Source: Bryobacteraceae bacterium (GTDB lineage: Bacteria; Acidobacteriota; Terriglobia; Bryobacterales; Bryobacteraceae). Taken from it: a stretch of 54,842 nt of DNA. The notes below the pieces were generated by a model. That model saw only the letters and a list, made by a program, of their open reading frames with translations. It made no database searches and was not told the DNA's origin. Below are positions 1 through 54,842 of this stretch, in pieces (the stretch's first letter is position 1; each line of letters starts with the position of its first letter). The translations under genes were made by a program, and so were the position numbers. The stretch lies in contig JASIAM010000069.1 of NCBI GenBank assembly GCA_030041985.1, positions 1 through 54,842 of the forward strand, given 5' to 3'.

Positions 1-113
1 CGCACCATGCGTCGATGCGCGCCGAGTCTCTTCGCCAGTCCCTGAATCGTTTCTCCGGCCGCGTAGCCTCGCCGGATCTCTTCGAATAGCTCCACTTTCC
101 GCCTCCTGTCCAT
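1..113 (-). CDS. Transposase N-terminus, IS21 IstA-like (partial)
   Basis: Only the first 37 codons are present; the gene continues beyond the left edge. The peptide begins [20 protein letters not shown] and goes on with [13 protein letters not shown]. It resembles the N-terminal helix-turn-helix of IS21-type IstA transposases, which bind the element's ends. ATG at 113 is the first start in frame, and no strong ribosome site is seen before it. Too little is present to tell whether the transposase is intact. The repeated terminal motifs of the element lie just upstream. Confidence 0.6.
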
Positions 114-180
114 CCCGGAATCTTGCCATCCGGAGTTCCCAGGGGTGGGCCAAATTAAAAGCTCAAAGTGGGCCAAATTA
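1..180 (-). mobile_element. End of an IS21-like insertion sequence
   Basis: The element runs off the left edge. Its inner part encodes the start of a transposase on the minus strand. Its terminus carries two copies of GTGGGCCAAATTA at 145-157 and 168-180, separated by 10 bases. Repeated terminal motifs of this kind are typical of IS21-family ends. The reading frame of the neighbouring secreted protein opens immediately to the right (182) and has no plausible start of its own, so the insertion appears to lie inside that gene. The other end and the target duplication are outside the window. The family call rests on the transposase N-terminus and the end structure. Confidence 0.7.
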
Positions 181-256
181 GAGTAGCGAACTCAACGATT
201 TCCTCGGGGGCAACAATCCGGATTTCGAGATAGGCGTTACACAATTTCCGTCACAG

Positions 257-2116
257 GTGGCTGCAGGTGGGGGTGGCGTTTACATCCTCAACATTACTCC
301 GCTAAACGGATTTAATCCGAACTCCGTTTCCTACTCGGTGTCGGGGCTTCCCTCCGGCGTTACGGCCAGCTTCAATCCCTCCCCGACGCCGAATACGCCC
401 TTCATGGAAGTCGCCGCGTCGACAAACGCACCCTTAGGCAGCTATAGCCTGACGGTCACGGGAACCAGCGGTTCCCTGATACACACGGCGTCGACAAGCC
501 TAAAGGTCCAGACTGGCGGCCTGATCGCCGGCGCAAGCCAACTCCACCAGAACCTCGGGCCGATGCCGTTCGACTCATACGACTTCGCGCACCAGTCACT
601 CCAAGGCGTTTGCCCACCTAGCGCCACATCCGTGCGGGCATGCTATCAAGCGATTCTGGCCAACTACAAGGCGCAAGGCGTAACAGGAGTCCGTTTTCAG
701 TTTGGGTTCTGCGGCGGCGGGAGTTCCACGCCGCTTCAGAATTGCGGGCAAAGTCCGAGCAACATAACACTGAGCCAGACGTGGGTTCAGAACGTTACCA
801 ACTTCTTCAGCGACCTGTACAACGCGGGCATTTACAAAATCACTCCGACACCGGAATTTACCGATTGGTTCGGCGTCGCTGACAGTATCTCGGGCCATTA
901 CCAGCCAAACAACAACTCCTCGCCGAAAGGCCCCAATACTGCCTGCCCGGCACAGAGCGCCCAATCGATGCTGCAGTTCCCGCCCGCCACGCCATACGGG
1001 CAGATCGTATGCCACCCCAACCCGACCGGACAGCAGAACTATTGGTGTAAGGATGAGGCTGACTGCCAGACCTGTCAAGCCAACGCAGGGTACCCCACCT
1101 CCGATTATCAGAACCAGACCAATCAGGGATATAACTGTTCCCCGGTCAACCCCATCTTCGTCGGGTGGTCTAACCTTCACAATGTGATCAATGCAATGAT
1201 CGGAGCTGCCGCGGCTCAGGGCCTCAGCGTCATCGAGCTGGACGTGGAACAGGAGATGAGTCCCCTGAACTTTACGGTCCAGGCGCGGTTCATACTGGAT
1301 AACCAGACCAGTCCGGCTTACGACGTTTACGCCGACATGAAGGGGATCATGTCGCAATACGGGTTTGACCCGCTCAGGGTGATCTCGTCGGCCGGAGCGA
1401 TACAGCCCATGCCGCCGTACACACTGCCCGCGGGTTATGACCCGCCAAATGTCGCGGGATTCGATTGTACCGATGTATATCAAACCTCCGCGAGGACGAT
1501 GTGGGTTGGCAGCGTAGCCTCGGCCATCCAGGGCGGGTGGTTCGGCGTCCCTGTTGACGATCCGCCCAATTACCCTCGGAGCCCCACAAACGGTTTCTGG
1601 TGCGGAGGCGCCGTCTGCGGAACTTATCCGAGCTGTACACCCAGCGATACGGGCCCCGGAATGATAGAACTGGCTTCAGGACACACCGGCCCCGATATTC
1701 TGGACATCCATACTTATCCGGAAGTAGCCCCACCCACGCCTCTAAACCCAAGCGACCCGGTTGTAACGTACACAGACAATTCCTACGCCCAGGTGCAGGT
1801 TGAAGCGGTCACCGATTTTAACGATATGCCTGCTTTCCTCACCGCGATCGGCACACCCAACGCGCTCCTGATCATTGGCGAGACACACTCCAATACGACG
1901 AACCCAAACGCGTGCGGCGTGGAGCCGGGCGGGGGCACGGCACCCCTTGGATCCTGTGAGTGTGCACCCGCCCCGCCGGCTGCGGCCTCGCAAACAGTCA
2001 CCGGATATAACGCGAGCTCCTTGGCCGGCCGGAGCGTCGTATTCCGGCCCTGGAGCGACCTGCAAGCTAGCTGCTACAGCTTATCAAGCCCGTACGCCAC
2101 AGGCTATCAACCCTAA
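257..2116 (+). CDS. Secreted Ig-like/TIM-barrel-like protein, 5' truncated by IS
   Basis: The frame is open from 182, straight after the IS end, and has no start with a ribosome site. GTG 257 is only the first permissible codon, so this is the 3' remainder of a longer gene. The first ~80 residues resemble an Ig-like module (SVSGLPSGVTASFNPSP), common in exported acidobacterial proteins. The rest (~90-619) is rich in Cys, Asn, Pro and aromatic residues and reads like a TIM-barrel glycoside-hydrolase-like domain. Two acidic motifs on predicted strands, VIELDVEQEMS and LLIIGETHSN, sit where a clan-A acid/base and nucleophile would be; this is inference. No family was recognised with confidence. 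Two further exported proteins follow on the same strand. Confidence 0.65.
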   Translation: MAAGGGGVYILNITPLNGFNPNSVSYSVSGLPSGVTASFNPSPTPNTPFMEVAASTNAPLGSYSLTVTGTSGSLIHTASTSLKVQTGGLIAGASQLHQNLGPMPFDSYDFAHQSLQGVCPPSATSVRACYQAILANYKAQGVTGVRFQFGFCGGGSSTPLQNCGQSPSNITLSQTWVQNVTNFFSDLYNAGIYKITPTPEFTDWFGVADSISGHYQPNNNSSPKGPNTACPAQSAQSMLQFPPATPYGQIVCHPNPTGQQNYWCKDEADCQTCQANAGYPTSDYQNQTNQGYNCSPVNPIFVGWSNLHNVINAMIGAAAAQGLSVIELDVEQEMSPLNFTVQARFILDNQTSPAYDVYADMKGIMSQYGFDPLRVISSAGAIQPMPPYTLPAGYDPPNVAGFDCTDVYQTSARTMWVGSVASAIQGGWFGVPVDDPPNYPRSPTNGFWCGGAVCGTYPSCTPSDTGPGMIELASGHTGPDILDIHTYPEVAPPTPLNPSDPVVTYTDNSYAQVQVEAVTDFNDMPAFLTAIGTPNALLIIGETHSNTTNPNACGVEPGGGTAPLGSCECAPAPPAAASQTVTGYNASSLAGRSVVFRPWSDLQASCYSLSSPYATGYQP

Positions 2117-2157
2117 CAACCTCGGCCCGTATACGCCGGCTCAGGAGCAGTAAGCCA

Positions 2158-2889
2158 ATGCGATCTCTTTTGGTACTCGGTCTCGTCCTCAGCGTCTCGC
2201 TTTATCCCCAGGTTGTAACCAATGCAATCCAGGGCACCGTAACGGATGAGACTGGCGCGCCCATATCTGGGGCAGTCGTAACCTACCACCTCAGCACCTC
2301 GTACCTGCCGCGCCTGCCCGGCCAATCGGGATGGAATCCGGTGCTCGTGCCGGGGACGGCGGCCGTAAGCGGAAGCGTGACTGCCAGCTCCACGGGGGCG
2401 TTTCAGACGCCAAGTCTCCCGGCTGGCGCTTACGGAATCTGTGTGTACCATCCGACCGAGCCTTATCTTGATCCTTGCTTGTGGGGCCCGCCACTCACAA
2501 TTACACCGCCGGGTACGGCGGGGCCAGGCCACATCGTGCTGCCAAGGGGCGTCTTCATGACCGTCAACGTCAATGACCCCAATGGTCTCCTCGCACAGCA
2601 ATCCCTGATAAGGTCGGACCTCACGGTGGGAGTCCTATTCGGCACTGGCGCATTCCAGGCCGCCGCCGAAACGCCTTCCCAAACCGGGCGCAGCTACCAG
2701 ATCGCCGTACCGGCGAACCAGCCGCTTCAATGCTGGATCTGGAGTGGTTCCTACAACCTGAGCGATGAAAACGGGAATCCGATTCCTGCGTCCGGAAAGG
2801 GCTTCCCGTTTCAAGCCGTCGCTGGTGTGGATCAGGTCCTCACGTTTACCGTAACGGGAAGACTCCTGCCACAGCCGGCGCAGAACTAA
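2158..2889 (+). CDS. Exported carboxypeptidase-regulatory-like domain protein
   Basis: The 243-residue product starts with a probable signal peptide (MRSLLVLGLVLSVSLYP). A carboxypeptidase-regulatory-like beta-sandwich follows: IQGTVTDETGAPISGAVVTY, then tasSTGAFQTPSLPAGAYGICV, a 'T..G.F....L..G.Y.I' pattern typical of that family. The C-terminal ~100 residues are not recognised. The start is ATG 2158, with AGGAG in the sequence before it. It lies 41 bases after the TIM-barrel-like gene and 10 bases before the next gene, so the three are probably co-transcribed. In Acidobacteriota such domains are found in secreted or outer-membrane proteins; a structural or carbohydrate-binding role is inference. 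Confidence 0.75.
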   Translation: MRSLLVLGLVLSVSLYPQVVTNAIQGTVTDETGAPISGAVVTYHLSTSYLPRLPGQSGWNPVLVPGTAAVSGSVTASSTGAFQTPSLPAGAYGICVYHPTEPYLDPCLWGPPLTITPPGTAGPGHIVLPRGVFMTVNVNDPNGLLAQQSLIRSDLTVGVLFGTGAFQAAAETPSQTGRSYQIAVPANQPLQCWIWSGSYNLSDENGNPIPASGKGFPFQAVAGVDQVLTFTVTGRLLPQPAQN

Positions 2890-2899
2890 TACAACTATT

Positions 2900-4600
2900 A
2901 TGGGCCACCGACGAAGACTAAGCCTGCTTTCGCTGCTCGCCTCCGCAATACCCGCTGCCGCACAGCAGCCCGTCATATCCCCGAATGGCGTTGTAAATGC
3001 CGCAAGCTATCTGTCGCCCCCGGCAATCGGGTCCGCGCTCCAAGTACAATCGCTCGCCACGATCCAGGGCCAGAATCTCGCCCCCGGCGTGTTCACCGCG
3101 GCCCCCCCATATCCCAAGACCCTCGGAGGAACAACCGTTACCTTCGATGGTGTGCCGGCGCCGCTGTTTTACGTCTCTCCCACGCAAATAAATTTACAGG
3201 TGCCTTCTTCGCTGCCGTCGGATCTTTTCTCCACCGGCCTGACCACCGAGATTGCGCAAGTCCCCGTTGTTGTGCAGACGGCATCGGGAGCGAGTGACCC
3301 TCAAAGTGTAGGCGTGACGTTCGTCGGCCCCGGCACTTTCACCCTCGATGGCAGCGGATGCGGCCAAGGAGCCATTCTGAACGTGAAGGCGGATGGAAGC
3401 GTGTCGGTGAACTCCCCGCAAAACAGCGCCTCTCCCGGCGATGCCTTAGAGATATTCGCCACCGGCCTGGGATCCCCGAACGTATACGTGGCCGATGGCT
3501 ACCCGGCACCCTCGCAGCCCACCCCAGGGTACACCGACCCCTGGTACAACAACCGCATCTCCTACGGATCGCCCGTCACCATCGGTCGTCAAGGAGGCAC
3601 TGGCACCATCTATGACTGGTACTGGGGGTCGATCACCGCACCCGGGCTGGTCAGCGTAGACCAAGTCAATACGCCGGTTCCGGACATCGAGGGCTGCGCC
3701 GTGCCACTCCAGACCCTGGGAGGACCGCTTGCGAGCCAAGCCGTGCTGGTAAGCATCCACAACGGAGGTGGCGCCTGCGTCGATCCTCCACCCCAAAGCT
3801 TCGGTCAGATCGCCGCGCAGCGCACGGTATTTCTGAACTCCTCCCAACCCGAAACAGACGTGGTCACAGCATCCTTCGAATCTGCCCCCTGGCTCCAGAA
3901 ACCCTCTTCCTACCCGCCCCAGATATATCCGCCATACTCCTGGAGCACGCTGACGCTGACAAACCCTCCACCGCAACAGCAGCCCTGCCCAATCCCCGGC
4001 GATACCTTCCCCGACATCGGCGCGGTCGCCGTCCAGCCTCAGGGATCAGGACCGGTGCAAGCCACTACCGATTCAAGCGGCGGCCAGTTGCTCTACACGG
4101 CAACGCTGCCTTCGGGAACGCTTCAGGGCGGCTCCCTGCAGATCACCGCCGCGGGAAGCGGAAGCATCGGACCCTTCCAGACCACCCTCTCCCTTGGATC
4201 GCCAATCCAGATCACGTCTTCGTTCCCGGCGGGAACCGCAGTGAATTTGCTGGCTCCTTTCCCCATCACCTGGACCGGAGGCGACAGCACCGAGGTGGTA
4301 ATCGTAACCTTAGTGAAGAAGACCGGCGAACTTCAGGACCAGTCCGTTACCACGTCGACTCTTGCTTCGACCCAGAGCGTCGTCTGGCAGCCGGAGCTCA
4401 CGCCACCAATTGGATGCTGCGGGACCCCGAACGTGCCGGTTTCCCCCTTCTCGTTCCCCGGTCACGAACTGCAGATCATTATCGATGTTGCCCCTGCGTC
4501 TGGAGTCGGATCGTTTTCGGCGCCTGGACTGACATTAGGCGGCACTCAAACATGGGGCTATGAGTACCGCTTCACAGGGCTGACGGAGCAAGGTAATTAG
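2900..4600 (+). CDS. Exported TIGR03437-type domain protein
   Basis: This 566-residue protein has an N-terminal signal peptide (RRRLSLLSLLASAIPAAAQQ). It then carries the domain expanded in Solibacter: NGVVNAASYLSPP, LATIQGQNLAPGVF, TTVTFDGVPAPLFYVSPTQI, followed by NLQVPSSLP. A second part of the domain contains GDALEIFATGLGSPN. The last ~150 residues form another beta-rich module (ITSSFPAGTAVNLLAPFPIT) ending in GHELQIIIDVAP…YEYRFTGLTEQGN. That tail is repeated, diverged, just downstream. The function of this domain is not known; export to the cell surface is inferred from the signal peptide. It is the third gene of a run of exported proteins. Confidence 0.8.
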   Translation: MGHRRRLSLLSLLASAIPAAAQQPVISPNGVVNAASYLSPPAIGSALQVQSLATIQGQNLAPGVFTAAPPYPKTLGGTTVTFDGVPAPLFYVSPTQINLQVPSSLPSDLFSTGLTTEIAQVPVVVQTASGASDPQSVGVTFVGPGTFTLDGSGCGQGAILNVKADGSVSVNSPQNSASPGDALEIFATGLGSPNVYVADGYPAPSQPTPGYTDPWYNNRISYGSPVTIGRQGGTGTIYDWYWGSITAPGLVSVDQVNTPVPDIEGCAVPLQTLGGPLASQAVLVSIHNGGGACVDPPPQSFGQIAAQRTVFLNSSQPETDVVTASFESAPWLQKPSSYPPQIYPPYSWSTLTLTNPPPQQQPCPIPGDTFPDIGAVAVQPQGSGPVQATTDSSGGQLLYTATLPSGTLQGGSLQITAAGSGSIGPFQTTLSLGSPIQITSSFPAGTAVNLLAPFPITWTGGDSTEVVIVTLVKKTGELQDQSVTTSTLASTQSVVWQPELTPPIGCCGTPNVPVSPFSFPGHELQIIIDVAPASGVGSFSAPGLTLGGTQTWGYEYRFTGLTEQGN

Positions 4601-4852
4601 GCGCGGTTCCCGGCGCCTAGCCCGCCGGTGGGGCAGATGGCCTGGGAGTATGCCCACACCGGACCGAACGGCAATCCGGTCTATGTAACCCAGGACCCGT
4701 TCGGACTCGCCGGCCACGAACTCCAGATCATCATCGACGTTGCTCCGGTAGCGGGCCCAGGTTCGTTTTCGGCGCCCGGTCTGACGTATGGCGGGAACCA
4801 GAACTGGACCTATGAGTACCGTTTCACGGGTTTGACAGAAAAAGGTAATTAA
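4601..4852 (+). pseudogene. Diverged duplicate of the preceding gene's C-terminal tail
   Basis: Reading on in the same frame past the TAG at 4598-4600 gives 83 codons with no stop. The second half (GHELQIIIDVAP, GSFSAPGLT, YEYRFTGLTEKGN) matches the last ~45 residues of the preceding protein, and the two copies differ at many silent positions. The only start codons are GTG 4628 and ATG 4637, and no ribosome site is seen. This is best read as a tandem tail repeat that was cut off by a stop codon, or a remnant of a second paralogue, rather than an independent 74-residue gene. Confidence 0.6.
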
Positions 4853-4878
4853 CTGACAGGGGAAGTGGACGGCGCGCA

Positions 4879-5213
4879 TCATACCAACCGCACGGGACGA
4901 TTGCTGGCGCGAGCCAGCGCACCGTACCTTCGCGTAATGCCGTTCCAGCGCACCTGGAATAGATCCCCGAACGCGCCCAGGCCGCGCCAGAGACTCACTT
5001 TCGTTCCGGCCACATCGCTCCAGCGCACTGGGATTTCGACACAGTTGTAGCCCAGGTGGTGGCGATGTAGAGCACCTCTACATCGAAGCCGAAGCCTTCC
5101 AGTCGCTGCCGGGAAAAGATCTCGCGCGCTGCGTCGGCTCGAAACAGCTTGAAGCCGCACTGGGTATCTTGGTAAGGCAGGCCGGTAAGGGCCCGCATCA
5201 TCAGATTGAAAAA
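4879..5213 (-). pseudogene. Truncated, frameshifted copy of the GT2 gene at 9026-9778
   Basis: The stretch 4872-5213 is nearly identical to 9020-9362, the 3' part of the intact GT2 gene in the same orientation. It encodes [18 protein letters not shown], then [20 protein letters not shown], up to DVEVLYIA. There a single base is missing compared with the intact copy (GTGGTGGCG against GTGGTACGCG on the plus strand, near 5058). The frame shifts and the original C-terminus [20 protein letters not shown] continues in another frame to the homologous stop at 4879. The first ~140 codons, with the catalytic motifs, are absent. It lies 39 bases beyond the end of the four-module glycosyltransferase gene. 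Confidence 0.85.
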
Positions 5214-5252
5214 TATGAGAGGCACGGACCGGACCGGTGCCATATTCTCCCA

Positions 5253-8200
5253 TCAGGGTTTTACAATCAACGCGTCCACATCCACGAACTCGCCCGATGA
5301 CGCGGCATTCTTCCGGCCGCTCTCCACAATCGCCACCACATGGCGTCCCGGTCCGAAGCAGCAGAACTCCTTCCGCGCCTGCCATTCGGTCTGCGGCGAG
5401 TACAAATCGAGCACCGCCCGGCGCTCACCGTCGATCGTTACCTCCGGCATCCCACGGTTGAACGCCTTCGTGAATACGTACACCAGCGACCGGCCTTCGA
5501 AAGCGAGTTCCGCTTTGGCCCCCGCAGCCGACACAAAGCTGACCGTATTGCGATATGCTCCGGCGAAGCCCGGCCCGTGGGCCCAATTCCCCACGTAGCG
5601 TATGGCCGCATCAAAATCGTCGTATTGGCCCGGCTTCACCGTGAGCAGCGGTTTGACCACGATCCGGCCCATCAGCGTTTCGTCATTCGCGTGCTCACAT
5701 ACTGGGTCCAGCCTCGCGAAATAGTAATCGCGAGACTCGCCATCGCGCACCACGCAGAATGCGAGAAGTTGACGTAAGGCCTCGGGATAGTCCAGGTAAG
5801 GTTCGCGTTTCTGACCCAGAACGTAGCGAATTTTCCAATCCCGCAGCAGCCGCACCAACTCGGGCATGCTCTGCGACGTAAAGATTTGGTGGTATAAGAC
5901 CGTCGAGTGCCAATTGTAGGGCTGCGCGTCGCCGGCCACATCGGCCATATCCTCATCCGCGACGAGCAGGAGCGGTTCACCTGGATGCGCCGCATGGAAC
6001 TGTTGCGTCAGGCTGCGAAGGGGTGCAACATCGGTGATCGCTCTTAACGCACTCAATGGAGAGAGCAGGTGCCTCAGATAGAAATCCCGGTTGTACCATC
6101 CGGCTGAGGGCAGAAACCAGATGTTGAGCAGAACCGTCACCGCGAGCGCACCGAGTGTCGCCTGATACGTCAGCCTCTGCCGGCTCTCCATCCAGCCGGC
6201 CGCCGCTGCCGCCCCTACCGCGACCAATGGCAACACGGGATACAGGTAGCGCGCGTTCGGGACTGAAATGAAAATCAGCGTGCCGCCCGCAATTCCTGCC
6301 ACCGCCGCGCTAACGGGAATCGATGGGGTCTCGGCGATCGTGCTGTCGCGGCTTTTGAGAGCCAGAAACGCGCCGCCGGCCGTCAGCGGCAACAGCAGCA
6401 GGAACTGAAAGCCGAACCCTCCATCCTGCCCTTCTAAAAAACGATGCGTCTCAAACGTCAGAGCGAAGGGCAGGCGCCAGTCAATCGGCGCCGCATAACG
6501 CATGTCGCGGAACTCGGTCCCGGCTGCGAGCAATGGCGACGGAAACTGGCGGTTGAGATACGGGAAAAATGGATTGCCAGTTTTCCAGCACGCAATCGCG
6601 TAGCCTGGAATGGCCGTCGCGGCGACCAACACCGCCGCAACCGCGGCCACCTTCGAGCGCCGCCGTGTCTCCCAAATTGCAAGTGGTAGCGCCGCGGCCA
6701 AAACCGCCGAGGCTCCGAATTTCGCCGCAATTGCTGTGCCGCTCAACACCGCGCTCGCGTAAATAAATGCGTTATCTTTCTTCTCTGTGAACCGCCAAAG
6801 CGCCGCCATCGCTCCTAGAACCAGCGTGGCTACCATGTTCTCCACGAAAAGCGAGCCGGTGACCAACTCTGCCAGCGGCGTTGAAGCCGCTGCCGCCAGG
6901 AACAGCCAGGCGGCGGGCCGCACGAGCCATCGCCGCACCACGGTGTAAAGCAGCGCTTCACTCAGCAGCAGGAAGGCAAAGTTAAGCAGCCGTGCGCCCA
7001 GTTCTCCGCCCAACAAATAGACGATCGCATAGGTCCAATCGGTCGCCAGCGGAAACACAGCCCAGATGATTCGGCCCGGCTCGATGGTATAAGCGTGGTG
7101 GGCCGCAATATTGGCCGGGATGGCCAGATGCATCGCCAGCCCATCTGTCCCGATTTCCGGCTGCAAAACCACCAGCCATTGAATCCCTAGCACGAACGCG
7201 AGCAGCGCAACCACCGCCCGCTCGCTCATAGAGCGAAGTTCCGCCCTGCGAACGGCATCCGCCCAACCTGCGACGCGCCGCTTCACCCCCTGCCGGTCCA
7301 TCGCAATCGGCAGCATCAGAATCGCCGCCCACGTACCGGGATAGTGCACGGGCAGCCGCGCCGTCACACTCATCAGGAAGATATAGCCCGCTACGCCCAC
7401 CAGAGTCGCGAAAAGTTGCATCTCGGCGTCTTCTTCCCTCCGCTGCATGATGAGGGACCCCAGCGCGCCCGCCGAGATTAGGAAGAATGCAGGAGCAAGC
7501 AGCGCTAGCGGCCCTGCCGCCAGAGCGGTCACCGACGCCGCAAATGCCACCGCCGCGCCCACGAACATCCACGGTGCCAGCACCAGCACCGAGACCGCAC
7601 CTGTTACGAACAGGCCGGTGTAGCGCAGCATCCGCAAATATCCGTCCGGATACCAGATGGTCTGCGAAAACAAGTGGCCGCTCCAAAAACCGTAACACTC
7701 GACCCCGGCCACCAGGACCACACACGCGGGGAAAATCAGCCGCCACGCTTCCCACGCACCGCCGTTCTTGCCCACACGAAATACGAACGCCCGTTGCAAT
7801 ATGAAGTTCGCGAAGAACAACAGCGTTTCGATCGCCAGCTTGGCTGGCATCGCCGCCACGCCCAATGCCGCCGTTGCCCAACGAATGGCGCCGTATGAAA
7901 CCCCGCCGTTGGCGATCACCAGCCCCATAAACTTCGGCAGCACGTCGCGATGAGGCCGCCGCGAGTGGAAAACGGGCTGCCGCAGCATGATGTACTGAAA
8001 CGTCATGGCGCAGAAACGGGCGGCGATTTGCGATTCCAGAATCCGCCCGTTGTGACGGTACATCAGATAGAAAACCAGGTTGTCCAATGCCGCCGTCGCC
8101 AAAGAAACCGATGTGAAGCGCAGCAGGACAAAATAGATCTTCATCGAATCCACAAGCGGGTTGAAGTGCGACGACACGTTGCCGCTTTCATAGATCGTTC

Positions 8201-8801
8201 GGATGGGCTCTTCCTGAATCGGTATCGCGGAATGGTGCGCGGTGATCAGCATCTCGATCTCCAACTCATATCCCGGCGCATCGATGCGCAGCACCAGCGG
8301 CGCGAAACTCGCCGGAATCCCGCGTAGGCCGGTCTGCGTGTCCGCCAGCTTGCAACCTACCAACGCATGCATTACGCCCCGTGTGATCGCATTACCCAAC
8401 CGGCTGCGCAGGGGCACCCTTCCCGTGAACGCGCGGCTGCCCAGGACCAGGCTGTCGGGATGCGCAGCTAGCGCCACCGCTACCCGCTCAATATCTTCCG
8501 GATCATGCTGCCCGTCGGCATCAGCCGTCACCACCCCAGCTAGCCCCGGAAAGCTGTCGAGCGCGAACGCGATTCCGCTCTTCAGCGCCGCGCCTTTACC
8601 CTGGTTTGCCGCATGACGCACCAGGTGCACGCGCGGCAAAGACATAGCTGCGGCGAATACTGAGTCGAACTCGGGACCGCTGCCGTCATCCACGACCACG
8701 ATGACTGAAACCGTGCGTTCCGCAAGGACCCCGACGAGTTTGACCAAGGCCGCTGCCGGTCTGTAAGCAGGAATGACAACTGCGTACTGCGCACTATTCA
8801 C
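5253..8801 (-). CDS. Four-module glycosyltransferase: GT2 + GtrA + GT-C-like + jelly roll
   Basis: The product is 1182 residues. Residues ~5-230 are a GT2 polyprenyl-phosphate sugar transferase domain (VVIPAYRPAAALV, VVVDDGSG, ADADGQHDPEDIE). Residues ~255-375 are a GtrA-like four-helix membrane domain (KIYFVLLRFTSVSLATAALD, FANFILQRAFVFR). Residues ~385-960 are a polytopic region like GT-C/ArnT-type lipid-linked sugar transferases. The last ~120 residues form a soluble jelly-roll module (DAAIRYVGNWAHGPG, GMPEVTIDGERRAVLDLYS, SSGEFVDVDALIVKP). One chain could thus make, flip and transfer a lipid-linked sugar and bind glycan outside; this is inference. The start chosen is GTG 8801, after GGTGGAGGATC; ATG 8861 would add 20 unlikely residues. 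The GT2 gene upstream on the same strand is the likely partner. Confidence 0.85.
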   Translation of the reverse strand: MNSAQYAVVIPAYRPAAALVKLVGVLAERTVSVIVVVDDGSGPEFDSVFAAAMSLPRVHLVRHAANQGKGAALKSGIAFALDSFPGLAGVVTADADGQHDPEDIERVAVALAAHPDSLVLGSRAFTGRVPLRSRLGNAITRGVMHALVGCKLADTQTGLRGIPASFAPLVLRIDAPGYELEIEMLITAHHSAIPIQEEPIRTIYESGNVSSHFNPLVDSMKIYFVLLRFTSVSLATAALDNLVFYLMYRHNGRILESQIAARFCAMTFQYIMLRQPVFHSRRPHRDVLPKFMGLVIANGGVSYGAIRWATAALGVAAMPAKLAIETLLFFANFILQRAFVFRVGKNGGAWEAWRLIFPACVVLVAGVECYGFWSGHLFSQTIWYPDGYLRMLRYTGLFVTGAVSVLVLAPWMFVGAAVAFAASVTALAAGPLALLAPAFFLISAGALGSLIMQRREEDAEMQLFATLVGVAGYIFLMSVTARLPVHYPGTWAAILMLPIAMDRQGVKRRVAGWADAVRRAELRSMSERAVVALLAFVLGIQWLVVLQPEIGTDGLAMHLAIPANIAAHHAYTIEPGRIIWAVFPLATDWTYAIVYLLGGELGARLLNFAFLLLSEALLYTVVRRWLVRPAAWLFLAAAASTPLAELVTGSLFVENMVATLVLGAMAALWRFTEKKDNAFIYASAVLSGTAIAAKFGASAVLAAALPLAIWETRRRSKVAAVAAVLVAATAIPGYAIACWKTGNPFFPYLNRQFPSPLLAAGTEFRDMRYAAPIDWRLPFALTFETHRFLEGQDGGFGFQFLLLLPLTAGGAFLALKSRDSTIAETPSIPVSAAVAGIAGGTLIFISVPNARYLYPVLPLVAVGAAAAAGWMESRQRLTYQATLGALAVTVLLNIWFLPSAGWYNRDFYLRHLLSPLSALRAITDVAPLRSLTQQFHAAHPGEPLLLVADEDMADVAGDAQPYNWHSTVLYHQIFTSQSMPELVRLLRDWKIRYVLGQKREPYLDYPEALRQLLAFCVVRDGESRDYYFARLDPVCEHANDETLMGRIVVKPLLTVKPGQYDDFDAAIRYVGNWAHGPGFAGAYRNTVSFVSAAGAKAELAFEGRSLVYVFTKAFNRGMPEVTIDGERRAVLDLYSPQTEWQARKEFCCFGPGRHVVAIVESGRKNAASSGEFVDVDALIVKP

Positions 8802-9025
8802 GATCCTCCACCTTATTAGACAAGATACCGCCATGGGGATCTTCGGCATATATCGGTACACCAGCGGGCAACAGCCGGCGCCACTGGAGGACTGGGAGAA
8901 GCGCGTTGTTCATGGAGCAAGGAGATAAGCGGTGGCGGGAGCGGTGGGATATGCGAAGCGTTGGAGCTAGAGAGTACGGGACCGTCACGCCTGCGTAGCG
9001 GTGCTAAGCTAACCGCAGAGGCGCA

Positions 9026-9778
9026 TCACACCGATCGCACGGGACGGGTGGTAGCGGCTGCGAGCGACCCGTACTTTCGCGTAAGGCCGTTCCAGCGCAC
9101 CTGGAACAAATCTCCGAACGCGCCCAGGCCGCGCCAGAGACTGACTTTCGTCCCGGCCACATCGCTCCAGCGCACCGGGATTTCGACACATTGGAAGCCC
9201 AAGTGGTACGCGATGTAGAGCACCTCTACATCGAAGCCGAAGCCTTCCAGCCGCTGCCGGGAAAAGATCTCGCGCGCCGCGTCGGCTCGAAACAGTTTGA
9301 AGCCGCACTGGGTATCGTGGTACGGCAGGCCGGTAAGGGCCCGCATCATCAGATTGAAGAAGCGGCCGCTGAAATCGCGGAAGGCGGGCTGGCGTACAGC
9401 AATCAGAGAGCGATCGAGCGCGCGCGAGCCGATGGCCACGGCCGCTTCCTCTCGTTCGGCCGTGCTCCAGAGTTTATCGAGTTCTTCGATGGGAGCGGAA
9501 AGATCGGCGTCGGTGAGCAGCGCCCAATCGCCTTTGGCGCTCAGCATGCCATGGCGCACAGAGTAGCCTTTCCCGCGGTTGCGGCCGTTGGCGAGCACGC
9601 GCGCGCCGGCAGCTTCGGCAATCTGCGGGGTGGCATCGCGAGAGCCGTCATCCACCACAACGATCTCGCTCGCTTCCCAGATTCCGCTGGACAGATATTT
9701 CGCAATCCGGCTAAGAGTGGCTGGCAGCCGTTTCTCTTCGTTGTAGGCCGGGATGATAATGGATACAGACCGCCGCAA
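9026..9778 (-). CDS. GT2 glycosyltransferase, dolichyl-phosphate glucosyl/mannosyltransferase-like
   Basis: This 250-residue protein has the GT2 fold motifs [13 protein letters not shown] (~8-20), [12 protein letters not shown] (~40-51) and [13 protein letters not shown] (~88-100, the DxD-type metal site). It also has the family motifs GSRAL and [14 protein letters not shown] of Alg5/DPM-type enzymes, which transfer a sugar from a nucleotide donor to a polyprenyl phosphate on the cytoplasmic face. No C-terminal membrane helices are present. It reads towards the large GT fusion gene and probably precedes it in one transcript. Its 3' part is duplicated as a decayed copy at 4879-5213. The substrate cannot be told from sequence. 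Confidence 0.85.
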
Positions 9779-9786
9779 CAGACCCT

Positions 9787-9792
9787 TATAAT
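9787..9792 (+). promoter_or_regulatory. Probable -10 box for lysS
   Basis: A perfect TATAAT lies 28 bases before the TTG start of lysS and just beyond the start codon of the divergent GT2 gene, so promoter and coding region nearly touch. No convincing -35 hexamer is seen at the usual distance. Confidence 0.5.
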
Positions 9793-9819
9793 AGCTTGTT
9801 TCCGCTAAGGAGAGCTTTA

Positions 9820-11361
9820 TTGTCCCTGGAAGATGAACTGCTCAAACAGCGCCTGTGCCGGACGCGCGAAATCGAAGGACTCGGCTATTTGCCATATGGA
9901 CGGCGCTTCGATTACACGCACACCATTCCCGAAATCCTGGCGCAATTCGGCGCCAAAACCGCAGAGGAACTGGGACCGGCGGCCGGCAACGCTCCGCGCG
10001 TGCGCGTGGCGGGGCGGGTGATGACCAAGCGGCCGATGGGCAAGGCGGGCTTCGCCCATCTCCAGCAGGATGGCGAGCGGTTGCAGGTCTACGTGAAGAA
10101 GGACGCCGTGGGCGACCGCGGCTTTCAGCTTTTCCAGGCGCTCGACAACGGCGACATCGTGGGCGTGGAAGGCTACCTGTTCCGCACCAGGACCGGCGAG
10201 TTGAGCGTGCACGTAGAACAGTTAGAGTTTCTTTCGAAAATGCTGCTGTCGCTGCCGGAGAAGTGGCATGGCCTCGAGGATGTGGAAACGCGCTATCGCC
10301 AGCGCTATCTCGACCTGATTGCCAACCCCGAAGTGCGCAAGGTGTTTGTGGCGCGCGCCGGCCTGATCGGTTCGTTGCGGCGGCAACTGGAAGCGCGCGG
10401 GTTCATCGAAGTGGAAACGCCCATGATGCAGCCGCTCTACGGCGGCGCGGCGGCGAAGCCTTTCGTAACGCACCACAATACGCTCGATATTGATTTATAC
10501 CTGCGCATCGCGCCGGAGCTTTATCTGAAGCGGCTGCTGGTGGGAGGACTGGAGCGGGTTTACGAGATCAACCGCAACTTTCGCAACGAAGGCCTCTCCA
10601 AACAGCACAACCCGGAATTCACCATGCTGGAGTTTTACCAGGCCTATACGGATTATCGCGGCTTGATGGACTCTTCAGCGGAATTGCTGCGGCAGGCAGC
10701 CATCGACGTGACCGGCGGCACGGAAGTGGAGTACGAAGGGCAGCGGCTCGATTTCGCGCACATCGAGCGCTACAGCATGCGGGAAGCGATTGTGCATTTC
10801 TGGGAGGGGCCGGAGCGGCCGACGTTGGAGAATGTCGCAGACCCCGATTGGCTGCTCGAGCATTCGGCGAAGGCGAGCGCCGGTGAAGCGCTGGCGGATC
10901 TGTTCGAGCGCATGGTGGAGCATCAACTGATCCAGCCGGCGATGATTTACGATCATCCGGTGGAGACCTCGCCGCTTTCGAAGAACAAACCGGAAGATCC
11001 GGCCTTCGTGGAGCGGTTTGAGATTATTGCCGCTGGCATGGAAATCGGCAATGCCTATACGGAGCTAAACGACCCCCAGGAGCAGCGGCGGCGCTTCGAG
11101 ATGCAACTTGCCCTGCGGGAGCGGGGCGATGAAGAAGCGCACCAGATGGACGAGGACTACATTCGTGCTCTGTCGTATGGCATGCCGCCGGCCGGGGGGG
11201 AAGGCATCGGGATCGACCGGCTGACGATGATTCTTACCGGCTCCCGCACCATTCGCGATGTAATCCTGTTCCCGCTGCTGCGGCCGGAAGGACCGCTCGA
11301 TCTGGTGGAGAAACTGCGCGAGCTAGGGGCTGGGGGCCGGGAGCCAGGAGCCGGGGACTAA
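9820..11361 (+). CDS. lysS: Lysyl-tRNA synthetase, class II
   Basis: The enzyme charges tRNA-Lys with lysine in the cytosol. The N-terminal OB-fold anticodon-binding domain (~50-150) contains [20 protein letters not shown]. The class II catalytic core has motif 2 ([20 protein letters not shown], then [13 protein letters not shown]) and motif 3 ([20 protein letters not shown]). The start chosen is TTG 9820: AAGGAG lies seven bases before it, and the first residues [11 protein letters not shown] are typical; TTG 9796 is the upstream alternative. The usual end is near FPLLRPE; here ~19 further residues (…REPGAGD) come from a GC-rich repeat. The next gene starts at the base after the stop. Confidence 0.95.
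11326..11358 (+). repeat. GC-rich GGGAGCC repeat forming the lysS C-terminal tail
   Basis: The end of lysS consists of overlapping GGGGCC/GGGAGCC units. The 16 bases GGGGCCGGGAGCCAGG at 11333-11348 recur exactly at 21117-21132, in the tail of the metallo-beta-lactamase gene. Both tails extend the protein beyond its conserved domain. Confidence 0.6.
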
Positions 11362-12609
11362 GTGCCGGGAGTGGGCGCCAGGTTTGAACTATTTGTAGCG
11401 CGGCGCTATTTGCAGGCGCACCGCAAGGAGAAGGTGATTTCTATAATTACCGTCATCTCGATTGCGGGAGTAGCTGCCGGGGTGATGGCGCTAATCATCG
11501 GGCTTGCGGTTACGACCGGGTTTCGCAACACGCTCCAGCGCAATCTGCTGGGGGCCATGGCCAATATCAATGTCGTGGAAAAAGAGCCGATGTATGGCAT
11601 CGAGAACTATCGCGATATGGTGGCCAAGCTCCGCAAACTGCCGCACGTGACGGCGGTCGCTCCCGCGCTCGAATTCGAAGTGTACATTTATGGCGGGCCG
11701 CAACCGACCGGAGCAGCGCTGAAGGGAGTGGATATCGATGAGGAACTGACCATCAGCAGTTCGCTGGGCCGTCTGAAATCGGGATCCCTCGACCGGCTGC
11801 GCGACCCGCACGCCGATCCACCCGGCCTGTTGATCGGGGCGCGCATGGTGGAGGATACCGGGATGATCTTGAACTCGCGGGTGCGCGTGGTGTCCCCCGG
11901 AGGCAATTTAACGATTTTCGGTCCGCGATCCTCGGAGCGGCCGTTCAAGGTCTCGGGTATTTTTGAAACCGGTTTCTTCGATTTCGACGATAAGTGGACC
12001 TACACTACCATCCCCGCCGCGCAGAAGACGCTGGGGGTGGGTGACGTGGTGAATCAGATTGAACTGAACGTGGACGATTTGAGCCGGTCCTCCGAGATCG
12101 CCAAAGAAGTGGAGAAGGCGGTGGGTCCGAAATATACCACCACCACCTGGCAGGAACGCAACAAGCAGTTGCTGGGCGCGCTCAACATGGAGCGCATCGT
12201 AACCACGATAACCATCGGGCTGATCGAACTGGTAGCGGCGCTGAACATTTTCATCACGCTGGTGATGATGGTGATGGAGAAGTACCGCGATATCGCTGTG
12301 CTGATGTCGATGGGAGCGCGGCGTAGCCAGATACGGCGCATCTTCATTACGCAGGGAGTGTTGATCGGCGTGGTGGGCAGCGGGATTGGCCTGGTAGTGG
12401 GCTATACGCTGAGTTATTTTGCGAACCGGTACCGCTGGATCACGCTGCCGGAGGCGATTTACTCGATGAGCTTCGTGCCCTTCGAGCCACGCTGGGTGGA
12501 TGCCGTCTGGGTGCCCGCGGCGGCGATCCTGGTGAGCTTTTTGGCGACGTTGTATCCCGCGCGCAAAGCCACCATGATCGCGCCCGCGGAGGTGCTGCGA
12601 TACGAGTAA
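11362..12609 (+). CDS. LolC/LolE-family ABC transporter permease (FtsX type)
   Basis: The 415-residue membrane protein has the LolC/E layout. A cytoplasmic start (ARFELFVARRYLQAHRKEK) leads into TM1 (ISIITVISIAGVAAGVMALI). A large periplasmic domain (~50-270) follows. Three C-terminal helices form the FtsX domain (~275-410: NIFITLVMMVMEKYRDIAVL, then MGARRSQIRRIFITQG). LolCDE releases lipoproteins from the inner membrane for transfer to LolA. No LolD ATPase gene follows here, and only one permease gene is present, so the partner lies elsewhere. GTG 11362 follows the lysS stop directly; GTG 11371 is an alternative. Co-transcription with lysS is likely, as seen in other bacteria. Confidence 0.85.
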   Translation: MPGVGARFELFVARRYLQAHRKEKVISIITVISIAGVAAGVMALIIGLAVTTGFRNTLQRNLLGAMANINVVEKEPMYGIENYRDMVAKLRKLPHVTAVAPALEFEVYIYGGPQPTGAALKGVDIDEELTISSSLGRLKSGSLDRLRDPHADPPGLLIGARMVEDTGMILNSRVRVVSPGGNLTIFGPRSSERPFKVSGIFETGFFDFDDKWTYTTIPAAQKTLGVGDVVNQIELNVDDLSRSSEIAKEVEKAVGPKYTTTTWQERNKQLLGALNMERIVTTITIGLIELVAALNIFITLVMMVMEKYRDIAVLMSMGARRSQIRRIFITQGVLIGVVGSGIGLVVGYTLSYFANRYRWITLPEAIYSMSFVPFEPRWVDAVWVPAAAILVSFLATLYPARKATMIAPAEVLRYE

Positions 12610-12613
12610 GAGT

Positions 12614-12740
12614 GGCTTCACCGCAGAGGCGCAGAGACGCTGAGTAACACAATTTCAAAGCCAAAACCTGAGGTCGCTGAGGTGGTAGAGGACGCAGAGA
12701 CAAATTTAGATTTATTTGCTCTGCGCCTCTCCGGTGAGCC
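12614..12740. repeat. 127-bp intergenic element with inverted-repeat ends
   Basis: The left end GGCTTCACCGCAGAGGCGCAG (12614-12634) is an imperfect inverted copy of the right end at 12721-12740 (reverse complement GGCTCACCGGAGAGGCGCAG). The interior carries further 'GAGGACGCAGAG' motifs. It fills the gap between two convergent genes. A related 'CACGGAG…CTCTGTG' element lies at 34430-34505. It resembles small non-autonomous repeats or bidirectional transcription ends; no coding capacity is seen. Confidence 0.6.
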
Positions 12741-14513
12741 TTACTGCGATAGCGTGAAGTTCACATCAATCTGCGTTTCCACTTCCACGGGCTGCCCATT
12801 GAGCAGGGTGGGCTGGTAGACCCACTGTCTAACCGCATCTACTGCGGCCGGGACCAGCAGGGGATGGCCGCTGATTACGGTCAAACTCTCTATCGTGCCG
12901 TCTTTGGCGATGATGGCGTGGAGTTCCACCTTGCCTTGAATGTGCGCCTGCTTGGCCTCAGCCGGATACGATGGTCTCGGTTGAGAGATCAGCTTTGCGC
13001 TTTGGACGGTGCCGCCCAGGCGAATGCGGCCCGGTCCCGCGGACGGCGCTGCATCCGGAGTGGAGATCATCAGAATGCCTTCTCCGGCGGCGTTTCGGCC
13101 CATAACAACCGTCAAGTGGGAATCGAACTGCTTTGCTGCTGCGGTAATTTGCGCCATTTGGGCAGCACTGACCGTGTCTCCTTCGTGAACCGGCAGCCGC
13201 GCAAGTAAATCGGAGCGTGCCTGATCGGAGAGGCCCGCGATGTTGATACTGCGAACTGTGATGGGAGCCTGCGCGATGGCGGCGGCTATTGGGGATGGCT
13301 TGGCAGGCGCCTGCGCGTAGCCTGGCGCGAACGTGATACTGATCTGCCGGGTCGGCCCGCTGTTATCGGCCACGAAATGCCAGTTCAATACCGAAGAGAG
13401 CGCGGCCCTGCGCAGTTCCTCAGGTCCGGCTAAAACCTGGGCGTCCGTCACATTGCCCTTGGCATCGAGTTCGGCCTGCACCAGTACAGTGCCCTCGACG
13501 CCTTGTTCGCGCGCTGCTTCCGGGTAGACCACGGCGGTGCGGTGAAGCAAGGCGGCGCCGCCGATATCCACCTGCACGCCGGGCGAATCGGCTACGGCTT
13601 CGGGGGCGGCCGAAAGCGGGAAAGTTGCCGAGACCGTCCAGCAGGCGGCCACCAGGACACAAATCGCCGCGGCCAGGGAAGAAACCAAGCGCGTTTTGGA
13701 CATGCGAACCTCCTTCAATATCGAAACCACTCTTCTTTTCAAGTGCTGCCTGCGCAAGAATAGAGGCGCGGGGGCGAGGTCAAGCTGCGCGCCAGCGCTG
13801 GCGATGGCCAGCAGCGCATCCACATATTCCTCGCGCGTGCGGGTAGCGGCCACCACCTGGCGGTCCACTTCCTGTTCGCGCGCCAGCCCGATTTCGCCCA
13901 GCATCCACCAGACACCGGGATGAAACCAGAACACCGCGCGCACCAGTTCCTCGGCCAGCATATAGAGCCAATCGCGGCGGCGCACGTGGAGTAGTTCGTG
14001 GCACAGGATGGCCTCCTGCACCACCGGCGGGAATTCGGGGAAGCGCGAGGGCAAAAGCACGATCGGGCGCAGGGCGCCGAAAGTGACTGGGCTGGTGACG
14101 TCATCCGAGAGCAGTAACGCCGCGCGGCATCTCCCTTCACCCCGCCAACCGAAGGGGTGGGAATGGCGGCGATAACGGCCGAGCCTCCAAAAACCGGCGG
14201 CCAGCCAAACCACACGCACGGCGGCGCCCGCTGCCAACAGGAACAACAAAATTTCAGGCGGGGAAGGGAGATGATGCGCGGCAGGTTCGATGTGGGTCGC
14301 CAGTAAGACCGAGGAGACCGAGACATCGCCCACAATAGGCTGCGGCTGCCAGGAGCGGACCAGAGGGAGCAGGAGCGAGGCCACGAGCGCGGCACGCCAA
14401 TAAAACAGCCGCGCGGCCGGCGCCCGCAAACGCAGCAGACCGGCGGAGAGCGCGGCCACGGCGACTACCAGCGCGATTTGCACGCTCCAGACGAACACAT
14501 TATGAAAAGTCAT
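12741..14513 (-). CDS. BlaR1-like M56 membrane metalloprotease with two TonB_C domains
   Basis: The 590-residue protein has several N-terminal TM helices (residues ~5-110). Its M56 protease motif is HELLH at 172-176 with the third zinc ligand in EQEVD (~213-217). Another TM segment (~275-300) leads to two TonB_C-type domains: GAALLHRTAVVYPEAAREQG (~315-395) and AKLISQPRPSYPAEAKQAHI (~505-590). In the BlaR1/MecR1 family the protease senses an envelope signal and inactivates BlaI. No penicillin-binding sensor is present; the TonB_C modules take its place. The gene overlaps the blaI-like stop by four bases (ATGA). The sensed signal is unknown. Confidence 0.85.
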   Translation of the reverse strand: MTFHNVFVWSVQIALVVAVAALSAGLLRLRAPAARLFYWRAALVASLLLPLVRSWQPQPIVGDVSVSSVLLATHIEPAAHHLPSPPEILLFLLAAGAAVRVVWLAAGFWRLGRYRRHSHPFGWRGEGRCRAALLLSDDVTSPVTFGALRPIVLLPSRFPEFPPVVQEAILCHELLHVRRRDWLYMLAEELVRAVFWFHPGVWWMLGEIGLAREQEVDRQVVAATRTREEYVDALLAIASAGAQLDLAPAPLFLRRQHLKRRVVSILKEVRMSKTRLVSSLAAAICVLVAACWTVSATFPLSAAPEAVADSPGVQVDIGGAALLHRTAVVYPEAAREQGVEGTVLVQAELDAKGNVTDAQVLAGPEELRRAALSSVLNWHFVADNSGPTRQISITFAPGYAQAPAKPSPIAAAIAQAPITVRSINIAGLSDQARSDLLARLPVHEGDTVSAAQMAQITAAAKQFDSHLTVVMGRNAAGEGILMISTPDAAPSAGPGRIRLGGTVQSAKLISQPRPSYPAEAKQAHIQGKVELHAIIAKDGTIESLTVISGHPLLVPAAVDAVRQWVYQPTLLNGQPVEVETQIDVNFTLSQ

Positions 14514-14890
14514 GAGCGGCCTTCCTTCTTGCGCAAGCGGGCAATCTCTTCCAGATCCTTGGGGGAAAGGTGATGCTCCTCGACCAGATGTACGAGCAGC
14601 GGCTCCGCCGAACCATTGAAGACGCGGTTGATGAAGTCCCGTACCATGACGCCGATTACCTGGCGCTTGGGTTGCGCGGGCCGGTAGAGATACGCGCGGT
14701 CCTCCTGCGATTTTCGGAGAAACCCCTTTTGCTCCAGGATTTTCATCATGGTCATGACGGTGGTGTAAGCGACTTTGCGCCGTTTGAGGAGCACTTCGTA
14801 GACATCGCGGACGGTGGCCTGCTCGCGCTCCCAGACCACTTTCATAATTTCCAGTTCCTGCCCGGTGAGGGTCTTGCTGCGGGGACGCAT
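14510..14890 (-). CDS. BlaI/MecI/CopY-family transcriptional repressor
   Basis: This 126-residue winged-helix repressor contains LTGQELEIMKVVWEREQATV, then TTVMTMMKILEQKGFLRKSQ and AYLYRPAQPK, the pattern of Penicillinase_R proteins. The C-terminal half (GVMVRDFINRVFNGSAEPLL) would form the dimer and carry the cleavage region used by M56 partners. It is translationally coupled to the M56 gene. Such repressors bind dyads of the TACTA/TAGTA type, and one lies directly before its start codon, so self-repression is likely. Targets other than its own operon cannot be seen here. Confidence 0.9.
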   Translation of the reverse strand: MRPRSKTLTGQELEIMKVVWEREQATVRDVYEVLLKRRKVAYTTVMTMMKILEQKGFLRKSQEDRAYLYRPAQPKRQVIGVMVRDFINRVFNGSAEPLLVHLVEEHHLSPKDLEEIARLRKKEGRS

Positions 14891-14909
14891 ACTAACTTAT
14901 TAGTACTAA
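14891..14909. promoter_or_regulatory. Probable BlaI-type operator
   Basis: One base before the repressor's start codon lie ACTAA (14891-14895) and TTAGT (14900-14904) as an inverted pair. They overlap a perfect palindrome TTAGTACTAA at 14900-14909. This agrees with the TACTA/TAGTA half-sites known for BlaI/MecI/CopY repressors, and the position would block transcription or translation of the operon. Confidence 0.6.
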
Positions 14910-15105
14910 CCGGACGCGATGTCAAGGGGGAAATTGCGGCGGGCGGCCATAGTACCCGCGCATCGCCTAGGGCGCCCCCATCCGCTGTATTAGCGATTAC
15001 ACTGGGAGGTAGCCTCTCGGTAGAGGAAGACAAGCCAGGGTTTTCCGTCTCGCCCCGTTAGCGCGTCCAGCAGTGAAGCAAAAAACGAGTTTGTGAGGGA
15101 GTCTA

Positions 15106-17766
15106 ATGAGCCAGCCGCAAACTGCGCGCGATGCCAGTCACGTATTGACATTAGAAGAGATCGCCACACTCGCCAAGGACAACAGCAAGCCTGCCGAAAC
15201 CTTAATGAATGTGGTGGCGCTGATCGCTAAACGCTTTCAGACCGACGTCTGTTCGGCGTATTTGCTGGAGCCCGATCGAGCCAACCTGGTGCTGGCGGCG
15301 ACTTTGGGGCTGCGGCCGAAATGTATCGGCACGCTGCGTATGGCGCTGACGGAAGGGCTGGCGGGTCTGGTGGCCGAACAGGTGCGGCCGGTGGCCGTAG
15401 AGCGCGCACAGACACACCCTCGCTTCAAATACTTCAGCGAAGCGGGGGAGGAAGCGTATCAATCGTTTCTGGGAGTGCCGCTGATCGATCGCGGCGTTTT
15501 GCAGGGCGTTCTGGTGGTGCAGACGAGGGAGGCGCGGGTCTTTCGCGAAGATGACGTGCGCATGCTGGTGGACGCTGCAAACGAGGTAGCGCCGGTGGTA
15601 AGCGAAGCTCGCACACTGGACCGGTTTATCGCGCCCGCGCAGGAGCGCCTGTGGTCTCTGGCGCGCAATCTGTGGTGGAGCTGGGACCCGGATACGACTA
15701 GTCTGTTTCGCGATCTCGATCCGGTGCGGTGGCGCCAATTCAACCACAACCCGATTTCGCTGTTGAGTGAGCTTCCGCTGGCGGTGCTGGAGCGGCGCGC
15801 GGGGGAATTGGTGCTTCATGGCCGCATCAACTATGCGTATCGGCGCTTACAGGAATACCTGCAGGCCGATCGCACCTGGGGCGCAACTCATGCGGGTTTT
15901 CTGCGGCCGCGTCCCGTGGCTTATTTTTCGGCGGAATTTGGCATACACGAATCAGTCCCTGTTTATTCCGGGGGGCTGGGCGTGCTGGCGGGCGATCACA
16001 TCAAAAGCGCTTCGGACCTGGATATTCCGCTGGTGGGGATCGGCTTGTTCTATGGGCAAGGCTATTTCCGGCAGCATCTGGACCGCAACGGCTGGCAACA
16101 GGAAGCCTATCTGCCGACGGACATCAATCAACTGCCCATGGAACCGGCGATCGGGACGAAAGGGGAGCCGGTTACGGTCCAGATCGAAACCCGCAGCGGC
16201 GCGATCAGGGCCAGGGTATGGCGCATGAAAGTGGGACGCCGCGACCTGCTGCTGCTCGACTCCAATGTGGAAGGCAATGCGCCGGAAGACCGGGAACTGA
16301 CGTCGCGCTTGTATGGGGGCGATGGACGCGTGCGTATCCGCCAGGAGCTGCTGCTGGGCGTGGGCGGATTCCGCGCATTGAAGGCGATGGGGATCACGCC
16401 CGGCGTGCTGCATTTGAACGAGGGGCACAGCGGATTTGCCTTGCTCGAAGCGATCCACAACCGGATGACGGAAGAAGGGATCAGCTTCGAGCAGGCTTTG
16501 CCGCGAGTGGCGCGGGAGGTCGTGTTTACCACGCACACGCCGGTGCCCGCGGGACACGACCGCTTCCACGCAGGCCTGATGGAGGAGCACCTGGGACCGT
16601 TGCGCGAGCAATTGCATCTCTCGCATGACGCGCTGATGTCACTAGGACGGGAGAACCCGGGCAACAGCCAGGAGGAGTTCTGCATGACCGTACTGGGGCT
16701 GCGCGTTTCGCGCCGCGCTAACGCCGTTTCCGCGCTGCATGGCGAAGTATCGCGGGCCATGTGGACGGGATTGTATCCGGGCCGCCCGGAAGACGCGATT
16801 CCCATCGGCCACATCACCAACGGCGTGCACGCGCCTACGTGGCTCGCGCCGCAGATGTTCCGCCTGTACGGCCGCCACCTGGGACCGGGATGGCACGAGC
16901 GCGCCGGCGATGCGCGCACCTGGGAGGGCATCGAGAACGTAGAAGACGGCGAACTGTGGGAGACCCATCTCAGTTTGAAATCGCGGCTGCTGGAATTCGT
17001 GCGCCGCCGGGCGGCGGAACAGGCCACGCGGCGCGGAGAACCGCCAGAGGTGGCGCAGAAGCTCAGCCGCGCGCTGAGTCCGGATGCCCTGACCATCGGA
17101 TTTGCGCGGCGGTTTGCTACCTATAAACGGGCGGACCTGATTTTGTTCGATGTGGAAAAACTGGCGCAGATGGTGAACGATCCCAAACGGCCCGTGCAAT
17201 TCGTTTTTGCCGGCAAGGCGCACCCGCGCGACGAGCCGGGAAAGCGCGTGTTGCAGCAGATTGCCGGACTGGCGCGCGACCGCCAGTTTGCCGACAAGTT
17301 TGTTTTCGTGGAAGATTACGACATCAACGTCGGGCGCTTTTTTGTGCAGGGTGTGGACGTGTGGCTCAATAATCCGCGGCGGCCTCTCGAAGCCTCCGGC
17401 ACCAGCGGTCAGAAGGTCGTGCTGAATGGGGGGCTGAATCTGTCTGTCCTCGACGGCTGGTGGGCCGAAGCTTACGACGGGCTGAACGGTTTCGCCATCG
17501 GAAGCGGCCGGACCCACTCCAACATAGATCTGCATGACCGGCGCGACGGCGACGACTTGTACCGGGTGCTGCGGGAAGAAGTGATTCCGTTATATTACCA
17601 GCGGGATCGCGATGGTCTGCCGCGCGGATGGATCAAGCGCATGAAGCGGACCATACGGACGCTGGGCTGGCGGTTTAATGCCGACCGCATGGTGATGGAT
17701 TACACGCTGAAGTGCTACATTCCGGCTGCGGGTGGGACGTCGAGCGACATGTCGCGAACGAGCTGA
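15106..17766 (+). CDS. glgP: GAF-domain fused alpha-glucan (glycogen) phosphorylase
   Basis: The product has 886 residues. Residues ~15-175 form a GAF sensor domain (ETLMNVVALIAKRFQTDVCS, then VPLIDRGVLQGVLVVQTREA). Residues ~185-300 match the N-terminal domain typical of this phosphorylase subfamily (WSLARNLWWSWDPDTTSLFRDLD). The catalytic GT35 part contains AYFSAEFGIHESVPVYSGGL, FTTHTPVPAGHDRF and the pyridoxal-phosphate site EASGTSGQKVVLNGGLNL (Lys near 769). It should release glucose 1-phosphate from glycogen or maltodextrin. The GAF domain suggests allosteric control by a small ligand (inference). ATG 15106 is preceded by GAGGGAG. It converges with guaD, with one base between the stops. 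Confidence 0.9.
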   Translation: MSQPQTARDASHVLTLEEIATLAKDNSKPAETLMNVVALIAKRFQTDVCSAYLLEPDRANLVLAATLGLRPKCIGTLRMALTEGLAGLVAEQVRPVAVERAQTHPRFKYFSEAGEEAYQSFLGVPLIDRGVLQGVLVVQTREARVFREDDVRMLVDAANEVAPVVSEARTLDRFIAPAQERLWSLARNLWWSWDPDTTSLFRDLDPVRWRQFNHNPISLLSELPLAVLERRAGELVLHGRINYAYRRLQEYLQADRTWGATHAGFLRPRPVAYFSAEFGIHESVPVYSGGLGVLAGDHIKSASDLDIPLVGIGLFYGQGYFRQHLDRNGWQQEAYLPTDINQLPMEPAIGTKGEPVTVQIETRSGAIRARVWRMKVGRRDLLLLDSNVEGNAPEDRELTSRLYGGDGRVRIRQELLLGVGGFRALKAMGITPGVLHLNEGHSGFALLEAIHNRMTEEGISFEQALPRVAREVVFTTHTPVPAGHDRFHAGLMEEHLGPLREQLHLSHDALMSLGRENPGNSQEEFCMTVLGLRVSRRANAVSALHGEVSRAMWTGLYPGRPEDAIPIGHITNGVHAPTWLAPQMFRLYGRHLGPGWHERAGDARTWEGIENVEDGELWETHLSLKSRLLEFVRRRAAEQATRRGEPPEVAQKLSRALSPDALTIGFARRFATYKRADLILFDVEKLAQMVNDPKRPVQFVFAGKAHPRDEPGKRVLQQIAGLARDRQFADKFVFVEDYDINVGRFFVQGVDVWLNNPRRPLEASGTSGQKVVLNGGLNLSVLDGWWAEAYDGLNGFAIGSGRTHSNIDLHDRRDGDDLYRVLREEVIPLYYQRDRDGLPRGWIKRMKRTIRTLGWRFNADRMVMDYTLKCYIPAAGGTSSDMSRTS

Positions 17767-17767
17767 T

Positions 17768-19018
17768 TCACCGGAGAGCTGCATGACGAAACACGGGCGC
17801 GCCGGCGATCCAGGTTTCGCGCACGCTTTCGGCGCCGGCGAGTGTGAATATGGCAGCGAGCAGGTGCTCGGCGCTGGGAGCATGGCGGGCGACGGCGGCG
17901 AGCGGGCTTCGCTCGGGCGGGACCAGATAGACGAAATCGGCCGATTTGCCCGGAGCAAAATCGCCAATCTCGCGTTCGAGGCCGAGGGCTTTGGCGCCCG
18001 CGCGGGTTGATAGATACAGCAGATGCACGGGCGAGAGGGGAAAGCCACTATCTTGGGCGAGGCACTGGGTCAGGTAGGCTTGGAGAGCTTCCGTTAACAT
18101 TCCGAATCCGATGCCGGCACCGGCGTCGGTGCCCAGCGCGCAGTGGACTCCGGCGTCGAGATGCCGCCGCATGGGAAAGATGCCGCTGCGGAGGGCGGCG
18201 TTCGACGAAGGGCAATGCGCTACCGTACAGCCGGAAGCGGCCATGCGCGCGATTTCAGAAGGCGTGGAGTGGACACTATGGGCCATTACGGATTGCGGCC
18301 GCACCAGGTGGAATTGCTCGTAAACCGCGAGATAGTCCTGCGCCCACGGGAACAGGCGGGCGACTTGGGCGACCTCTTCGGCGTTTTCGTTGAGGTGCGT
18401 TTGAAAGCGCAGGTCCGGGTGCTCGGCCAGAAGCGTCTGGCACACTTCGAGGAGAGCTTCGGAGGTGGATACGGCAAACCGCGGTGTGACGGCGTAGAGA
18501 GACCTGCCCTTGCCATGAAAACAGGCGATGAGCTGCTTGTTCGCCTGGTAAGCCAGCTCGGCGGCCGTGTGGAGTTCGGGACGCAAGAGGCGGTCGGAAA
18601 TCACCAGGCCGCTGGCGATGCGCAATCCCGAGCGAGTCGCGGTTTCAAAGAGCGCGGCGACGGCGGGCGCAAAATGCGAGCCGAACACCAGCGCGGTGGT
18701 GGTGCCGTGGGAAAGGAGGGCGTACACAAACTCCGCCGCCACGGCCCGCGCGTATTCGGGCGATGCGAATTTCACTTCTTCAGGCAAGGTGTGGCGTTCG
18801 AGCCAATCGAGCAGCGAATATCCCAGGCCGCCAAGGATCCGAACCTGCGGATAGTGGACGTGGGTGTCGATCAATCCCGGGAGAAGAAAGCCGCCGCGCC
18901 AATCGCGCACGGGCGCATCGGGGTGGGCGTTGCGTAGGCCGGAGTAGTCACCACAGGCGACGATGCGTTCGTTTTCGACAAGCAGGCCGCCATCGGAGAA
19001 CGCCCCGAGCGCGCCCAC
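17768..19018 (-). CDS. guaD: Guanine deaminase (start region probably frameshifted)
   Basis: This amidohydrolase hydrolyses guanine to xanthine and ammonia. Metal-site motifs are LPGLIDTHVHYPQ (HxH), QTHLNENAEEV, MAHSVHSTPSE, VAHCPSSNAAL and LGTDAGAG. The frame is open from GTG 19018, but the family's N-terminus is encoded further upstream. ATG 19077 starts MSRQLFRAAIFHT in another frame, and PRNPFREVGALGAF continues in the main frame. The switch falls at ACCCGCG (minus strand, near 19036-19040); one extra C would rejoin them as FHTPRNPFREVGALGAF. So this is either a real single-base deletion in a C run or a sequence error. If real, translation must begin at GTG 19018 without the first strand. 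Confidence 0.85.
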   Translation of the reverse strand: MGALGAFSDGGLLVENERIVACGDYSGLRNAHPDAPVRDWRGGFLLPGLIDTHVHYPQVRILGGLGYSLLDWLERHTLPEEVKFASPEYARAVAAEFVYALLSHGTTTALVFGSHFAPAVAALFETATRSGLRIASGLVISDRLLRPELHTAAELAYQANKQLIACFHGKGRSLYAVTPRFAVSTSEALLEVCQTLLAEHPDLRFQTHLNENAEEVAQVARLFPWAQDYLAVYEQFHLVRPQSVMAHSVHSTPSEIARMAASGCTVAHCPSSNAALRSGIFPMRRHLDAGVHCALGTDAGAGIGFGMLTEALQAYLTQCLAQDSGFPLSPVHLLYLSTRAGAKALGLEREIGDFAPGKSADFVYLVPPERSPLAAVARHAPSAEHLLAAIFTLAGAESVRETWIAGAPVFRHAALR

Positions 19019-19287
19019 TTCGCGGAACGGATTGCGCGGGTGTGAAAGATGGCGGCGCGAAAGAGTTGGCGGCTCATAATCGCTCTAACTACAGGGTAGC
19101 GGCTTCTGTAATGGGAGAGTGATGTTTCGGGGACCGATTGAAGCCGGAGGCCACCGATGGGCTGTAGCTCCGCCGTTTACACAATTCCTGTTACAGCCTC
19201 GCACGGGACGGGCAAGACATGGGAAACATGGGAAATCACCTTCGTTGTAGCGCCGCCACTGCGGTTGTAGAATGGTTGCGATTCGTT

Positions 19288-20157
19288 ATGAAGACCATTT
19301 TGTGTGCGGCTCTTCTTGCGCTGGCATTTGTGCCAGTGCATGCTCAGTTTGCGGGTTCTATGACCGCTTCCGCCGGCGTGGACTTGTCCGGTAATTGGGC
19401 GCCCCTATTCCATGAGGATGGCCTCGAACGGGGCCAGGGTCCCGAACTGGTGAACTACGCCGGGCTGCCAATCTCCGACGGCGCGCGGCAATGGGCTTTG
19501 GCCTGGGACTCTTCCCGCCTCACCGTACCCCAGCATCAGTGCCAGGTGCACGTCGTATCCTATATCTATCGCGGACCGCTGAACCTGCACATCTGGGAAG
19601 AGCGCGACCCGAAATCACAGCGCGTCATCGCCCTCAAGCAGTACATCAGCACCTACGAGCAGAACCGCACCATCTGGATGGATGGCCGTCCGCATCCTCC
19701 GGATGTCGCGCCGCACACCTGGATGGGTTTTTCGACCGGTCACTGGGATGGCGATGTGTTGACAGTCTACACGACTCACATTAAAGAGGGTTGGATTCGC
19801 CGCAATGGCCTTCCCCAAAGTGACAGGGCCACCTTAACCGAGCACTTCATCCGGCACGGCGATTACATGACGCATGTCAGCATCGTGAAGGACCCGGTCT
19901 ATCTCACCGAGCCACTCGTGAAGACTCAAGATTTTCGACTGGTCTTACAAAATGGCTCGAACTGGCTCTATCCGTGCGAAGAAGTCGAGGAGATCGCCGG
20001 GCGCCCGCGCGGTGAAGTGCCCAATTACTTGCCGGGAAAAAATCCCTTCCTCCACGAGTACGCCGATAAGTACCACATCCCGCTCGAAGCGGCTTTGGGC
20101 GGCGCGGAAACCATGTACCCCGAATATGAGAAGAAGATCGAGAAGGGGGGCAAGTGA
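19288..20157 (+). CDS. Exported protein of unknown function
   Basis: This 289-residue protein has a clear signal peptide (MKTILCAALLALAFVPVHAQ). The frame could also start at 19219, but that would bury the signal, so ATG 19288 is preferred. The mature part has conserved-looking motifs VDLSGNWAPLFHED, TVPQHQCQVHVVSYIYRGP, WMGFSTGHWDGDVLTV and DYMTHVSIVKDPVYLTEP, and ends KNPFLHEYADKY. I recognise this as a type often seen in Acidobacteriota but know no function. The following metallo-beta-lactamase-fold gene overlaps its stop (TGATG), so the two are one operon and may act on the same periplasmic substrate (inference). Confidence 0.7.
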   Translation: MKTILCAALLALAFVPVHAQFAGSMTASAGVDLSGNWAPLFHEDGLERGQGPELVNYAGLPISDGARQWALAWDSSRLTVPQHQCQVHVVSYIYRGPLNLHIWEERDPKSQRVIALKQYISTYEQNRTIWMDGRPHPPDVAPHTWMGFSTGHWDGDVLTVYTTHIKEGWIRRNGLPQSDRATLTEHFIRHGDYMTHVSIVKDPVYLTEPLVKTQDFRLVLQNGSNWLYPCEEVEEIAGRPRGEVPNYLPGKNPFLHEYADKYHIPLEAALGGAETMYPEYEKKIEKGGK

Positions 20158-21164
20158 TGAAGCGACTCTCGATTTGCGCACTCTGCTGCGCGCTGTCGGC
20201 TGCCTTTGCACAAAACTCCGCTCCCGCCAATGTCAAATTGGAGGTGCTGCATGTGCAGGGGAATGTCTATATCATTGCCGGCGCAGGCGGAAATATCGCG
20301 GTGCAGATCGGCGACGAAGGCGTGCTGGTGGTGGACACCGGCCTTGCCGGAACCAGTGAGGCGGTGCTCGCCGAGATTCATAAGCTTTCGGACAAACCGC
20401 TGCAATATATTCTCAATACGCACTTCCATCCCGATCACACCGGCGGCAATGAAGCGATTCGCAAAGCGGGCACCACCATCACTGGAGCGAACGTTACTGG
20501 CAACCTCACCGACGCCGCTTCAGGCGCACAGATTATCGCGCATCTCAATGTACTGAATCGGATGAGCGCACCCACGGGCGAGCAATCGCCCACGCCTCCT
20601 GGCGCCTGGCCGACTGACACCGAATTCATCGGCAACCACAAGGATCTCTTCTTTAACGATGAGCCGATCCAGATGCTTTACCAGCCCAACGCCCACACCG
20701 ATGGCGACAGCCTGGTGTGGTTCCGCCGCTCGGATGTCATTGCGACGGGCGATATCTTTGTCACTACCAGTTATCCCTTTATCGACGTAGACCACGGCGG
20801 GAGTATTCAGGGCGAAATCGATGCCCTCAACAACATCATCGATATCACGGTGCCGAGACACGAAGAGGAAGGTGGAACGTATGTCATTCCGGGTCATGGG
20901 CGAGTCTGCGATGAGTGGGAAGTAGTGGAGTTTCGCGATATGGTGACCATTATTCGCGATCGGGTGCAGGCGGAGATCAAAGCCGGAAAGACGCTGGCGC
21001 AGATTAAAGAGGACCACCTGACGCGCGACTACGATGCCCGGTACGACACCAAAACCGGATTCGGAAGCGCCAACCAGTTTCTGGAATCGATATACAAGAG
21101 CCTCACTGGGAAGTCAGGGGCCGGGAGCCAGGGGCCGGGAGCCGGGGTGTCGAAGGTGCGCTGA
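20157..21164 (+). CDS. Exported metallo-beta-lactamase-fold hydrolase
   Basis: The product has 335 residues with a signal peptide (MKRLSICALCCALSAAFAQ). The MBL fold shows VLVVDTGLAGTSEA and the zinc motif THFHPDHTGG (HxHxDH). Further histidines follow in LYQPNAHTDGDSLVWF and YVIPGHGRVCDEWE, the usual third and later ligands. The ATG at 20157 overlaps the previous stop; a GTG just before it is an alternative. The substrate is not evident; proteins of this type include periplasmic hydrolases and quinoprotein-associated relatives as well as lactamases. The last ~15 residues (GAGSQGPGAGVSKVR) come from a GC-rich repeat shared with the lysS tail. Confidence 0.85.
   Translation: MKRLSICALCCALSAAFAQNSAPANVKLEVLHVQGNVYIIAGAGGNIAVQIGDEGVLVVDTGLAGTSEAVLAEIHKLSDKPLQYILNTHFHPDHTGGNEAIRKAGTTITGANVTGNLTDAASGAQIIAHLNVLNRMSAPTGEQSPTPPGAWPTDTEFIGNHKDLFFNDEPIQMLYQPNAHTDGDSLVWFRRSDVIATGDIFVTTSYPFIDVDHGGSIQGEIDALNNIIDITVPRHEEEGGTYVIPGHGRVCDEWEVVEFRDMVTIIRDRVQAEIKAGKTLAQIKEDHLTRDYDARYDTKTGFGSANQFLESIYKSLTGKSGAGSQGPGAGVSKVR
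21117..21147 (+). repeat. GC-rich GGGAGCC repeat in the MBL gene tail
   Basis: Two tandem GGGGCCGGGAGCC units, the first extended to GGGGCCGGGAGCCAGG, which is identical to 11333-11348 in lysS. The repeat supplies the last residues of the MBL-fold protein. Confidence 0.6.
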
Positions 21165-21303
21165 CGCGCTGGGAATACGGACCACGACCAAGTCTCATCC
21201 CATGTTTACCCCTACGTGAGCCGCCTTTCTTTAGATCGATAGTACTGAACAGTTTTGGGCGCTGTTGACGAATAACGTATGTTTAAGTACACTACTAATT
21301 TCC

Positions 21304-24300
21304 ATGCGCCCGTTCTATCTGCCTGGTTACGTTTTTCTTACAGCCGTACTGCTTCCCGTTGCCGCCCAAGGCCAAGTAAGTGGTGGTTCCGGCGGTCCTC
21401 CCCCGCCCCCTCTACCCAGCGGCTGCACGATCAACACGGGCAGCTCCCCGAATCTCCGTTCCGAGTCCATGACCGAAGCGGTCAGCGATCTCGTATTCGC
21501 CTGTCAGCAAATGCCCTCGCTTTCGCCCGGCCAGCCTGCGCCGCAAGTCAACATCACCGTCACGTTGCCGGTGCCTGTGACGAGCCGTCTCTTGAACGGC
21601 AATGTATCGGAGGCGCTACTACTGATCGATGATCCCAACTCCGGTCTCAGTGCGCCCATACCGGGCTTCGGCCCGACCGAACCGTTCACGGTTTGCACCA
21701 CCCCGCTCACCGGTTGCCCAGCCTGGGCCCAGCAGGTCACAATCCAGAATGGCTTAGGCAGCACCACCTATGCAGTAGCTGTCAACAGCCCCACCGCCAG
21801 CGCATCGCCCGCCAATGCCGCCCCCAATGTCTACCAGGGCATTGTCAGCGGCAACCAAGTCAGTTTCTATGGCATACCAGTGTTGCCCCCCGGAACCAAC
21901 AGCGAGCGCGTCTTGCGCATCACCAACATCCGCATCAACGCCAGCGCCCTTCCAGTTGGCACGGCCGTTCAAGCTTCGGTATCCGTGTCCGACCCGGCTG
22001 CCTTACCGCTACTGAGCGCCCCGGTGCAAACCGTCGGAAGTACGTACTCGAGCCTCTCCGCATCTGTTGACACGCCCGGTGACTTTTCAGCGTGCAATGC
22101 GTCAACTCTGCAGCAGGCGACGATTCTTTCCTATGCTGCTTCCAGTCCCCCCAATCCCGGTCCCGTTGATTCCTCCCCCGCTACCTTCAGAACCCGCATG
22201 GATCCGGCCGCCGTGGGTTCGACCTCCACGCCGTTCGCGTCGCTGGCGCAAGACGTCCCCGGCACCGTCTATAACGCGGAATCCGATTTCACCTTGGCTG
22301 TGCCCGGCAGCGCTCCTGCCGGTTTGGCCGATTTCGGCACCCGTTTCAAAGCCGTTTTCAACAACGTCCCTACGGGCGTGCGACTCTTCGTATCCACCAC
22401 GAATGTGGTCCTCCAGGCCGGCACTGGCCTATTCGCCAGTCCCCAATTCCCGGCGACGCAACTCGTCACTGGTGAAACCACCCCCTACGCGGTTCCAGCC
22501 GCAAGCGCTCAAGTCCCTGGTAGCAATATCAGCGTAGTCGAGATCACACCGGCCGCCGGCTCCCATACGGCAACCGCCGTCTGGGAAGTAGTCGGGTATT
22601 CCACCAGCCTCCAATTCGCAGTCTATGTCACCAACACCGCAGGCTCGATAGTCCCGGGCACGACCACCGTCAATCTCAGCTACGCCCCCACTACCGGCAC
22701 GACTATCCCCCGCTTCATCGATACGTCCACTCCCCTTTCTGCCTTTTCAATAACCTCAGGATGCCAGTCCCCCAGCACTGTCACGCTAACGGCCTCTCCG
22801 AATCCGTCCGTATGGGGCCAACCAGTCACCCTGACTGCCACCGTGCCCGCCGGCGCCACCGGCACCGTTTCATTCTTCCAGGGTCTGAACACACCCCTCG
22901 GGACTCCGGTGCCTCTCAGCGGCAACACCGCCAGCGTCACGTTTTCCTCGCTGCCCGCGCTACAGTACAGCGGCACCACCTCGGTCTTGGCCGTTTATAA
23001 CGGCGATGGTAACTTCCTCAGTTCGACCAGCAATCAAGCCTCGCTCACCATAAACAAGGCGGCCACAACCACCGTAGTCACTCCCTCGCCCGATCGCTCT
23101 ATAGTCACAGCCACCGTCACTGCGAACCCACCCGGCAGTGGCGTCCCTACCGGAACGGTCAGTTTCTTCGATGGCCCAACCCAACTGGGAAGCGCGCCAC
23201 TGATGCAGCAAGGCAGTCTTGGAGCGTTTGCCACTTGGAACGTTACCACAGCGAACGACAGCATCACCGCGCTCTATGCGGGAGACTCGAACTTCCTCTC
23301 CAGCACCTCTGCAACCGTGCCGCTCCACGGCGGTCCGCTGAGCTGCGCTGCTACCACCGGCGATCTTCCGTTAGTGCGCTCTGAAGGCATCACGGAGATA
23401 ATTGGCGATGTTGTCATTGATTGCGCCGGCGGAGCAGCGCTCACCCCGGGCCAGCCGGTTCCGCGCGTCAATATCACGCTGACCCTGCCCGCCTCTGTCA
23501 CCAACCGCTTGCTCGACGGTAACGCTTCCGACGCGCTGCTGCTACTGGACGAACCTAACGCGAGCCTGGAAACTCCCGTCCCCACCTACGTTCCCGGCTT
23601 CGGCTCCGAGGAACCATTCACAATCTGCACTACGCCACTCACCGGGTGCGCCGCCTGGGCGCAGTCGGCCACCGGCCTCTTAAATCAGACTTATCAGGTT
23701 GCCGTAAACTCTCCAACGGCCAGCGCTACAGCAGGCAACGGGGCGCCGAATGTTTACCAGGGTATCGTCAGCGGGAATCAGGTCACCTTCTATGGCGTCC
23801 CGGTTCTCCCGCCAGTCGTCGGTGCTCGTATCCTGCGAATCACCAACGTTCGCATCGACGCCACCCATCTGCCTGTCCCCGTGACGCCCTCCATCGCCGT
23901 GTCGAACACGACCGTCCTGCCAATCAATGGCCAGACTATCGTTCCCGTCTACGCCGGTCCCAGTCTCACAACCTCGGCTGCCACCCCTACAGCCGTTGCC
24001 TGCGATTCGCAAACGCTTCAGCAGGCTACCGTTCTCAACTTCACCGAAAGTAGCACTTTCTACTCCAGTGCCTTCAAGCCGCGCCTCGACCCGACCGCCG
24101 CAAGCCAGAGCGTTCCCGGCATCCTCTACCAGAGCGAGTCAGGCCTCCTGGTCCCCATCTCCAGCGGCATTACCGCTGGACTAGCCGATTTCGGTACCCG
24201 CCTGAAAGCCGTCTTCCACAACGTCCCCTCCGGCGTCCGCTTATTTGTCTCGCTCACCAATGTGACAACCGATTCCAACGGCACGGTCACCGGCTCTGTA

Positions 24301-25920
24301 CCCCAACCGCTGTCCTCCGACACCAGTCTCGCCTTCGCGGAAATGGTCACGAGCGAGACGGCAGCCTTCTCTCCTGCTTCGCCCACTGCCCAAGCCTCTG
24401 TAAGTAATGTCAGTCTGGTTGAGATTACGCCTGCGGCCGGAAGCACTACCGCTACTGCCGTCTGGGAAGTACGCAACGAAAGGTTAGGCCTCTTCACCAC
24501 TGACAGCTTACAGTTCGCAGTCTTCGTCTCCACTCCCGGCGCCGCCTCCAGCGCGACGGGCACCGTGAACCTCAGCTACGCTCCGACCGGCTCCGTGTCT
24601 ACCATCCCTCGTTTCCTCGACACCTCTTCTCCCACTCCCGCTATCAACCTCTCTTGCCCTATCTATGTGCCGCCGGTCCTCACGCTAACCAGCAGTCAGA
24701 ACCCGTCCACCTTCGGACAAGCGGTCACCTTTACCTTTTCAATGACGCCTCCCGGTACCGCCGCTCCCGTACAGTTCTACGACGGAACCACACTCCTGGG
24801 CTCCGCCACTCTGAACAACGGCCAAGCCTCCTTTACCACGTTAGCTCTGCTCCCCGGCTCCCACGCCATTAGTGCCACTTACAATGGCCTGTCCACGAGC
24901 TTTGGCCAAGTCGTCAACGGCCTCGCTCCCACCGTAACGCTGACCGTCAGCAACACCGCGCCAACTGTCGGCCAGTCGCTCATACTCACCGCCCAACTCG
25001 GTCCTACTCCTCCCTCCGGAGTACCCGCACCCACCGGCCAGATCCAGTTCCGCGATGCCGGCCTCTCCGTTGGCACTGCAACCCTCGCATCTGGCGCAGC
25101 TTCCTTCACCGCGAGCAATCTCACCCCAGGCGTTCACTCGTTCATGGCCATCTATCCGGGCGATCAGTATTGGGCCGCAGGCCATTCCACAACGCTCAAT
25201 ATCACAGTCACTCCGCCTGCTCTCCAACTGACCAACGCCGCTACCAACCTGTCCACCTTCGCCCCCGATGAGCTTGTCAGCATGTTCAATGTGATCGGGT
25301 TGAACGGCAGCACGGGAGCGACCCTGCCTCTTAGCACTTCTCTAGCGGGAGTCTCCATCGCCGTCAAAGACAGCTCCGGCGCCCAGCGCCCGGCCCTTCT
25401 TTATGGCGCCTTCGCCGCCGCCGGACAGGTGAACTTCGTAGTCCCGGCGGGCACCGCCGCAGGCGCAGCCACCGTTCTGACGGCAGTGCCATCGGGACCG
25501 AATCAATCTACCCAGATCACCATCGGCAATGTGGCCCCTGGTATCTTTACCGCCAATCAAAATGGCCAAGGGACCTTCGCCGGACAGATTGTGTATGTCA
25601 ACACCGATGGTTCCCAGACCGTCGTCGAATCAGCGGCTCTCTCCGGTACGGCATTCGCTGCCACGCCTATCAATCTCTCTTCCGGGACCAGCGCTGTGTT
25701 CCTGCAGCTCTACGGCACCGGCCTCCGGCACGCCACCAGCCTCACTGCCACCGTGAACGGAACCAGTGTGCCTACCGTATATGCCGCCCAAGGCGCCTAT
25801 CCCGGACTTGACCAGGTCAATCTTCAAATTCCAACCACCTTGGCCGGCGCCGGTACTGTCAACATCGTCATCACTGCCGATGGCCAGACCGCAAATGCCG
25901 TCACAGCCCTCATTCAATAG
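21304..25920 (+). CDS. Large exported protein with duplicated module, Ig-like repeats and TIGR03437-type C-terminus
   Basis: The product has ~1539 residues counted from ATG 21304, giving a signal peptide MRPFYLPGYVFLTAVLLPVA; a start at 21265 is possible. After a Pro-rich stretch there is a ~460-residue module (LRSESMTEAVSDLVFACQ … TTIPRFIDTSTPLSAF) that recurs in diverged form after ~680 (LVRSEGITEIIGDVVIDCAG … STIPRFLDTSSPTPAI). Each copy is followed by Ig-like repeats of the Big_3 type (TVSFFQGLNTPLGTPVPLSG, GQIQFRDAGLSVGTATLASG). The last ~220 residues are the Solibacter-type domain (TNLSTFAPDELVSMFNVIGL, VYAAQGAYPGLDQVNLQIPT). It is probably a surface or adhesion protein. It has no visible anchor and no strong ribosome site. 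Confidence 0.8.
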   Translation: MRPFYLPGYVFLTAVLLPVAAQGQVSGGSGGPPPPPLPSGCTINTGSSPNLRSESMTEAVSDLVFACQQMPSLSPGQPAPQVNITVTLPVPVTSRLLNGNVSEALLLIDDPNSGLSAPIPGFGPTEPFTVCTTPLTGCPAWAQQVTIQNGLGSTTYAVAVNSPTASASPANAAPNVYQGIVSGNQVSFYGIPVLPPGTNSERVLRITNIRINASALPVGTAVQASVSVSDPAALPLLSAPVQTVGSTYSSLSASVDTPGDFSACNASTLQQATILSYAASSPPNPGPVDSSPATFRTRMDPAAVGSTSTPFASLAQDVPGTVYNAESDFTLAVPGSAPAGLADFGTRFKAVFNNVPTGVRLFVSTTNVVLQAGTGLFASPQFPATQLVTGETTPYAVPAASAQVPGSNISVVEITPAAGSHTATAVWEVVGYSTSLQFAVYVTNTAGSIVPGTTTVNLSYAPTTGTTIPRFIDTSTPLSAFSITSGCQSPSTVTLTASPNPSVWGQPVTLTATVPAGATGTVSFFQGLNTPLGTPVPLSGNTASVTFSSLPALQYSGTTSVLAVYNGDGNFLSSTSNQASLTINKAATTTVVTPSPDRSIVTATVTANPPGSGVPTGTVSFFDGPTQLGSAPLMQQGSLGAFATWNVTTANDSITALYAGDSNFLSSTSATVPLHGGPLSCAATTGDLPLVRSEGITEIIGDVVIDCAGGAALTPGQPVPRVNITLTLPASVTNRLLDGNASDALLLLDEPNASLETPVPTYVPGFGSEEPFTICTTPLTGCAAWAQSATGLLNQTYQVAVNSPTASATAGNGAPNVYQGIVSGNQVTFYGVPVLPPVVGARILRITNVRIDATHLPVPVTPSIAVSNTTVLPINGQTIVPVYAGPSLTTSAATPTAVACDSQTLQQATVLNFTESSTFYSSAFKPRLDPTAASQSVPGILYQSESGLLVPISSGITAGLADFGTRLKAVFHNVPSGVRLFVSLTNVTTDSNGTVTGSVPQPLSSDTSLAFAEMVTSETAAFSPASPTAQASVSNVSLVEITPAAGSTTATAVWEVRNERLGLFTTDSLQFAVFVSTPGAASSATGTVNLSYAPTGSVSTIPRFLDTSSPTPAINLSCPIYVPPVLTLTSSQNPSTFGQAVTFTFSMTPPGTAAPVQFYDGTTLLGSATLNNGQASFTTLALLPGSHAISATYNGLSTSFGQVVNGLAPTVTLTVSNTAPTVGQSLILTAQLGPTPPSGVPAPTGQIQFRDAGLSVGTATLASGAASFTASNLTPGVHSFMAIYPGDQYWAAGHSTTLNITVTPPALQLTNAATNLSTFAPDELVSMFNVIGLNGSTGATLPLSTSLAGVSIAVKDSSGAQRPALLYGAFAAAGQVNFVVPAGTAAGAATVLTAVPSGPNQSTQITIGNVAPGIFTANQNGQGTFAGQIVYVNTDGSQTVVESAALSGTAFAATPINLSSGTSAVFLQLYGTGLRHATSLTATVNGTSVPTVYAAQGAYPGLDQVNLQIPTTLAGAGTVNIVITADGQTANAVTALIQ

Positions 25921-25943
25921 GTGGGCAGGTTTGGCAGCATGCC

Positions 25944-25957
25944 GAATGCGAGCATTC
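25944..25957. promoter_or_regulatory. Palindrome upstream of the cupin gene
   Basis: GAATGC and GCATTC form a perfect six-base inverted pair around GA, 37 bases before the likely -10 box of the cupin gene. The loop is too short for a hairpin, so a protein-binding dyad is more likely. No known operator is recognised. Confidence 0.3.
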
Positions 25958-25993
25958 ATACGGGACAACACCCACGCGCACTATTGCGGGCTG

Positions 25994-26024
25994 TACAATG
26001 ACTCTTCCGCTAACTAGGAGGTGA
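25994..26024 (+). promoter_or_regulatory. Likely -10 box and near-perfect ribosome site of the cupin gene
   Basis: TACAAT (25994-25999) fits a -10 hexamer. AGGAGGTGA (26016-26024), a full match to the 16S 3' end, directly precedes the ATG at 26026. This is the strongest ribosome site in the window, though very close to the start. Confidence 0.45.
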
Positions 26025-26025
26025 C

Positions 26026-26463
26026 ATGAAAGCATTGCTCGCCAGTCTGATTCTAGCCGCCGCCGCGACCGTGATGACAGGCGCGGGAAGCGGCGCGGCC
26101 TCGGTAACCTTCGTCGATCACGAAAAAGTGGCTGCTTCCCTCGCCAAGGGAGGCGAGCTGGCTAAAGCTCCGGACCTGACTGTGCTGGGCGCGCATCGCA
26201 GTGGCGCCGGGCAGGTAGAAGTGCACGATAAGGAAACCGATGTGATGTACGTGATCGACGGCGCCGCGACGATCGTGACCGGCGGCACTATGATCGGAGG
26301 CAAGGTCACCGCACCGGGGCAGTGGCGCGGCAAGGAAATTGAGGGGGGGCACGCACAGCATCTTGTCAAAGGCGACGTTATGGTGATTCCGGCCGGTATT
26401 CCGCATTGGTTCAAGGAAGTTCCTCAATCCATCAGCTACTATGTAGTAAAAGTGATCAAGTAA
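26026..26463 (+). CDS. Exported cupin-domain protein
   Basis: This 145-residue protein has a signal peptide (MKALLASLILAAAATVMTG). A single cupin barrel contains AGQVEVHDKETDVMYVIDGA and LVKGDVMVIPAGIPHWFKEV. The His and Glu of the first motif and the His of GIPHW are the likely metal ligands. A substrate cannot be assigned; small secreted cupins can be isomerases, dioxygenases or binding proteins. It faces (converges with) the ChrR-like anti-sigma gene, which also carries a cupin. A shared small-molecule signal is possible but is only inference from proximity. Confidence 0.8.
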   Translation: MKALLASLILAAAATVMTGAGSGAASVTFVDHEKVAASLAKGGELAKAPDLTVLGAHRSGAGQVEVHDKETDVMYVIDGAATIVTGGTMIGGKVTAPGQWRGKEIEGGHAQHLVKGDVMVIPAGIPHWFKEVPQSISYYVVKVIK

Positions 26464-26490
26464 GCCGGGGCCTGTCCAAGCACGGAGAGT

Positions 26491-27072
26491 TCAAAGTAAT
26501 ACGTCTCTGGTCGAAGTGAGGAGCACGCAGGTGCAACCGGTGTCGCTCCATACACGATGATCGACGCTGCCAGCCTCGGCCCGGATGTAATCGCCCGGAG
26601 AAAGCCTCTTGTCATCTATCCACAGCTCTCCGTGAAGCAGATGGAGTTCTTCCCTTACCGCATGGCGGTGAGGTGGATAGTCGGTTCCAGGCTCAAGCCG
26701 TACCAACATAGTAACGCCGGCGCTCTCCGTATCAGCCGCGAGCACTTGGCAAGAGATGCCAGGCGCGACTGCTTCCCATTCCGGTTTATTCTGCAATTCT
26801 AACGGTGGAAAGACCGGCGATTTTCCTGTCTGTTCTGAGATCCGGTGGGCGAGCCGCCCCCAGAGCGATACGGATGGCCGCAGAATATCGGTGGGCCAAA
26901 AGACGAAGGAATCCACAATCGGACGAAGCGTCTCGATCTCCTGGCGGCAATCAGCGCACGAGGAGATCCAATTCTCCACTACAGGAATTTCGTTCGCGGG
27001 GAGAGCCTTTAAAGCATACAAGAACACCAAATCCAGGTGCTCTCGATCATGTTGACCAGATTTCGAATTCAT
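26491..27072 (-). CDS. ChrR-like anti-sigma factor with cupin domain
   Basis: The 193-residue protein has an N-terminal anti-sigma region (HLDLVFLYALKALPANEIPV, then ENWISSCADCRQE). Its C-terminal ChrR-type cupin contains DYPPHRHAVREELHLLHGEL and SPGDYIRAEAGSVDHRVWSD, with the expected His/Glu metal ligands. In the ZAS zinc motif (HxxxCxxC) the two cysteines are present, but Trp stands where His is expected (WISSCADC). The start overlaps the sigma gene's stop by ATGA, so the pair is co-translated. ChrR proteins hold ECF sigma factors inactive and release them on oxidative signals such as singlet oxygen. That signal is known for relatives, not shown here. Confidence 0.8.
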   Translation of the reverse strand: MNSKSGQHDREHLDLVFLYALKALPANEIPVVENWISSCADCRQEIETLRPIVDSFVFWPTDILRPSVSLWGRLAHRISEQTGKSPVFPPLELQNKPEWEAVAPGISCQVLAADTESAGVTMLVRLEPGTDYPPHRHAVREELHLLHGELWIDDKRLSPGDYIRAEAGSVDHRVWSDTGCTCVLLTSTRDVLL

Positions 27073-27722
27073 TGATGGCCCAATCTCCCGGAGAGCGCGT
27101 GCCGAAGCTTGCCAAGCCCTGACCGGATCCGTGTCTTGACTGTTCCAACGGGTTGATTCAACTGTGCTGCCACTTCGGCGTAAGTCAACTCGGAAAAAAA
27201 TGCAGTTTCGATAAGCCGGCGCTCCTCCGCCGTGAGATCACCCAGAGCATCCCGGAGGTGGCGAATCTGTTCCTCAAGCTGGCAGGCCCGTTGCGGGTCG
27301 TCGGCCGCTGCCGTTGTTAGCGGAAGGTCTACATCACTATTGAAACGCTTTTTTCGATGTTCGAACCGCAATCGGTCGATTGCCCTGGATCGCGCCAGAT
27401 TCATAATCCAGCCGACGACGGGTCCGCCGGCAGGATCGTAAGCTGACGCTCTTCGCCATATCTCGTAGTAGACGTCGAGAGTCACTTCTTCAGCGGTTTC
27501 GCGATTGTTGGTTATCCGGAATGTCAAGGTGAAAACGATTCGATATGTCTGTTGATAAAGGGAATGCAATGCAAGCTGATCCCCTGCGGCGATGGATGTG
27601 ACGAGCGCGAGCCACTCCTTCTCAGACGTACGAATTCTTACCTTATCGCTGTAGAGAACATCCGCAAGTATCCTCGTCTCTGAATTACCCTCATCCTTTT
27701 TGGGATGCACGACTGAAATCAT
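27069..27722 (-). CDS. ECF RNA polymerase sigma factor
   Basis: The product has 217 residues from ATG 27722. Region 2 reads LHSLYQQTYRIVFTLTFRIT, EEVTLDVYYEIWRRASAYDP, then GWIMNLARSRAIDRLRFEHR. Region 4 reads LTAEERRLIETAFFSELTYA, then EVAAQLNQPVGTVKTRIRSG. It directs RNA polymerase to a small regulon under control of the ChrR-like factor encoded next. The frame stays open to 27914, but the extra 64 codons are a decayed copy of the gene's own region 2, so the longer start is rejected. The ribosome site before 27722 is weak; a GTG four codons later is also possible. Confidence 0.85.
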   Translation of the reverse strand: MISVVHPKKDEGNSETRILADVLYSDKVRIRTSEKEWLALVTSIAAGDQLALHSLYQQTYRIVFTLTFRITNNRETAEEVTLDVYYEIWRRASAYDPAGGPVVGWIMNLARSRAIDRLRFEHRKKRFNSDVDLPLTTAAADDPQRACQLEEQIRHLRDALGDLTAEERRLIETAFFSELTYAEVAAQLNQPVGTVKTRIRSGLGKLRHALSGRLGHQ

Positions 27723-28113
27723 ACCATCGGCAGTTCGAGCCGCAACCGGCCGGTTGCCCCGGAGCGCGCCAGATGCATAATCCAGCCCGCTGGCGGGTCC
27801 GCCGGCAAGACCGCAAGCCGACGCTCCTCGCCGCACACCGTAGTACATGTCGAAAGTCACTTCGTCCCCTGAGCCTCTCCTTCCCGGACGTACGAACTCT
27901 AGCTTTGCCGCCATACTTTCATCCCGTTAGGGGCTGCCGCCAAGAGCTGTGGTTTGTGGCCACTAATCAAGTAAACGTCAAAACTGTCCATGCGTATTTG
28001 CGAATGTGCTTTCCAAACAATCCAGGATTCGGCAATTGACGTTATCCAAACTGATGGGTCCAAGGGATCACACGCTAGCCGAATCTGCTTTTCAAGAGAC
28101 GAGGAGGTGTGCA
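27723..28113. other. 391-base stretch between sigma gene and small unknown gene
   Basis: The left part is the sigma remnant described separately. From 27864 to 28113 I see no gene with credible features. Short open frames exist on both strands but lack ribosome sites. The promoters of both divergent genes must lie here; no clear -35/-10 pair was recognised, as expected if an ECF sigma factor is used. Confidence 0.5.
27735..27863 (-). pseudogene. Decayed fragment of an ECF sigma gene (region 2)
   Basis: These 129 bases align to 27361-27488 inside the intact sigma gene, with roughly four positions in five identical by hand count, plus one extra base. In one frame it still reads DEVTFDMYYGVRRGASACGL against EEVTLDVYYEIWRRASAYDP. 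After the extra base (27787-27797) the homology moves to another frame. No region 4 is present. It looks like the remains of a paralogous sigma gene or a partial tandem duplication. It forms most of the upstream region of the intact gene. Confidence 0.8.
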
Positions 28114-28392
28114 GTGCCACAGCCGCCACACAATCGGCAGGAATTGGAGGACTTCTGGTGCGCCAAGACGCAGGATGCGCTGAGCCGCTGCCGGGGCGCT
28201 ACGGCCGAGCGCAGGAAGAAAGTGCAGGAACAGAACGCCCTGTTGACTCCGGGCCCGGACGATTATTTGGCTGTGGGGCTTGCCATTAAGGCGGAAACGG
28301 ATGCACTGGTGGAATATCGGCGGGTCTTGGAAATTTTTACTGATCTGATAGTCCAGGGCAAAAAACCTGGGGATTCGGCAGAATCGGGCTAA
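28114..28392 (+). CDS. Small helical protein of unknown function
   Basis: The product has 92 residues. The start chosen is GTG 28114, because GAGGAGG lies just before it at 28101-28107; the frame is open from 28006. The sequence (ELEDFWCAKTQDALSRCRGA, then YLAVGLAIKAETDALVEYRR) is charged and predicted helical, with no signal peptide or membrane helix. Two Cys lie in the first third. No family was recognised. A stand-alone response regulator follows 54 bases later on the same strand, so the two may be co-transcribed. Confidence 0.6.
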   Translation: MPQPPHNRQELEDFWCAKTQDALSRCRGATAERRKKVQEQNALLTPGPDDYLAVGLAIKAETDALVEYRRVLEIFTDLIVQGKKPGDSAESG

Positions 28393-28446
28393 TGGCGGAC
28401 GTTTGCGTTGACGCAGGATGGAAGTGAATCGGAAAATTTCCCTTTT

Positions 28447-28842
28447 ATGGAAATAGTGCTCATTGTTGATGATGAACCGACAGTGCTGAACCTCTGCCGA
28501 AGGATGCTGGAGGTTGGCGGCTACCAGGTGTTAACTGCGGGAGGCGCCTACGAAGCGCTGGAACTTTTGGAAAGTACTGCGCAGCCAATCGATTTGGCTC
28601 TGCTAGACGTCGTCATGCCCCGTATGAACGGGCTCGAGCTGGCGAATCGTCTACAGCAAGCAAAGCCGGGCATACGGGTTTTATTGATGTCGGGCTTTGG
28701 ACCAACCGAAGTAGCGCGCGTAGCCGGCAGGGACCAGCCGTATCGCATCATGTGGAAACCGTTTAAGACGGAGTCTCTGCTTCGAATGATTGAGAATGTG
28801 CTGGCTGGATCTCCCGACGTTGCGAGCGGGTCTCGATGTTAA
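28447..28842 (+). CDS. Single-domain response regulator (CheY-like receiver)
   Basis: The 131-residue protein consists of a receiver domain only. It has the acidic pair in IVLIVDDEPTVLN, the phospho-acceptor Asp in LALLDVVMPRMNG, the conserved Ser in VLLMSGFG and the Lys in IMWKPFKTESLL. There is no output domain, so it should act through protein contacts in a phosphorelay or at a sensor kinase. ATG 28447 puts the receiver start at the usual distance; the frame also permits a start at 28408. No histidine kinase gene is nearby. Confidence 0.85.
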   Translation: MEIVLIVDDEPTVLNLCRRMLEVGGYQVLTAGGAYEALELLESTAQPIDLALLDVVMPRMNGLELANRLQQAKPGIRVLLMSGFGPTEVARVAGRDQPYRIMWKPFKTESLLRMIENVLAGSPDVASGSRC

Positions 28843-29025
28843 CTCGTTTCCGCTTGGCCATCTTGCCAACGTTCACGGCCTGAGGGCGGAGAGGTCATGC
28901 AGATCAAATACCTCGACCGGCACAAATCCCAGCCGAACAGCTCCAGTTGCTTGTATCCTATTTGAAATCGGTAAAGTAACGGAACCAATTGCCGGGAAAT
29001 CAGGAATGTGCATTGGGGGATGCAG

Positions 29026-29811
29026 ATGAGTTCATTGCGGCTACTTCGACAGACAATGCTGGGAACAGGTTTTGTTCTGGTGCTCAGCTCCAGTTGTGTA
29101 TTGATGGCTCAACCGCCCGCGGGGCGTCCGGGATTCGGTTTTCGAGGAGGATTCGGGGGCGGCTTCGGTCCGGAACGCCTCACCGGCAAAACCATCACCG
29201 GCGCGCCGTTCTCGGGGACGCTGACCGAGCAGTCGGTGCAGACGTTGGCGAATGGCACCCAAATTCAACGGCAGGAGCAAGCGAGCGTGTATCGCGATAG
29301 CCAGGGGAGGGTCCGGATCGACTCTACTTTCACCCGGCCCACCGCTTCGGGTAACGAAACGGTTACGGAATCCACAATCTGGGATCCCGTCGCCGGCTAC
29401 AGCTACCGGCTCAACCCCCAAAAATTGACTGCTGTGCAATTTCCTATTCGGCAAAGGACGGGCACGGCTCAGCCCAGGACGACAACCCGGCCAGCCGATC
29501 CGACGCTGACCAGGATGAGCTTGGGGACATCGGTCGTCAACGGCGTGAACGCCGAGGGTACGCAGGAGACGCGGATGATTCCGGCGGGAAGAATCGGGAA
29601 CACCCAGGCGATCCAAACGGTCCGGACCACGCGGGTTTCGACCGACCTAAAAATTCCCATTCAAGTCACAGAGAGCGATCCGCGAACGGGCACCCGCTCG
29701 ATGAACCTGACGAACATCGTGCAGAGTGAACCGAACGCATCGTTATTTGTGGTGCCCTCGGGATATACGATCACGTCCGCGCCGCAAGGGCGCGGCCGGG
29801 GCCCGCGGTAG
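29026..29811 (+). CDS. Exported protein of unknown function, Gly/Arg-rich ends
   Basis: The product has 261 residues. The start is ATG 29026, with GGGGGA five bases before it; the signal peptide is LLRQTMLGTGFVLVLSSSCV, ending near LMAQ. The mature protein opens with a Gly/Phe/Arg-rich stretch (GRPGFGFRGGFGGGFGPERL), then beta-rich sequence with repeated T-x-I patterns (QEQASVYRDSQGRVRIDSTF, TESTIWDPVAGYSYRLNPQK) and ends in PQGRGRGPR. Proteins with a 'VYRDSQGRVR…IWDPVAG' pattern are frequent in Acidobacteriota, but I know no function for them. It appears to stand alone. Confidence 0.7.
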   Translation: MSSLRLLRQTMLGTGFVLVLSSSCVLMAQPPAGRPGFGFRGGFGGGFGPERLTGKTITGAPFSGTLTEQSVQTLANGTQIQRQEQASVYRDSQGRVRIDSTFTRPTASGNETVTESTIWDPVAGYSYRLNPQKLTAVQFPIRQRTGTAQPRTTTRPADPTLTRMSLGTSVVNGVNAEGTQETRMIPAGRIGNTQAIQTVRTTRVSTDLKIPIQVTESDPRTGTRSMNLTNIVQSEPNASLFVVPSGYTITSAPQGRGRGPR

Positions 29812-29872
29812 GTCTGGGAGATCGTGGGGAGCGCTGGCGCGTTCCCATGCGATTCAAATGGGTGCGCGAAAC

Positions 29873-29910
29873 GCCGCCCAGAAGGGCGGCGGCGGGGCGG
29901 AAGCCCCGCC
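29873..29910. terminator. Two perfect tandem hairpins with tetraloops
   Basis: GCCGCCC-AGAA-GGGCGGC (29873-29890) is followed at once by GGCGGGGC-GGAA-GCCCCGCC (29891-29910). The stems are perfect, of 7 and 8 pairs, and the second loop is of the GNRA type. No U-tract follows. This may be a Rho-independent-like end, an mRNA stabiliser or a mobile palindromic repeat. Confidence 0.5.
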
Positions 29911-29954
29911 CCACTGCGATTTCGTGTGAAGTTGGCATACTATTTAGTGGCAGC

Positions 29955-30221
29955 ATGAAGCAGGATGCCAGCTTTTTCGCCGGGTATGACCCGGCATTGA
30001 TTTATATTGCAAAAAAACTGAAGGATGCTTTGCACCTCGAGTCGGTATTCACCTCGGCGGGGGTCGATTATGGCGTCGAGGCCGATGAGTATCGCGGTGG
30101 TGTGCTGTTCCGGTCCGTCCGGGTGGGCGCGTTTTTCTATGTGCGTCCGGACTCGATAGAAACGGCCCACGAAGTGATGCGGCAGCACGGCTTTACGCCT
30201 TACCACGGCGCGGCGGACTGA
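29955..30221 (+). CDS. Conserved-looking hypothetical protein
   Basis: This 88-residue soluble protein (MKQDASFFAGYDPALIYIAK, then YGVEADEYRGGVLFRSVRVG and FFYVRPDSIETAHEVM) has an alternating alpha/beta pattern like small ferredoxin-like domains. The same frame is open upstream to 29847, across the hairpins, but ATG 29955 gives the compact protein. No signal peptide is present and no family was recognised. It lies 33 bases before psd and may be co-transcribed with the phospholipid genes. Confidence 0.6.
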   Translation: MKQDASFFAGYDPALIYIAKKLKDALHLESVFTSAGVDYGVEADEYRGGVLFRSVRVGAFFYVRPDSIETAHEVMRQHGFTPYHGAAD

Positions 30222-30254
30222 GCCTCGGCCGCCTCCATGGGAAAATAAAAATTA

Positions 30255-30893
30255 GTGATCGTCAGAGATGGCATGTTGTACGCTGCCGGGTTGGCAGTGG
30301 CTGCGGCGGTGGTGTGGTGGCTCGCGGGGCCGTGGTTTACGGCACCGCTGTGGCTTGCCGCGGCATTTTGCCTGTACTTTTTCCGCGATCCGGAGCGTAG
30401 CGTACCGCCCGGTCCGGTAGCCGTGGCGCCCGCGGATGGCAAAGTGGTGGCGGTGAAGGCCGAGAACGCCACGGTAAATCGGGTCAGCATCTTTTTGAAT
30501 ATTTTTGACGTGCACGTGAACCGCTCACCCATCGCGGGGACGATTTGCAAAGTGGAATACCAGAAAGGACGATTCCTGGTGGCGAGCCGCGAAGAGGCCT
30601 CCAGCCGGAACGAGCAGAATAGCATCACCGTCGAGGGCGATGGCACGTGCATCATCTTTAAGCAAATCGCGGGTCTGATCGCGCGCCGCATCGTCTGCAA
30701 CAAACAACCGGGGGACCGCGTCCAAAAGGGCGAGCGCATTGGATTGATCAAGTTCGGTTCGCGGGTGGATGTTTTGTTCGGTCCGGAATGGGGAATTAGT
30801 GTGCGGCCGGGGATGCGCGTGGCCGCTGGATCCAGTGTGATTGCCCGCCGGTTGGATGGCGCGGCGGGGGAATCGGAAATTTATGACGCTTAG
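30255..30893 (+). CDS. psd: Phosphatidylserine decarboxylase, short (PSD-A) type
   Basis: The product has 212 residues and starts at GTG 30255. Two N-terminal membrane helices (LYAAGLAVAAAVVWWLAG, LWLAAAFCLYFFRDPER) precede the catalytic part: VAPADGKVVAVKAENATVNR, then ISIFLNIFDVHVNRSPIAG and the self-cleavage motif FGSRVDV. The Ser there becomes the pyruvoyl group. It converts phosphatidylserine to phosphatidylethanolamine at the inner membrane. The pssA start lies inside its last codons, so the two enzymes of this pathway are coupled. Confidence 0.93.
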   Translation: MIVRDGMLYAAGLAVAAAVVWWLAGPWFTAPLWLAAAFCLYFFRDPERSVPPGPVAVAPADGKVVAVKAENATVNRVSIFLNIFDVHVNRSPIAGTICKVEYQKGRFLVASREEASSRNEQNSITVEGDGTCIIFKQIAGLIARRIVCNKQPGDRVQKGERIGLIKFGSRVDVLFGPEWGISVRPGMRVAAGSSVIARRLDGAAGESEIYDA

Positions 30894-31785
30894 AGACCGG
30901 CTCATCGATCCGCGATCTCCCGACCGGCGGCCGCGCCGTGTGGCGTATGCGCTGCCTACGCTTTTCACCGCGGGCAACATCTTCCTGGGATATATATCGG
31001 TGTTGCGTTCGTTTCGCGGAGCCATGGTGGCGGCAGCCGGCAGCGCGGGAGCGGCGGACCAGTTTGCGGTAGCGGCCGTGGCCATCGGCATCGCAGTCTT
31101 CACCGATGGACTCGACGGCAGCATTGCACGGTTCACCCGCACCACGTCCGATTTCGGCCGCGAAATGGACTCGCTAGCCGACGTGATCAGCTTCGGCCTT
31201 GCGCCTGCAGTGTTGGCCGTTGCGTGGGGTGTGCAGTTCATCGAGCCGGCCCTGTCGGCGGCCATCCGGAGACCCATTTTCAACGCAGCCTACTTCATTG
31301 CGTTCCTGTTTTTGCTGTGCGGCGCCGCGCGCCTGGCGCGGTTCAATATTCAGAAAAATCCGGTTCCCAAGAATCCCGGGCGCCCGGACCGCAAGTATTT
31401 CGTCGGCCTGCCCATTCCGGCCGGGGCCGGCTTGATTGCCGCGATCGTCTATGCCTCCGGCGGGGATCCGATCGTCTGGCCTCCGCTGGCCATTGCCTGG
31501 CTGGGCCTGCTGCTGCTGTTGGGTTTTTTGATGGTCAGCACCTGGCGGTATTACAGCTTCAAGGGAATCAGTCTGAATAAAGCTTACTCTACGCTGATCC
31601 TGGTTCTGCTCGGAGGATTGATTTACGCCATTGTGACTTATGGGCGCACGGTGTTGCTTGCCATGGCGGTGGCTTATGTGGGCAGCGGGATCGTGATTCG
31701 CATCGGAGGCATAATACGCCGCCGCCTGCATCCATCGCCTCCCCACCCCAGCTATCCGCTGGACCCGGAGCACGAGGTTGGCTAA
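30883..31785 (+). CDS. pssA: CDP-diacylglycerol-serine O-phosphatidyltransferase
   Basis: The product has 300 residues. ATG 30883 overlaps the psd stop by 11 bases; the frame is open further upstream, but this start suits the family. The CDP-alcohol phosphatidyltransferase motif DGSIARFTRTTSDFGREMDS, continuing LAD, matches DGxxARx8GxxxDxxxD. About eight hydrophobic segments follow. It makes phosphatidylserine for psd. The C-terminal tail (RRRLHPSPPHPSYPLDPEHE) is unusual but soluble. The next gene's TTG start lies within its last codons. Confidence 0.93.
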   Translation: MTLRDRLIDPRSPDRRPRRVAYALPTLFTAGNIFLGYISVLRSFRGAMVAAAGSAGAADQFAVAAVAIGIAVFTDGLDGSIARFTRTTSDFGREMDSLADVISFGLAPAVLAVAWGVQFIEPALSAAIRRPIFNAAYFIAFLFLLCGAARLARFNIQKNPVPKNPGRPDRKYFVGLPIPAGAGLIAAIVYASGGDPIVWPPLAIAWLGLLLLLGFLMVSTWRYYSFKGISLNKAYSTLILVLLGGLIYAIVTYGRTVLLAMAVAYVGSGIVIRIGGIIRRRLHPSPPHPSYPLDPEHEVG

Positions 31786-32797
31786 TCGCACGGAAGCCGT
31801 TCTGGTAGGCAGCGAGACCCTTCTCGGAAGGGAGATCCGCGACATTGCCGCTACCGCCGCGCCGGCGCTGGAACTGCGGCTGCTGGCAGCGGATGAAGAG
31901 CAGGCAGGCACGCTTACGAGCCTGGGCGATGAACCGGCTGTCATTGAACAGCTCAGCGCGGAGGCTCTCGAGGGAGCGAGCATCGTTTTTCTAGCTGGCT
32001 CGGCGGAATCGAGCCGCAAGGCCTTGGAACTGGTGGATGGATTCGAGGGGGAGCGCGCGACCATCATCGATCTCACTTACACCGCCGAAGAGCGGCCGGA
32101 CGCGCGTCTGCGGGCGCCTGCTGTGGAATCGGCTGAATCGGAGGAGGAGGCGGGAGCCGGTGTGCAGGTGATTGCCCATCCCGCGGCCATTGCTTTGGCG
32201 CTGTTTCTGCGGCGCCTGCACACGAACGATCCCATCCGCCGCGCGGTGGTTCAGATTCTGGCGCCCGCCAGTGAGCACGCCACGCGGGGCGTAGAAGAGT
32301 TGCAGAACCAGACCGTCAGTCTGCTCTCGTTCAAGGGCCTGCCGCAGGCGGTATTCGATGCGCAGCTTGGCTTCAACCTGCTGGCGCGCTACGGGGAGGA
32401 GGCTCCCGTGCCGCTCGAAGAATCGGAGCTGCGCATCGAGCGCCACCTGGCTACGCTGCTCAGCCTGCCCGGCGAAGGAGAAGGGGCGCCGATGCCTTCG
32501 CTGCGGCTCGTTCAGGCGCCGGTGTTTCATGGCTACAGTTTTTCCGCTTGGGTGGAGTTTGAATCGAATCCCGGCCTGGAGGCGATTGAGAGCAGTCTCG
32601 CAACCGCTTCAATAGAGGTGCGCGGCGCGGAGTTCGATCCGCCCACGAACGTCGGGCAGGCCGGGCAAAGCGGGATCGCGGTGGGCGCCATCGCGGCGGA
32701 CCGCAACGAGGCCGAAGCCTGTTGGTTCTGGCTGGTGGCTGATAATTTGCGGCTGATGGCCGAAAACGCCGTGGCCGCCGCCGGGGAGGATCTCTAA
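31778..32797 (+). CDS. Aspartate-semialdehyde dehydrogenase-like protein lacking the active site
   Basis: The 339-residue protein follows the Asd fold: an N-terminal Rossmann part (EAVLVGSETLLGREIRDIAA, then ATIIDLTYTAEERPDARLRA) and a dimerisation domain (VQILAPASEHATRGVEELQN, then LVQAPVFHGYSFSAWVEF). The catalytic Cys motif (NCST-like in Asd) is replaced by IAHPAAIALALFLRRL, and the glycine-rich nucleotide loop is weakened, so it is unlikely to be an active dehydrogenase. TTG 31778 follows GAGG and overlaps the pssA stop; the lptE start overlaps its own stop. Its position between phospholipid and LPS-assembly genes suggests an envelope-related or structural role (inference). Confidence 0.8.
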   Translation: MANRTEAVLVGSETLLGREIRDIAATAAPALELRLLAADEEQAGTLTSLGDEPAVIEQLSAEALEGASIVFLAGSAESSRKALELVDGFEGERATIIDLTYTAEERPDARLRAPAVESAESEEEAGAGVQVIAHPAAIALALFLRRLHTNDPIRRAVVQILAPASEHATRGVEELQNQTVSLLSFKGLPQAVFDAQLGFNLLARYGEEAPVPLEESELRIERHLATLLSLPGEGEGAPMPSLRLVQAPVFHGYSFSAWVEFESNPGLEAIESSLATASIEVRGAEFDPPTNVGQAGQSGIAVGAIAADRNEAEACWFWLVADNLRLMAENAVAAAGEDL

Positions 32798-33330
32798 TGC
32801 GATTCGTTTGGTCTGTGCCAATAGCGGCTTGCGCACTCTTGCCTGGGGTAACCTGGATAGGCTGCGGTTATCACGTGGGCGACCAGGGCAGCCTGATTCC
32901 GCCCACCGTAAAGACGATTGCCGTGACTTCATTTCAGAATGTGACCACGCGATACCAGTTAGGGAAGTTGCTGCCGGAAGATATCGCGCGCGAGTTTCTG
33001 ACACGCACCGGCTATAAAGTGGTGTCTGATCCGGCGAAAGCCGATGCCGTGCTGAGCGGCGCAGTGGCCAATTTCGTTTACTACCCCATCACGTTTGACA
33101 CGGTGACTGGCCGCGCCACGAGCGCAGGGGTAGTGGTTACTTTGCGGCTCACTCTAACAGAACGGGCTACTGGAAAATTGCTCCTGAATCGTCCGGCCGC
33201 CGAATTTCGCGAGCGGTATGAAGTTTCCGAGAATCCGCAGCAGTATTTTGACGAGAGCGGGACGGCCATGATCCGGCTGAGCCGCGATGTGGCGGATAGC
33301 GTTGTGACGCAGGTCCTGCAGGCCTTCTGA
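32797..33330 (+). CDS. lptE: LPS-assembly lipoprotein LptE
   Basis: The product has 177 residues. Its lipoprotein signal peptide ends in the lipobox WIGC, followed by GYHVGDQGSLIPPTVKTIAV, typical of LptE. LptE plugs the LptD barrel that inserts lipopolysaccharide in the outer leaflet. The C-terminal YFDESGTAMIRLSRDVADSV also fits the family. Its ATG overlaps the last base of the Asd-like gene's stop, and holA follows after two bases, the common lptE-holA order. Its presence indicates an LPS-bearing outer membrane. Confidence 0.88.
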   Translation: MRFVWSVPIAACALLPGVTWIGCGYHVGDQGSLIPPTVKTIAVTSFQNVTTRYQLGKLLPEDIAREFLTRTGYKVVSDPAKADAVLSGAVANFVYYPITFDTVTGRATSAGVVVTLRLTLTERATGKLLLNRPAAEFRERYEVSENPQQYFDESGTAMIRLSRDVADSVVTQVLQAF

Positions 33331-33332
33331 CC

Positions 33333-34388
33333 GTGACTTCCGCGCAATTGCTCCCACGGATCGGTCAAGGGAAATGGCCGCCGGTATTATTGTTGCTGGG
33401 TCCGGAAGCTTACGACCGGCAGCGGCTGAAGCAGGCTATGGCCGCGAGCATGCCGGAAGGCGCGATCAGCGAGCACGACCTCGCCGAACTAAGCCTGGCG
33501 GAAGTATTGGACGATGCCCGCGCTCTTTCGTTGTTTGCCACCGACCGCCTCATCTGGGTATTGAATGCCGAAGCTGCCTTGCCCCGCACACGTTCGGGCG
33601 ATGACGAAGAGACCGAGGGCGGAACGGGATCTGCAACAGCGGATATAGCGCTGCTGGCTGCATATGTAAAAGATCCGACGCCGGGCGTAACTCTGGTTTT
33701 CGAAGCGGTGCGTTTCGATTTCGAAGGCGATGACAAGCGCAAGCAGGAACGTGTCCGCAAATTCTACAGCGCGATTCCGCAGGTGGTAGAACTGCGCCGT
33801 TACGCAGCCCAGGACGCGCGGGGCGAGGCGGAAAACCTGGCCCGCAAGGCTGACCTGCGCATGAACGCTTCCGCTTTGAACCTGTTGGTAGAGGCGCTGG
33901 GAGCGGATATGGCGAGGATCGCCGTGGAGATCGAAAAACTGGCGCTGTTTGCCGGCAGCCGGCCGGTGGGCGGTGATGAGATCGCCGCGCTGGTGCCGGA
34001 TGCCCGTACCGTGACGATCTTCGCTCTGGTGAATGCGCTCGGCCGCCGCGACCGTGTGCGCTCGCTCGAATTGCTGGATACTCTGGTGAAGGAAGGCGAG
34101 TACCTGCCGCTGGTGCTGGCATTTCTCTCCACGCAGTTTCGCATGGCCCTGGTGGCTCGTGAAGCGGGCCTCCGCGGCGCGAGTCAGATCCAGACTCATT
34201 TCACGAGAATGGGCATGGCCATGTGGTTCTCACGCGCGGAGCAGATTCAGGAGACGGTTAGCAAATTCAGCCAGCCGCAACTGGAGAGCGCAGTCCAGTG
34301 GCTGTACCGCGCGGATACGTGTTTACGCGACGCGCGCCCGGACGACCGCACGATTATGGAACAGTTTGTGGTGGAGCTGACGCGCTAG
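33333..34388 (+). CDS. holA: DNA polymerase III delta subunit
   Basis: The product has 351 residues. It is the clamp-loader wrench that opens the beta clamp. The sequence shows an N-terminal module (PPVLLLLGPEAYDRQRLKQA; the usual Walker-like loop is degenerate, as expected for delta), a middle module (VVELRRYAAQDARGEAENLA, NLLVEALGADMARIAVEIEK, VTIFALVNALGRRDRVRSLE) and a C-terminal collar domain (YLPLVLAFLSTQFRMALVAR). GTG 33333 starts two bases after lptE. The insertion TRSGDDEETEGGTGSATA near residue 90 is acidic and probably a loop. Confidence 0.92.
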   Translation: MTSAQLLPRIGQGKWPPVLLLLGPEAYDRQRLKQAMAASMPEGAISEHDLAELSLAEVLDDARALSLFATDRLIWVLNAEAALPRTRSGDDEETEGGTGSATADIALLAAYVKDPTPGVTLVFEAVRFDFEGDDKRKQERVRKFYSAIPQVVELRRYAAQDARGEAENLARKADLRMNASALNLLVEALGADMARIAVEIEKLALFAGSRPVGGDEIAALVPDARTVTIFALVNALGRRDRVRSLELLDTLVKEGEYLPLVLAFLSTQFRMALVAREAGLRGASQIQTHFTRMGMAMWFSRAEQIQETVSKFSQPQLESAVQWLYRADTCLRDARPDDRTIMEQFVVELTR

Positions 34389-34429
34389 AGTCCTTGCCAT
34401 GGCGAACAAGATGCAAATACGTCAAAATT

Positions 34430-34505
34430 TCCACCACGGAGTCACCAAGACACGGAGAATTCCAAAAAGCTTTTGCTCTGTGGCCTCCGCATCCTCTGTG
34501 TCCTC
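34430..34505. repeat. Intergenic inverted-repeat element of the CACGGAG type
   Basis: CCACCACGGAGTCACC and GACACGGAGAA on the left face CTCTGTGGCCTCCGC and CCTCTGTGTCCTCAG on the right in inverted orientation. Related 'GCAGAGGCGCAGAGAC' sequence occurs at 12614-12740. It lies between the convergent holA and coiled-coil genes in a 200-base gap. No coding potential is seen. Confidence 0.5.
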
Positions 34506-34589
34506 AGGATCTGGGACTCCGCAAAACCAAATGCCCAGAGCACGGAGCATTTTCTTTTCTGAGGCGGGAGCCTCGCTAGTTTTACTGTT

Positions 34590-34913
34590 TTACTGCGGCT
34601 TTTCGGACTTATCGTCTGCCGAGACATCGGGAAAGTTGAGGCGCTTTTCGAGCTCGGTGAGCCGGGCTTCCAGTGCGCTGATGCGGGCCATGAGCGCGGT
34701 TTGGTTAGCCTCAAGCTGCACGGCGCGAAGCTGCTGCGACTCGGCGAGGCTGTAAAAGGCTTTGGCCAGCAGTTCCGCCGTATCGTGGACGGCTTTCATG
34801 AGGCGCTCCTCCAGGTTCAGCAGGTCGCCTCGGATGGTATCCAGAATGCGCTCCTCAAGCTCTTTGAGGTCGCCTTTCGTGGGTTGCGAACTCCGGTCGA
34901 TTCCGTTCTTCAT
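34590..34913 (-). CDS. Small coiled-coil protein of unknown function
   Basis: This 107-residue, highly charged protein has two heptad-like stretches: KGDLKELEERILDTIRGDLL with NLEERLMKAV, and ANQTALMARISALEARLTEL. There is no signal or membrane segment. It probably forms a coiled coil; no function is known to me. It lies between holA (convergent) and the MsbA-type exporter (divergent), sharing a ~100-base upstream region with the latter. ATG 34913 has GCGGAAATG before it, a weak site. Confidence 0.65.
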   Translation of the reverse strand: MKNGIDRSSQPTKGDLKELEERILDTIRGDLLNLEERLMKAVHDTAELLAKAFYSLAESQQLRAVQLEANQTALMARISALEARLTELEKRLNFPDVSADDKSEKPQ

Positions 34914-35012
34914 TTCCGCCTCGAATTAGAGTCTACCAGACACCAGGGCGTGTGAACCGGCCAAGCCAAGCCCTGTCCCGCCGCTGCTACTCTGTAGGGG
35001 AAGGCTAAAGCT

Positions 35013-36899
35013 GTGACACCCTCAAAGCCTAAGAAATCCACGACGGAACAATTGCGCGGCGCGCTGCCGCTGCTATTGGAACTGGTGCGCCCGCGCCGGG
35101 GTTTGCTGGTGTTCGGAATGCTGCTCATGGTCATCAACCGGGGAGCGGGACTGGTGACACCCACGTCGGTTAAATTCCTGGTGGACGACGTCATCGGCAA
35201 GCGCCATGTGCAATTGCTGACGCCGCTGGTGCTGGCGGTGTTTGCGGCCACCGTCATTCAGGGCATCACCTCGTTCACCCTCACGCAACTGCTTTCGAAA
35301 GAAGGCCAGCGGCTGATCGCCGAGCTGCGGCGCAGGGTGCAGGAGCACGTGGGCCGGCTCTCGGTGGCCTACTACGACGCCACCAAGAGCGGGATGCTGG
35401 TGACGCGTATTATGAACGACGTGGAGGGCGTGAGAAACCTGGTCGGCACGGGCCTGGTGGAATTCGTGGGCGGCATGCTCACGGCACTGTTTTCCTTCTT
35501 CTTCCTGCTGCACATCAGCGTGCTGCTCACCCTATCCGCGCTGCTGTTCATGGCTGTCTTCGGGTTGACGCTGAATCGCGCTTTCGGACACATTCGTCCG
35601 ATTTTCCGCGAGCGCTCCAAGATCACTTCCGAAGTGGCGGGGCGGCTGACAGAGTCGCTGGCGGGGGTGCGGGTGGTGAAGGGATACCACGCCGAAGAAC
35701 AGGAAGCGCGCGTATTTGCGGGCGGCGTGCAGAGGCTGCTCGATAACGTGATGCGCTCGCTCACCGCCATGTCGCTGATGAGTCTTTCCGCCACGCTGCT
35801 GATGGGTTGCGTATGGGCCGCGATCATGTTTCTGGGCGCGCGCGAAATTTTTTCGGGCGCCATGACACTGGGTGACATGATGAGTTTCACGGCGTTTCTG
35901 GCGTTTTTGATCGCCCCCACATTTCAGGTGGTGGGGATCGGCACCCAATTGACCGAGGCGATGGCCGGTCTCGACCGCACACAGGAAGTGTTGCACGAGA
36001 AGCCCGAGGATCAGGAGCCGCGGCGCAAAGTGCTCATGGGACCGGTGAAGGGATTCGTGGATTTCGAGAACGTCAGCTTCGCCTACTCTGCCGGGAAACC
36101 GGTGCTGCACGAGATCAGCTTTGCGGCCGGACCGGGCACGGTGACTGCGCTGGTGGGGCCATCGGGATCGGGCAAGTCGACTATCATCAGCCTGCTTGCG
36201 GCCTTTCATGAGCCTTTCGCAGGCACGATATTCGTGGATGGCATCGACCTGACCACTGTGCGGCTGGATTCGTTCCGTACGCAGCTTGGCGTGGTGCTGC
36301 AGGACACCTTCCTGTTCGATGGAAGCATCCGCGAGAACGTCGCTTTTTCGCGCCCGGATGCGACCGAAGAGGAGGTCCTGGAGGCCTGCCGCATCGCCCA
36401 CGTGCACGAGTTTGCCGAACGCTTGCCGCAGAAATATGACACGATCGTGGGAGAGCGCGGCGTCCGGCTTTCCGGCGGGCAGCGGCAACGCATTTCCATT
36501 GCGCGCGCGATCCTGGCGAACCCACGCATTCTCATTCTGGATGAGGCCACTTCGAGCCTTGATTCCGAATCCGAACAGGCCATTCAGGCGGGCTTGGCGT
36601 ACCTCATGGAGGGCCGCACGACGTTCGTGATTGCTCACCGCCTCTCGACCATTCGCAGGGCCGATCAGATCCTGGTGGTGGAAGATGGCCGCATCTGCGA
36701 GCGCGGCACGCACGATTCGCTGTACGCGCTGAGCGGCCGCTACTACGACCTCTACACGCGCCAGCATGGTCTCGATGCCAACCTCTTTCTCGCTCCGGGC
36801 GAAGGCGACCAGGAGTCCGATGAGCGCAAACGGCCGATTGCCCTGCGCGGAGCGGCGGCTCCATCGGCAGCTTCGTTTTTGCGCGGCGGGGTAGCGTGA
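35013..36899 (+). CDS. MsbA-type ABC exporter (lipid/lipid A flippase family)
   Basis: This 628-residue half-transporter has six TM helices (~25-320), among them LLVFGMLLMVINRGAGLV. The nucleotide-binding domain (~350-585) has Walker A GPSGSGKST, Q-loop VVLQDTFLFDGSIREN, signature LSGGQRQRISIARAI, Walker B ILILDEATSSLDSES and switch His AHRLS. It works as a homodimer in the inner membrane. MsbA relatives flip lipid A core or other lipids; proximity to lptE and pssA fits, but a drug exporter cannot be excluded. GTG 35013 follows AAGG. The C-terminal ~50 residues are a polar extension (APGEGDQESDERKR). Confidence 0.88.
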   Translation: MTPSKPKKSTTEQLRGALPLLLELVRPRRGLLVFGMLLMVINRGAGLVTPTSVKFLVDDVIGKRHVQLLTPLVLAVFAATVIQGITSFTLTQLLSKEGQRLIAELRRRVQEHVGRLSVAYYDATKSGMLVTRIMNDVEGVRNLVGTGLVEFVGGMLTALFSFFFLLHISVLLTLSALLFMAVFGLTLNRAFGHIRPIFRERSKITSEVAGRLTESLAGVRVVKGYHAEEQEARVFAGGVQRLLDNVMRSLTAMSLMSLSATLLMGCVWAAIMFLGAREIFSGAMTLGDMMSFTAFLAFLIAPTFQVVGIGTQLTEAMAGLDRTQEVLHEKPEDQEPRRKVLMGPVKGFVDFENVSFAYSAGKPVLHEISFAAGPGTVTALVGPSGSGKSTIISLLAAFHEPFAGTIFVDGIDLTTVRLDSFRTQLGVVLQDTFLFDGSIRENVAFSRPDATEEEVLEACRIAHVHEFAERLPQKYDTIVGERGVRLSGGQRQRISIARAILANPRILILDEATSSLDSESEQAIQAGLAYLMEGRTTFVIAHRLSTIRRADQILVVEDGRICERGTHDSLYALSGRYYDLYTRQHGLDANLFLAPGEGDQESDERKRPIALRGAAAPSAASFLRGGVA

Positions 36900-36949
36900 A
36901 GGCGCGTGATCGTTCGGACTACGGCTACAACGCCGACACGGCCAGAGTA

Positions 36950-36999
36950 GCGGCCTCTCCTTAAAGGCCGCGGCTCGGAACACGATGAACGGAGCCGCG
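36950..36999. terminator. Two adjoining perfect hairpins after the ABC exporter
   Basis: GCGGCCT (36950-36956) pairs with AGGCCGC (36965-36971). CGCGGCTC (36969-36976) pairs with GAGCCGCG (36992-36999). The two stems overlap by three bases, so they would compete. They lie between convergent genes and could end transcription from both sides; a repeat element is the alternative. Confidence 0.45.
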
Positions 37000-37017
37000 A
37001 CCGAGGGAGCGATTACC

Positions 37018-37368
37018 TTAGCGGATCTCGATGGATTCTACCTTTAAGGTCGAGCCTTGTAGAGTTCCCTTGACTGTCGCAACGACCGGGTCGCCTTTGG
37101 AAGCGGCATTGGGGTCGGCAGAGCGGTCCGCGCGGTTCTTCAATGCAGCAGCCGCTTTGGAATTTCCGTCGTCGTCCAGTTTTACGACCTTTCCCTGGTT
37201 ATCCACCAGGCCGAACGACATACTGGAAGAGTTGGGCTGACAGGTGGCAATTGTGGGCTGGGGTTTCCCCAGGCAAGAAATGTCGATCAGGGCACCGGAA
37301 AAAGTATCCGCGAAGGCGGATACGGCAAACAAAATCGCGAACGTGGTGAGTGTCACTATGCTTCGCAT
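37018..37368 (-). CDS. Small exported protein of unknown function
   Basis: This 116-residue protein has a signal peptide (MRSIVTLTTFAILFAVSAFA). The start at 37368 has AAGGAA before it; the frame is open to 37461, but that would hide the signal. The mature part begins DTFSGALIDISCLGKPQPTI, with two Cys, and ends in a small beta pattern (VVATVKGTLQGSTLKVESIE). Short exported proteins with a 'F.G.L.D..C' start are common in Acidobacteriota; their function is unknown to me. It stands alone, facing the ABC exporter. Confidence 0.7.
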   Translation of the reverse strand: MRSIVTLTTFAILFAVSAFADTFSGALIDISCLGKPQPTIATCQPNSSSMSFGLVDNQGKVVKLDDDGNSKAAAALKNRADRSADPNAASKGDPVVATVKGTLQGSTLKVESIEIR

Positions 37369-37600
37369 TCGTATCGTTCCTTTCAAAATGGAATTTTCGA
37401 AGCTGGCGCGCGTTCGTTGTTGGGTCGAGGGGAGCAGTCTGCATTCCACTCCTAGAAACATAACCAGTTGTTTGGAAGGCCTCGCGAATGTTTGAGCGAA
37501 CGCATCCGCGGGCGGTGTAAAAGGTGCACTCGCAATGACTCAGGGAAGCTGTAATCCTGAACCTCAAAAATCACTGGACAACGGCCACGTCCTCATGATG

Positions 37601-37633
37601 TAATAATTATTCACGCTGGTGAATAAACATTCA
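37601..37633 (+). promoter_or_regulatory. Probable ArgR boxes at the argF start
   Basis: TGAATAAACATTCA (37620-37633) fits the core of the known ARG box (TGAAT-4-ATTCA). It ends two bases before the argF ATG. A weaker half-matching copy, TAATAATTATTCA, lies at 37601-37613. The paired layout is typical for ArgR hexamer binding. Since argR is the last gene of the same run, arginine-dependent self-repression is likely. Confidence 0.7.
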
Positions 37634-37635
37634 GG

Positions 37636-38592
37636 ATGACGACTACGGTGCCCTCCCGACCTGCTGCCAACCCGATCCTTAAAACCAGCGGGCCGGACCT
37701 TCTCCGCGACCTGGATTTGACGGATGACGAGCTCGGGTACCTGCTCGAATTGGCCGCTGACGTGAAGCGTTTTCCGAGTGACTACGCGCAGGCGCTGCGA
37801 GGCAAGTCAATCGCTCTGCTATTTGAGAAACCGTCGCTGCGCACGCGCCTCACTTTTGAGCTGGCAGCCAAGCAGCTTGGCGGGAACTCGGTATTTTGCG
37901 AGGGTCCGGTGGGTGGGCGCGAGCCACTGAAAGATGTGGCCCGCAACGTGGATCGCTGGGTGAATGGCATCGTGGCGCGCGTGTTTTCGCACGATACAGT
38001 AGAGGAACTGGCGCGCTGGTCGTCGGCGCCGGTAATTAATGCGCTCAGCGATATGTACCATCCCTGCCAGGCGCTGGCCGATGTGCAGACCATCCGGGAA
38101 CGTTTCGGCGCGCAGGAAAAAGTGAAAGTAGCCTTTATCGGGGATGGCAACAACGTGGCGCATTCGCTCATGATCACTGCCGTGCGGCTGGGGATGAATT
38201 TTACGCTCGGATGCCCGCAGGGGTTCTTGCCGAATCCCGAAGTGGTCGTTCAGGCCGAGGGCTTAGCGTCGCTTTCGGGCGCCGCGCTCGCCATCACTCA
38301 CGATCCGCGCGCAGCCGCCGAAGGGGCGCACGCCATTTACACGGACGTATGGGTCAGCATGGGCCAGGAGCGGGAAACCGCGCGGCGCAAGAAGGCGTTT
38401 CAGCCTTTCCAGGTGAATGAGGAGTTGTTTGCGCTGGCGCGGCCGGATGCAATCTTTCTGCATTGCCTGCCCGCGCGGCGCGGCGAAGAAGCGACCGACG
38501 CGGTGATGGAATCGGACCGCTCCGCCATTTTCGATCAGGCCGAAAACCGGCTGCACGCGCAAAAGGCGCTGCTGTTGATGATGCTTTCCTGA
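37636..38592 (+). CDS. argF: Ornithine carbamoyltransferase
   Basis: The product has 318 residues. It makes citrulline from ornithine and carbamoyl phosphate. The carbamoyl-phosphate motif is KPSLRTRLTFE (SxRTR); others are MYHPCQALADVQTI (HPxQ), IGDGNNVAHSL and the ornithine-site FLHCLPARRGEE (HCLP). It has about 20 more N-terminal residues than usual. There is no clear ribosome site at ATG 37636, and an ArgR-box-like dyad ends two bases before it, so the transcript may have a very short or no leader. It is the first gene of argF-argG-argH-argR. Confidence 0.93.
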   Translation: MTTTVPSRPAANPILKTSGPDLLRDLDLTDDELGYLLELAADVKRFPSDYAQALRGKSIALLFEKPSLRTRLTFELAAKQLGGNSVFCEGPVGGREPLKDVARNVDRWVNGIVARVFSHDTVEELARWSSAPVINALSDMYHPCQALADVQTIRERFGAQEKVKVAFIGDGNNVAHSLMITAVRLGMNFTLGCPQGFLPNPEVVVQAEGLASLSGAALAITHDPRAAAEGAHAIYTDVWVSMGQERETARRKKAFQPFQVNEELFALARPDAIFLHCLPARRGEEATDAVMESDRSAIFDQAENRLHAQKALLLMMLS

Positions 38593-38623
38593 GCCGCCGC
38601 CCTAAGGAGCGGTGAACGAATTT

Positions 38624-39849
<1,226 letters not shown>

Positions 39850-39853
<4 letters not shown>

Positions 39854-41232
39854 AACTCTGGGGAGGCCGCTTCGAGACCGGTCCATCGGAAGTATTCGAG
39901 CGCTTTTCCGGCTCGCTCGATTTCGATCGCCGTTTGCTTGATGCGGATATTCGCGGATCGCAGGCCTTCGCGCGCGCGCTCGAGCGGGCGGGCATTCTCA
40001 CGGCGCAAGAACTCGGCCAAATCGTGAGCGCGTTTGACGCGATCCGCGCCGAGGCCGCCCAGCCCGGCTTCTTCGAAAACGCCACCGATGAAGACGTGCA
40101 TACGCTGGTGATCCGCAAGTTGAAGGAGCGCGCCGGACCGGTGGCGGACAAAATCCATACCGGGCGCAGCCGCAATGAGCAGGTTTCACTCGATACACGG
40201 CTGTGGTTGCGCGAGGAGTGCGACCGCTTGCGCGGGCTGCTCGCCGCGCTCATGGGCGCGCTCCTCGACCTTGCGGAAAAATATCCGGACGCCGTAATTC
40301 CCGGCTACACACACCTGCGCCGCGCGCAGGCCGTTTTGTGGCCGCACTACCTGCTCGCGTATTTTGAAATGTTCGCCCGCGACGCCCAGCGATTCGGCGA
40401 AGTGAAGTGCCACGCCGATCAGTTGCCGCTCGGCTCGGGCGCGCTCGCGGGCAGCGGTTTTCCTTTCGATCGCGAGGCGATCGCGCAGGACCTAGGCTTC
40501 GCATCCGTCACACGGAACAGCATGGATGTCTCCGGCGACCGCGATTTTGCGCTCGATTTCCTCTACGCTTCTAGTGTCACCATGATCCACTTGAGCCGGC
40601 TCGCCGAAGACTGGATTCTGTATTCCAGTGAAGAGTTCGGCTGGCTGGATCTCTCCGATGGCGTCACGAGCGGCTCCAGTCTGATGCCCCAGAAAAAGAA
40701 TCCGGATTCGCTCGAGTTGATCCGCGGCAAGAGCGGGCGCGTGGTGGGCTGCCTGGTATCGCTGCTGGTCACCATTAAGGGGCTGCCGATGACCTACAAC
40801 CGCGATCTGCAGGAGGACAAAGTTCCGCTGTTTGATGCCGCCGATCAAACCGCGGGCTCGCTGGAAATGGCGCGCGTGGTAGTCGAGTCGGTGAAACTCC
40901 TACCGGCGCGGCCGGAAGCGGCTGTGAAGGAAAGCTGGGTCGTAGCGACGGATCTGGCGGAAGCGCTGGCCCGCAACGGCACTCCATTCCATGAAGCGCA
41001 CCAGATTGTGGGGAGGTTTGTATTGCAAAGTATTCAACAGGACAAGAAACCCTCTGCCTGGACCGCCGCCCAAATGCACGCTTTTGCGCCCGAGTTTACG
41101 CAGGATGTGGCGGAACTACTAGATCCCAAGCGCGGCCTGGAATCGCGGGCCGTTCCGGGAGGAACCGCGCCGGCGGCCGTTCGCGAGGCATTACGAAACG
41201 CCCGCCGAACGCTGGCGCGCATAAGTCAATGA
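39850..41232 (+). CDS. argH: Argininosuccinate lyase
   Basis: The product has 460 residues and is the last step of arginine synthesis, releasing fumarate. It starts KLWGGRFETGPSEVFERFSG as usual. It has HTGRSRNEQVSLDTRLWLRE, the Thr-His pair in PGYTHLRRAQAV, and the superfamily signature GSSLMPQKKNPDSLELIRGK. It overlaps argG (ATGA) and argR (ATGA), so translation of the cluster is coupled. No deviation from the family was seen. Confidence 0.95.
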
Positions 41233-41666
41233 GCAAGAACTACAGGCAAGGCCAAATTCTCAAACTGATTCGCAGCAAGCGCATCCTGACTCAAGACGAC
41301 TTGGCCGAGGAACTGCGCGCACAGGGTATTTCCGCCACTCAAGTAACACTCTCCCGCGACATTCGCGACCTTCGCCTGGTGAAAACCCGCGAAGGCTATC
41401 AGGAAATGGCGGAGGAAGAGAAAGGCCCGGAGTTCCCGCTGCTGGCCGCGGAGTTCGTTCTGGACGTGCGCACCGCGCAAAACCTGGTCGTGCTGAAAAC
41501 CGCGCCCGGCCACGCCAATTCCGTAGCGGTGGCGCTCGATCACGAGGAATGGCCCGAGGTGGTCGGCACCATTGCGGGAGACGACACCATCCTGGTGATC
41601 GCCCCCGACCGCGAAACCGCCGAGGTAATCCAGGAGAAGCTCATGGGGATTCTGGAGCAGGGCTGA
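41229..41666 (+). CDS. argR: Arginine repressor
   Basis: The product has 145 residues. The N-terminal winged helix contains GQILKLIRSKRILTQDDLAE, then GISATQVTLSRDIRDLRLVK. The C-terminal hexamer/arginine-binding domain contains AQNLVVLKTAPGHANSVAVA and GTIAGDDTILVIAPDRET (the GDDT arginine site). With bound arginine it should repress the operon through the boxes at argF. It overlaps argH by four bases and is the last gene of the cluster. Confidence 0.93.
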   Translation: MSKNYRQGQILKLIRSKRILTQDDLAEELRAQGISATQVTLSRDIRDLRLVKTREGYQEMAEEEKGPEFPLLAAEFVLDVRTAQNLVVLKTAPGHANSVAVALDHEEWPEVVGTIAGDDTILVIAPDRETAEVIQEKLMGILEQG

Positions 41667-41676
41667 GGGCCGCTGT

Positions 41677-41682
41677 TATAAT
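41677..41682 (+). promoter_or_regulatory. Probable -10 box for mdh
   Basis: A perfect TATAAT lies 38 bases before the mdh start and 11 after the argR stop. The -35 region is poor. It suggests mdh has its own promoter. Confidence 0.45.
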
Positions 41683-41719
41683 CTTCTTTCTCATTCCCCA
41701 TCGATAAGGAGCCTCTCTC

Positions 41720-42652
41720 TTGCGAAAGAAAGTGACGGTAGTGGGCGCCGGCAATGTGGGCGCCAATTGCGGATTGCGTATTGCGGAAAAAGAACTGGCC
41801 GACGTGGTGCTCGTAGACGTAATCGAAGGAGTGCCTCAGGGTAAGGGTCTCGACCTGGCGCAGTCCGGCCCCATCCAGGGTTATGACGTCTCTCTGACCG
41901 GCGCGAACGATTATGAGCCGACCGCCGGTTCTGATATCGCCATCATCACCGCGGGTTTTCCACGCAAGCCCGGCATGAGCCGCGACGACCTGCTCATGGC
42001 TAACTACGAAGTGGTGCGCGCGGCCACCGAGCAAATTGTCAAGTACTCGCCCAATTGCATTCTGATCGTGGTCACCAATCCGCTGGATGCCATGGCGCAA
42101 GCGGCTTACCGGGTGTCCAAATTTAGCAAGAACCGCGTGATCGGCATGGCGGGCGTGCTCGATAGCGCTCGCTTCCGTACCTTTATCGCCCAGGAGTTGC
42201 AGGTTTCCGTGGATAATGTCACGGCGGTAGTGATGGGCGGCCATGGCGATACCATGGTGCCGGTGGTGCGGCTAAGCAATGTCGCCGGCATTCCCCTCAA
42301 CGAATTGATGGACCAAGCCACCATCGACCGCATTGTCAACCGCACACGCAACGGCGGCGCGGAAATTGTGAAGTACCTCAAAACGGGCAGCGCGTATTAC
42401 GCGCCCTCAGCGGCCGCCGTGGAAATGGCCGAATCCATCCTGCGCGACAAGAAAAAGGTGCTCCCCTGCGCCGCCTATCTGGAAGGCGAATATGGCATCG
42501 ACGGCCTGTTCGTCGGCGTACCCGTAAAATTGGGCGCGCGCGGCATCGAACAAATCTACCAGGTAAAGCTGACTGCGGAAGAAAACGCCATGCTGCAAAA
42601 GAGCGCCGCCGCGGTGCAAGAACTGATTCACGTCATGAAGTCCAAAAGCTGA
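41720..42652 (+). CDS. mdh: Malate dehydrogenase (LDH-like type)
   Basis: The product has 310 residues. It has an N-terminal NAD loop [20 protein letters not shown], Asp for NAD in [20 protein letters not shown] and the substrate loop [15 protein letters not shown]. Arg at the position just after the PRKPGM loop fits malate rather than lactate. The catalytic His is in [20 protein letters not shown]. It interconverts malate and oxaloacetate. TTG 41720 is preceded by AAGGAG at nine bases. It probably stands as a single gene. Confidence 0.93.
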
Positions 42653-42752
42653 CCGCCCTTGGTCCCGGACGGCCGCCCACGGACCCTAACGCCCGGCATC
42701 TTGCCGCCCGCACCGGATTGGCGCTCTGGCGCGTCTAAATCTACAGGTACGC

Positions 42753-42758
42753 TATACT
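42753..42758 (+). promoter_or_regulatory. Probable -10 box for the C-terminal protease gene
   Basis: TATACT lies 24 bases before the ribosome start ATG 42782, with AAGGA (42766-42770) between them. No convincing -35 was found. Confidence 0.4.
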
Positions 42759-42781
42759 TGCAACTAAGGACGGTTTTGCCG

Positions 42782-44410
42782 ATGGCCTTGAAAGGGCGTT
42801 CGTTTTTCGTTTTTTCCCTGATCCTGTTAGGCAGCTCGGTAGTGGGTGGAATTTATGGCCCGCGCATCCAGGTGGCCGCCGCAGCCTCGCCCAGTGATGA
42901 GCTTTCTTCCGACGTGCAGAGCTTCACCAGAATCTATTCCCTGGTGGAGCAGAACTTCGCCGACCATGTGAACGCCGACAAAGCCATTTATAAAGGGGCC
43001 ATCCCGGGAATGCTGATGGTTCTTGATCCGCATTCCAATTTCTTCGATCCGAAAGAGTACCAAGCTTTACGCGATGACCAGCGCGGCCACTACTATGGCG
43101 TGGGCATGCTGGTAGGCCCGCGCGACGGCAAAACGATGGTGATGGCGCCGTTTCCCGGTTCCCCTGCTTACAGGGCAGGCATCCGTCCGGGTGACATTAT
43201 CGCGTATATCAATGACAAGCCGACCGACAACATGAATAGCACCGAGATCGCCGACCTGCTCAAGGGGCCGCGCGGTACGCAGGTGAAGATTGGTGTGGTG
43301 CGCGAGGGAGCTACCGAGCCAATCAGTTTCGTAGTAATCCGCGATGAGGTGAAGCGGCCCAGCGTGCCGGACGCCTTCTGGGTGAAGCCTGGCATCGCCT
43401 ATCTCAAGATTACGAGTTTTGGCGAAACCACCAGCCATGAGCTGGACGAGAACATGAAGCGGCTGGGCGAAAACAACATCAAGGGGCTGGTCCTCGATCT
43501 GCGTGGGAACCCCGGCGGGCTGCTGAATGAAGGCGTCGCGGTGGCGGATCACTTCCTGCAGAAAGGGCAAACCATTGTTTCCCATCGCGGCCGCAATTCG
43601 GTGGAGAAACCGTACATCGCCCGCGTGGGCAATCGGGGCCACGATTATCCCATTGTGGTTCTGGTGAATCGTTCTTCGGCTTCGGCGGCGGAAATTGTTT
43701 CGGGCGCGCTGCAGGACCATGATCGCGCCTGGATTTTGGGTGAAACCACCTTCGGCAAAGGATTGGTCCAAACAGTTTACCCGCTTTCGGAGAATACCGG
43801 CCTGGCGCTGACTACCGCTCACTTCTACACTCCCAGCGGCCGGCTGATTCAGCGCGATTACTCTCACCGTTCCTTCTACGACTACTACTTCCACAAGGAC
43901 GATAACGCCCGCAATCCCGCCGATGTGAAGATGACCGATTCCGGGCGCACAGTGTATGGTGGCGGCGGCATCACTCCCGACGAAAAATACGAAGTGCCGG
44001 TTCTCGATGCTTTCGAAACCAAACTGACACGCAAAAGCGCATTCTTCAATTTCACGCGCCACTATTTCGCTACGCACGATACCAGCCTGCCCAGAGGCTG
44101 GATGCCGGATGAAACCACCCTGAACGAATTCCACGACTATTTGTTGGACCAGCACTACGATTTCAAGGAAGCCGAATTCACGCTGGATCACGATTGGATG
44201 AAGCGCCAACTGGCGATCGAGATGTACATTACGGCGTTCAATAAGGACGAAAGCGACCGCATCATGGCGATGACAGATCCTGAAGTCCAGAAGGCCGTGG
44301 ATGCTATGCCCAGGGCGCGCGCGCTGCTCGAAACCGCCAAGAAGGTCCTCGCGCAGCGAATGATGAAGAGCGGGTCGCAGACGGCTGCCCTCAGTGGCGC
44401 AGGCCATTAA
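42782..44410 (+). CDS. Carboxyl-terminal processing protease (S41 family)
   Basis: The product has 542 residues from ATG 42782; the frame extends upstream, but this start exposes the signal anchor LKGRSFFVFSLILLGSSVVG. The PDZ domain (~95-190) contains YYGVGMLVGPRDGKTMV and SPAYRAGIRPGDIIAYINDK. The S41 core shows GLVLDLRGNPGGLLNEGVAV, the catalytic Ser in NRSSASAAEIVSGALQDH (~residue 300) and the Lys in GETTFGKGLVQTVYP (~325). CtpA/Prc proteases trim periplasmic proteins. The last ~150 residues form a helical C-terminal region. A hairpin follows the stop. Confidence 0.92.
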   Translation: MALKGRSFFVFSLILLGSSVVGGIYGPRIQVAAAASPSDELSSDVQSFTRIYSLVEQNFADHVNADKAIYKGAIPGMLMVLDPHSNFFDPKEYQALRDDQRGHYYGVGMLVGPRDGKTMVMAPFPGSPAYRAGIRPGDIIAYINDKPTDNMNSTEIADLLKGPRGTQVKIGVVREGATEPISFVVIRDEVKRPSVPDAFWVKPGIAYLKITSFGETTSHELDENMKRLGENNIKGLVLDLRGNPGGLLNEGVAVADHFLQKGQTIVSHRGRNSVEKPYIARVGNRGHDYPIVVLVNRSSASAAEIVSGALQDHDRAWILGETTFGKGLVQTVYPLSENTGLALTTAHFYTPSGRLIQRDYSHRSFYDYYFHKDDNARNPADVKMTDSGRTVYGGGGITPDEKYEVPVLDAFETKLTRKSAFFNFTRHYFATHDTSLPRGWMPDETTLNEFHDYLLDQHYDFKEAEFTLDHDWMKRQLAIEMYITAFNKDESDRIMAMTDPEVQKAVDAMPRARALLETAKKVLAQRMMKSGSQTAALSGAGH

Positions 44411-44421
44411 TCTGCCTGAGA

Positions 44422-44454
44422 GCGCACAGGACGCCGCGGCGTTCCGTTGTGCGC
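44422..44454 (+). terminator. Hairpin between the protease gene and guaA
   Basis: GCGCACA (44422-44428) pairs with TGTGCGC (44448-44454). Inside lies the perfect palindrome ACGCCGCGGCGT (44431-44442). GTTTACT follows. It starts 11 bases after the ctpA-like stop and is a plausible terminator, although the T-run is short. Confidence 0.5.
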
Positions 44455-44494
44455 GTTTACTAAGGAGCAGCGCCGCTGGCGGCGGCACAGGGGA

Positions 44495-46231
44495 ATGAGA
44501 CCCTCCCCCCAGATCATTGTTCTGGATGCCGGGGGGCAGTACTGCCACCTCATCGCCCGCAAGGTTCGCGAATTCGGTATTTACGCCGAAATCCGCCCCA
44601 GTGAAACTTACGCCGGAGAAATTTCTGCAGCCAGGGGCCTGATTATCTCGGGAGGCCCCAGCAGCGTTTATGATCCGGCCAGTCCAACGGTCGATCCGGC
44701 AATCTTTACCTCCGGCCAACCGGTGCTGGGGATCTGTTATGGCCAGCAATTGATGGCTCACCTGCTGGGCGGTACAGTGACGAAGGGCGATCGGGGCGAA
44801 TATGGGTTGGCGACACTGGATCTAGACCTGACTGCGGACCCTCTCTTCGCCGGCTTGGGTGGGCCGCAACAGATCTGGATGAGCCATCGCGACGTGGTCA
44901 CCGAAGTGCCCCAGGGCTTCTCGGTGGTGGGCCGCACCGCCACCTGCGCCGTAGCCGCCGTGGCTGCTCCCGAGCGCAAGCTTTACGGGGTGCAGTTTCA
45001 TCCGGAAGTGGTCCATACGAGCCGCGGGCGCGACCTGCTGCATAATTTCCTGTTTCGCATTTGCGGATGCACGCCTGATTGGGACCCCAGTCACCGTTTG
45101 CCGCTGCTCGAACAGGAGATTCGCGATTATGCCGGCGGGCGCAAAGTGTTCTTCTTCGTGAGCGGCGGCGTAGATTCCACCGTGGCCTTCGCTCTCTGCC
45201 AGCGCGCTTTGGGCGAGGAGCGGGTGCGCGGCGTATACGTGGATACCGGATTCATGCGCGCCGGCGAAACCGAATTTGTCGCGCGCATGCCGGGCATTAC
45301 CGTGGAACACGCCGGCCAGCGGTTTTTTAGGGCGCTCGCGGGAATTACGGACCCCGAGCAGAAGCGCCATGCTATCGGTGAAGAATTCGTGCTGGTGCAG
45401 GAAGAGGTGATCGAAGCGCGGCGGTTGCTGGATGAAGAATGGATTCTGGGGCAGGGCACCATTTATCCCGATACGATTGAATCGGGCGGCACGGCTAAAT
45501 CTTCCGTCATCAAGACGCACCACAACCGCGTGGCAGGAATCCGGAAACTGCTGGCGGCGGGGCGCGTGCTCGAACCGCTAAAATCGCTTTACAAGGACGA
45601 GGTCCGCGCAGTGGGGCGCGAACTGGGCCTGCCTGCGGAACTGCTCGACCGGCACCCCTTCCCCGGTCCCGGCTTGGCCATTCGCTGCTTATGTTGCGAT
45701 ACGGATGCTCCCGTTCTGGAAACGGCCGATGGCTGGATCATTCCTGTCCATTCCGTGGGCGTGCAAGGCGATGAGCGCAGCTACGCGCCGGTTCTGGCGA
45801 TTGACCGGCTCGATCACCGGGCAGGAACAGAACTGATCAACCGGCTCCGCGGCGTTAATCGAGTGATGGCGATCGTAGATTCGCACCAGCCGATTCGCGC
45901 CATGCAGGTTCAAGCCTGCGCGCTCGTGCCCGAGCGGATCGAGCGGCTGCGAACCGCTGACGCTATTGTCCGGCGCCTCTGCCAACGGAGCGGCTATGAC
46001 CAACAAGTGTGGCAATTCCCGGTCATCCTGATCCCGCTGGGCACAATTGACCGGCCGGATTCCATTGTTCTCCGGCCAGTGGAATCGGTTGACGGGATGA
46101 CTGCCCAATCCGCCCTGATGCCGGCCTCACTATTAACTGAGATTTCGAGTGAGTTGCTGGCACAACCTGGAATTTGCGCAATATTTTACGATTTGACTCA
46201 CAAGCCGCCCGGCACTATCGAATGGGAGTAA
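44495..46231 (+). CDS. guaA: GMP synthase (glutamine-hydrolysing), eukaryotic-type C-terminus
   Basis: The product has 578 residues. It turns XMP to GMP with ATP and glutamine. The class I amidotransferase (1-200) has the Cys nucleophile in VLGICYGQQLMAHL and His/Glu in GVQFHPEVVHTS. The ATP-PPase loop is FFVSGGVDSTVAFAL. The C-terminal part is longer than in most bacteria and reads VHSVGVQGDERSYAPVLAID, RVMAIVDSHQPIR, FPVILIPLG and FYDLTHKPPGTIEWE, a pattern like that of eukaryotic GMP synthases. ATG 44495 is used because MRPSPQIIVLDAGGQY is a normal start. An upstream AAGGAG (44462-44467) is too far for it, and no other start fits. Confidence 0.92.
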   Translation: MRPSPQIIVLDAGGQYCHLIARKVREFGIYAEIRPSETYAGEISAARGLIISGGPSSVYDPASPTVDPAIFTSGQPVLGICYGQQLMAHLLGGTVTKGDRGEYGLATLDLDLTADPLFAGLGGPQQIWMSHRDVVTEVPQGFSVVGRTATCAVAAVAAPERKLYGVQFHPEVVHTSRGRDLLHNFLFRICGCTPDWDPSHRLPLLEQEIRDYAGGRKVFFFVSGGVDSTVAFALCQRALGEERVRGVYVDTGFMRAGETEFVARMPGITVEHAGQRFFRALAGITDPEQKRHAIGEEFVLVQEEVIEARRLLDEEWILGQGTIYPDTIESGGTAKSSVIKTHHNRVAGIRKLLAAGRVLEPLKSLYKDEVRAVGRELGLPAELLDRHPFPGPGLAIRCLCCDTDAPVLETADGWIIPVHSVGVQGDERSYAPVLAIDRLDHRAGTELINRLRGVNRVMAIVDSHQPIRAMQVQACALVPERIERLRTADAIVRRLCQRSGYDQQVWQFPVILIPLGTIDRPDSIVLRPVESVDGMTAQSALMPASLLTEISSELLAQPGICAIFYDLTHKPPGTIEWE

Positions 46232-46346
46232 GTCTCACGCTCTCTAATAAACGCATACAACAGAACGCTGAGCCGTCCTGTGCGCTTTGAAGAATGCGTA
46301 GAGTTGTACCTTTCTTGTCATCTTTTCTCGGTGGCGATACGTCCAT

Positions 46347-47060
46347 ATGGTAGATTTGGTGTTAGGAAACCAATTGACGTTGGCAACTCCCTTTGCCTTC
46401 CTTCTCCAGTTAAACCTTGTCGACATGGTGGAACACACCGATGCACTGGAGATGGCAGTAGTCGGTCTGCTACTGTGCTTTTCCGTGTTCTCCTGGACGG
46501 TAATCTTCGCCAAATGGAGCGCCTTGCGTTCCGCCCGCCAAACCAACCAGCGATTCCTGCGCGCCTTTCGGAAGGCCACTGGCCTGGAAGCCGTGGTCAT
46601 CGCGAGCGAACAGTTCCGGCCCTCGCCGCTAGTTGGGGTGTTCGATTACGGGTATGAAGAAGTCGAGCGCCAGGTGAAAACACGCGGCCGTGTCACCAGC
46701 CGCACTTCTGTAGAACGCGCGTTGCAACTCGGGATCAGCGAAGAATTAACGAAACTGGAACGTAACATGCAGTGGTTGGCAACGACGGCTTCCGTAGCGC
46801 CGTTCATCGGGTTGTTCGGCACAGTGTGGGGCATCATACGCGCGTTTAACGACCTGACCACTCAGGGAAGCACCAGTCTGCGCGCGGTAGGCCCGGGGAT
46901 TGCGGGAGCGCTGATTGCCACGGCGTTCGGGTTGTTCGCGGCCATTCCGGCGGCCATTGCTTATAACCAGGTGAGCCACTCGATTCGCCAGGTAGCCGCT
47001 CGCATGGAGGATTTTGCGCTGGAGTTTCTCAACCTTGCCGAACGAAGCTTGGGTGATTGA
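46347..47060 (+). CDS. tolQ: TolQ/ExbB-family proton channel
   Basis: The product has 237 residues. TM1 is LEMAVVGLLLCFSVFSWTVI; TM2 and TM3 lie in LATTASVAPFIGLFGTVWGI and GIAGALIATAFGLFAAIPAA. The conserved GLFGTVWGI and the Thr/Pro of TM2-TM3 are present. With TolR it forms the proton-driven motor of the Tol-Pal system that constricts the outer membrane at division. It is the first gene of the canonical tolQRAB-pal-cpoB order. ATG 46347 has only a weak ribosome site; a start 26 codons later is possible. Confidence 0.92.
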   Translation: MVDLVLGNQLTLATPFAFLLQLNLVDMVEHTDALEMAVVGLLLCFSVFSWTVIFAKWSALRSARQTNQRFLRAFRKATGLEAVVIASEQFRPSPLVGVFDYGYEEVERQVKTRGRVTSRTSVERALQLGISEELTKLERNMQWLATTASVAPFIGLFGTVWGIIRAFNDLTTQGSTSLRAVGPGIAGALIATAFGLFAAIPAAIAYNQVSHSIRQVAARMEDFALEFLNLAERSLGD

Positions 47061-47070
47061 CGGGTCTTAA

Positions 47071-47511
47071 ATGGCGATTGGGACTAACGGCGGTGGTTTT
47101 GGTTCCCGGCGTCGCGGAGGGGGCGCGCTGTCGGAAATTAACGTCACTCCTTTCGTCGATGTGGTCCTGGTGCTGCTGATCATCTTCATGCTCACCGCCC
47201 ACGTCATGGAGTTCGGAATCGAAATCGATGTGCCCAAAGTGCGTGCTGTCAAAGAGAGTGCGCAAGACTTGCCCATAGTTCAAATCAGTAAAGACGGCTT
47301 GGTGTACCTGAACAAGGACGCCGTCAATATCAACGAACTGGGAAACATTATTCGCCAGAAGTTTGGAGGCAAAGCCAAGGCGGTATATGTGCGCGCGGAC
47401 AAGGACACGGTGTTCCAGCCGATCGCCACGGTACTAGCCGAACTGGGCGCGCAGGGATTTCAAGTGAACGTAGTGACCCAGCCCGAGGAAGCCGCGCCGA
47501 AACGCCGATGA
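47071..47511 (+). CDS. tolR: TolR/ExbD-family protein
   Basis: The product has 146 residues. A short basic N-terminus leads to SEINVTPFVDVVLVLLIIFM (the TM helix with the proton-binding Asp in FVDV). The periplasmic domain follows (VPKVRAVKESAQDLPIVQIS, VYVRADKDTVFQPIATVLAE). It pairs with TolQ in the inner membrane. It follows tolQ by 10 bases and overlaps the tolA-like start by four bases. Confidence 0.93.
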   Translation: MAIGTNGGGFGSRRRGGGALSEINVTPFVDVVLVLLIIFMLTAHVMEFGIEIDVPKVRAVKESAQDLPIVQISKDGLVYLNKDAVNINELGNIIRQKFGGKAKAVYVRADKDTVFQPIATVLAELGAQGFQVNVVTQPEEAAPKRR

Positions 47512-48305
47512 GTGCTCATTTCGATACGCTGGATCGGCCCGAACGGTTGGGCAAGTGGCTGGCGGGATCGATTGTGTTCCACGCCGGGATCGCAGCCACT
47601 CTGCTGGTATTCGGCTTGTGGCAGGGCGCGTCCCATGCCAATTTCGGCGATATCAACGGCGGCAGTTTTCGCCCCGTGGCGGTAACTCCGGTGGCCACGA
47701 TTCCTTTGCCACAGCGCGCCGGTCCGGTGAATCCGGTCGCCAACCCCACGGAGTCGCGCGTTCCCGAGCCGCCGCCCAAACCCCAACCCAAGCCCGAGGT
47801 GAAAGCTCCGGAACCAAAGGCCATTCCCATACCCAGCAAGAACGCGGAGCGGCGTCCTTCAAAGCCTGCCGCGCCGCCCAACAAATTTCGCGAGAAACAG
47901 CAGGATCTCCCCAACCAGTTGTACAACCAAAGCGGGGAGGCCCTCGTCTCTCCGATGGTCGGCATGCGGGGCGCAGGGGGCGTCAGTCTGGGCACGAACT
48001 CGCCTTTTGGATTACAGTTCGGCTGGTATGCCAATCTGGTGCGTGACAAAGTGGCGCAAAACTGGCGAACCAGCGACATCGATCCGCGCCTGCATTCCTT
48101 CCCTCAGGTGGTCGTGACGTTTACCATTGAACGCGACGGCTCTGTGCCGCCCGCTTCCGTGCGGGTGGTGCAGCGTAGCGGGAATTTTGCTCTCGATACC
48201 TCTACCCAGCGGGCGGTTCTCGATTCCACACCGTTTCCGGCGCTGCCCCAAGGCTTCCCACATAATTCGGCTGACGTGGAATTTACGTTTGAATTGAGGC
48301 GTTAA
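47508..48305 (+). CDS. tolA: TolA/TonB-like energy-coupling protein
   Basis: The product has 265 residues. A single N-terminal TM segment (SIVFHAGIAATLLVFGLW, ~21-38) is followed by a Pro/Lys-rich spacer (PEPPPKPQPKPEVKAPEPKA, ~85-130) and a C-terminal TonB_C-like domain (VVVTFTIERDGSVPPASVRV, then RAVLDSTPFPALPQGFP). It links the TolQR motor to Pal/TolB. The spacer is shorter and more Pro-rich than the helical TolA of Enterobacteria, so TonB-like is equally fair; the position decides for tolA. The tolB ATG begins at the base after its stop. Confidence 0.85.
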   Translation: MSAHFDTLDRPERLGKWLAGSIVFHAGIAATLLVFGLWQGASHANFGDINGGSFRPVAVTPVATIPLPQRAGPVNPVANPTESRVPEPPPKPQPKPEVKAPEPKAIPIPSKNAERRPSKPAAPPNKFREKQQDLPNQLYNQSGEALVSPMVGMRGAGGVSLGTNSPFGLQFGWYANLVRDKVAQNWRTSDIDPRLHSFPQVVVTFTIERDGSVPPASVRVVQRSGNFALDTSTQRAVLDSTPFPALPQGFPHNSADVEFTFELRR

Positions 48306-49718
48306 ATGAAAAGGTCGATTTGGTTGCTGTTGGCTCTATGCCCCGCGGCGCTGATCCTGGTTTTGCAGGATGGCGCGGCGCAGGATATTCAGAGCAAGAT
48401 TACAAAGGAGGGGCGAGTCAAGATAGCCATCCCCGATTTACGGGGGGCCGGAGCCGCTCAAAACTTGATGCCCGCTTTCAACCAGACCCTGTGGGGCGAC
48501 ATTGCCAATTCCGGCGTGGTCGAAATGGTGCCCAAAACTATGTACCCTTTGACCGTCCCGCAACAGCCCACGGATTTCCGCGAGCCTCCTCCGCCGGCGC
48601 CCGAGAACCCGCGCAGCCGCAATCGCAGCGCGCTGGTTACGCCGCCCAATGGCGGTGGATTGTGGATGACCGACTGGTCTGCCCCCCCAGTTTTGGCTAA
48701 CTATTTAGCGTTTGGCTACGTTGCGGTGCAGAATGACGTGCTGGTTCTCTACGGCTGGCTCTACGACTTGAGCCGCGGAACCCCGGCCAACGCGCAGGTG
48801 ATCGGCAAGCGCTATCTGAGTTCTGTCGATGACGCCGGCGCGCGCAAAGTCGCGCATGAATTCGCCGCCGATATCCTTGTGCTTTTTGGGGGCAAATCGC
48901 TCTACGGGACGCACATTTATTTTACTTCGAGCCGGAACAGCTCCAGCGGCAATCGCGAGATCTGGGTGATGGATCCTGATGGTTCCAACCAGCACCAGCT
49001 TACGCATTTTAATTCGCTATCCATTGAGCCGGCGATCTCCCCCGATGGCACGAAGTTCGCATTTGCTAGCTATGTTCGCGGCAATCCTGGTATATTTATT
49101 TTCTCGGTAGATCCGGTCCGGCAGTTGCCGTTTTATAATCAGGTTGCCTCAGTAAATGAGACGCCCGAATTTACGCCCGACGGAAAACAGATCCTTTATT
49201 CTTCTTCGGCCAGCGGCTGGAACCAGATTTATATCGCCAATCTGGATGGCAGCGGTTTGAAACGGATTTCTTCATCCTCGGCCATTGAAGTGGAGCCCAA
49301 GGTGAATCCCAAAACGGGAAATGAAATTGCCTTTGTTTCGGGGCGGAGCGGGCCGCAACAGATTTACCGGATGAATATCGACGGAGGAGATGTCGAGCGC
49401 CTGACCAATGGCGAGGGCGAAGCTTCGAATCCATCCTGGAACCCCGATGGCCAGAAGCTCGCTTTTTCATGGACGCGAGGCTACGCCACCGGCAATTGGA
49501 ACATCTTCTGGATGGACGTGGCGTCGCGCAATTTTGTCCAGTTGACGCACAGCGAGGGGCGTAATGAAAACCCGAGTTGGGCGCCGGATGGCGTACACAT
49601 TGTATTCATGTCGAACCGCAGCGGCACCAGCCAAATCTATTCGATGCTAGCCGATGGCACGCAGGTGCAGCAGCTAACGACACAAGGCGATAATCGAACC
49701 CCGGTATGGGGAAAGTAG
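48306..49718 (+). CDS. tolB: TolB periplasmic beta-propeller protein
   Basis: The product has 470 residues. The signal peptide is MKRSIWLLLALCPAALILVL. An N-terminal domain (KIAIPDLRGAGAAQNLMPAF, TLWGDIANSGVVEMVPK) precedes a six-bladed propeller of WD40-like PD40 repeats, each with the pattern EPAISPDGTKFAFAS, TPEFTPDGKQILYSS, NPSWNPDGQKLAFSW or NPSWAPDGVHIVFMS. It binds Pal and TolA in the periplasm. A Pro-rich insertion (PTDFREPPPPAPENPRSRNR, ~95-115) is not usual. Confidence 0.92.
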   Translation: MKRSIWLLLALCPAALILVLQDGAAQDIQSKITKEGRVKIAIPDLRGAGAAQNLMPAFNQTLWGDIANSGVVEMVPKTMYPLTVPQQPTDFREPPPPAPENPRSRNRSALVTPPNGGGLWMTDWSAPPVLANYLAFGYVAVQNDVLVLYGWLYDLSRGTPANAQVIGKRYLSSVDDAGARKVAHEFAADILVLFGGKSLYGTHIYFTSSRNSSSGNREIWVMDPDGSNQHQLTHFNSLSIEPAISPDGTKFAFASYVRGNPGIFIFSVDPVRQLPFYNQVASVNETPEFTPDGKQILYSSSASGWNQIYIANLDGSGLKRISSSSAIEVEPKVNPKTGNEIAFVSGRSGPQQIYRMNIDGGDVERLTNGEGEASNPSWNPDGQKLAFSWTRGYATGNWNIFWMDVASRNFVQLTHSEGRNENPSWAPDGVHIVFMSNRSGTSQIYSMLADGTQVQQLTTQGDNRTPVWGK

Positions 49719-49748
49719 AATGAGAAAGCCATCAGCGATCAGCAATCG

Positions 49749-49839
49749 GCTATCAGCTAAAACCGGCGTGGGTTATGGCTTGGCCGGCATGCCATTCGCG
49801 CGAGGCGCCGTCCCTAAATGCACGCGGAAAGCTGATAGC
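49749..49839. repeat. Inverted repeat element between tolB and pal
   Basis: GCTATCAGCT (49749-49758) and AGCTGATAGC (49830-49839) are perfect inverted copies. More partial copies of the same motif (ATCAGCGATCAGCAATCGGC before, TATAGCCGATAGCTAG after) flank them. The region interrupts the tol cluster by 163 bases without genes. It resembles a dispersed intergenic repeat; pairing could also give an RNA structure before the pal start. Confidence 0.5.
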
Positions 49840-49881
49840 TCAAAACTTATAGCCGATAGCTAGTTAGGAAGGGGATAGTTC

Positions 49882-50670
49882 ATGTTCAGTAAACGGAAGT
49901 TGACGATCATCTGTCTGGCGGTAGTGTTTGCCCTTTTCGCCGCGGGCTGCAAGAAGAAAGCGCCCGCGCCCCCACCGCCGCCACCACCGCCGCCAGCGCC
50001 AGTCGCGGCGCCGCCGCCCGCCGCGCCCGTAGTTACCAGTTTTACGGCCGAACCCTCTACCATTGAGAGGGGTCAGTCATCGACGCTGCGCTGGGCCGTT
50101 ACCGGTCAGACCACGCGGATTTCCATCGATCAGGGCATTGGCGATGTGCAGGCGAATGACAACCGCCGCGTGTTCCCGAACAACTCGACTACTTATACCC
50201 TGACGGTCGCCGGGCCGGGAGGGAATGCCACGGCCCGCGCCACAGTCGCCGTAACTGCGCCGCCACCGCCGCCGCCGCCACCGCCACCGGCTGTGACCAA
50301 GCCGGCGTTCCCGGATGTGCTGAGTTCAGAAGTGACCGATGCTTATTTCGACTACGATAAGAGTGACATCCGATCCGACGCCCGCGATGCTCTGACTAAG
50401 GATGCCGCGGCACTCAAAAGCATTCTGGCCGATTATCCCAACGCCACCGTGATGGTGGAAGGCAATTGCGATGAGCGTGGTTCGGCCGAGTACAACCTCG
50501 GCCTGGGTGACCGCCGTGCCACGTCCGCTAAGGACTTCCTGGTACAACTCGGAGTACCCGCGGACCGTCTCAAGACCATTAGCTACGGTAAGGAACGTCC
50601 GGTTTGCACCGAGCACGATGAAAGCTGCTGGCAGAGGAACAGGCGCGCCCATTTCTCGCCGGGGCAATAG
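49882..50670 (+). CDS. pal: Pal peptidoglycan-associated lipoprotein with an inserted Ig-like module
   Basis: The product has 262 residues. The lipoprotein signal ends in the lipobox FAAGC. Then comes a Pro-rich linker, an Ig-like module (~50-125: VVTSFTAEPSTIERGQSSTL, then NSTTYTLTVAGPGGNATARA) and a second run of ten prolines. The OmpA-like domain (~145-262) contains VTDAYFDYDKSDIRSDARDA, VEGNCDERGSAEYNLGLGDR and ISYGKERPVC. It tethers the outer membrane to peptidoglycan. Ordinary Pal proteins lack the central module, which here would lengthen the reach. The start has GGAAGGGG before ATG 49882. Confidence 0.9.
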   Translation: MFSKRKLTIICLAVVFALFAAGCKKKAPAPPPPPPPPPAPVAAPPPAAPVVTSFTAEPSTIERGQSSTLRWAVTGQTTRISIDQGIGDVQANDNRRVFPNNSTTYTLTVAGPGGNATARATVAVTAPPPPPPPPPPAVTKPAFPDVLSSEVTDAYFDYDKSDIRSDARDALTKDAAALKSILADYPNATVMVEGNCDERGSAEYNLGLGDRRATSAKDFLVQLGVPADRLKTISYGKERPVCTEHDESCWQRNRRAHFSPGQ

Positions 50671-50725
50671 GAGATACTAAAGATGTGGAGGCAGTCGAAA
50701 TGACTGCCCCACAGCAGGAGGTCGT

Positions 50726-51658
50726 GTGACAACTCGCTATCTCTGTGTATTAGCCTTGGTGGCTCTGCCGGTTTCCGCTCCGGCGGCCAGCCGCGAGATT
50801 CAGGAACTGCAACGCGATGTGGGATTGCTGCAGGAGCAGGTAAAGAACCTCCAGGCCTCCCAGGACCAGAAGCTAGCCGCTATTCAGGCTATGGTGCAGC
50901 AGGCTATAGACAATGCCAATAGGGCCAACACGGGCGTGGCCGTTATACAGAACGGCTTCGGCCAGAATCTAAAGGACCTGGAAAATAAGGTGGTCACTCC
51001 GGTGGTCAGCTTGGGCACGCGCATGGACCAGATGTCCAACGACTTCCGCAACCTCCAAAATGCGGTCGCCGACCTGACCACCATTATTAATAAACTGCAG
51101 GCGCAACTGACCGACGTCAATAACGCCATCAAAGTACTGCAGACGCCCCCGCCGGCCCCACCGCCGCAGACATCCGGAGGAGCCCCACCCGCTGCCGCGG
51201 CTGGAGTGCCTGGAGCCCCGGCGGCCGCAAGCGCACCCACCATGTCCGCCGACGATCTCTATGCAGCCGCTCTCCGTGACCGCACCAGTGGCAATCTCCC
51301 CCTGGCCATCGAGGAGTTCAATCAGTACCTGCAGTGGTATGGCAATACCAATCTGGCCGCCAACGCCCAATATTATATTGCCTATATCCACTATTCCCAG
51401 GGCCATTACGACGATGCGGTGATGGAATTCGACCTGGTACTCGAGAAATATCCCTCGGATAATACTAAAATTCCCGACGCTCTGTATTACAAAGGAATGT
51501 CGCTCACGCGGCTGGGAAAACGGACGCAGGGATCCGAGGAATTCAAGAAACTGCTCAAGGATTACCCCAAGAGCGATTACTCGCGCCAGGCCTGCGATCA
51601 ACTTACTTCCATGGGGCTGCGCTGCTCCACTGGTGCAACTACGCGCCGCAAGGGCTGA
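50726..51658 (+). CDS. cpoB: Cell division coordinator CpoB (YbgF)
   Basis: The product has 310 residues. The signal peptide reads TTRYLCVLALVALPVSAPAA. A coiled coil follows (~24-135: EIQELQRDVGLLQEQVKNLQ), then a Pro/Ala linker, and TPR-like repeats (~175-300: DDLYAAALRDRTSGNLPLAI, NAQYYIAYIHYSQGHYDDAV, ALYYKGMSLTRLGKRTQGSE). It works with Tol-Pal to coordinate envelope constriction and peptidoglycan synthesis. The start is GTG 50726 with AGGAGG before it. It is the last gene of the tol cluster. Confidence 0.9.
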   Translation: MTTRYLCVLALVALPVSAPAASREIQELQRDVGLLQEQVKNLQASQDQKLAAIQAMVQQAIDNANRANTGVAVIQNGFGQNLKDLENKVVTPVVSLGTRMDQMSNDFRNLQNAVADLTTIINKLQAQLTDVNNAIKVLQTPPPAPPPQTSGGAPPAAAAGVPGAPAAASAPTMSADDLYAAALRDRTSGNLPLAIEEFNQYLQWYGNTNLAANAQYYIAYIHYSQGHYDDAVMEFDLVLEKYPSDNTKIPDALYYKGMSLTRLGKRTQGSEEFKKLLKDYPKSDYSRQACDQLTSMGLRCSTGATTRRKG

Positions 51659-51727
51659 ATAATCCAGCTACCTTACAGTTACGGTAGTCTTCGCGCGGGT
51701 GATTGTCTAACAGGTAATTCGCGGAGT

Positions 51728-52258
51728 TTACGCGGACCGGCGGTGGCGCAGCACAAACACCATCATGGCTGCCAATCCGGCGAGGGTGAGCGACAGTGTG
51801 CCCGGCTCCGGCGCCGGCACTGGGGGATCGACAAAGCTGAAATTCACGTACGAATCAGTGGTGGGTGTTAACCCCGCGAAGTTGACCCATACTTCATTGG
51901 CGCTATATCCCCAGTCAGCCGGCTCAGTCACGAAATTCGACGAGTAGACGACATCGGCAATGTTCAGGTTCTGGAAGTTGAAGACCTCGCCATTGAAAGA
52001 AGTCGGGGCAAAACTCAGGTTCTGGCTGGCCATATTTCCAAACGTGATGTTGACACTGTCGCCGCTGATAAGGTTGGAAATGTCAGGGCCGGATGTCAGA
52101 GTTACCAGCGTAGTGGGAACACTATTGAAGGTTTCGGTTTCGTAAGGAGTTCCCATCACCGGATAGTCGTAGGAGAGGGTGCCTACCACGTCGGCCCGCA
52201 AAGGCGCCAACGCGCTCGACAATGCTAGAAACAGGGACAGCTCGAAAATTCTTGCCAT
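51728..52258 (-). CDS. PEP-CTERM sorting-signal protein
   Basis: The product has 176 residues. The N-terminal signal peptide reads MARIFELSLFLALSSALAPL. A beta-rich middle (VVGTLSYDYPVMGTPYETET … NSVPTTLVTLTSGP) leads to a classical tripartite C-terminal tag: PAPEPGTLSLTLAG, a hydrophobic stretch (LAAMMVFVLR) and the basic end HRRSA. Such tags are cleaved by exosortase EpsH-type enzymes in organisms that make exopolysaccharide. No exosortase is in the window, so one is expected elsewhere. The specific role is unknown. It faces cpoB. Confidence 0.85.
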   Translation of the reverse strand: MARIFELSLFLALSSALAPLRADVVGTLSYDYPVMGTPYETETFNSVPTTLVTLTSGPDISNLISGDSVNITFGNMASQNLSFAPTSFNGEVFNFQNLNIADVVYSSNFVTEPADWGYSANEVWVNFAGLTPTTDSYVNFSFVDPPVPAPEPGTLSLTLAGLAAMMVFVLRHRRSA

Positions 52259-52356
52259 TTTGAGCGTTGAGGTCGTTTAACAACTTCCCCGTTCGGCGAT
52301 TATACCGTAACGGGGCGAAAACGCACCAGTCCTATCGGTACTGGCGCCCGCTGGCA

Positions 52357-52362
52357 TATAAT
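52357..52362 (+). promoter_or_regulatory. Probable -10 box for the decarboxylase-like gene
   Basis: A perfect TATAAT lies 49 bases before the start at 52411. A CCAGT…ACTGG inverted pair (52326-52344) sits just upstream, in the -35 to -30 zone. This is suggestive of a promoter with an operator. Confidence 0.4.
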
Positions 52363-52410
52363 GCCGCATGAGGCGCCCAGGGCACCCCGCGAAGGACTGC
52401 TGAACCTAAG

Positions 52411-53403
52411 ATGCCCAAACTCCGTTTAACCATGGCCTGTTGGGATTACGATCGTACCCGGGCCTTGATGGAAGATCGCGTGGCGATCGATGGCATTGAG
52501 CTGAATTACCTCAATCTGCCGGTGGAAGAGACTTTCTTCCGTATGCTGCGGCGCCACGAATTCGATGTGGCGGAGCTTTCGCTTTCCTCCTATACGGTGT
52601 CGTTGTTTCACGAGGACCCTCCATTCATCGCAATCCCGATTTTCCCGTCGCGCGTCTTCCGCCACTCCTGCATTTACGTGAACCGCGGTAGCGGGATTCG
52701 CGAGCCTAGGGACTTAATCGGAAAGCGCGTGGGCAACCCGGAATACCAGATGACTGCGGCCGTATGGATCCGCGGCATTCTGAGCGATGAATTTCAGGTG
52801 CCGGTCAGCTCGGTGATCTACCGGACCGGCGGCGAAGAGGAGCCGGGAAGGCCCGAGAAACTGGCGCTCTCGCTGCCGCCGGAGATTCGCATCGAACCCA
52901 TTGGTGAAAACAAGACTCTTTCCCGGGCACTCGAAACCGGAGAGATCGATGCCCTCTACACGGCGCGCGCGCCGTCTACATTTCACCGCGGCAGCGGCGC
53001 AGTGCGGCGGTTGTTTGAAGATTACGCCGCCGTGGAGAAAGACTATTATCTGCGAACGAAAATTTTTCCGATCATGCATACCGTGGCCATCCGGCGCGAA
53101 CTCTACAATCAGCATCCCTGGGTGGCGCAGTCCTTATATAAAGCGTTTGTGGCAGCGCAGCGGGAGGTGTATCTCGCCCTGGAAGATACGGCGGCACTCA
53201 AGCTGATGCTGCCCTGGCTGCACGAGCATGTCTCGGAAACGCAGCGCATCATGGGAAACGATTTCTGGCCCTATGGTCTCTCGCCGAATATGGCGGTACT
53301 GAGCACCTTCCTGCGCTACCACCATGAGCAGGGCCTCTCGCAGCGCCAGCTAACGCCGCGTGAGTTGTTCGCGCCCGAGACCCTGGAGTCGTTCAAGATT
53401 TGA
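52411..53403 (+). CDS. 4,5-dihydroxyphthalate decarboxylase-like protein
   Basis: The product has 330 residues with no signal peptide. The start is typical of the family: LRLTMACWDYDRTRALMEDR, then IDGIELNYLNLPVEETFFRM and EFDVAELSLSSYTVSLF. Further motifs are DLIGKRVGNPEYQMTAAVWI, DALYTARAPSTF and FPIMHTVAIRRELYNQHPWV. The fold is that of periplasmic binding proteins, but the relatives named after phthalate breakdown act in the cytosol and remove CO2. The annotation is by family; no other phthalate genes are nearby, so the real substrate is open. The next gene, a permease, overlaps its stop (TTGA). Confidence 0.75.
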   Translation: MPKLRLTMACWDYDRTRALMEDRVAIDGIELNYLNLPVEETFFRMLRRHEFDVAELSLSSYTVSLFHEDPPFIAIPIFPSRVFRHSCIYVNRGSGIREPRDLIGKRVGNPEYQMTAAVWIRGILSDEFQVPVSSVIYRTGGEEEPGRPEKLALSLPPEIRIEPIGENKTLSRALETGEIDALYTARAPSTFHRGSGAVRRLFEDYAAVEKDYYLRTKIFPIMHTVAIRRELYNQHPWVAQSLYKAFVAAQREVYLALEDTAALKLMLPWLHEHVSETQRIMGNDFWPYGLSPNMAVLSTFLRYHHEQGLSQRQLTPRELFAPETLESFKI

Positions 53404-54842
53404 AGCAGCCAGATTTCCAGCATCCCCTAACCGTACGCTGGTGGGCGCCGAGCCGCGGAGATGTGGATGCCACCATCGCCAATGTAGGGTTCAATCTGGC
53501 GCAGTTGATCATCCCCGTTTTTCTGCTCGCGCCGGTGGGCATTTCGCGTGCATTCAGCATCGCGCATCTGCTGCCCGGATATGCGCTCGGATTGCTGGCC
53601 GGGTCGCTGGGGTATCTGCGGCTGGCCGTGAAACTGTCCGGCCGCGAAGGCCGCGCCAGCGCCACCGCGCAGATATATGGCAACAACGTGCCCGCCATTC
53701 TGGCGTATACGCTCTCCATCATGTTGCCGGTATATCTGGAAAAGCACGATGCCGCCCAAGCGTGGCAGGCAGGGGCCGCGGCTGTGCTGTGGACCGGCAT
53801 CATCAAACTGGCCGCCGCCCCATTTTGCGGCGCCCTTCGGCGCTACATTCCGGTGCCTGCCTCGATGACGGTATTTGGCGCGGCGATGTACAGCTATCTG
53901 GCTCTGGTTTTGTTGCAGCGCATTTTCGATCAGCCGCTGGTGGGCATGGTGGCGCTGGCCATTGTCATCGCCGGCGTGCTGGCGCGGGTCCCGATTACAC
54001 CTTGGAGACTGCCGCCATTTATCGTGGCGTGGATCGTTCCTCTGGCGGTGGGCGCAGCGGTGGGTTACGTGCATCCGGTGTGGCAGGGCGTGCGCGCTGC
54101 GCTGCCGTTCGCTATCCCCATGGCGCCTCTTCAGGGAATCCTGGCGGCGCTGCCCTACATGTCTGTGATTGCGCCCATGGCGATCTACCAGGTGTTGCAG
54201 GACATCTCAGCGGTGGAAGGGGCCGCGGCAGCCGGAGACGACTATGACGCGCGCGCCGTGGTGGCCTGGGACGGCGTGGGCACGCTGATCTGCGGTCTCG
54301 CGGGCAGTTCGGTTTGTCCGGTAGTGTACGCCATGCACCCCTCGTATAAGGCTATGGGGGCGCGGCTCGCCTTCGCGCTGTGGACGCCCCTCGCGATGCT
54401 CGCGGTAGTGGTAGCCGGCTTGACGATGTTCACCGCGCAATTGTTTCCCTGGTCCATCCTGGCCGCCATGGTGGCCTATGTTTCGGTAGGCGTGGGTATC
54501 GCGACTCTCAACCGCGTGGACCGCAAATATCATGCCGCCGTGCTACTGGGTTTTCTGCTGCCCGCGGGCGCGGTGGTCGCTTCGGCCATCAACTCGGCTC
54601 TTCCCGCTCTGGGTCTCTCCGCTGCCAACCCAACTGTCCGGGGAGCGCTCAACAGCTCGATTTACTGGGCCTCCGTGGAAGGTTTGGGCAACGGATTTTT
54701 GTTCCTGGTCCTGGTGATCGCGGCCATTGTCACAGAAACCATCGACCACCATTTCCGCCGCGCCAGCGCCTGGTGCGCGCTAGCTGCTGTCTTTTCCTGG
54801 TTCGGACTGATGCATTCTGCAGTCGTGCGCTGGGGCGCGCAG
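53400..54842 (+). CDS. NCS2-like nucleobase/organic-anion permease (partial)
   Basis: The gene runs off the right edge; 481 codons are open without a stop. TTG 53400 overlaps the preceding stop by four bases. The protein is highly hydrophobic, with ~12 membrane segments (FNLAQLIIPVFLLAPVG, HLLPGYALGLLAGSLGYLRL, MVALAIVIAGVLARVPI). It contains AWDGVGTLICGLAGSSVCPV, resembling the segment after which NCS2/AGZA nucleobase permeases carry their substrate-binding residues. The family call is moderate. Coupling to the decarboxylase-like gene suggests uptake of its substrate (inference). A second possible start is GTG 53465. Confidence 0.65.
   Translation, partial: MKQPDFQHPLTVRWWAPSRGDVDATIANVGFNLAQLIIPVFLLAPVGISRAFSIAHLLPGYALGLLAGSLGYLRLAVKLSGREGRASATAQIYGNNVPAILAYTLSIMLPVYLEKHDAAQAWQAGAAAVLWTGIIKLAAAPFCGALRRYIPVPASMTVFGAAMYSYLALVLLQRIFDQPLVGMVALAIVIAGVLARVPITPWRLPPFIVAWIVPLAVGAAVGYVHPVWQGVRAALPFAIPMAPLQGILAALPYMSVIAPMAIYQVLQDISAVEGAAAAGDDYDARAVVAWDGVGTLICGLAGSSVCPVVYAMHPSYKAMGARLAFALWTPLAMLAVVVAGLTMFTAQLFPWSILAAMVAYVSVGVGIATLNRVDRKYHAAVLLGFLLPAGAVVASAINSALPALGLSAANPTVRGALNSSIYWASVEGLGNGFLFLVLVIAAIVTETIDHHFRRASAWCALAAVFSWFGLMHSAVVRWGAQ

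Follow-up and report, generated by a model that had tools for sequence, protein, structure and literature searches.

A Bryobacteraceae gene joins GT2, GtrA, GT-C and beta-sandwich modules in one chain, a probable single-chain version of a three-component glycosylation system

In a Bryobacteraceae soil bacterium, an intact gene (5253..8801 on the minus strand of the window, i.e., of the whole 54,842-nucleotide stretch of DNA analysed here) encodes one giant membrane protein of 1182 residues, in which a GT2 synthase comes first and a membrane domain of the GtrA type second. Some six additional helices then lead to a GT-C core that has the ArnT fold, and the C-terminus is a beta-sandwich of the CBM35/CE2 type. 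We regard this protein, with a probability of roughly 0.7, as the three-component system of extracytoplasmic glycosylation combined in a single chain. That GT2, GtrA, GT-C and a sandwich follow one another in one polypeptide had been proposed by a sequence-only reading, and the Pfam matches, the relatives and an AlphaFold2 model agree on it.

Domain architecture of the fused gene

The longest open frame spans 5253..8861 (minus strand), begins with GTG and encodes 1202 aa with zero internal stops. Judged from the sequence, the GTG at 8801 (codon 21 of this frame) is a likelier start than that at 8861, because GGTGGAGG lies directly upstream of it and the related protein L070 has an in-frame ATG (MNSA...) at the matching position. 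The AlphaFold2 model of the 1182 residues reached a pLDDT of 91.1 and a pTM of 0.77, and because of the latter value the placement of the domains relative to each other is to be read as loose.

The N-terminal GT2 domain (8121..8786, minus strand as all parts of the gene), a predicted polyprenyl-phosphate glycosyltransferase of the DPMS type, was matched by Glycos_transf_2 (residues 28-155, E 2.9e-14), and the adjoining domain of four helices (7779..8120) by GtrA_DPMS_TM (PF04138; residues 248-361, E 4e-12, 46.8 bits versus a cut-off of 26.1). While a PDB sequence search with GT2-GtrA gave no match at 0.01, residues 2-343 of the model aligned to the DPMS of P. furiosus (5mlz; Z 21.6, rmsd 8.3, 322 residues), the top structural hit for this N-terminal region. 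The metal-binding motif DxDxQ is present as DADGQH (8505..8522, residues 114-119 of the 1202-aa frame), intact and invariant among the relatives in two alignments; its counterpart in P. furiosus DPMS reads DADLQH (PMC5526996). In Listeria GtcA, R95 and N132 are essential and K121 is needed for one substrate. By spacing only, the GtrA domain retains counterparts of K121 and N132 (again K and N), both invariant in 10 of 10 aligned sequences, and has V or L where R95 would fall, so that a counterpart of R95 seems to be missing.

These features bear on a rival explanation, in which GtrA would do no more than anchor a DPMS-type synthase in the membrane and position the lipid; the lipid-sugar would be pooled and carried across by other proteins, so that the fusion would mainly fix dosage. 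The fold match to an archaeal DPMS and the apparent lack of an R95 counterpart speak for it, and so do four fused relatives that lost their donor modules and have an intact GT2-GtrA elsewhere; the PF04138 score well beyond its cut-off and the invariant K and N count against it, as does the joint loss of GtrA and the GT2 motifs in these relatives, where the copy elsewhere is again GT2-GtrA. We consider this explanation rather unlikely, but worth serious attention.

Between the GtrA domain and the GT-C core, model helices, hydropathy and charge delimit an extra membrane block of about six helices (7248..7760), preceding the part that aligns to ArnT. The GT-C core with its soluble part (5700..7238) adopts the ArnT fold in the model (residues 522-1034 against 5ezm; Z 19.9, rmsd 4.6, 430 residues), and PMT_2 (PF13231, GT-C) matched residues 604-751 at E 2.5e-5, with 25.0 and 25.8 bits falling below the cut-off of 26.1. 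This cut-off was exceeded by the relatives L070 (32.3 bits) and L109 (30.2 bits), and 11 of the 14 GT-C relatives matched PMT_2 at E <= 0.1 (best 2.2e-9), so that the GT-C similarity that had been claimed for the middle region, and whose lack would have spoken against the sequence-only reading, is indeed there. The core keeps the motif PExxxDGLxxH as PEIGTDGLAMH (7128..7160, after the first GT-C helix); in the alignment of relatives the columns P193, E194 and H203 are invariant and D198 nearly so, which makes D573, in the acidic first GT-C loop, a candidate catalytic acid.

The C-terminal beta-sandwich (5256..5645, residues 1073-1202) was matched by CE2_N (PF17996; residues 1110-1159, E 0.035) with 14.6 to 19.1 bits, below the cut-off of 27.9, and 12 of the 15 sandwich domains matched at E <= 1 (best 7.2e-7). 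PDB searches gave 3nqh alone, at 0.54, with the GT-C-sandwich profile and a single unrelated chain, at 0.09, with the sandwich profile. Modelled alone (pLDDT 96.9), the sandwich matched 3nqh (Z 16.5), 7ehg (14.5), 6hfz (13.9), 2waa (13.7) and 2w1w (13.3), with rmsd values of 2.0-2.8 over 112-123 residues for these five rows; the matches include a CE2 esterase (Z 13.7), CBM35 (13.3) and CBM6 domains, and a sequence relative sits within a protein annotated as beta-galactosidase. The agreement of relatives and structure models makes the weak PMT_2 and CE2_N assignments firmer, and the carbohydrate-binding-like character predicted for the tip finds its counterpart in the alignment to CBM35 and CE2. 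Alternatively, the sandwich could be a structural lid or oligomer contact of the GT-C that binds no sugar. The CE2_N score below the Pfam cut-off fits this, as do two fused relatives (L086 and L091) without an in-frame sandwich and the CBM of ORF12/GT136 from Citrobacter youngae, which bound the glycan although transfer did not require it in the conditions used (PMC11127046). With CBM35, CBM6 and CE2 domains among the top fold matches and the relative inside an annotated beta-galactosidase pointing the other way, we think a non-binding sandwich unlikely, though hardly far-fetched.

In the model, the helices are arranged as four, about six and those of the GT-C, and hydropathy and charge place charged loops after the blocks, where the cytoplasm is expected. 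On the basis of these helix counts and loop positions, the GT2 domain would face the cytoplasm, with the sandwich and the GT-C loop on the outer side; the RHNGR loop, expected outside, is also positively charged and counts against this topology.

Distribution and history of the fusion

Among 237 Bryobacteraceae genomes surveyed, 69 carry the GT-C and 168 do not. GT2-GtrA and GT-C share one frame in 14 of the 69, the host genome included, and likewise in a genome of another family (G057), where the frame is cut by a contig end. At eight loci in relatives, a GT2-GtrA gene lies immediately upstream of a GT-C-sandwich gene. A contig scan with a single protein as query found zero loci and one with an alignment as query 79. 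GT2-GtrA at E <= 1e-50 was detected in 54 of the 69 genomes with GT-C, leaving 15 without, versus 30 of the 168 without GT-C (Fisher p 1.8e-18, uncorrected for kinship).

In the GT2-GtrA tree, from which stretches shorter than 290 residues were left out (including L087 and L095), the fused modules fall on one side of a branch (13 versus 16, 100/100), the 16 unfused rows being those at hand and not a full sample. In the GT-C tree (without L093, L125 and L126, which were too short), the 14 fused rows, four decayed ones and L095 lie within one clade of 28 rows (100/100), over which the label 'fused' is scattered such that 10 changes are needed, at least six of them forced. One origin of the fusion therefore requires several losses; otherwise, modules were exchanged. 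That the fused frame is a product of misassembly, or of a stop codon lost between neighbours, had to be considered, given a draft assembly of 355 contigs and parts that are adjacent genes in some relatives, but the recurrence of the one frame in 14 family genomes and in G057, together with the grouping of the fused modules in the tree, rules it out for practical purposes. The assembly-joined frame that could have undermined the sequence-only reading is not what we found; this is a real inherited gene fusion.

Four fused relatives have lost the GT2 metal-binding motif and GtrA, and kept GT-C and sandwich; all four genomes possess an intact GT2-GtrA elsewhere. Because the later modules outlived the donor modules there, the final step is probably open to supply in trans, and the description of the protein as 'self-contained' is not supported as it stands. 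In 12 of the 14 genomes with the intact fusion a second GT2-GtrA copy was not seen; the host genome contains a second one and, where a contig ends, part of a third. Were the protein a decaying relict with a functional GT-C alone, it would resemble the relatives with a broken-down GT2, and these additional copies would fit; but the fusion protein has an intact GtrA domain and intact GT2 motifs, and we judge such a relict quite improbable.

The same order of parts recurs outside the family. Searching 119 Acidobacteriota with PF04138 yielded 51 matches in 36 genomes; the only matched frame above 900 codons was the 1218-codon frame of the fusion gene, and the next (898 codons, G078) encodes a different GT2-GtrA-GT-C chain in another acidobacterial family. 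With this chain as query, GT2-GtrA-PMT_2 chains were found on Rhizobium plasmids, e.g., ATN37847.1 (881 aa, annotated as hypothetical protein), which excludes a unique triple fusion. These chains share the GT2-GtrA-GT-C order with the Bryobacteraceae fusion but differ in their PMT_2 scores (143-163 bits versus 25) and in the gap between the GtrA and PMT_2 matches (about 56 residues versus about 240), which is too short in them to hold the six-helix block. Pfam detected no sandwich in these chains, nor did the sandwich profile in G078, and we infer a separate origin. A phage-borne gtr cassette was likewise rejected, since tblastn against 50,697 phage records returned one record with a partial GT2-GtrA match (query 49-340). 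In titles and abstract openings of open-licence literature we found no description of a GT2-GtrA-GT-C-sandwich fusion, which is weak evidence of absence.

Comparison with known systems and proposed mechanism

GtrA/GtrB/Gtr and CsbB/GtcA/YfhO combine a GT2 lipid-sugar synthase, a GtrA protein and a GT-C transferase (PMC8035078, PMC11127046), the same three functions as in the Bryobacteraceae fusion; there they are separate proteins, whereas here they form one chain that also contains a block of additional helices and a sandwich. Parts that could carry out all the steps are present, as had been suggested, and the fusion probably works like a three-component system without being a plain member, its parts being one frame. 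The contrast with parts kept separate elsewhere was drawn too sharply, since single GT2-GtrA chains are common within Bryobacteraceae, the characterised ORF12/GT136 joins a GT-C to a CBM (PMC11127046), and the G078 and Rhizobium chains join all three. The DPMS of P. furiosus also has GT2 and membrane domain in one chain with DADxQH, but lacks GT-C and sandwich; because the same kind of domain serves the synthase there, flipping is not implied by a GtrA-type domain. ArnT shares the GT-C core and lacks the donor modules, while the fusion adds a membrane block before the core. ORF12/GT136 is a GT-C with a C-terminal CBM within a three-component system; there the donor is made and transported by separate proteins, and the CBM is called immunoglobulin-like (PMC11127046).

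In the single-chain system that we favour, the predicted enzymatic activity, GtrA flipping and topology would combine as follows. In the cytoplasm, the GT2 domain would transfer a sugar from a nucleotide-sugar to polyprenyl phosphate (undecaprenyl phosphate is expected), the GtrA domain would help the lipid-sugar get to the outer leaflet, the GT-C core, whose acidic loop would lie on the periplasmic side, would pass the sugar to an acceptor, and the carbohydrate-binding-like sandwich may hold this acceptor near the membrane. More tentatively, and as a rather doubtful extension, the protein might be a vectorial machine: lipid-sugar from the GT2 would pass along the GtrA and six-helix block of the same chain directly to the GT-C, never entering the membrane pool, and the sandwich would supply the acceptor. 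The lineage would later have reverted repeatedly to supply in trans, the dead GT2 remnant being a fossil or serving a separate GT2-GtrA protein as docking site.

The gene probably encodes a one-chain form of a known kind of system, and another three-part fusion exists elsewhere. Three parts in one chain mean a fixed ratio, which bears on flipping by GtrA and on the coupling of synthesis, flipping and transfer. The relatives form a series of adjacent genes, intact fusion and fusion with broken-down donor modules, and thereby permit cis-versus-trans tests that separate proteins do not. A function is also suggested for many acidobacterial GT-C genes of the same family.

Gene neighbourhood

The acceptor is presumably some envelope glycan or protein. 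Clustering the neighbours at 64 acidobacterial loci (flanks <= 6 kb, families in at least five loci) gave five families besides the GT2/GT-C cluster, none of which indicates an acceptor, and no glycan-biosynthesis neighbour other than GT2-GtrA was seen at these loci; judged by eye, two of the five resemble ABC export parts and one an aminotransferase. Upstream of the fusion gene, Pfam and neighbourhood identify a separate GT2 gene without GtrA (9026..9778, minus strand), a conserved neighbour of lysS, which we take to be ALG5/DPM-like and which is no part of the machine. Its 3' end is duplicated on the other side of the fusion gene as a direct repeat, with one copy at 4874..5213 and the other within the GT2 gene at 9021..9361 (90.3% over 341 columns).

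The fusion protein and its parts

The fusion gene (5253-8801, minus strand) is a real gene and a real fusion, lying in a stop-free open frame of 1202 codons (window 5253..8861(-)). The GTG at 8801 chosen in the sequence-only reading is the likelier start, because GGTGGAGG lies immediately upstream and an in-frame ATG occupies the equivalent place in the related L070 protein. Residue numbers refer to the 1202-codon frame, and model numbers are the residue number minus 20. Pfam placed GT2 (residues 28-155, E 2.9e-14) and GtrA (248-361, E 4e-12) over their cut-offs, PMT_2 (604-751) slightly under (25.0 bits vs 26.1) and CE2_N far under (14.6 bits vs 27.9), while among relatives PMT_2 hits with E <= 0.1 were obtained for 11 of the 14 GT-C sequences, the best at 2.2e-9, and CE2_N hits with E <= 1 for 12 of the 15 sandwich domains, the best at 7.2e-7. 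The AlphaFold2 model (1182 residues, 50-row alignment) reached pLDDT 91.1 and pTM 0.77, and a Foldseek search ranked dolichyl-phosphate mannose synthase (DPMS) of P. furiosus first (E 1.0e-8) and ArnT 11th (4.5e-7). With VIA-align 2, model 2-343 aligned to DPMS (Z 21.6, rmsd 8.3, 322 residues) and model 522-1034 to ArnT (Z 19.9, rmsd 4.6, 430 residues), with about six helices at model 348-518 between GtrA and the ArnT-like core, ahead of the start of the ArnT alignment. Modelled alone, the sandwich (pLDDT 96.9) resembled the glycosyl hydrolase 3nqh (Z 16.5, rmsd 2.0, 116 residues), MiXBM (Z 14.5), a CE2 esterase (13.7) and CBM35 (13.3), and a relative of it was located within an annotated beta-galactosidase.

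The DADLQH motif of P. furiosus DPMS, whose Asp91 and Gln93 bind the metal and phosphates according to PMC5526996, corresponds to DADGQH (residues 114-119) in the window's GT2. For the GtrA-family protein GtcA, PMC7389260 describes R95 and N132 as essential and K121 as important for one substrate; by spacing alone, F91, K121 and N132 correspond to F/Y, K and N in the family alignment, whereas R95 corresponds to V or L. In the GT-C alignment, PExxxDGLxxH follows the first GT-C helix, which makes D573 a candidate catalytic acid. The lengths of the helices and the charges in the loops broadly agree with a GtrA block of four helices, a further six helices and the GT-C behind them. In this arrangement GT2 would face the cytoplasm, and the GT-C loop and the sandwich would lie on the periplasmic side; the RHNGR loop, expected outside, is also positively charged.

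Taken as a whole, the protein most likely performs three-component glycosylation in one chain and carries a putative acceptor-binding tip. In the three-component system described in PMC8035078 and PMC11127046 the components are separate proteins, unlike the single chain encoded in the window. ORF12/GT136 of Citrobacter youngae joins a GT-C to a CBM; according to its description, this CBM binds the unmodified glycan, but transfer could proceed without it in the conditions used. No description of the four-part chain was found in the open-licence literature, judged by title and abstract opening.

Other triple fusions

A search for PF04138 in a sample of 119 Acidobacteriota produced 51 matches, spread over 36 genomes. 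Apart from the window's, the longest frame was an 898-codon GT2-GtrA-PMT_2 chain in genome G078, with a strong PMT_2 match (142.7 bits). A tblastn search of plasmids with this chain returned 251 records, 22 of them with >= 80% coverage; among the 15 plasmid matches listed, H1-H7 are single pieces, and H8-H15 fall into two or three pieces, H14 among them corresponding to two separate genes. Pfam confirmed GT2, GtrA and PMT_2 in this order in one frame for the Rhizobium plasmid matches H1 and H6. The order GT2-GtrA-GT-C noted in the sequence-only reading recurs elsewhere, and uniqueness of the triple fusion is ruled out by G078, H1 and H6; the G078 chain has no sandwich. Locus L200:2230-4917 and plasmid matches H1 and H6 carry a different GT2-GtrA-GT-C fusion, annotated in H6 just as hypothetical protein. 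GtrA-GT-C chains without GT2 may occur at L201 (PMT_2 under cut-off) and L199 (weak GtrA profile match).

Adjacent, fused and decayed relatives

Relatives have the parts as adjacent genes, as fusions and as decayed fusions, and this natural series is the main point of interest. Searching with a 14-row GT-C-sandwich alignment yielded 79 loci in named genomes from the best 80 of 173 confirmed stretches, which were sorted with home-made profiles into a census of 77 rows (window included, three short rows dropped). It comprised 12 full fusions counting the window, two fusions in which no sandwich lies in frame (L086, L091), four with a degenerate GT2 and GtrA absent, eight with a GT2-GtrA gene directly upstream of the GT-C gene, L095 (labelled as adjacent-gene type, actually a fusion with a frame break), 26 GT-C alone with sandwich, 14 alone without it, and 10 truncated at a contig end. 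Three unfused GT2-GtrA proteins with long C-termini were scanned, and each has a methyltransferase domain; a C-terminal domain of this kind is present in the GT2-GtrA proteins at L094:4307-5965, L127:3800-5713 and L073:9668-11452, the first two of which sit directly upstream of the GT-C-sandwich gene. L195:3-3803 is a 1266-codon frame up to the contig end; its GT-C occupies 744-1208, and Pfam matches nothing in the long stretch N-terminal to it.

On the GT-C tree, one 28-row clade (100/100) holds the fused, degenerate and frame-broken rows, the eight adjacent-gene rows fall outside it, and the 'fused' label is scattered inside it (10 changes needed, of which at least 6 are forced). In the tree of GT2-GtrA modules, a branch (100/100) separates 13 fused modules from 16 unfused. 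We read these patterns as two neighbouring genes having fused once, with several later losses, although modules may instead have been exchanged. The home-made profile found no sandwich in a 15-row outgroup (Pseudomonadota, Planctomycetota, Nitrospinota, Myxococcota). L106 (CALQCC020000041.1), from a record titled Bordetella parapertussis, clusters with Bryobacterales in the GT-C tree, and this record is apparently a metagenome bin under a wrong name.

Degenerate donor modules

Four fused relatives (L070, L071, L073, L076) have no GtrA and have lost both DADGQH and SHFNP from their N-terminal part, where DTQTGLRG is also reduced or changed; GT-C and sandwich are intact and the frame is still open. 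Their GT2 remnant is a possible pseudoenzyme domain. L084 retains DADGQH, but its GT2 is truncated ahead of a frame change. For the sole close pair available, L070-L071, dN/dS was 0.40 for the remnant and 0.35 for its GT-C vs 0.12-0.19 in three intact GT2 pairs (NG86), and 0.17 and 0.25 vs 0.07-0.13 (YN00), indicating constraint that is weaker than for a working GT2, yet still present. All four degenerate genomes (G554, G005, G565, G034) encode one intact GT2-GtrA elsewhere, compared with a second GT2-GtrA at E <= 1e-50 in two of 14 intact-fusion genomes, the window's (G000) and G648 (Fisher p 0.005, kinship uncorrected, G554 and G005 being of the same genus). Donor-half decay beside an intact copy elsewhere is evidence that GT2-GtrA and this GT-C work together, and it suggests that GT-C can be served in trans.

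Across the 237 genomes of the window's family, GT-C was present in 69 (E <= 1e-60) and GT2-GtrA in 84 (E <= 1e-50), the latter in 54 of the 69 genomes with GT-C vs 30 of the 168 without (Fisher p 1.8e-18) and, minus 14 fused and four degenerate genomes, in 36 of 51 vs 30 of 168 (p 5e-12), both uncorrected for kinship and including many drafts. However, 15 of the 69 GT-C genomes have no close GT2-GtrA, which counts against a functional link.

Genomic setting

The block blaI, M56, macB, lysS and GT2 is conserved without the fusion gene in G001, G002, G003, G005 and G024, as is its macB-lysS-GT2 part on a short contig of G034. In the window, the fusion gene adjoins the block's GT2 gene and is flanked by two copies of that gene's 3' end, a direct repeat at 4874-5213 and 9021-9361 (341 columns, 90.3% identity), and among five genomes of the genus GT-C occurs in the window's only. 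The fusion gene probably arrived as a separate cassette, with duplication. A further 145-bp direct repeat (4455-4599 and 4707-4851, 75%) involves the end of the 2900-4600 gene, and the gene at 15106-17763 encodes a GAF domain fused to DUF3417 and carbohydrate phosphorylase.
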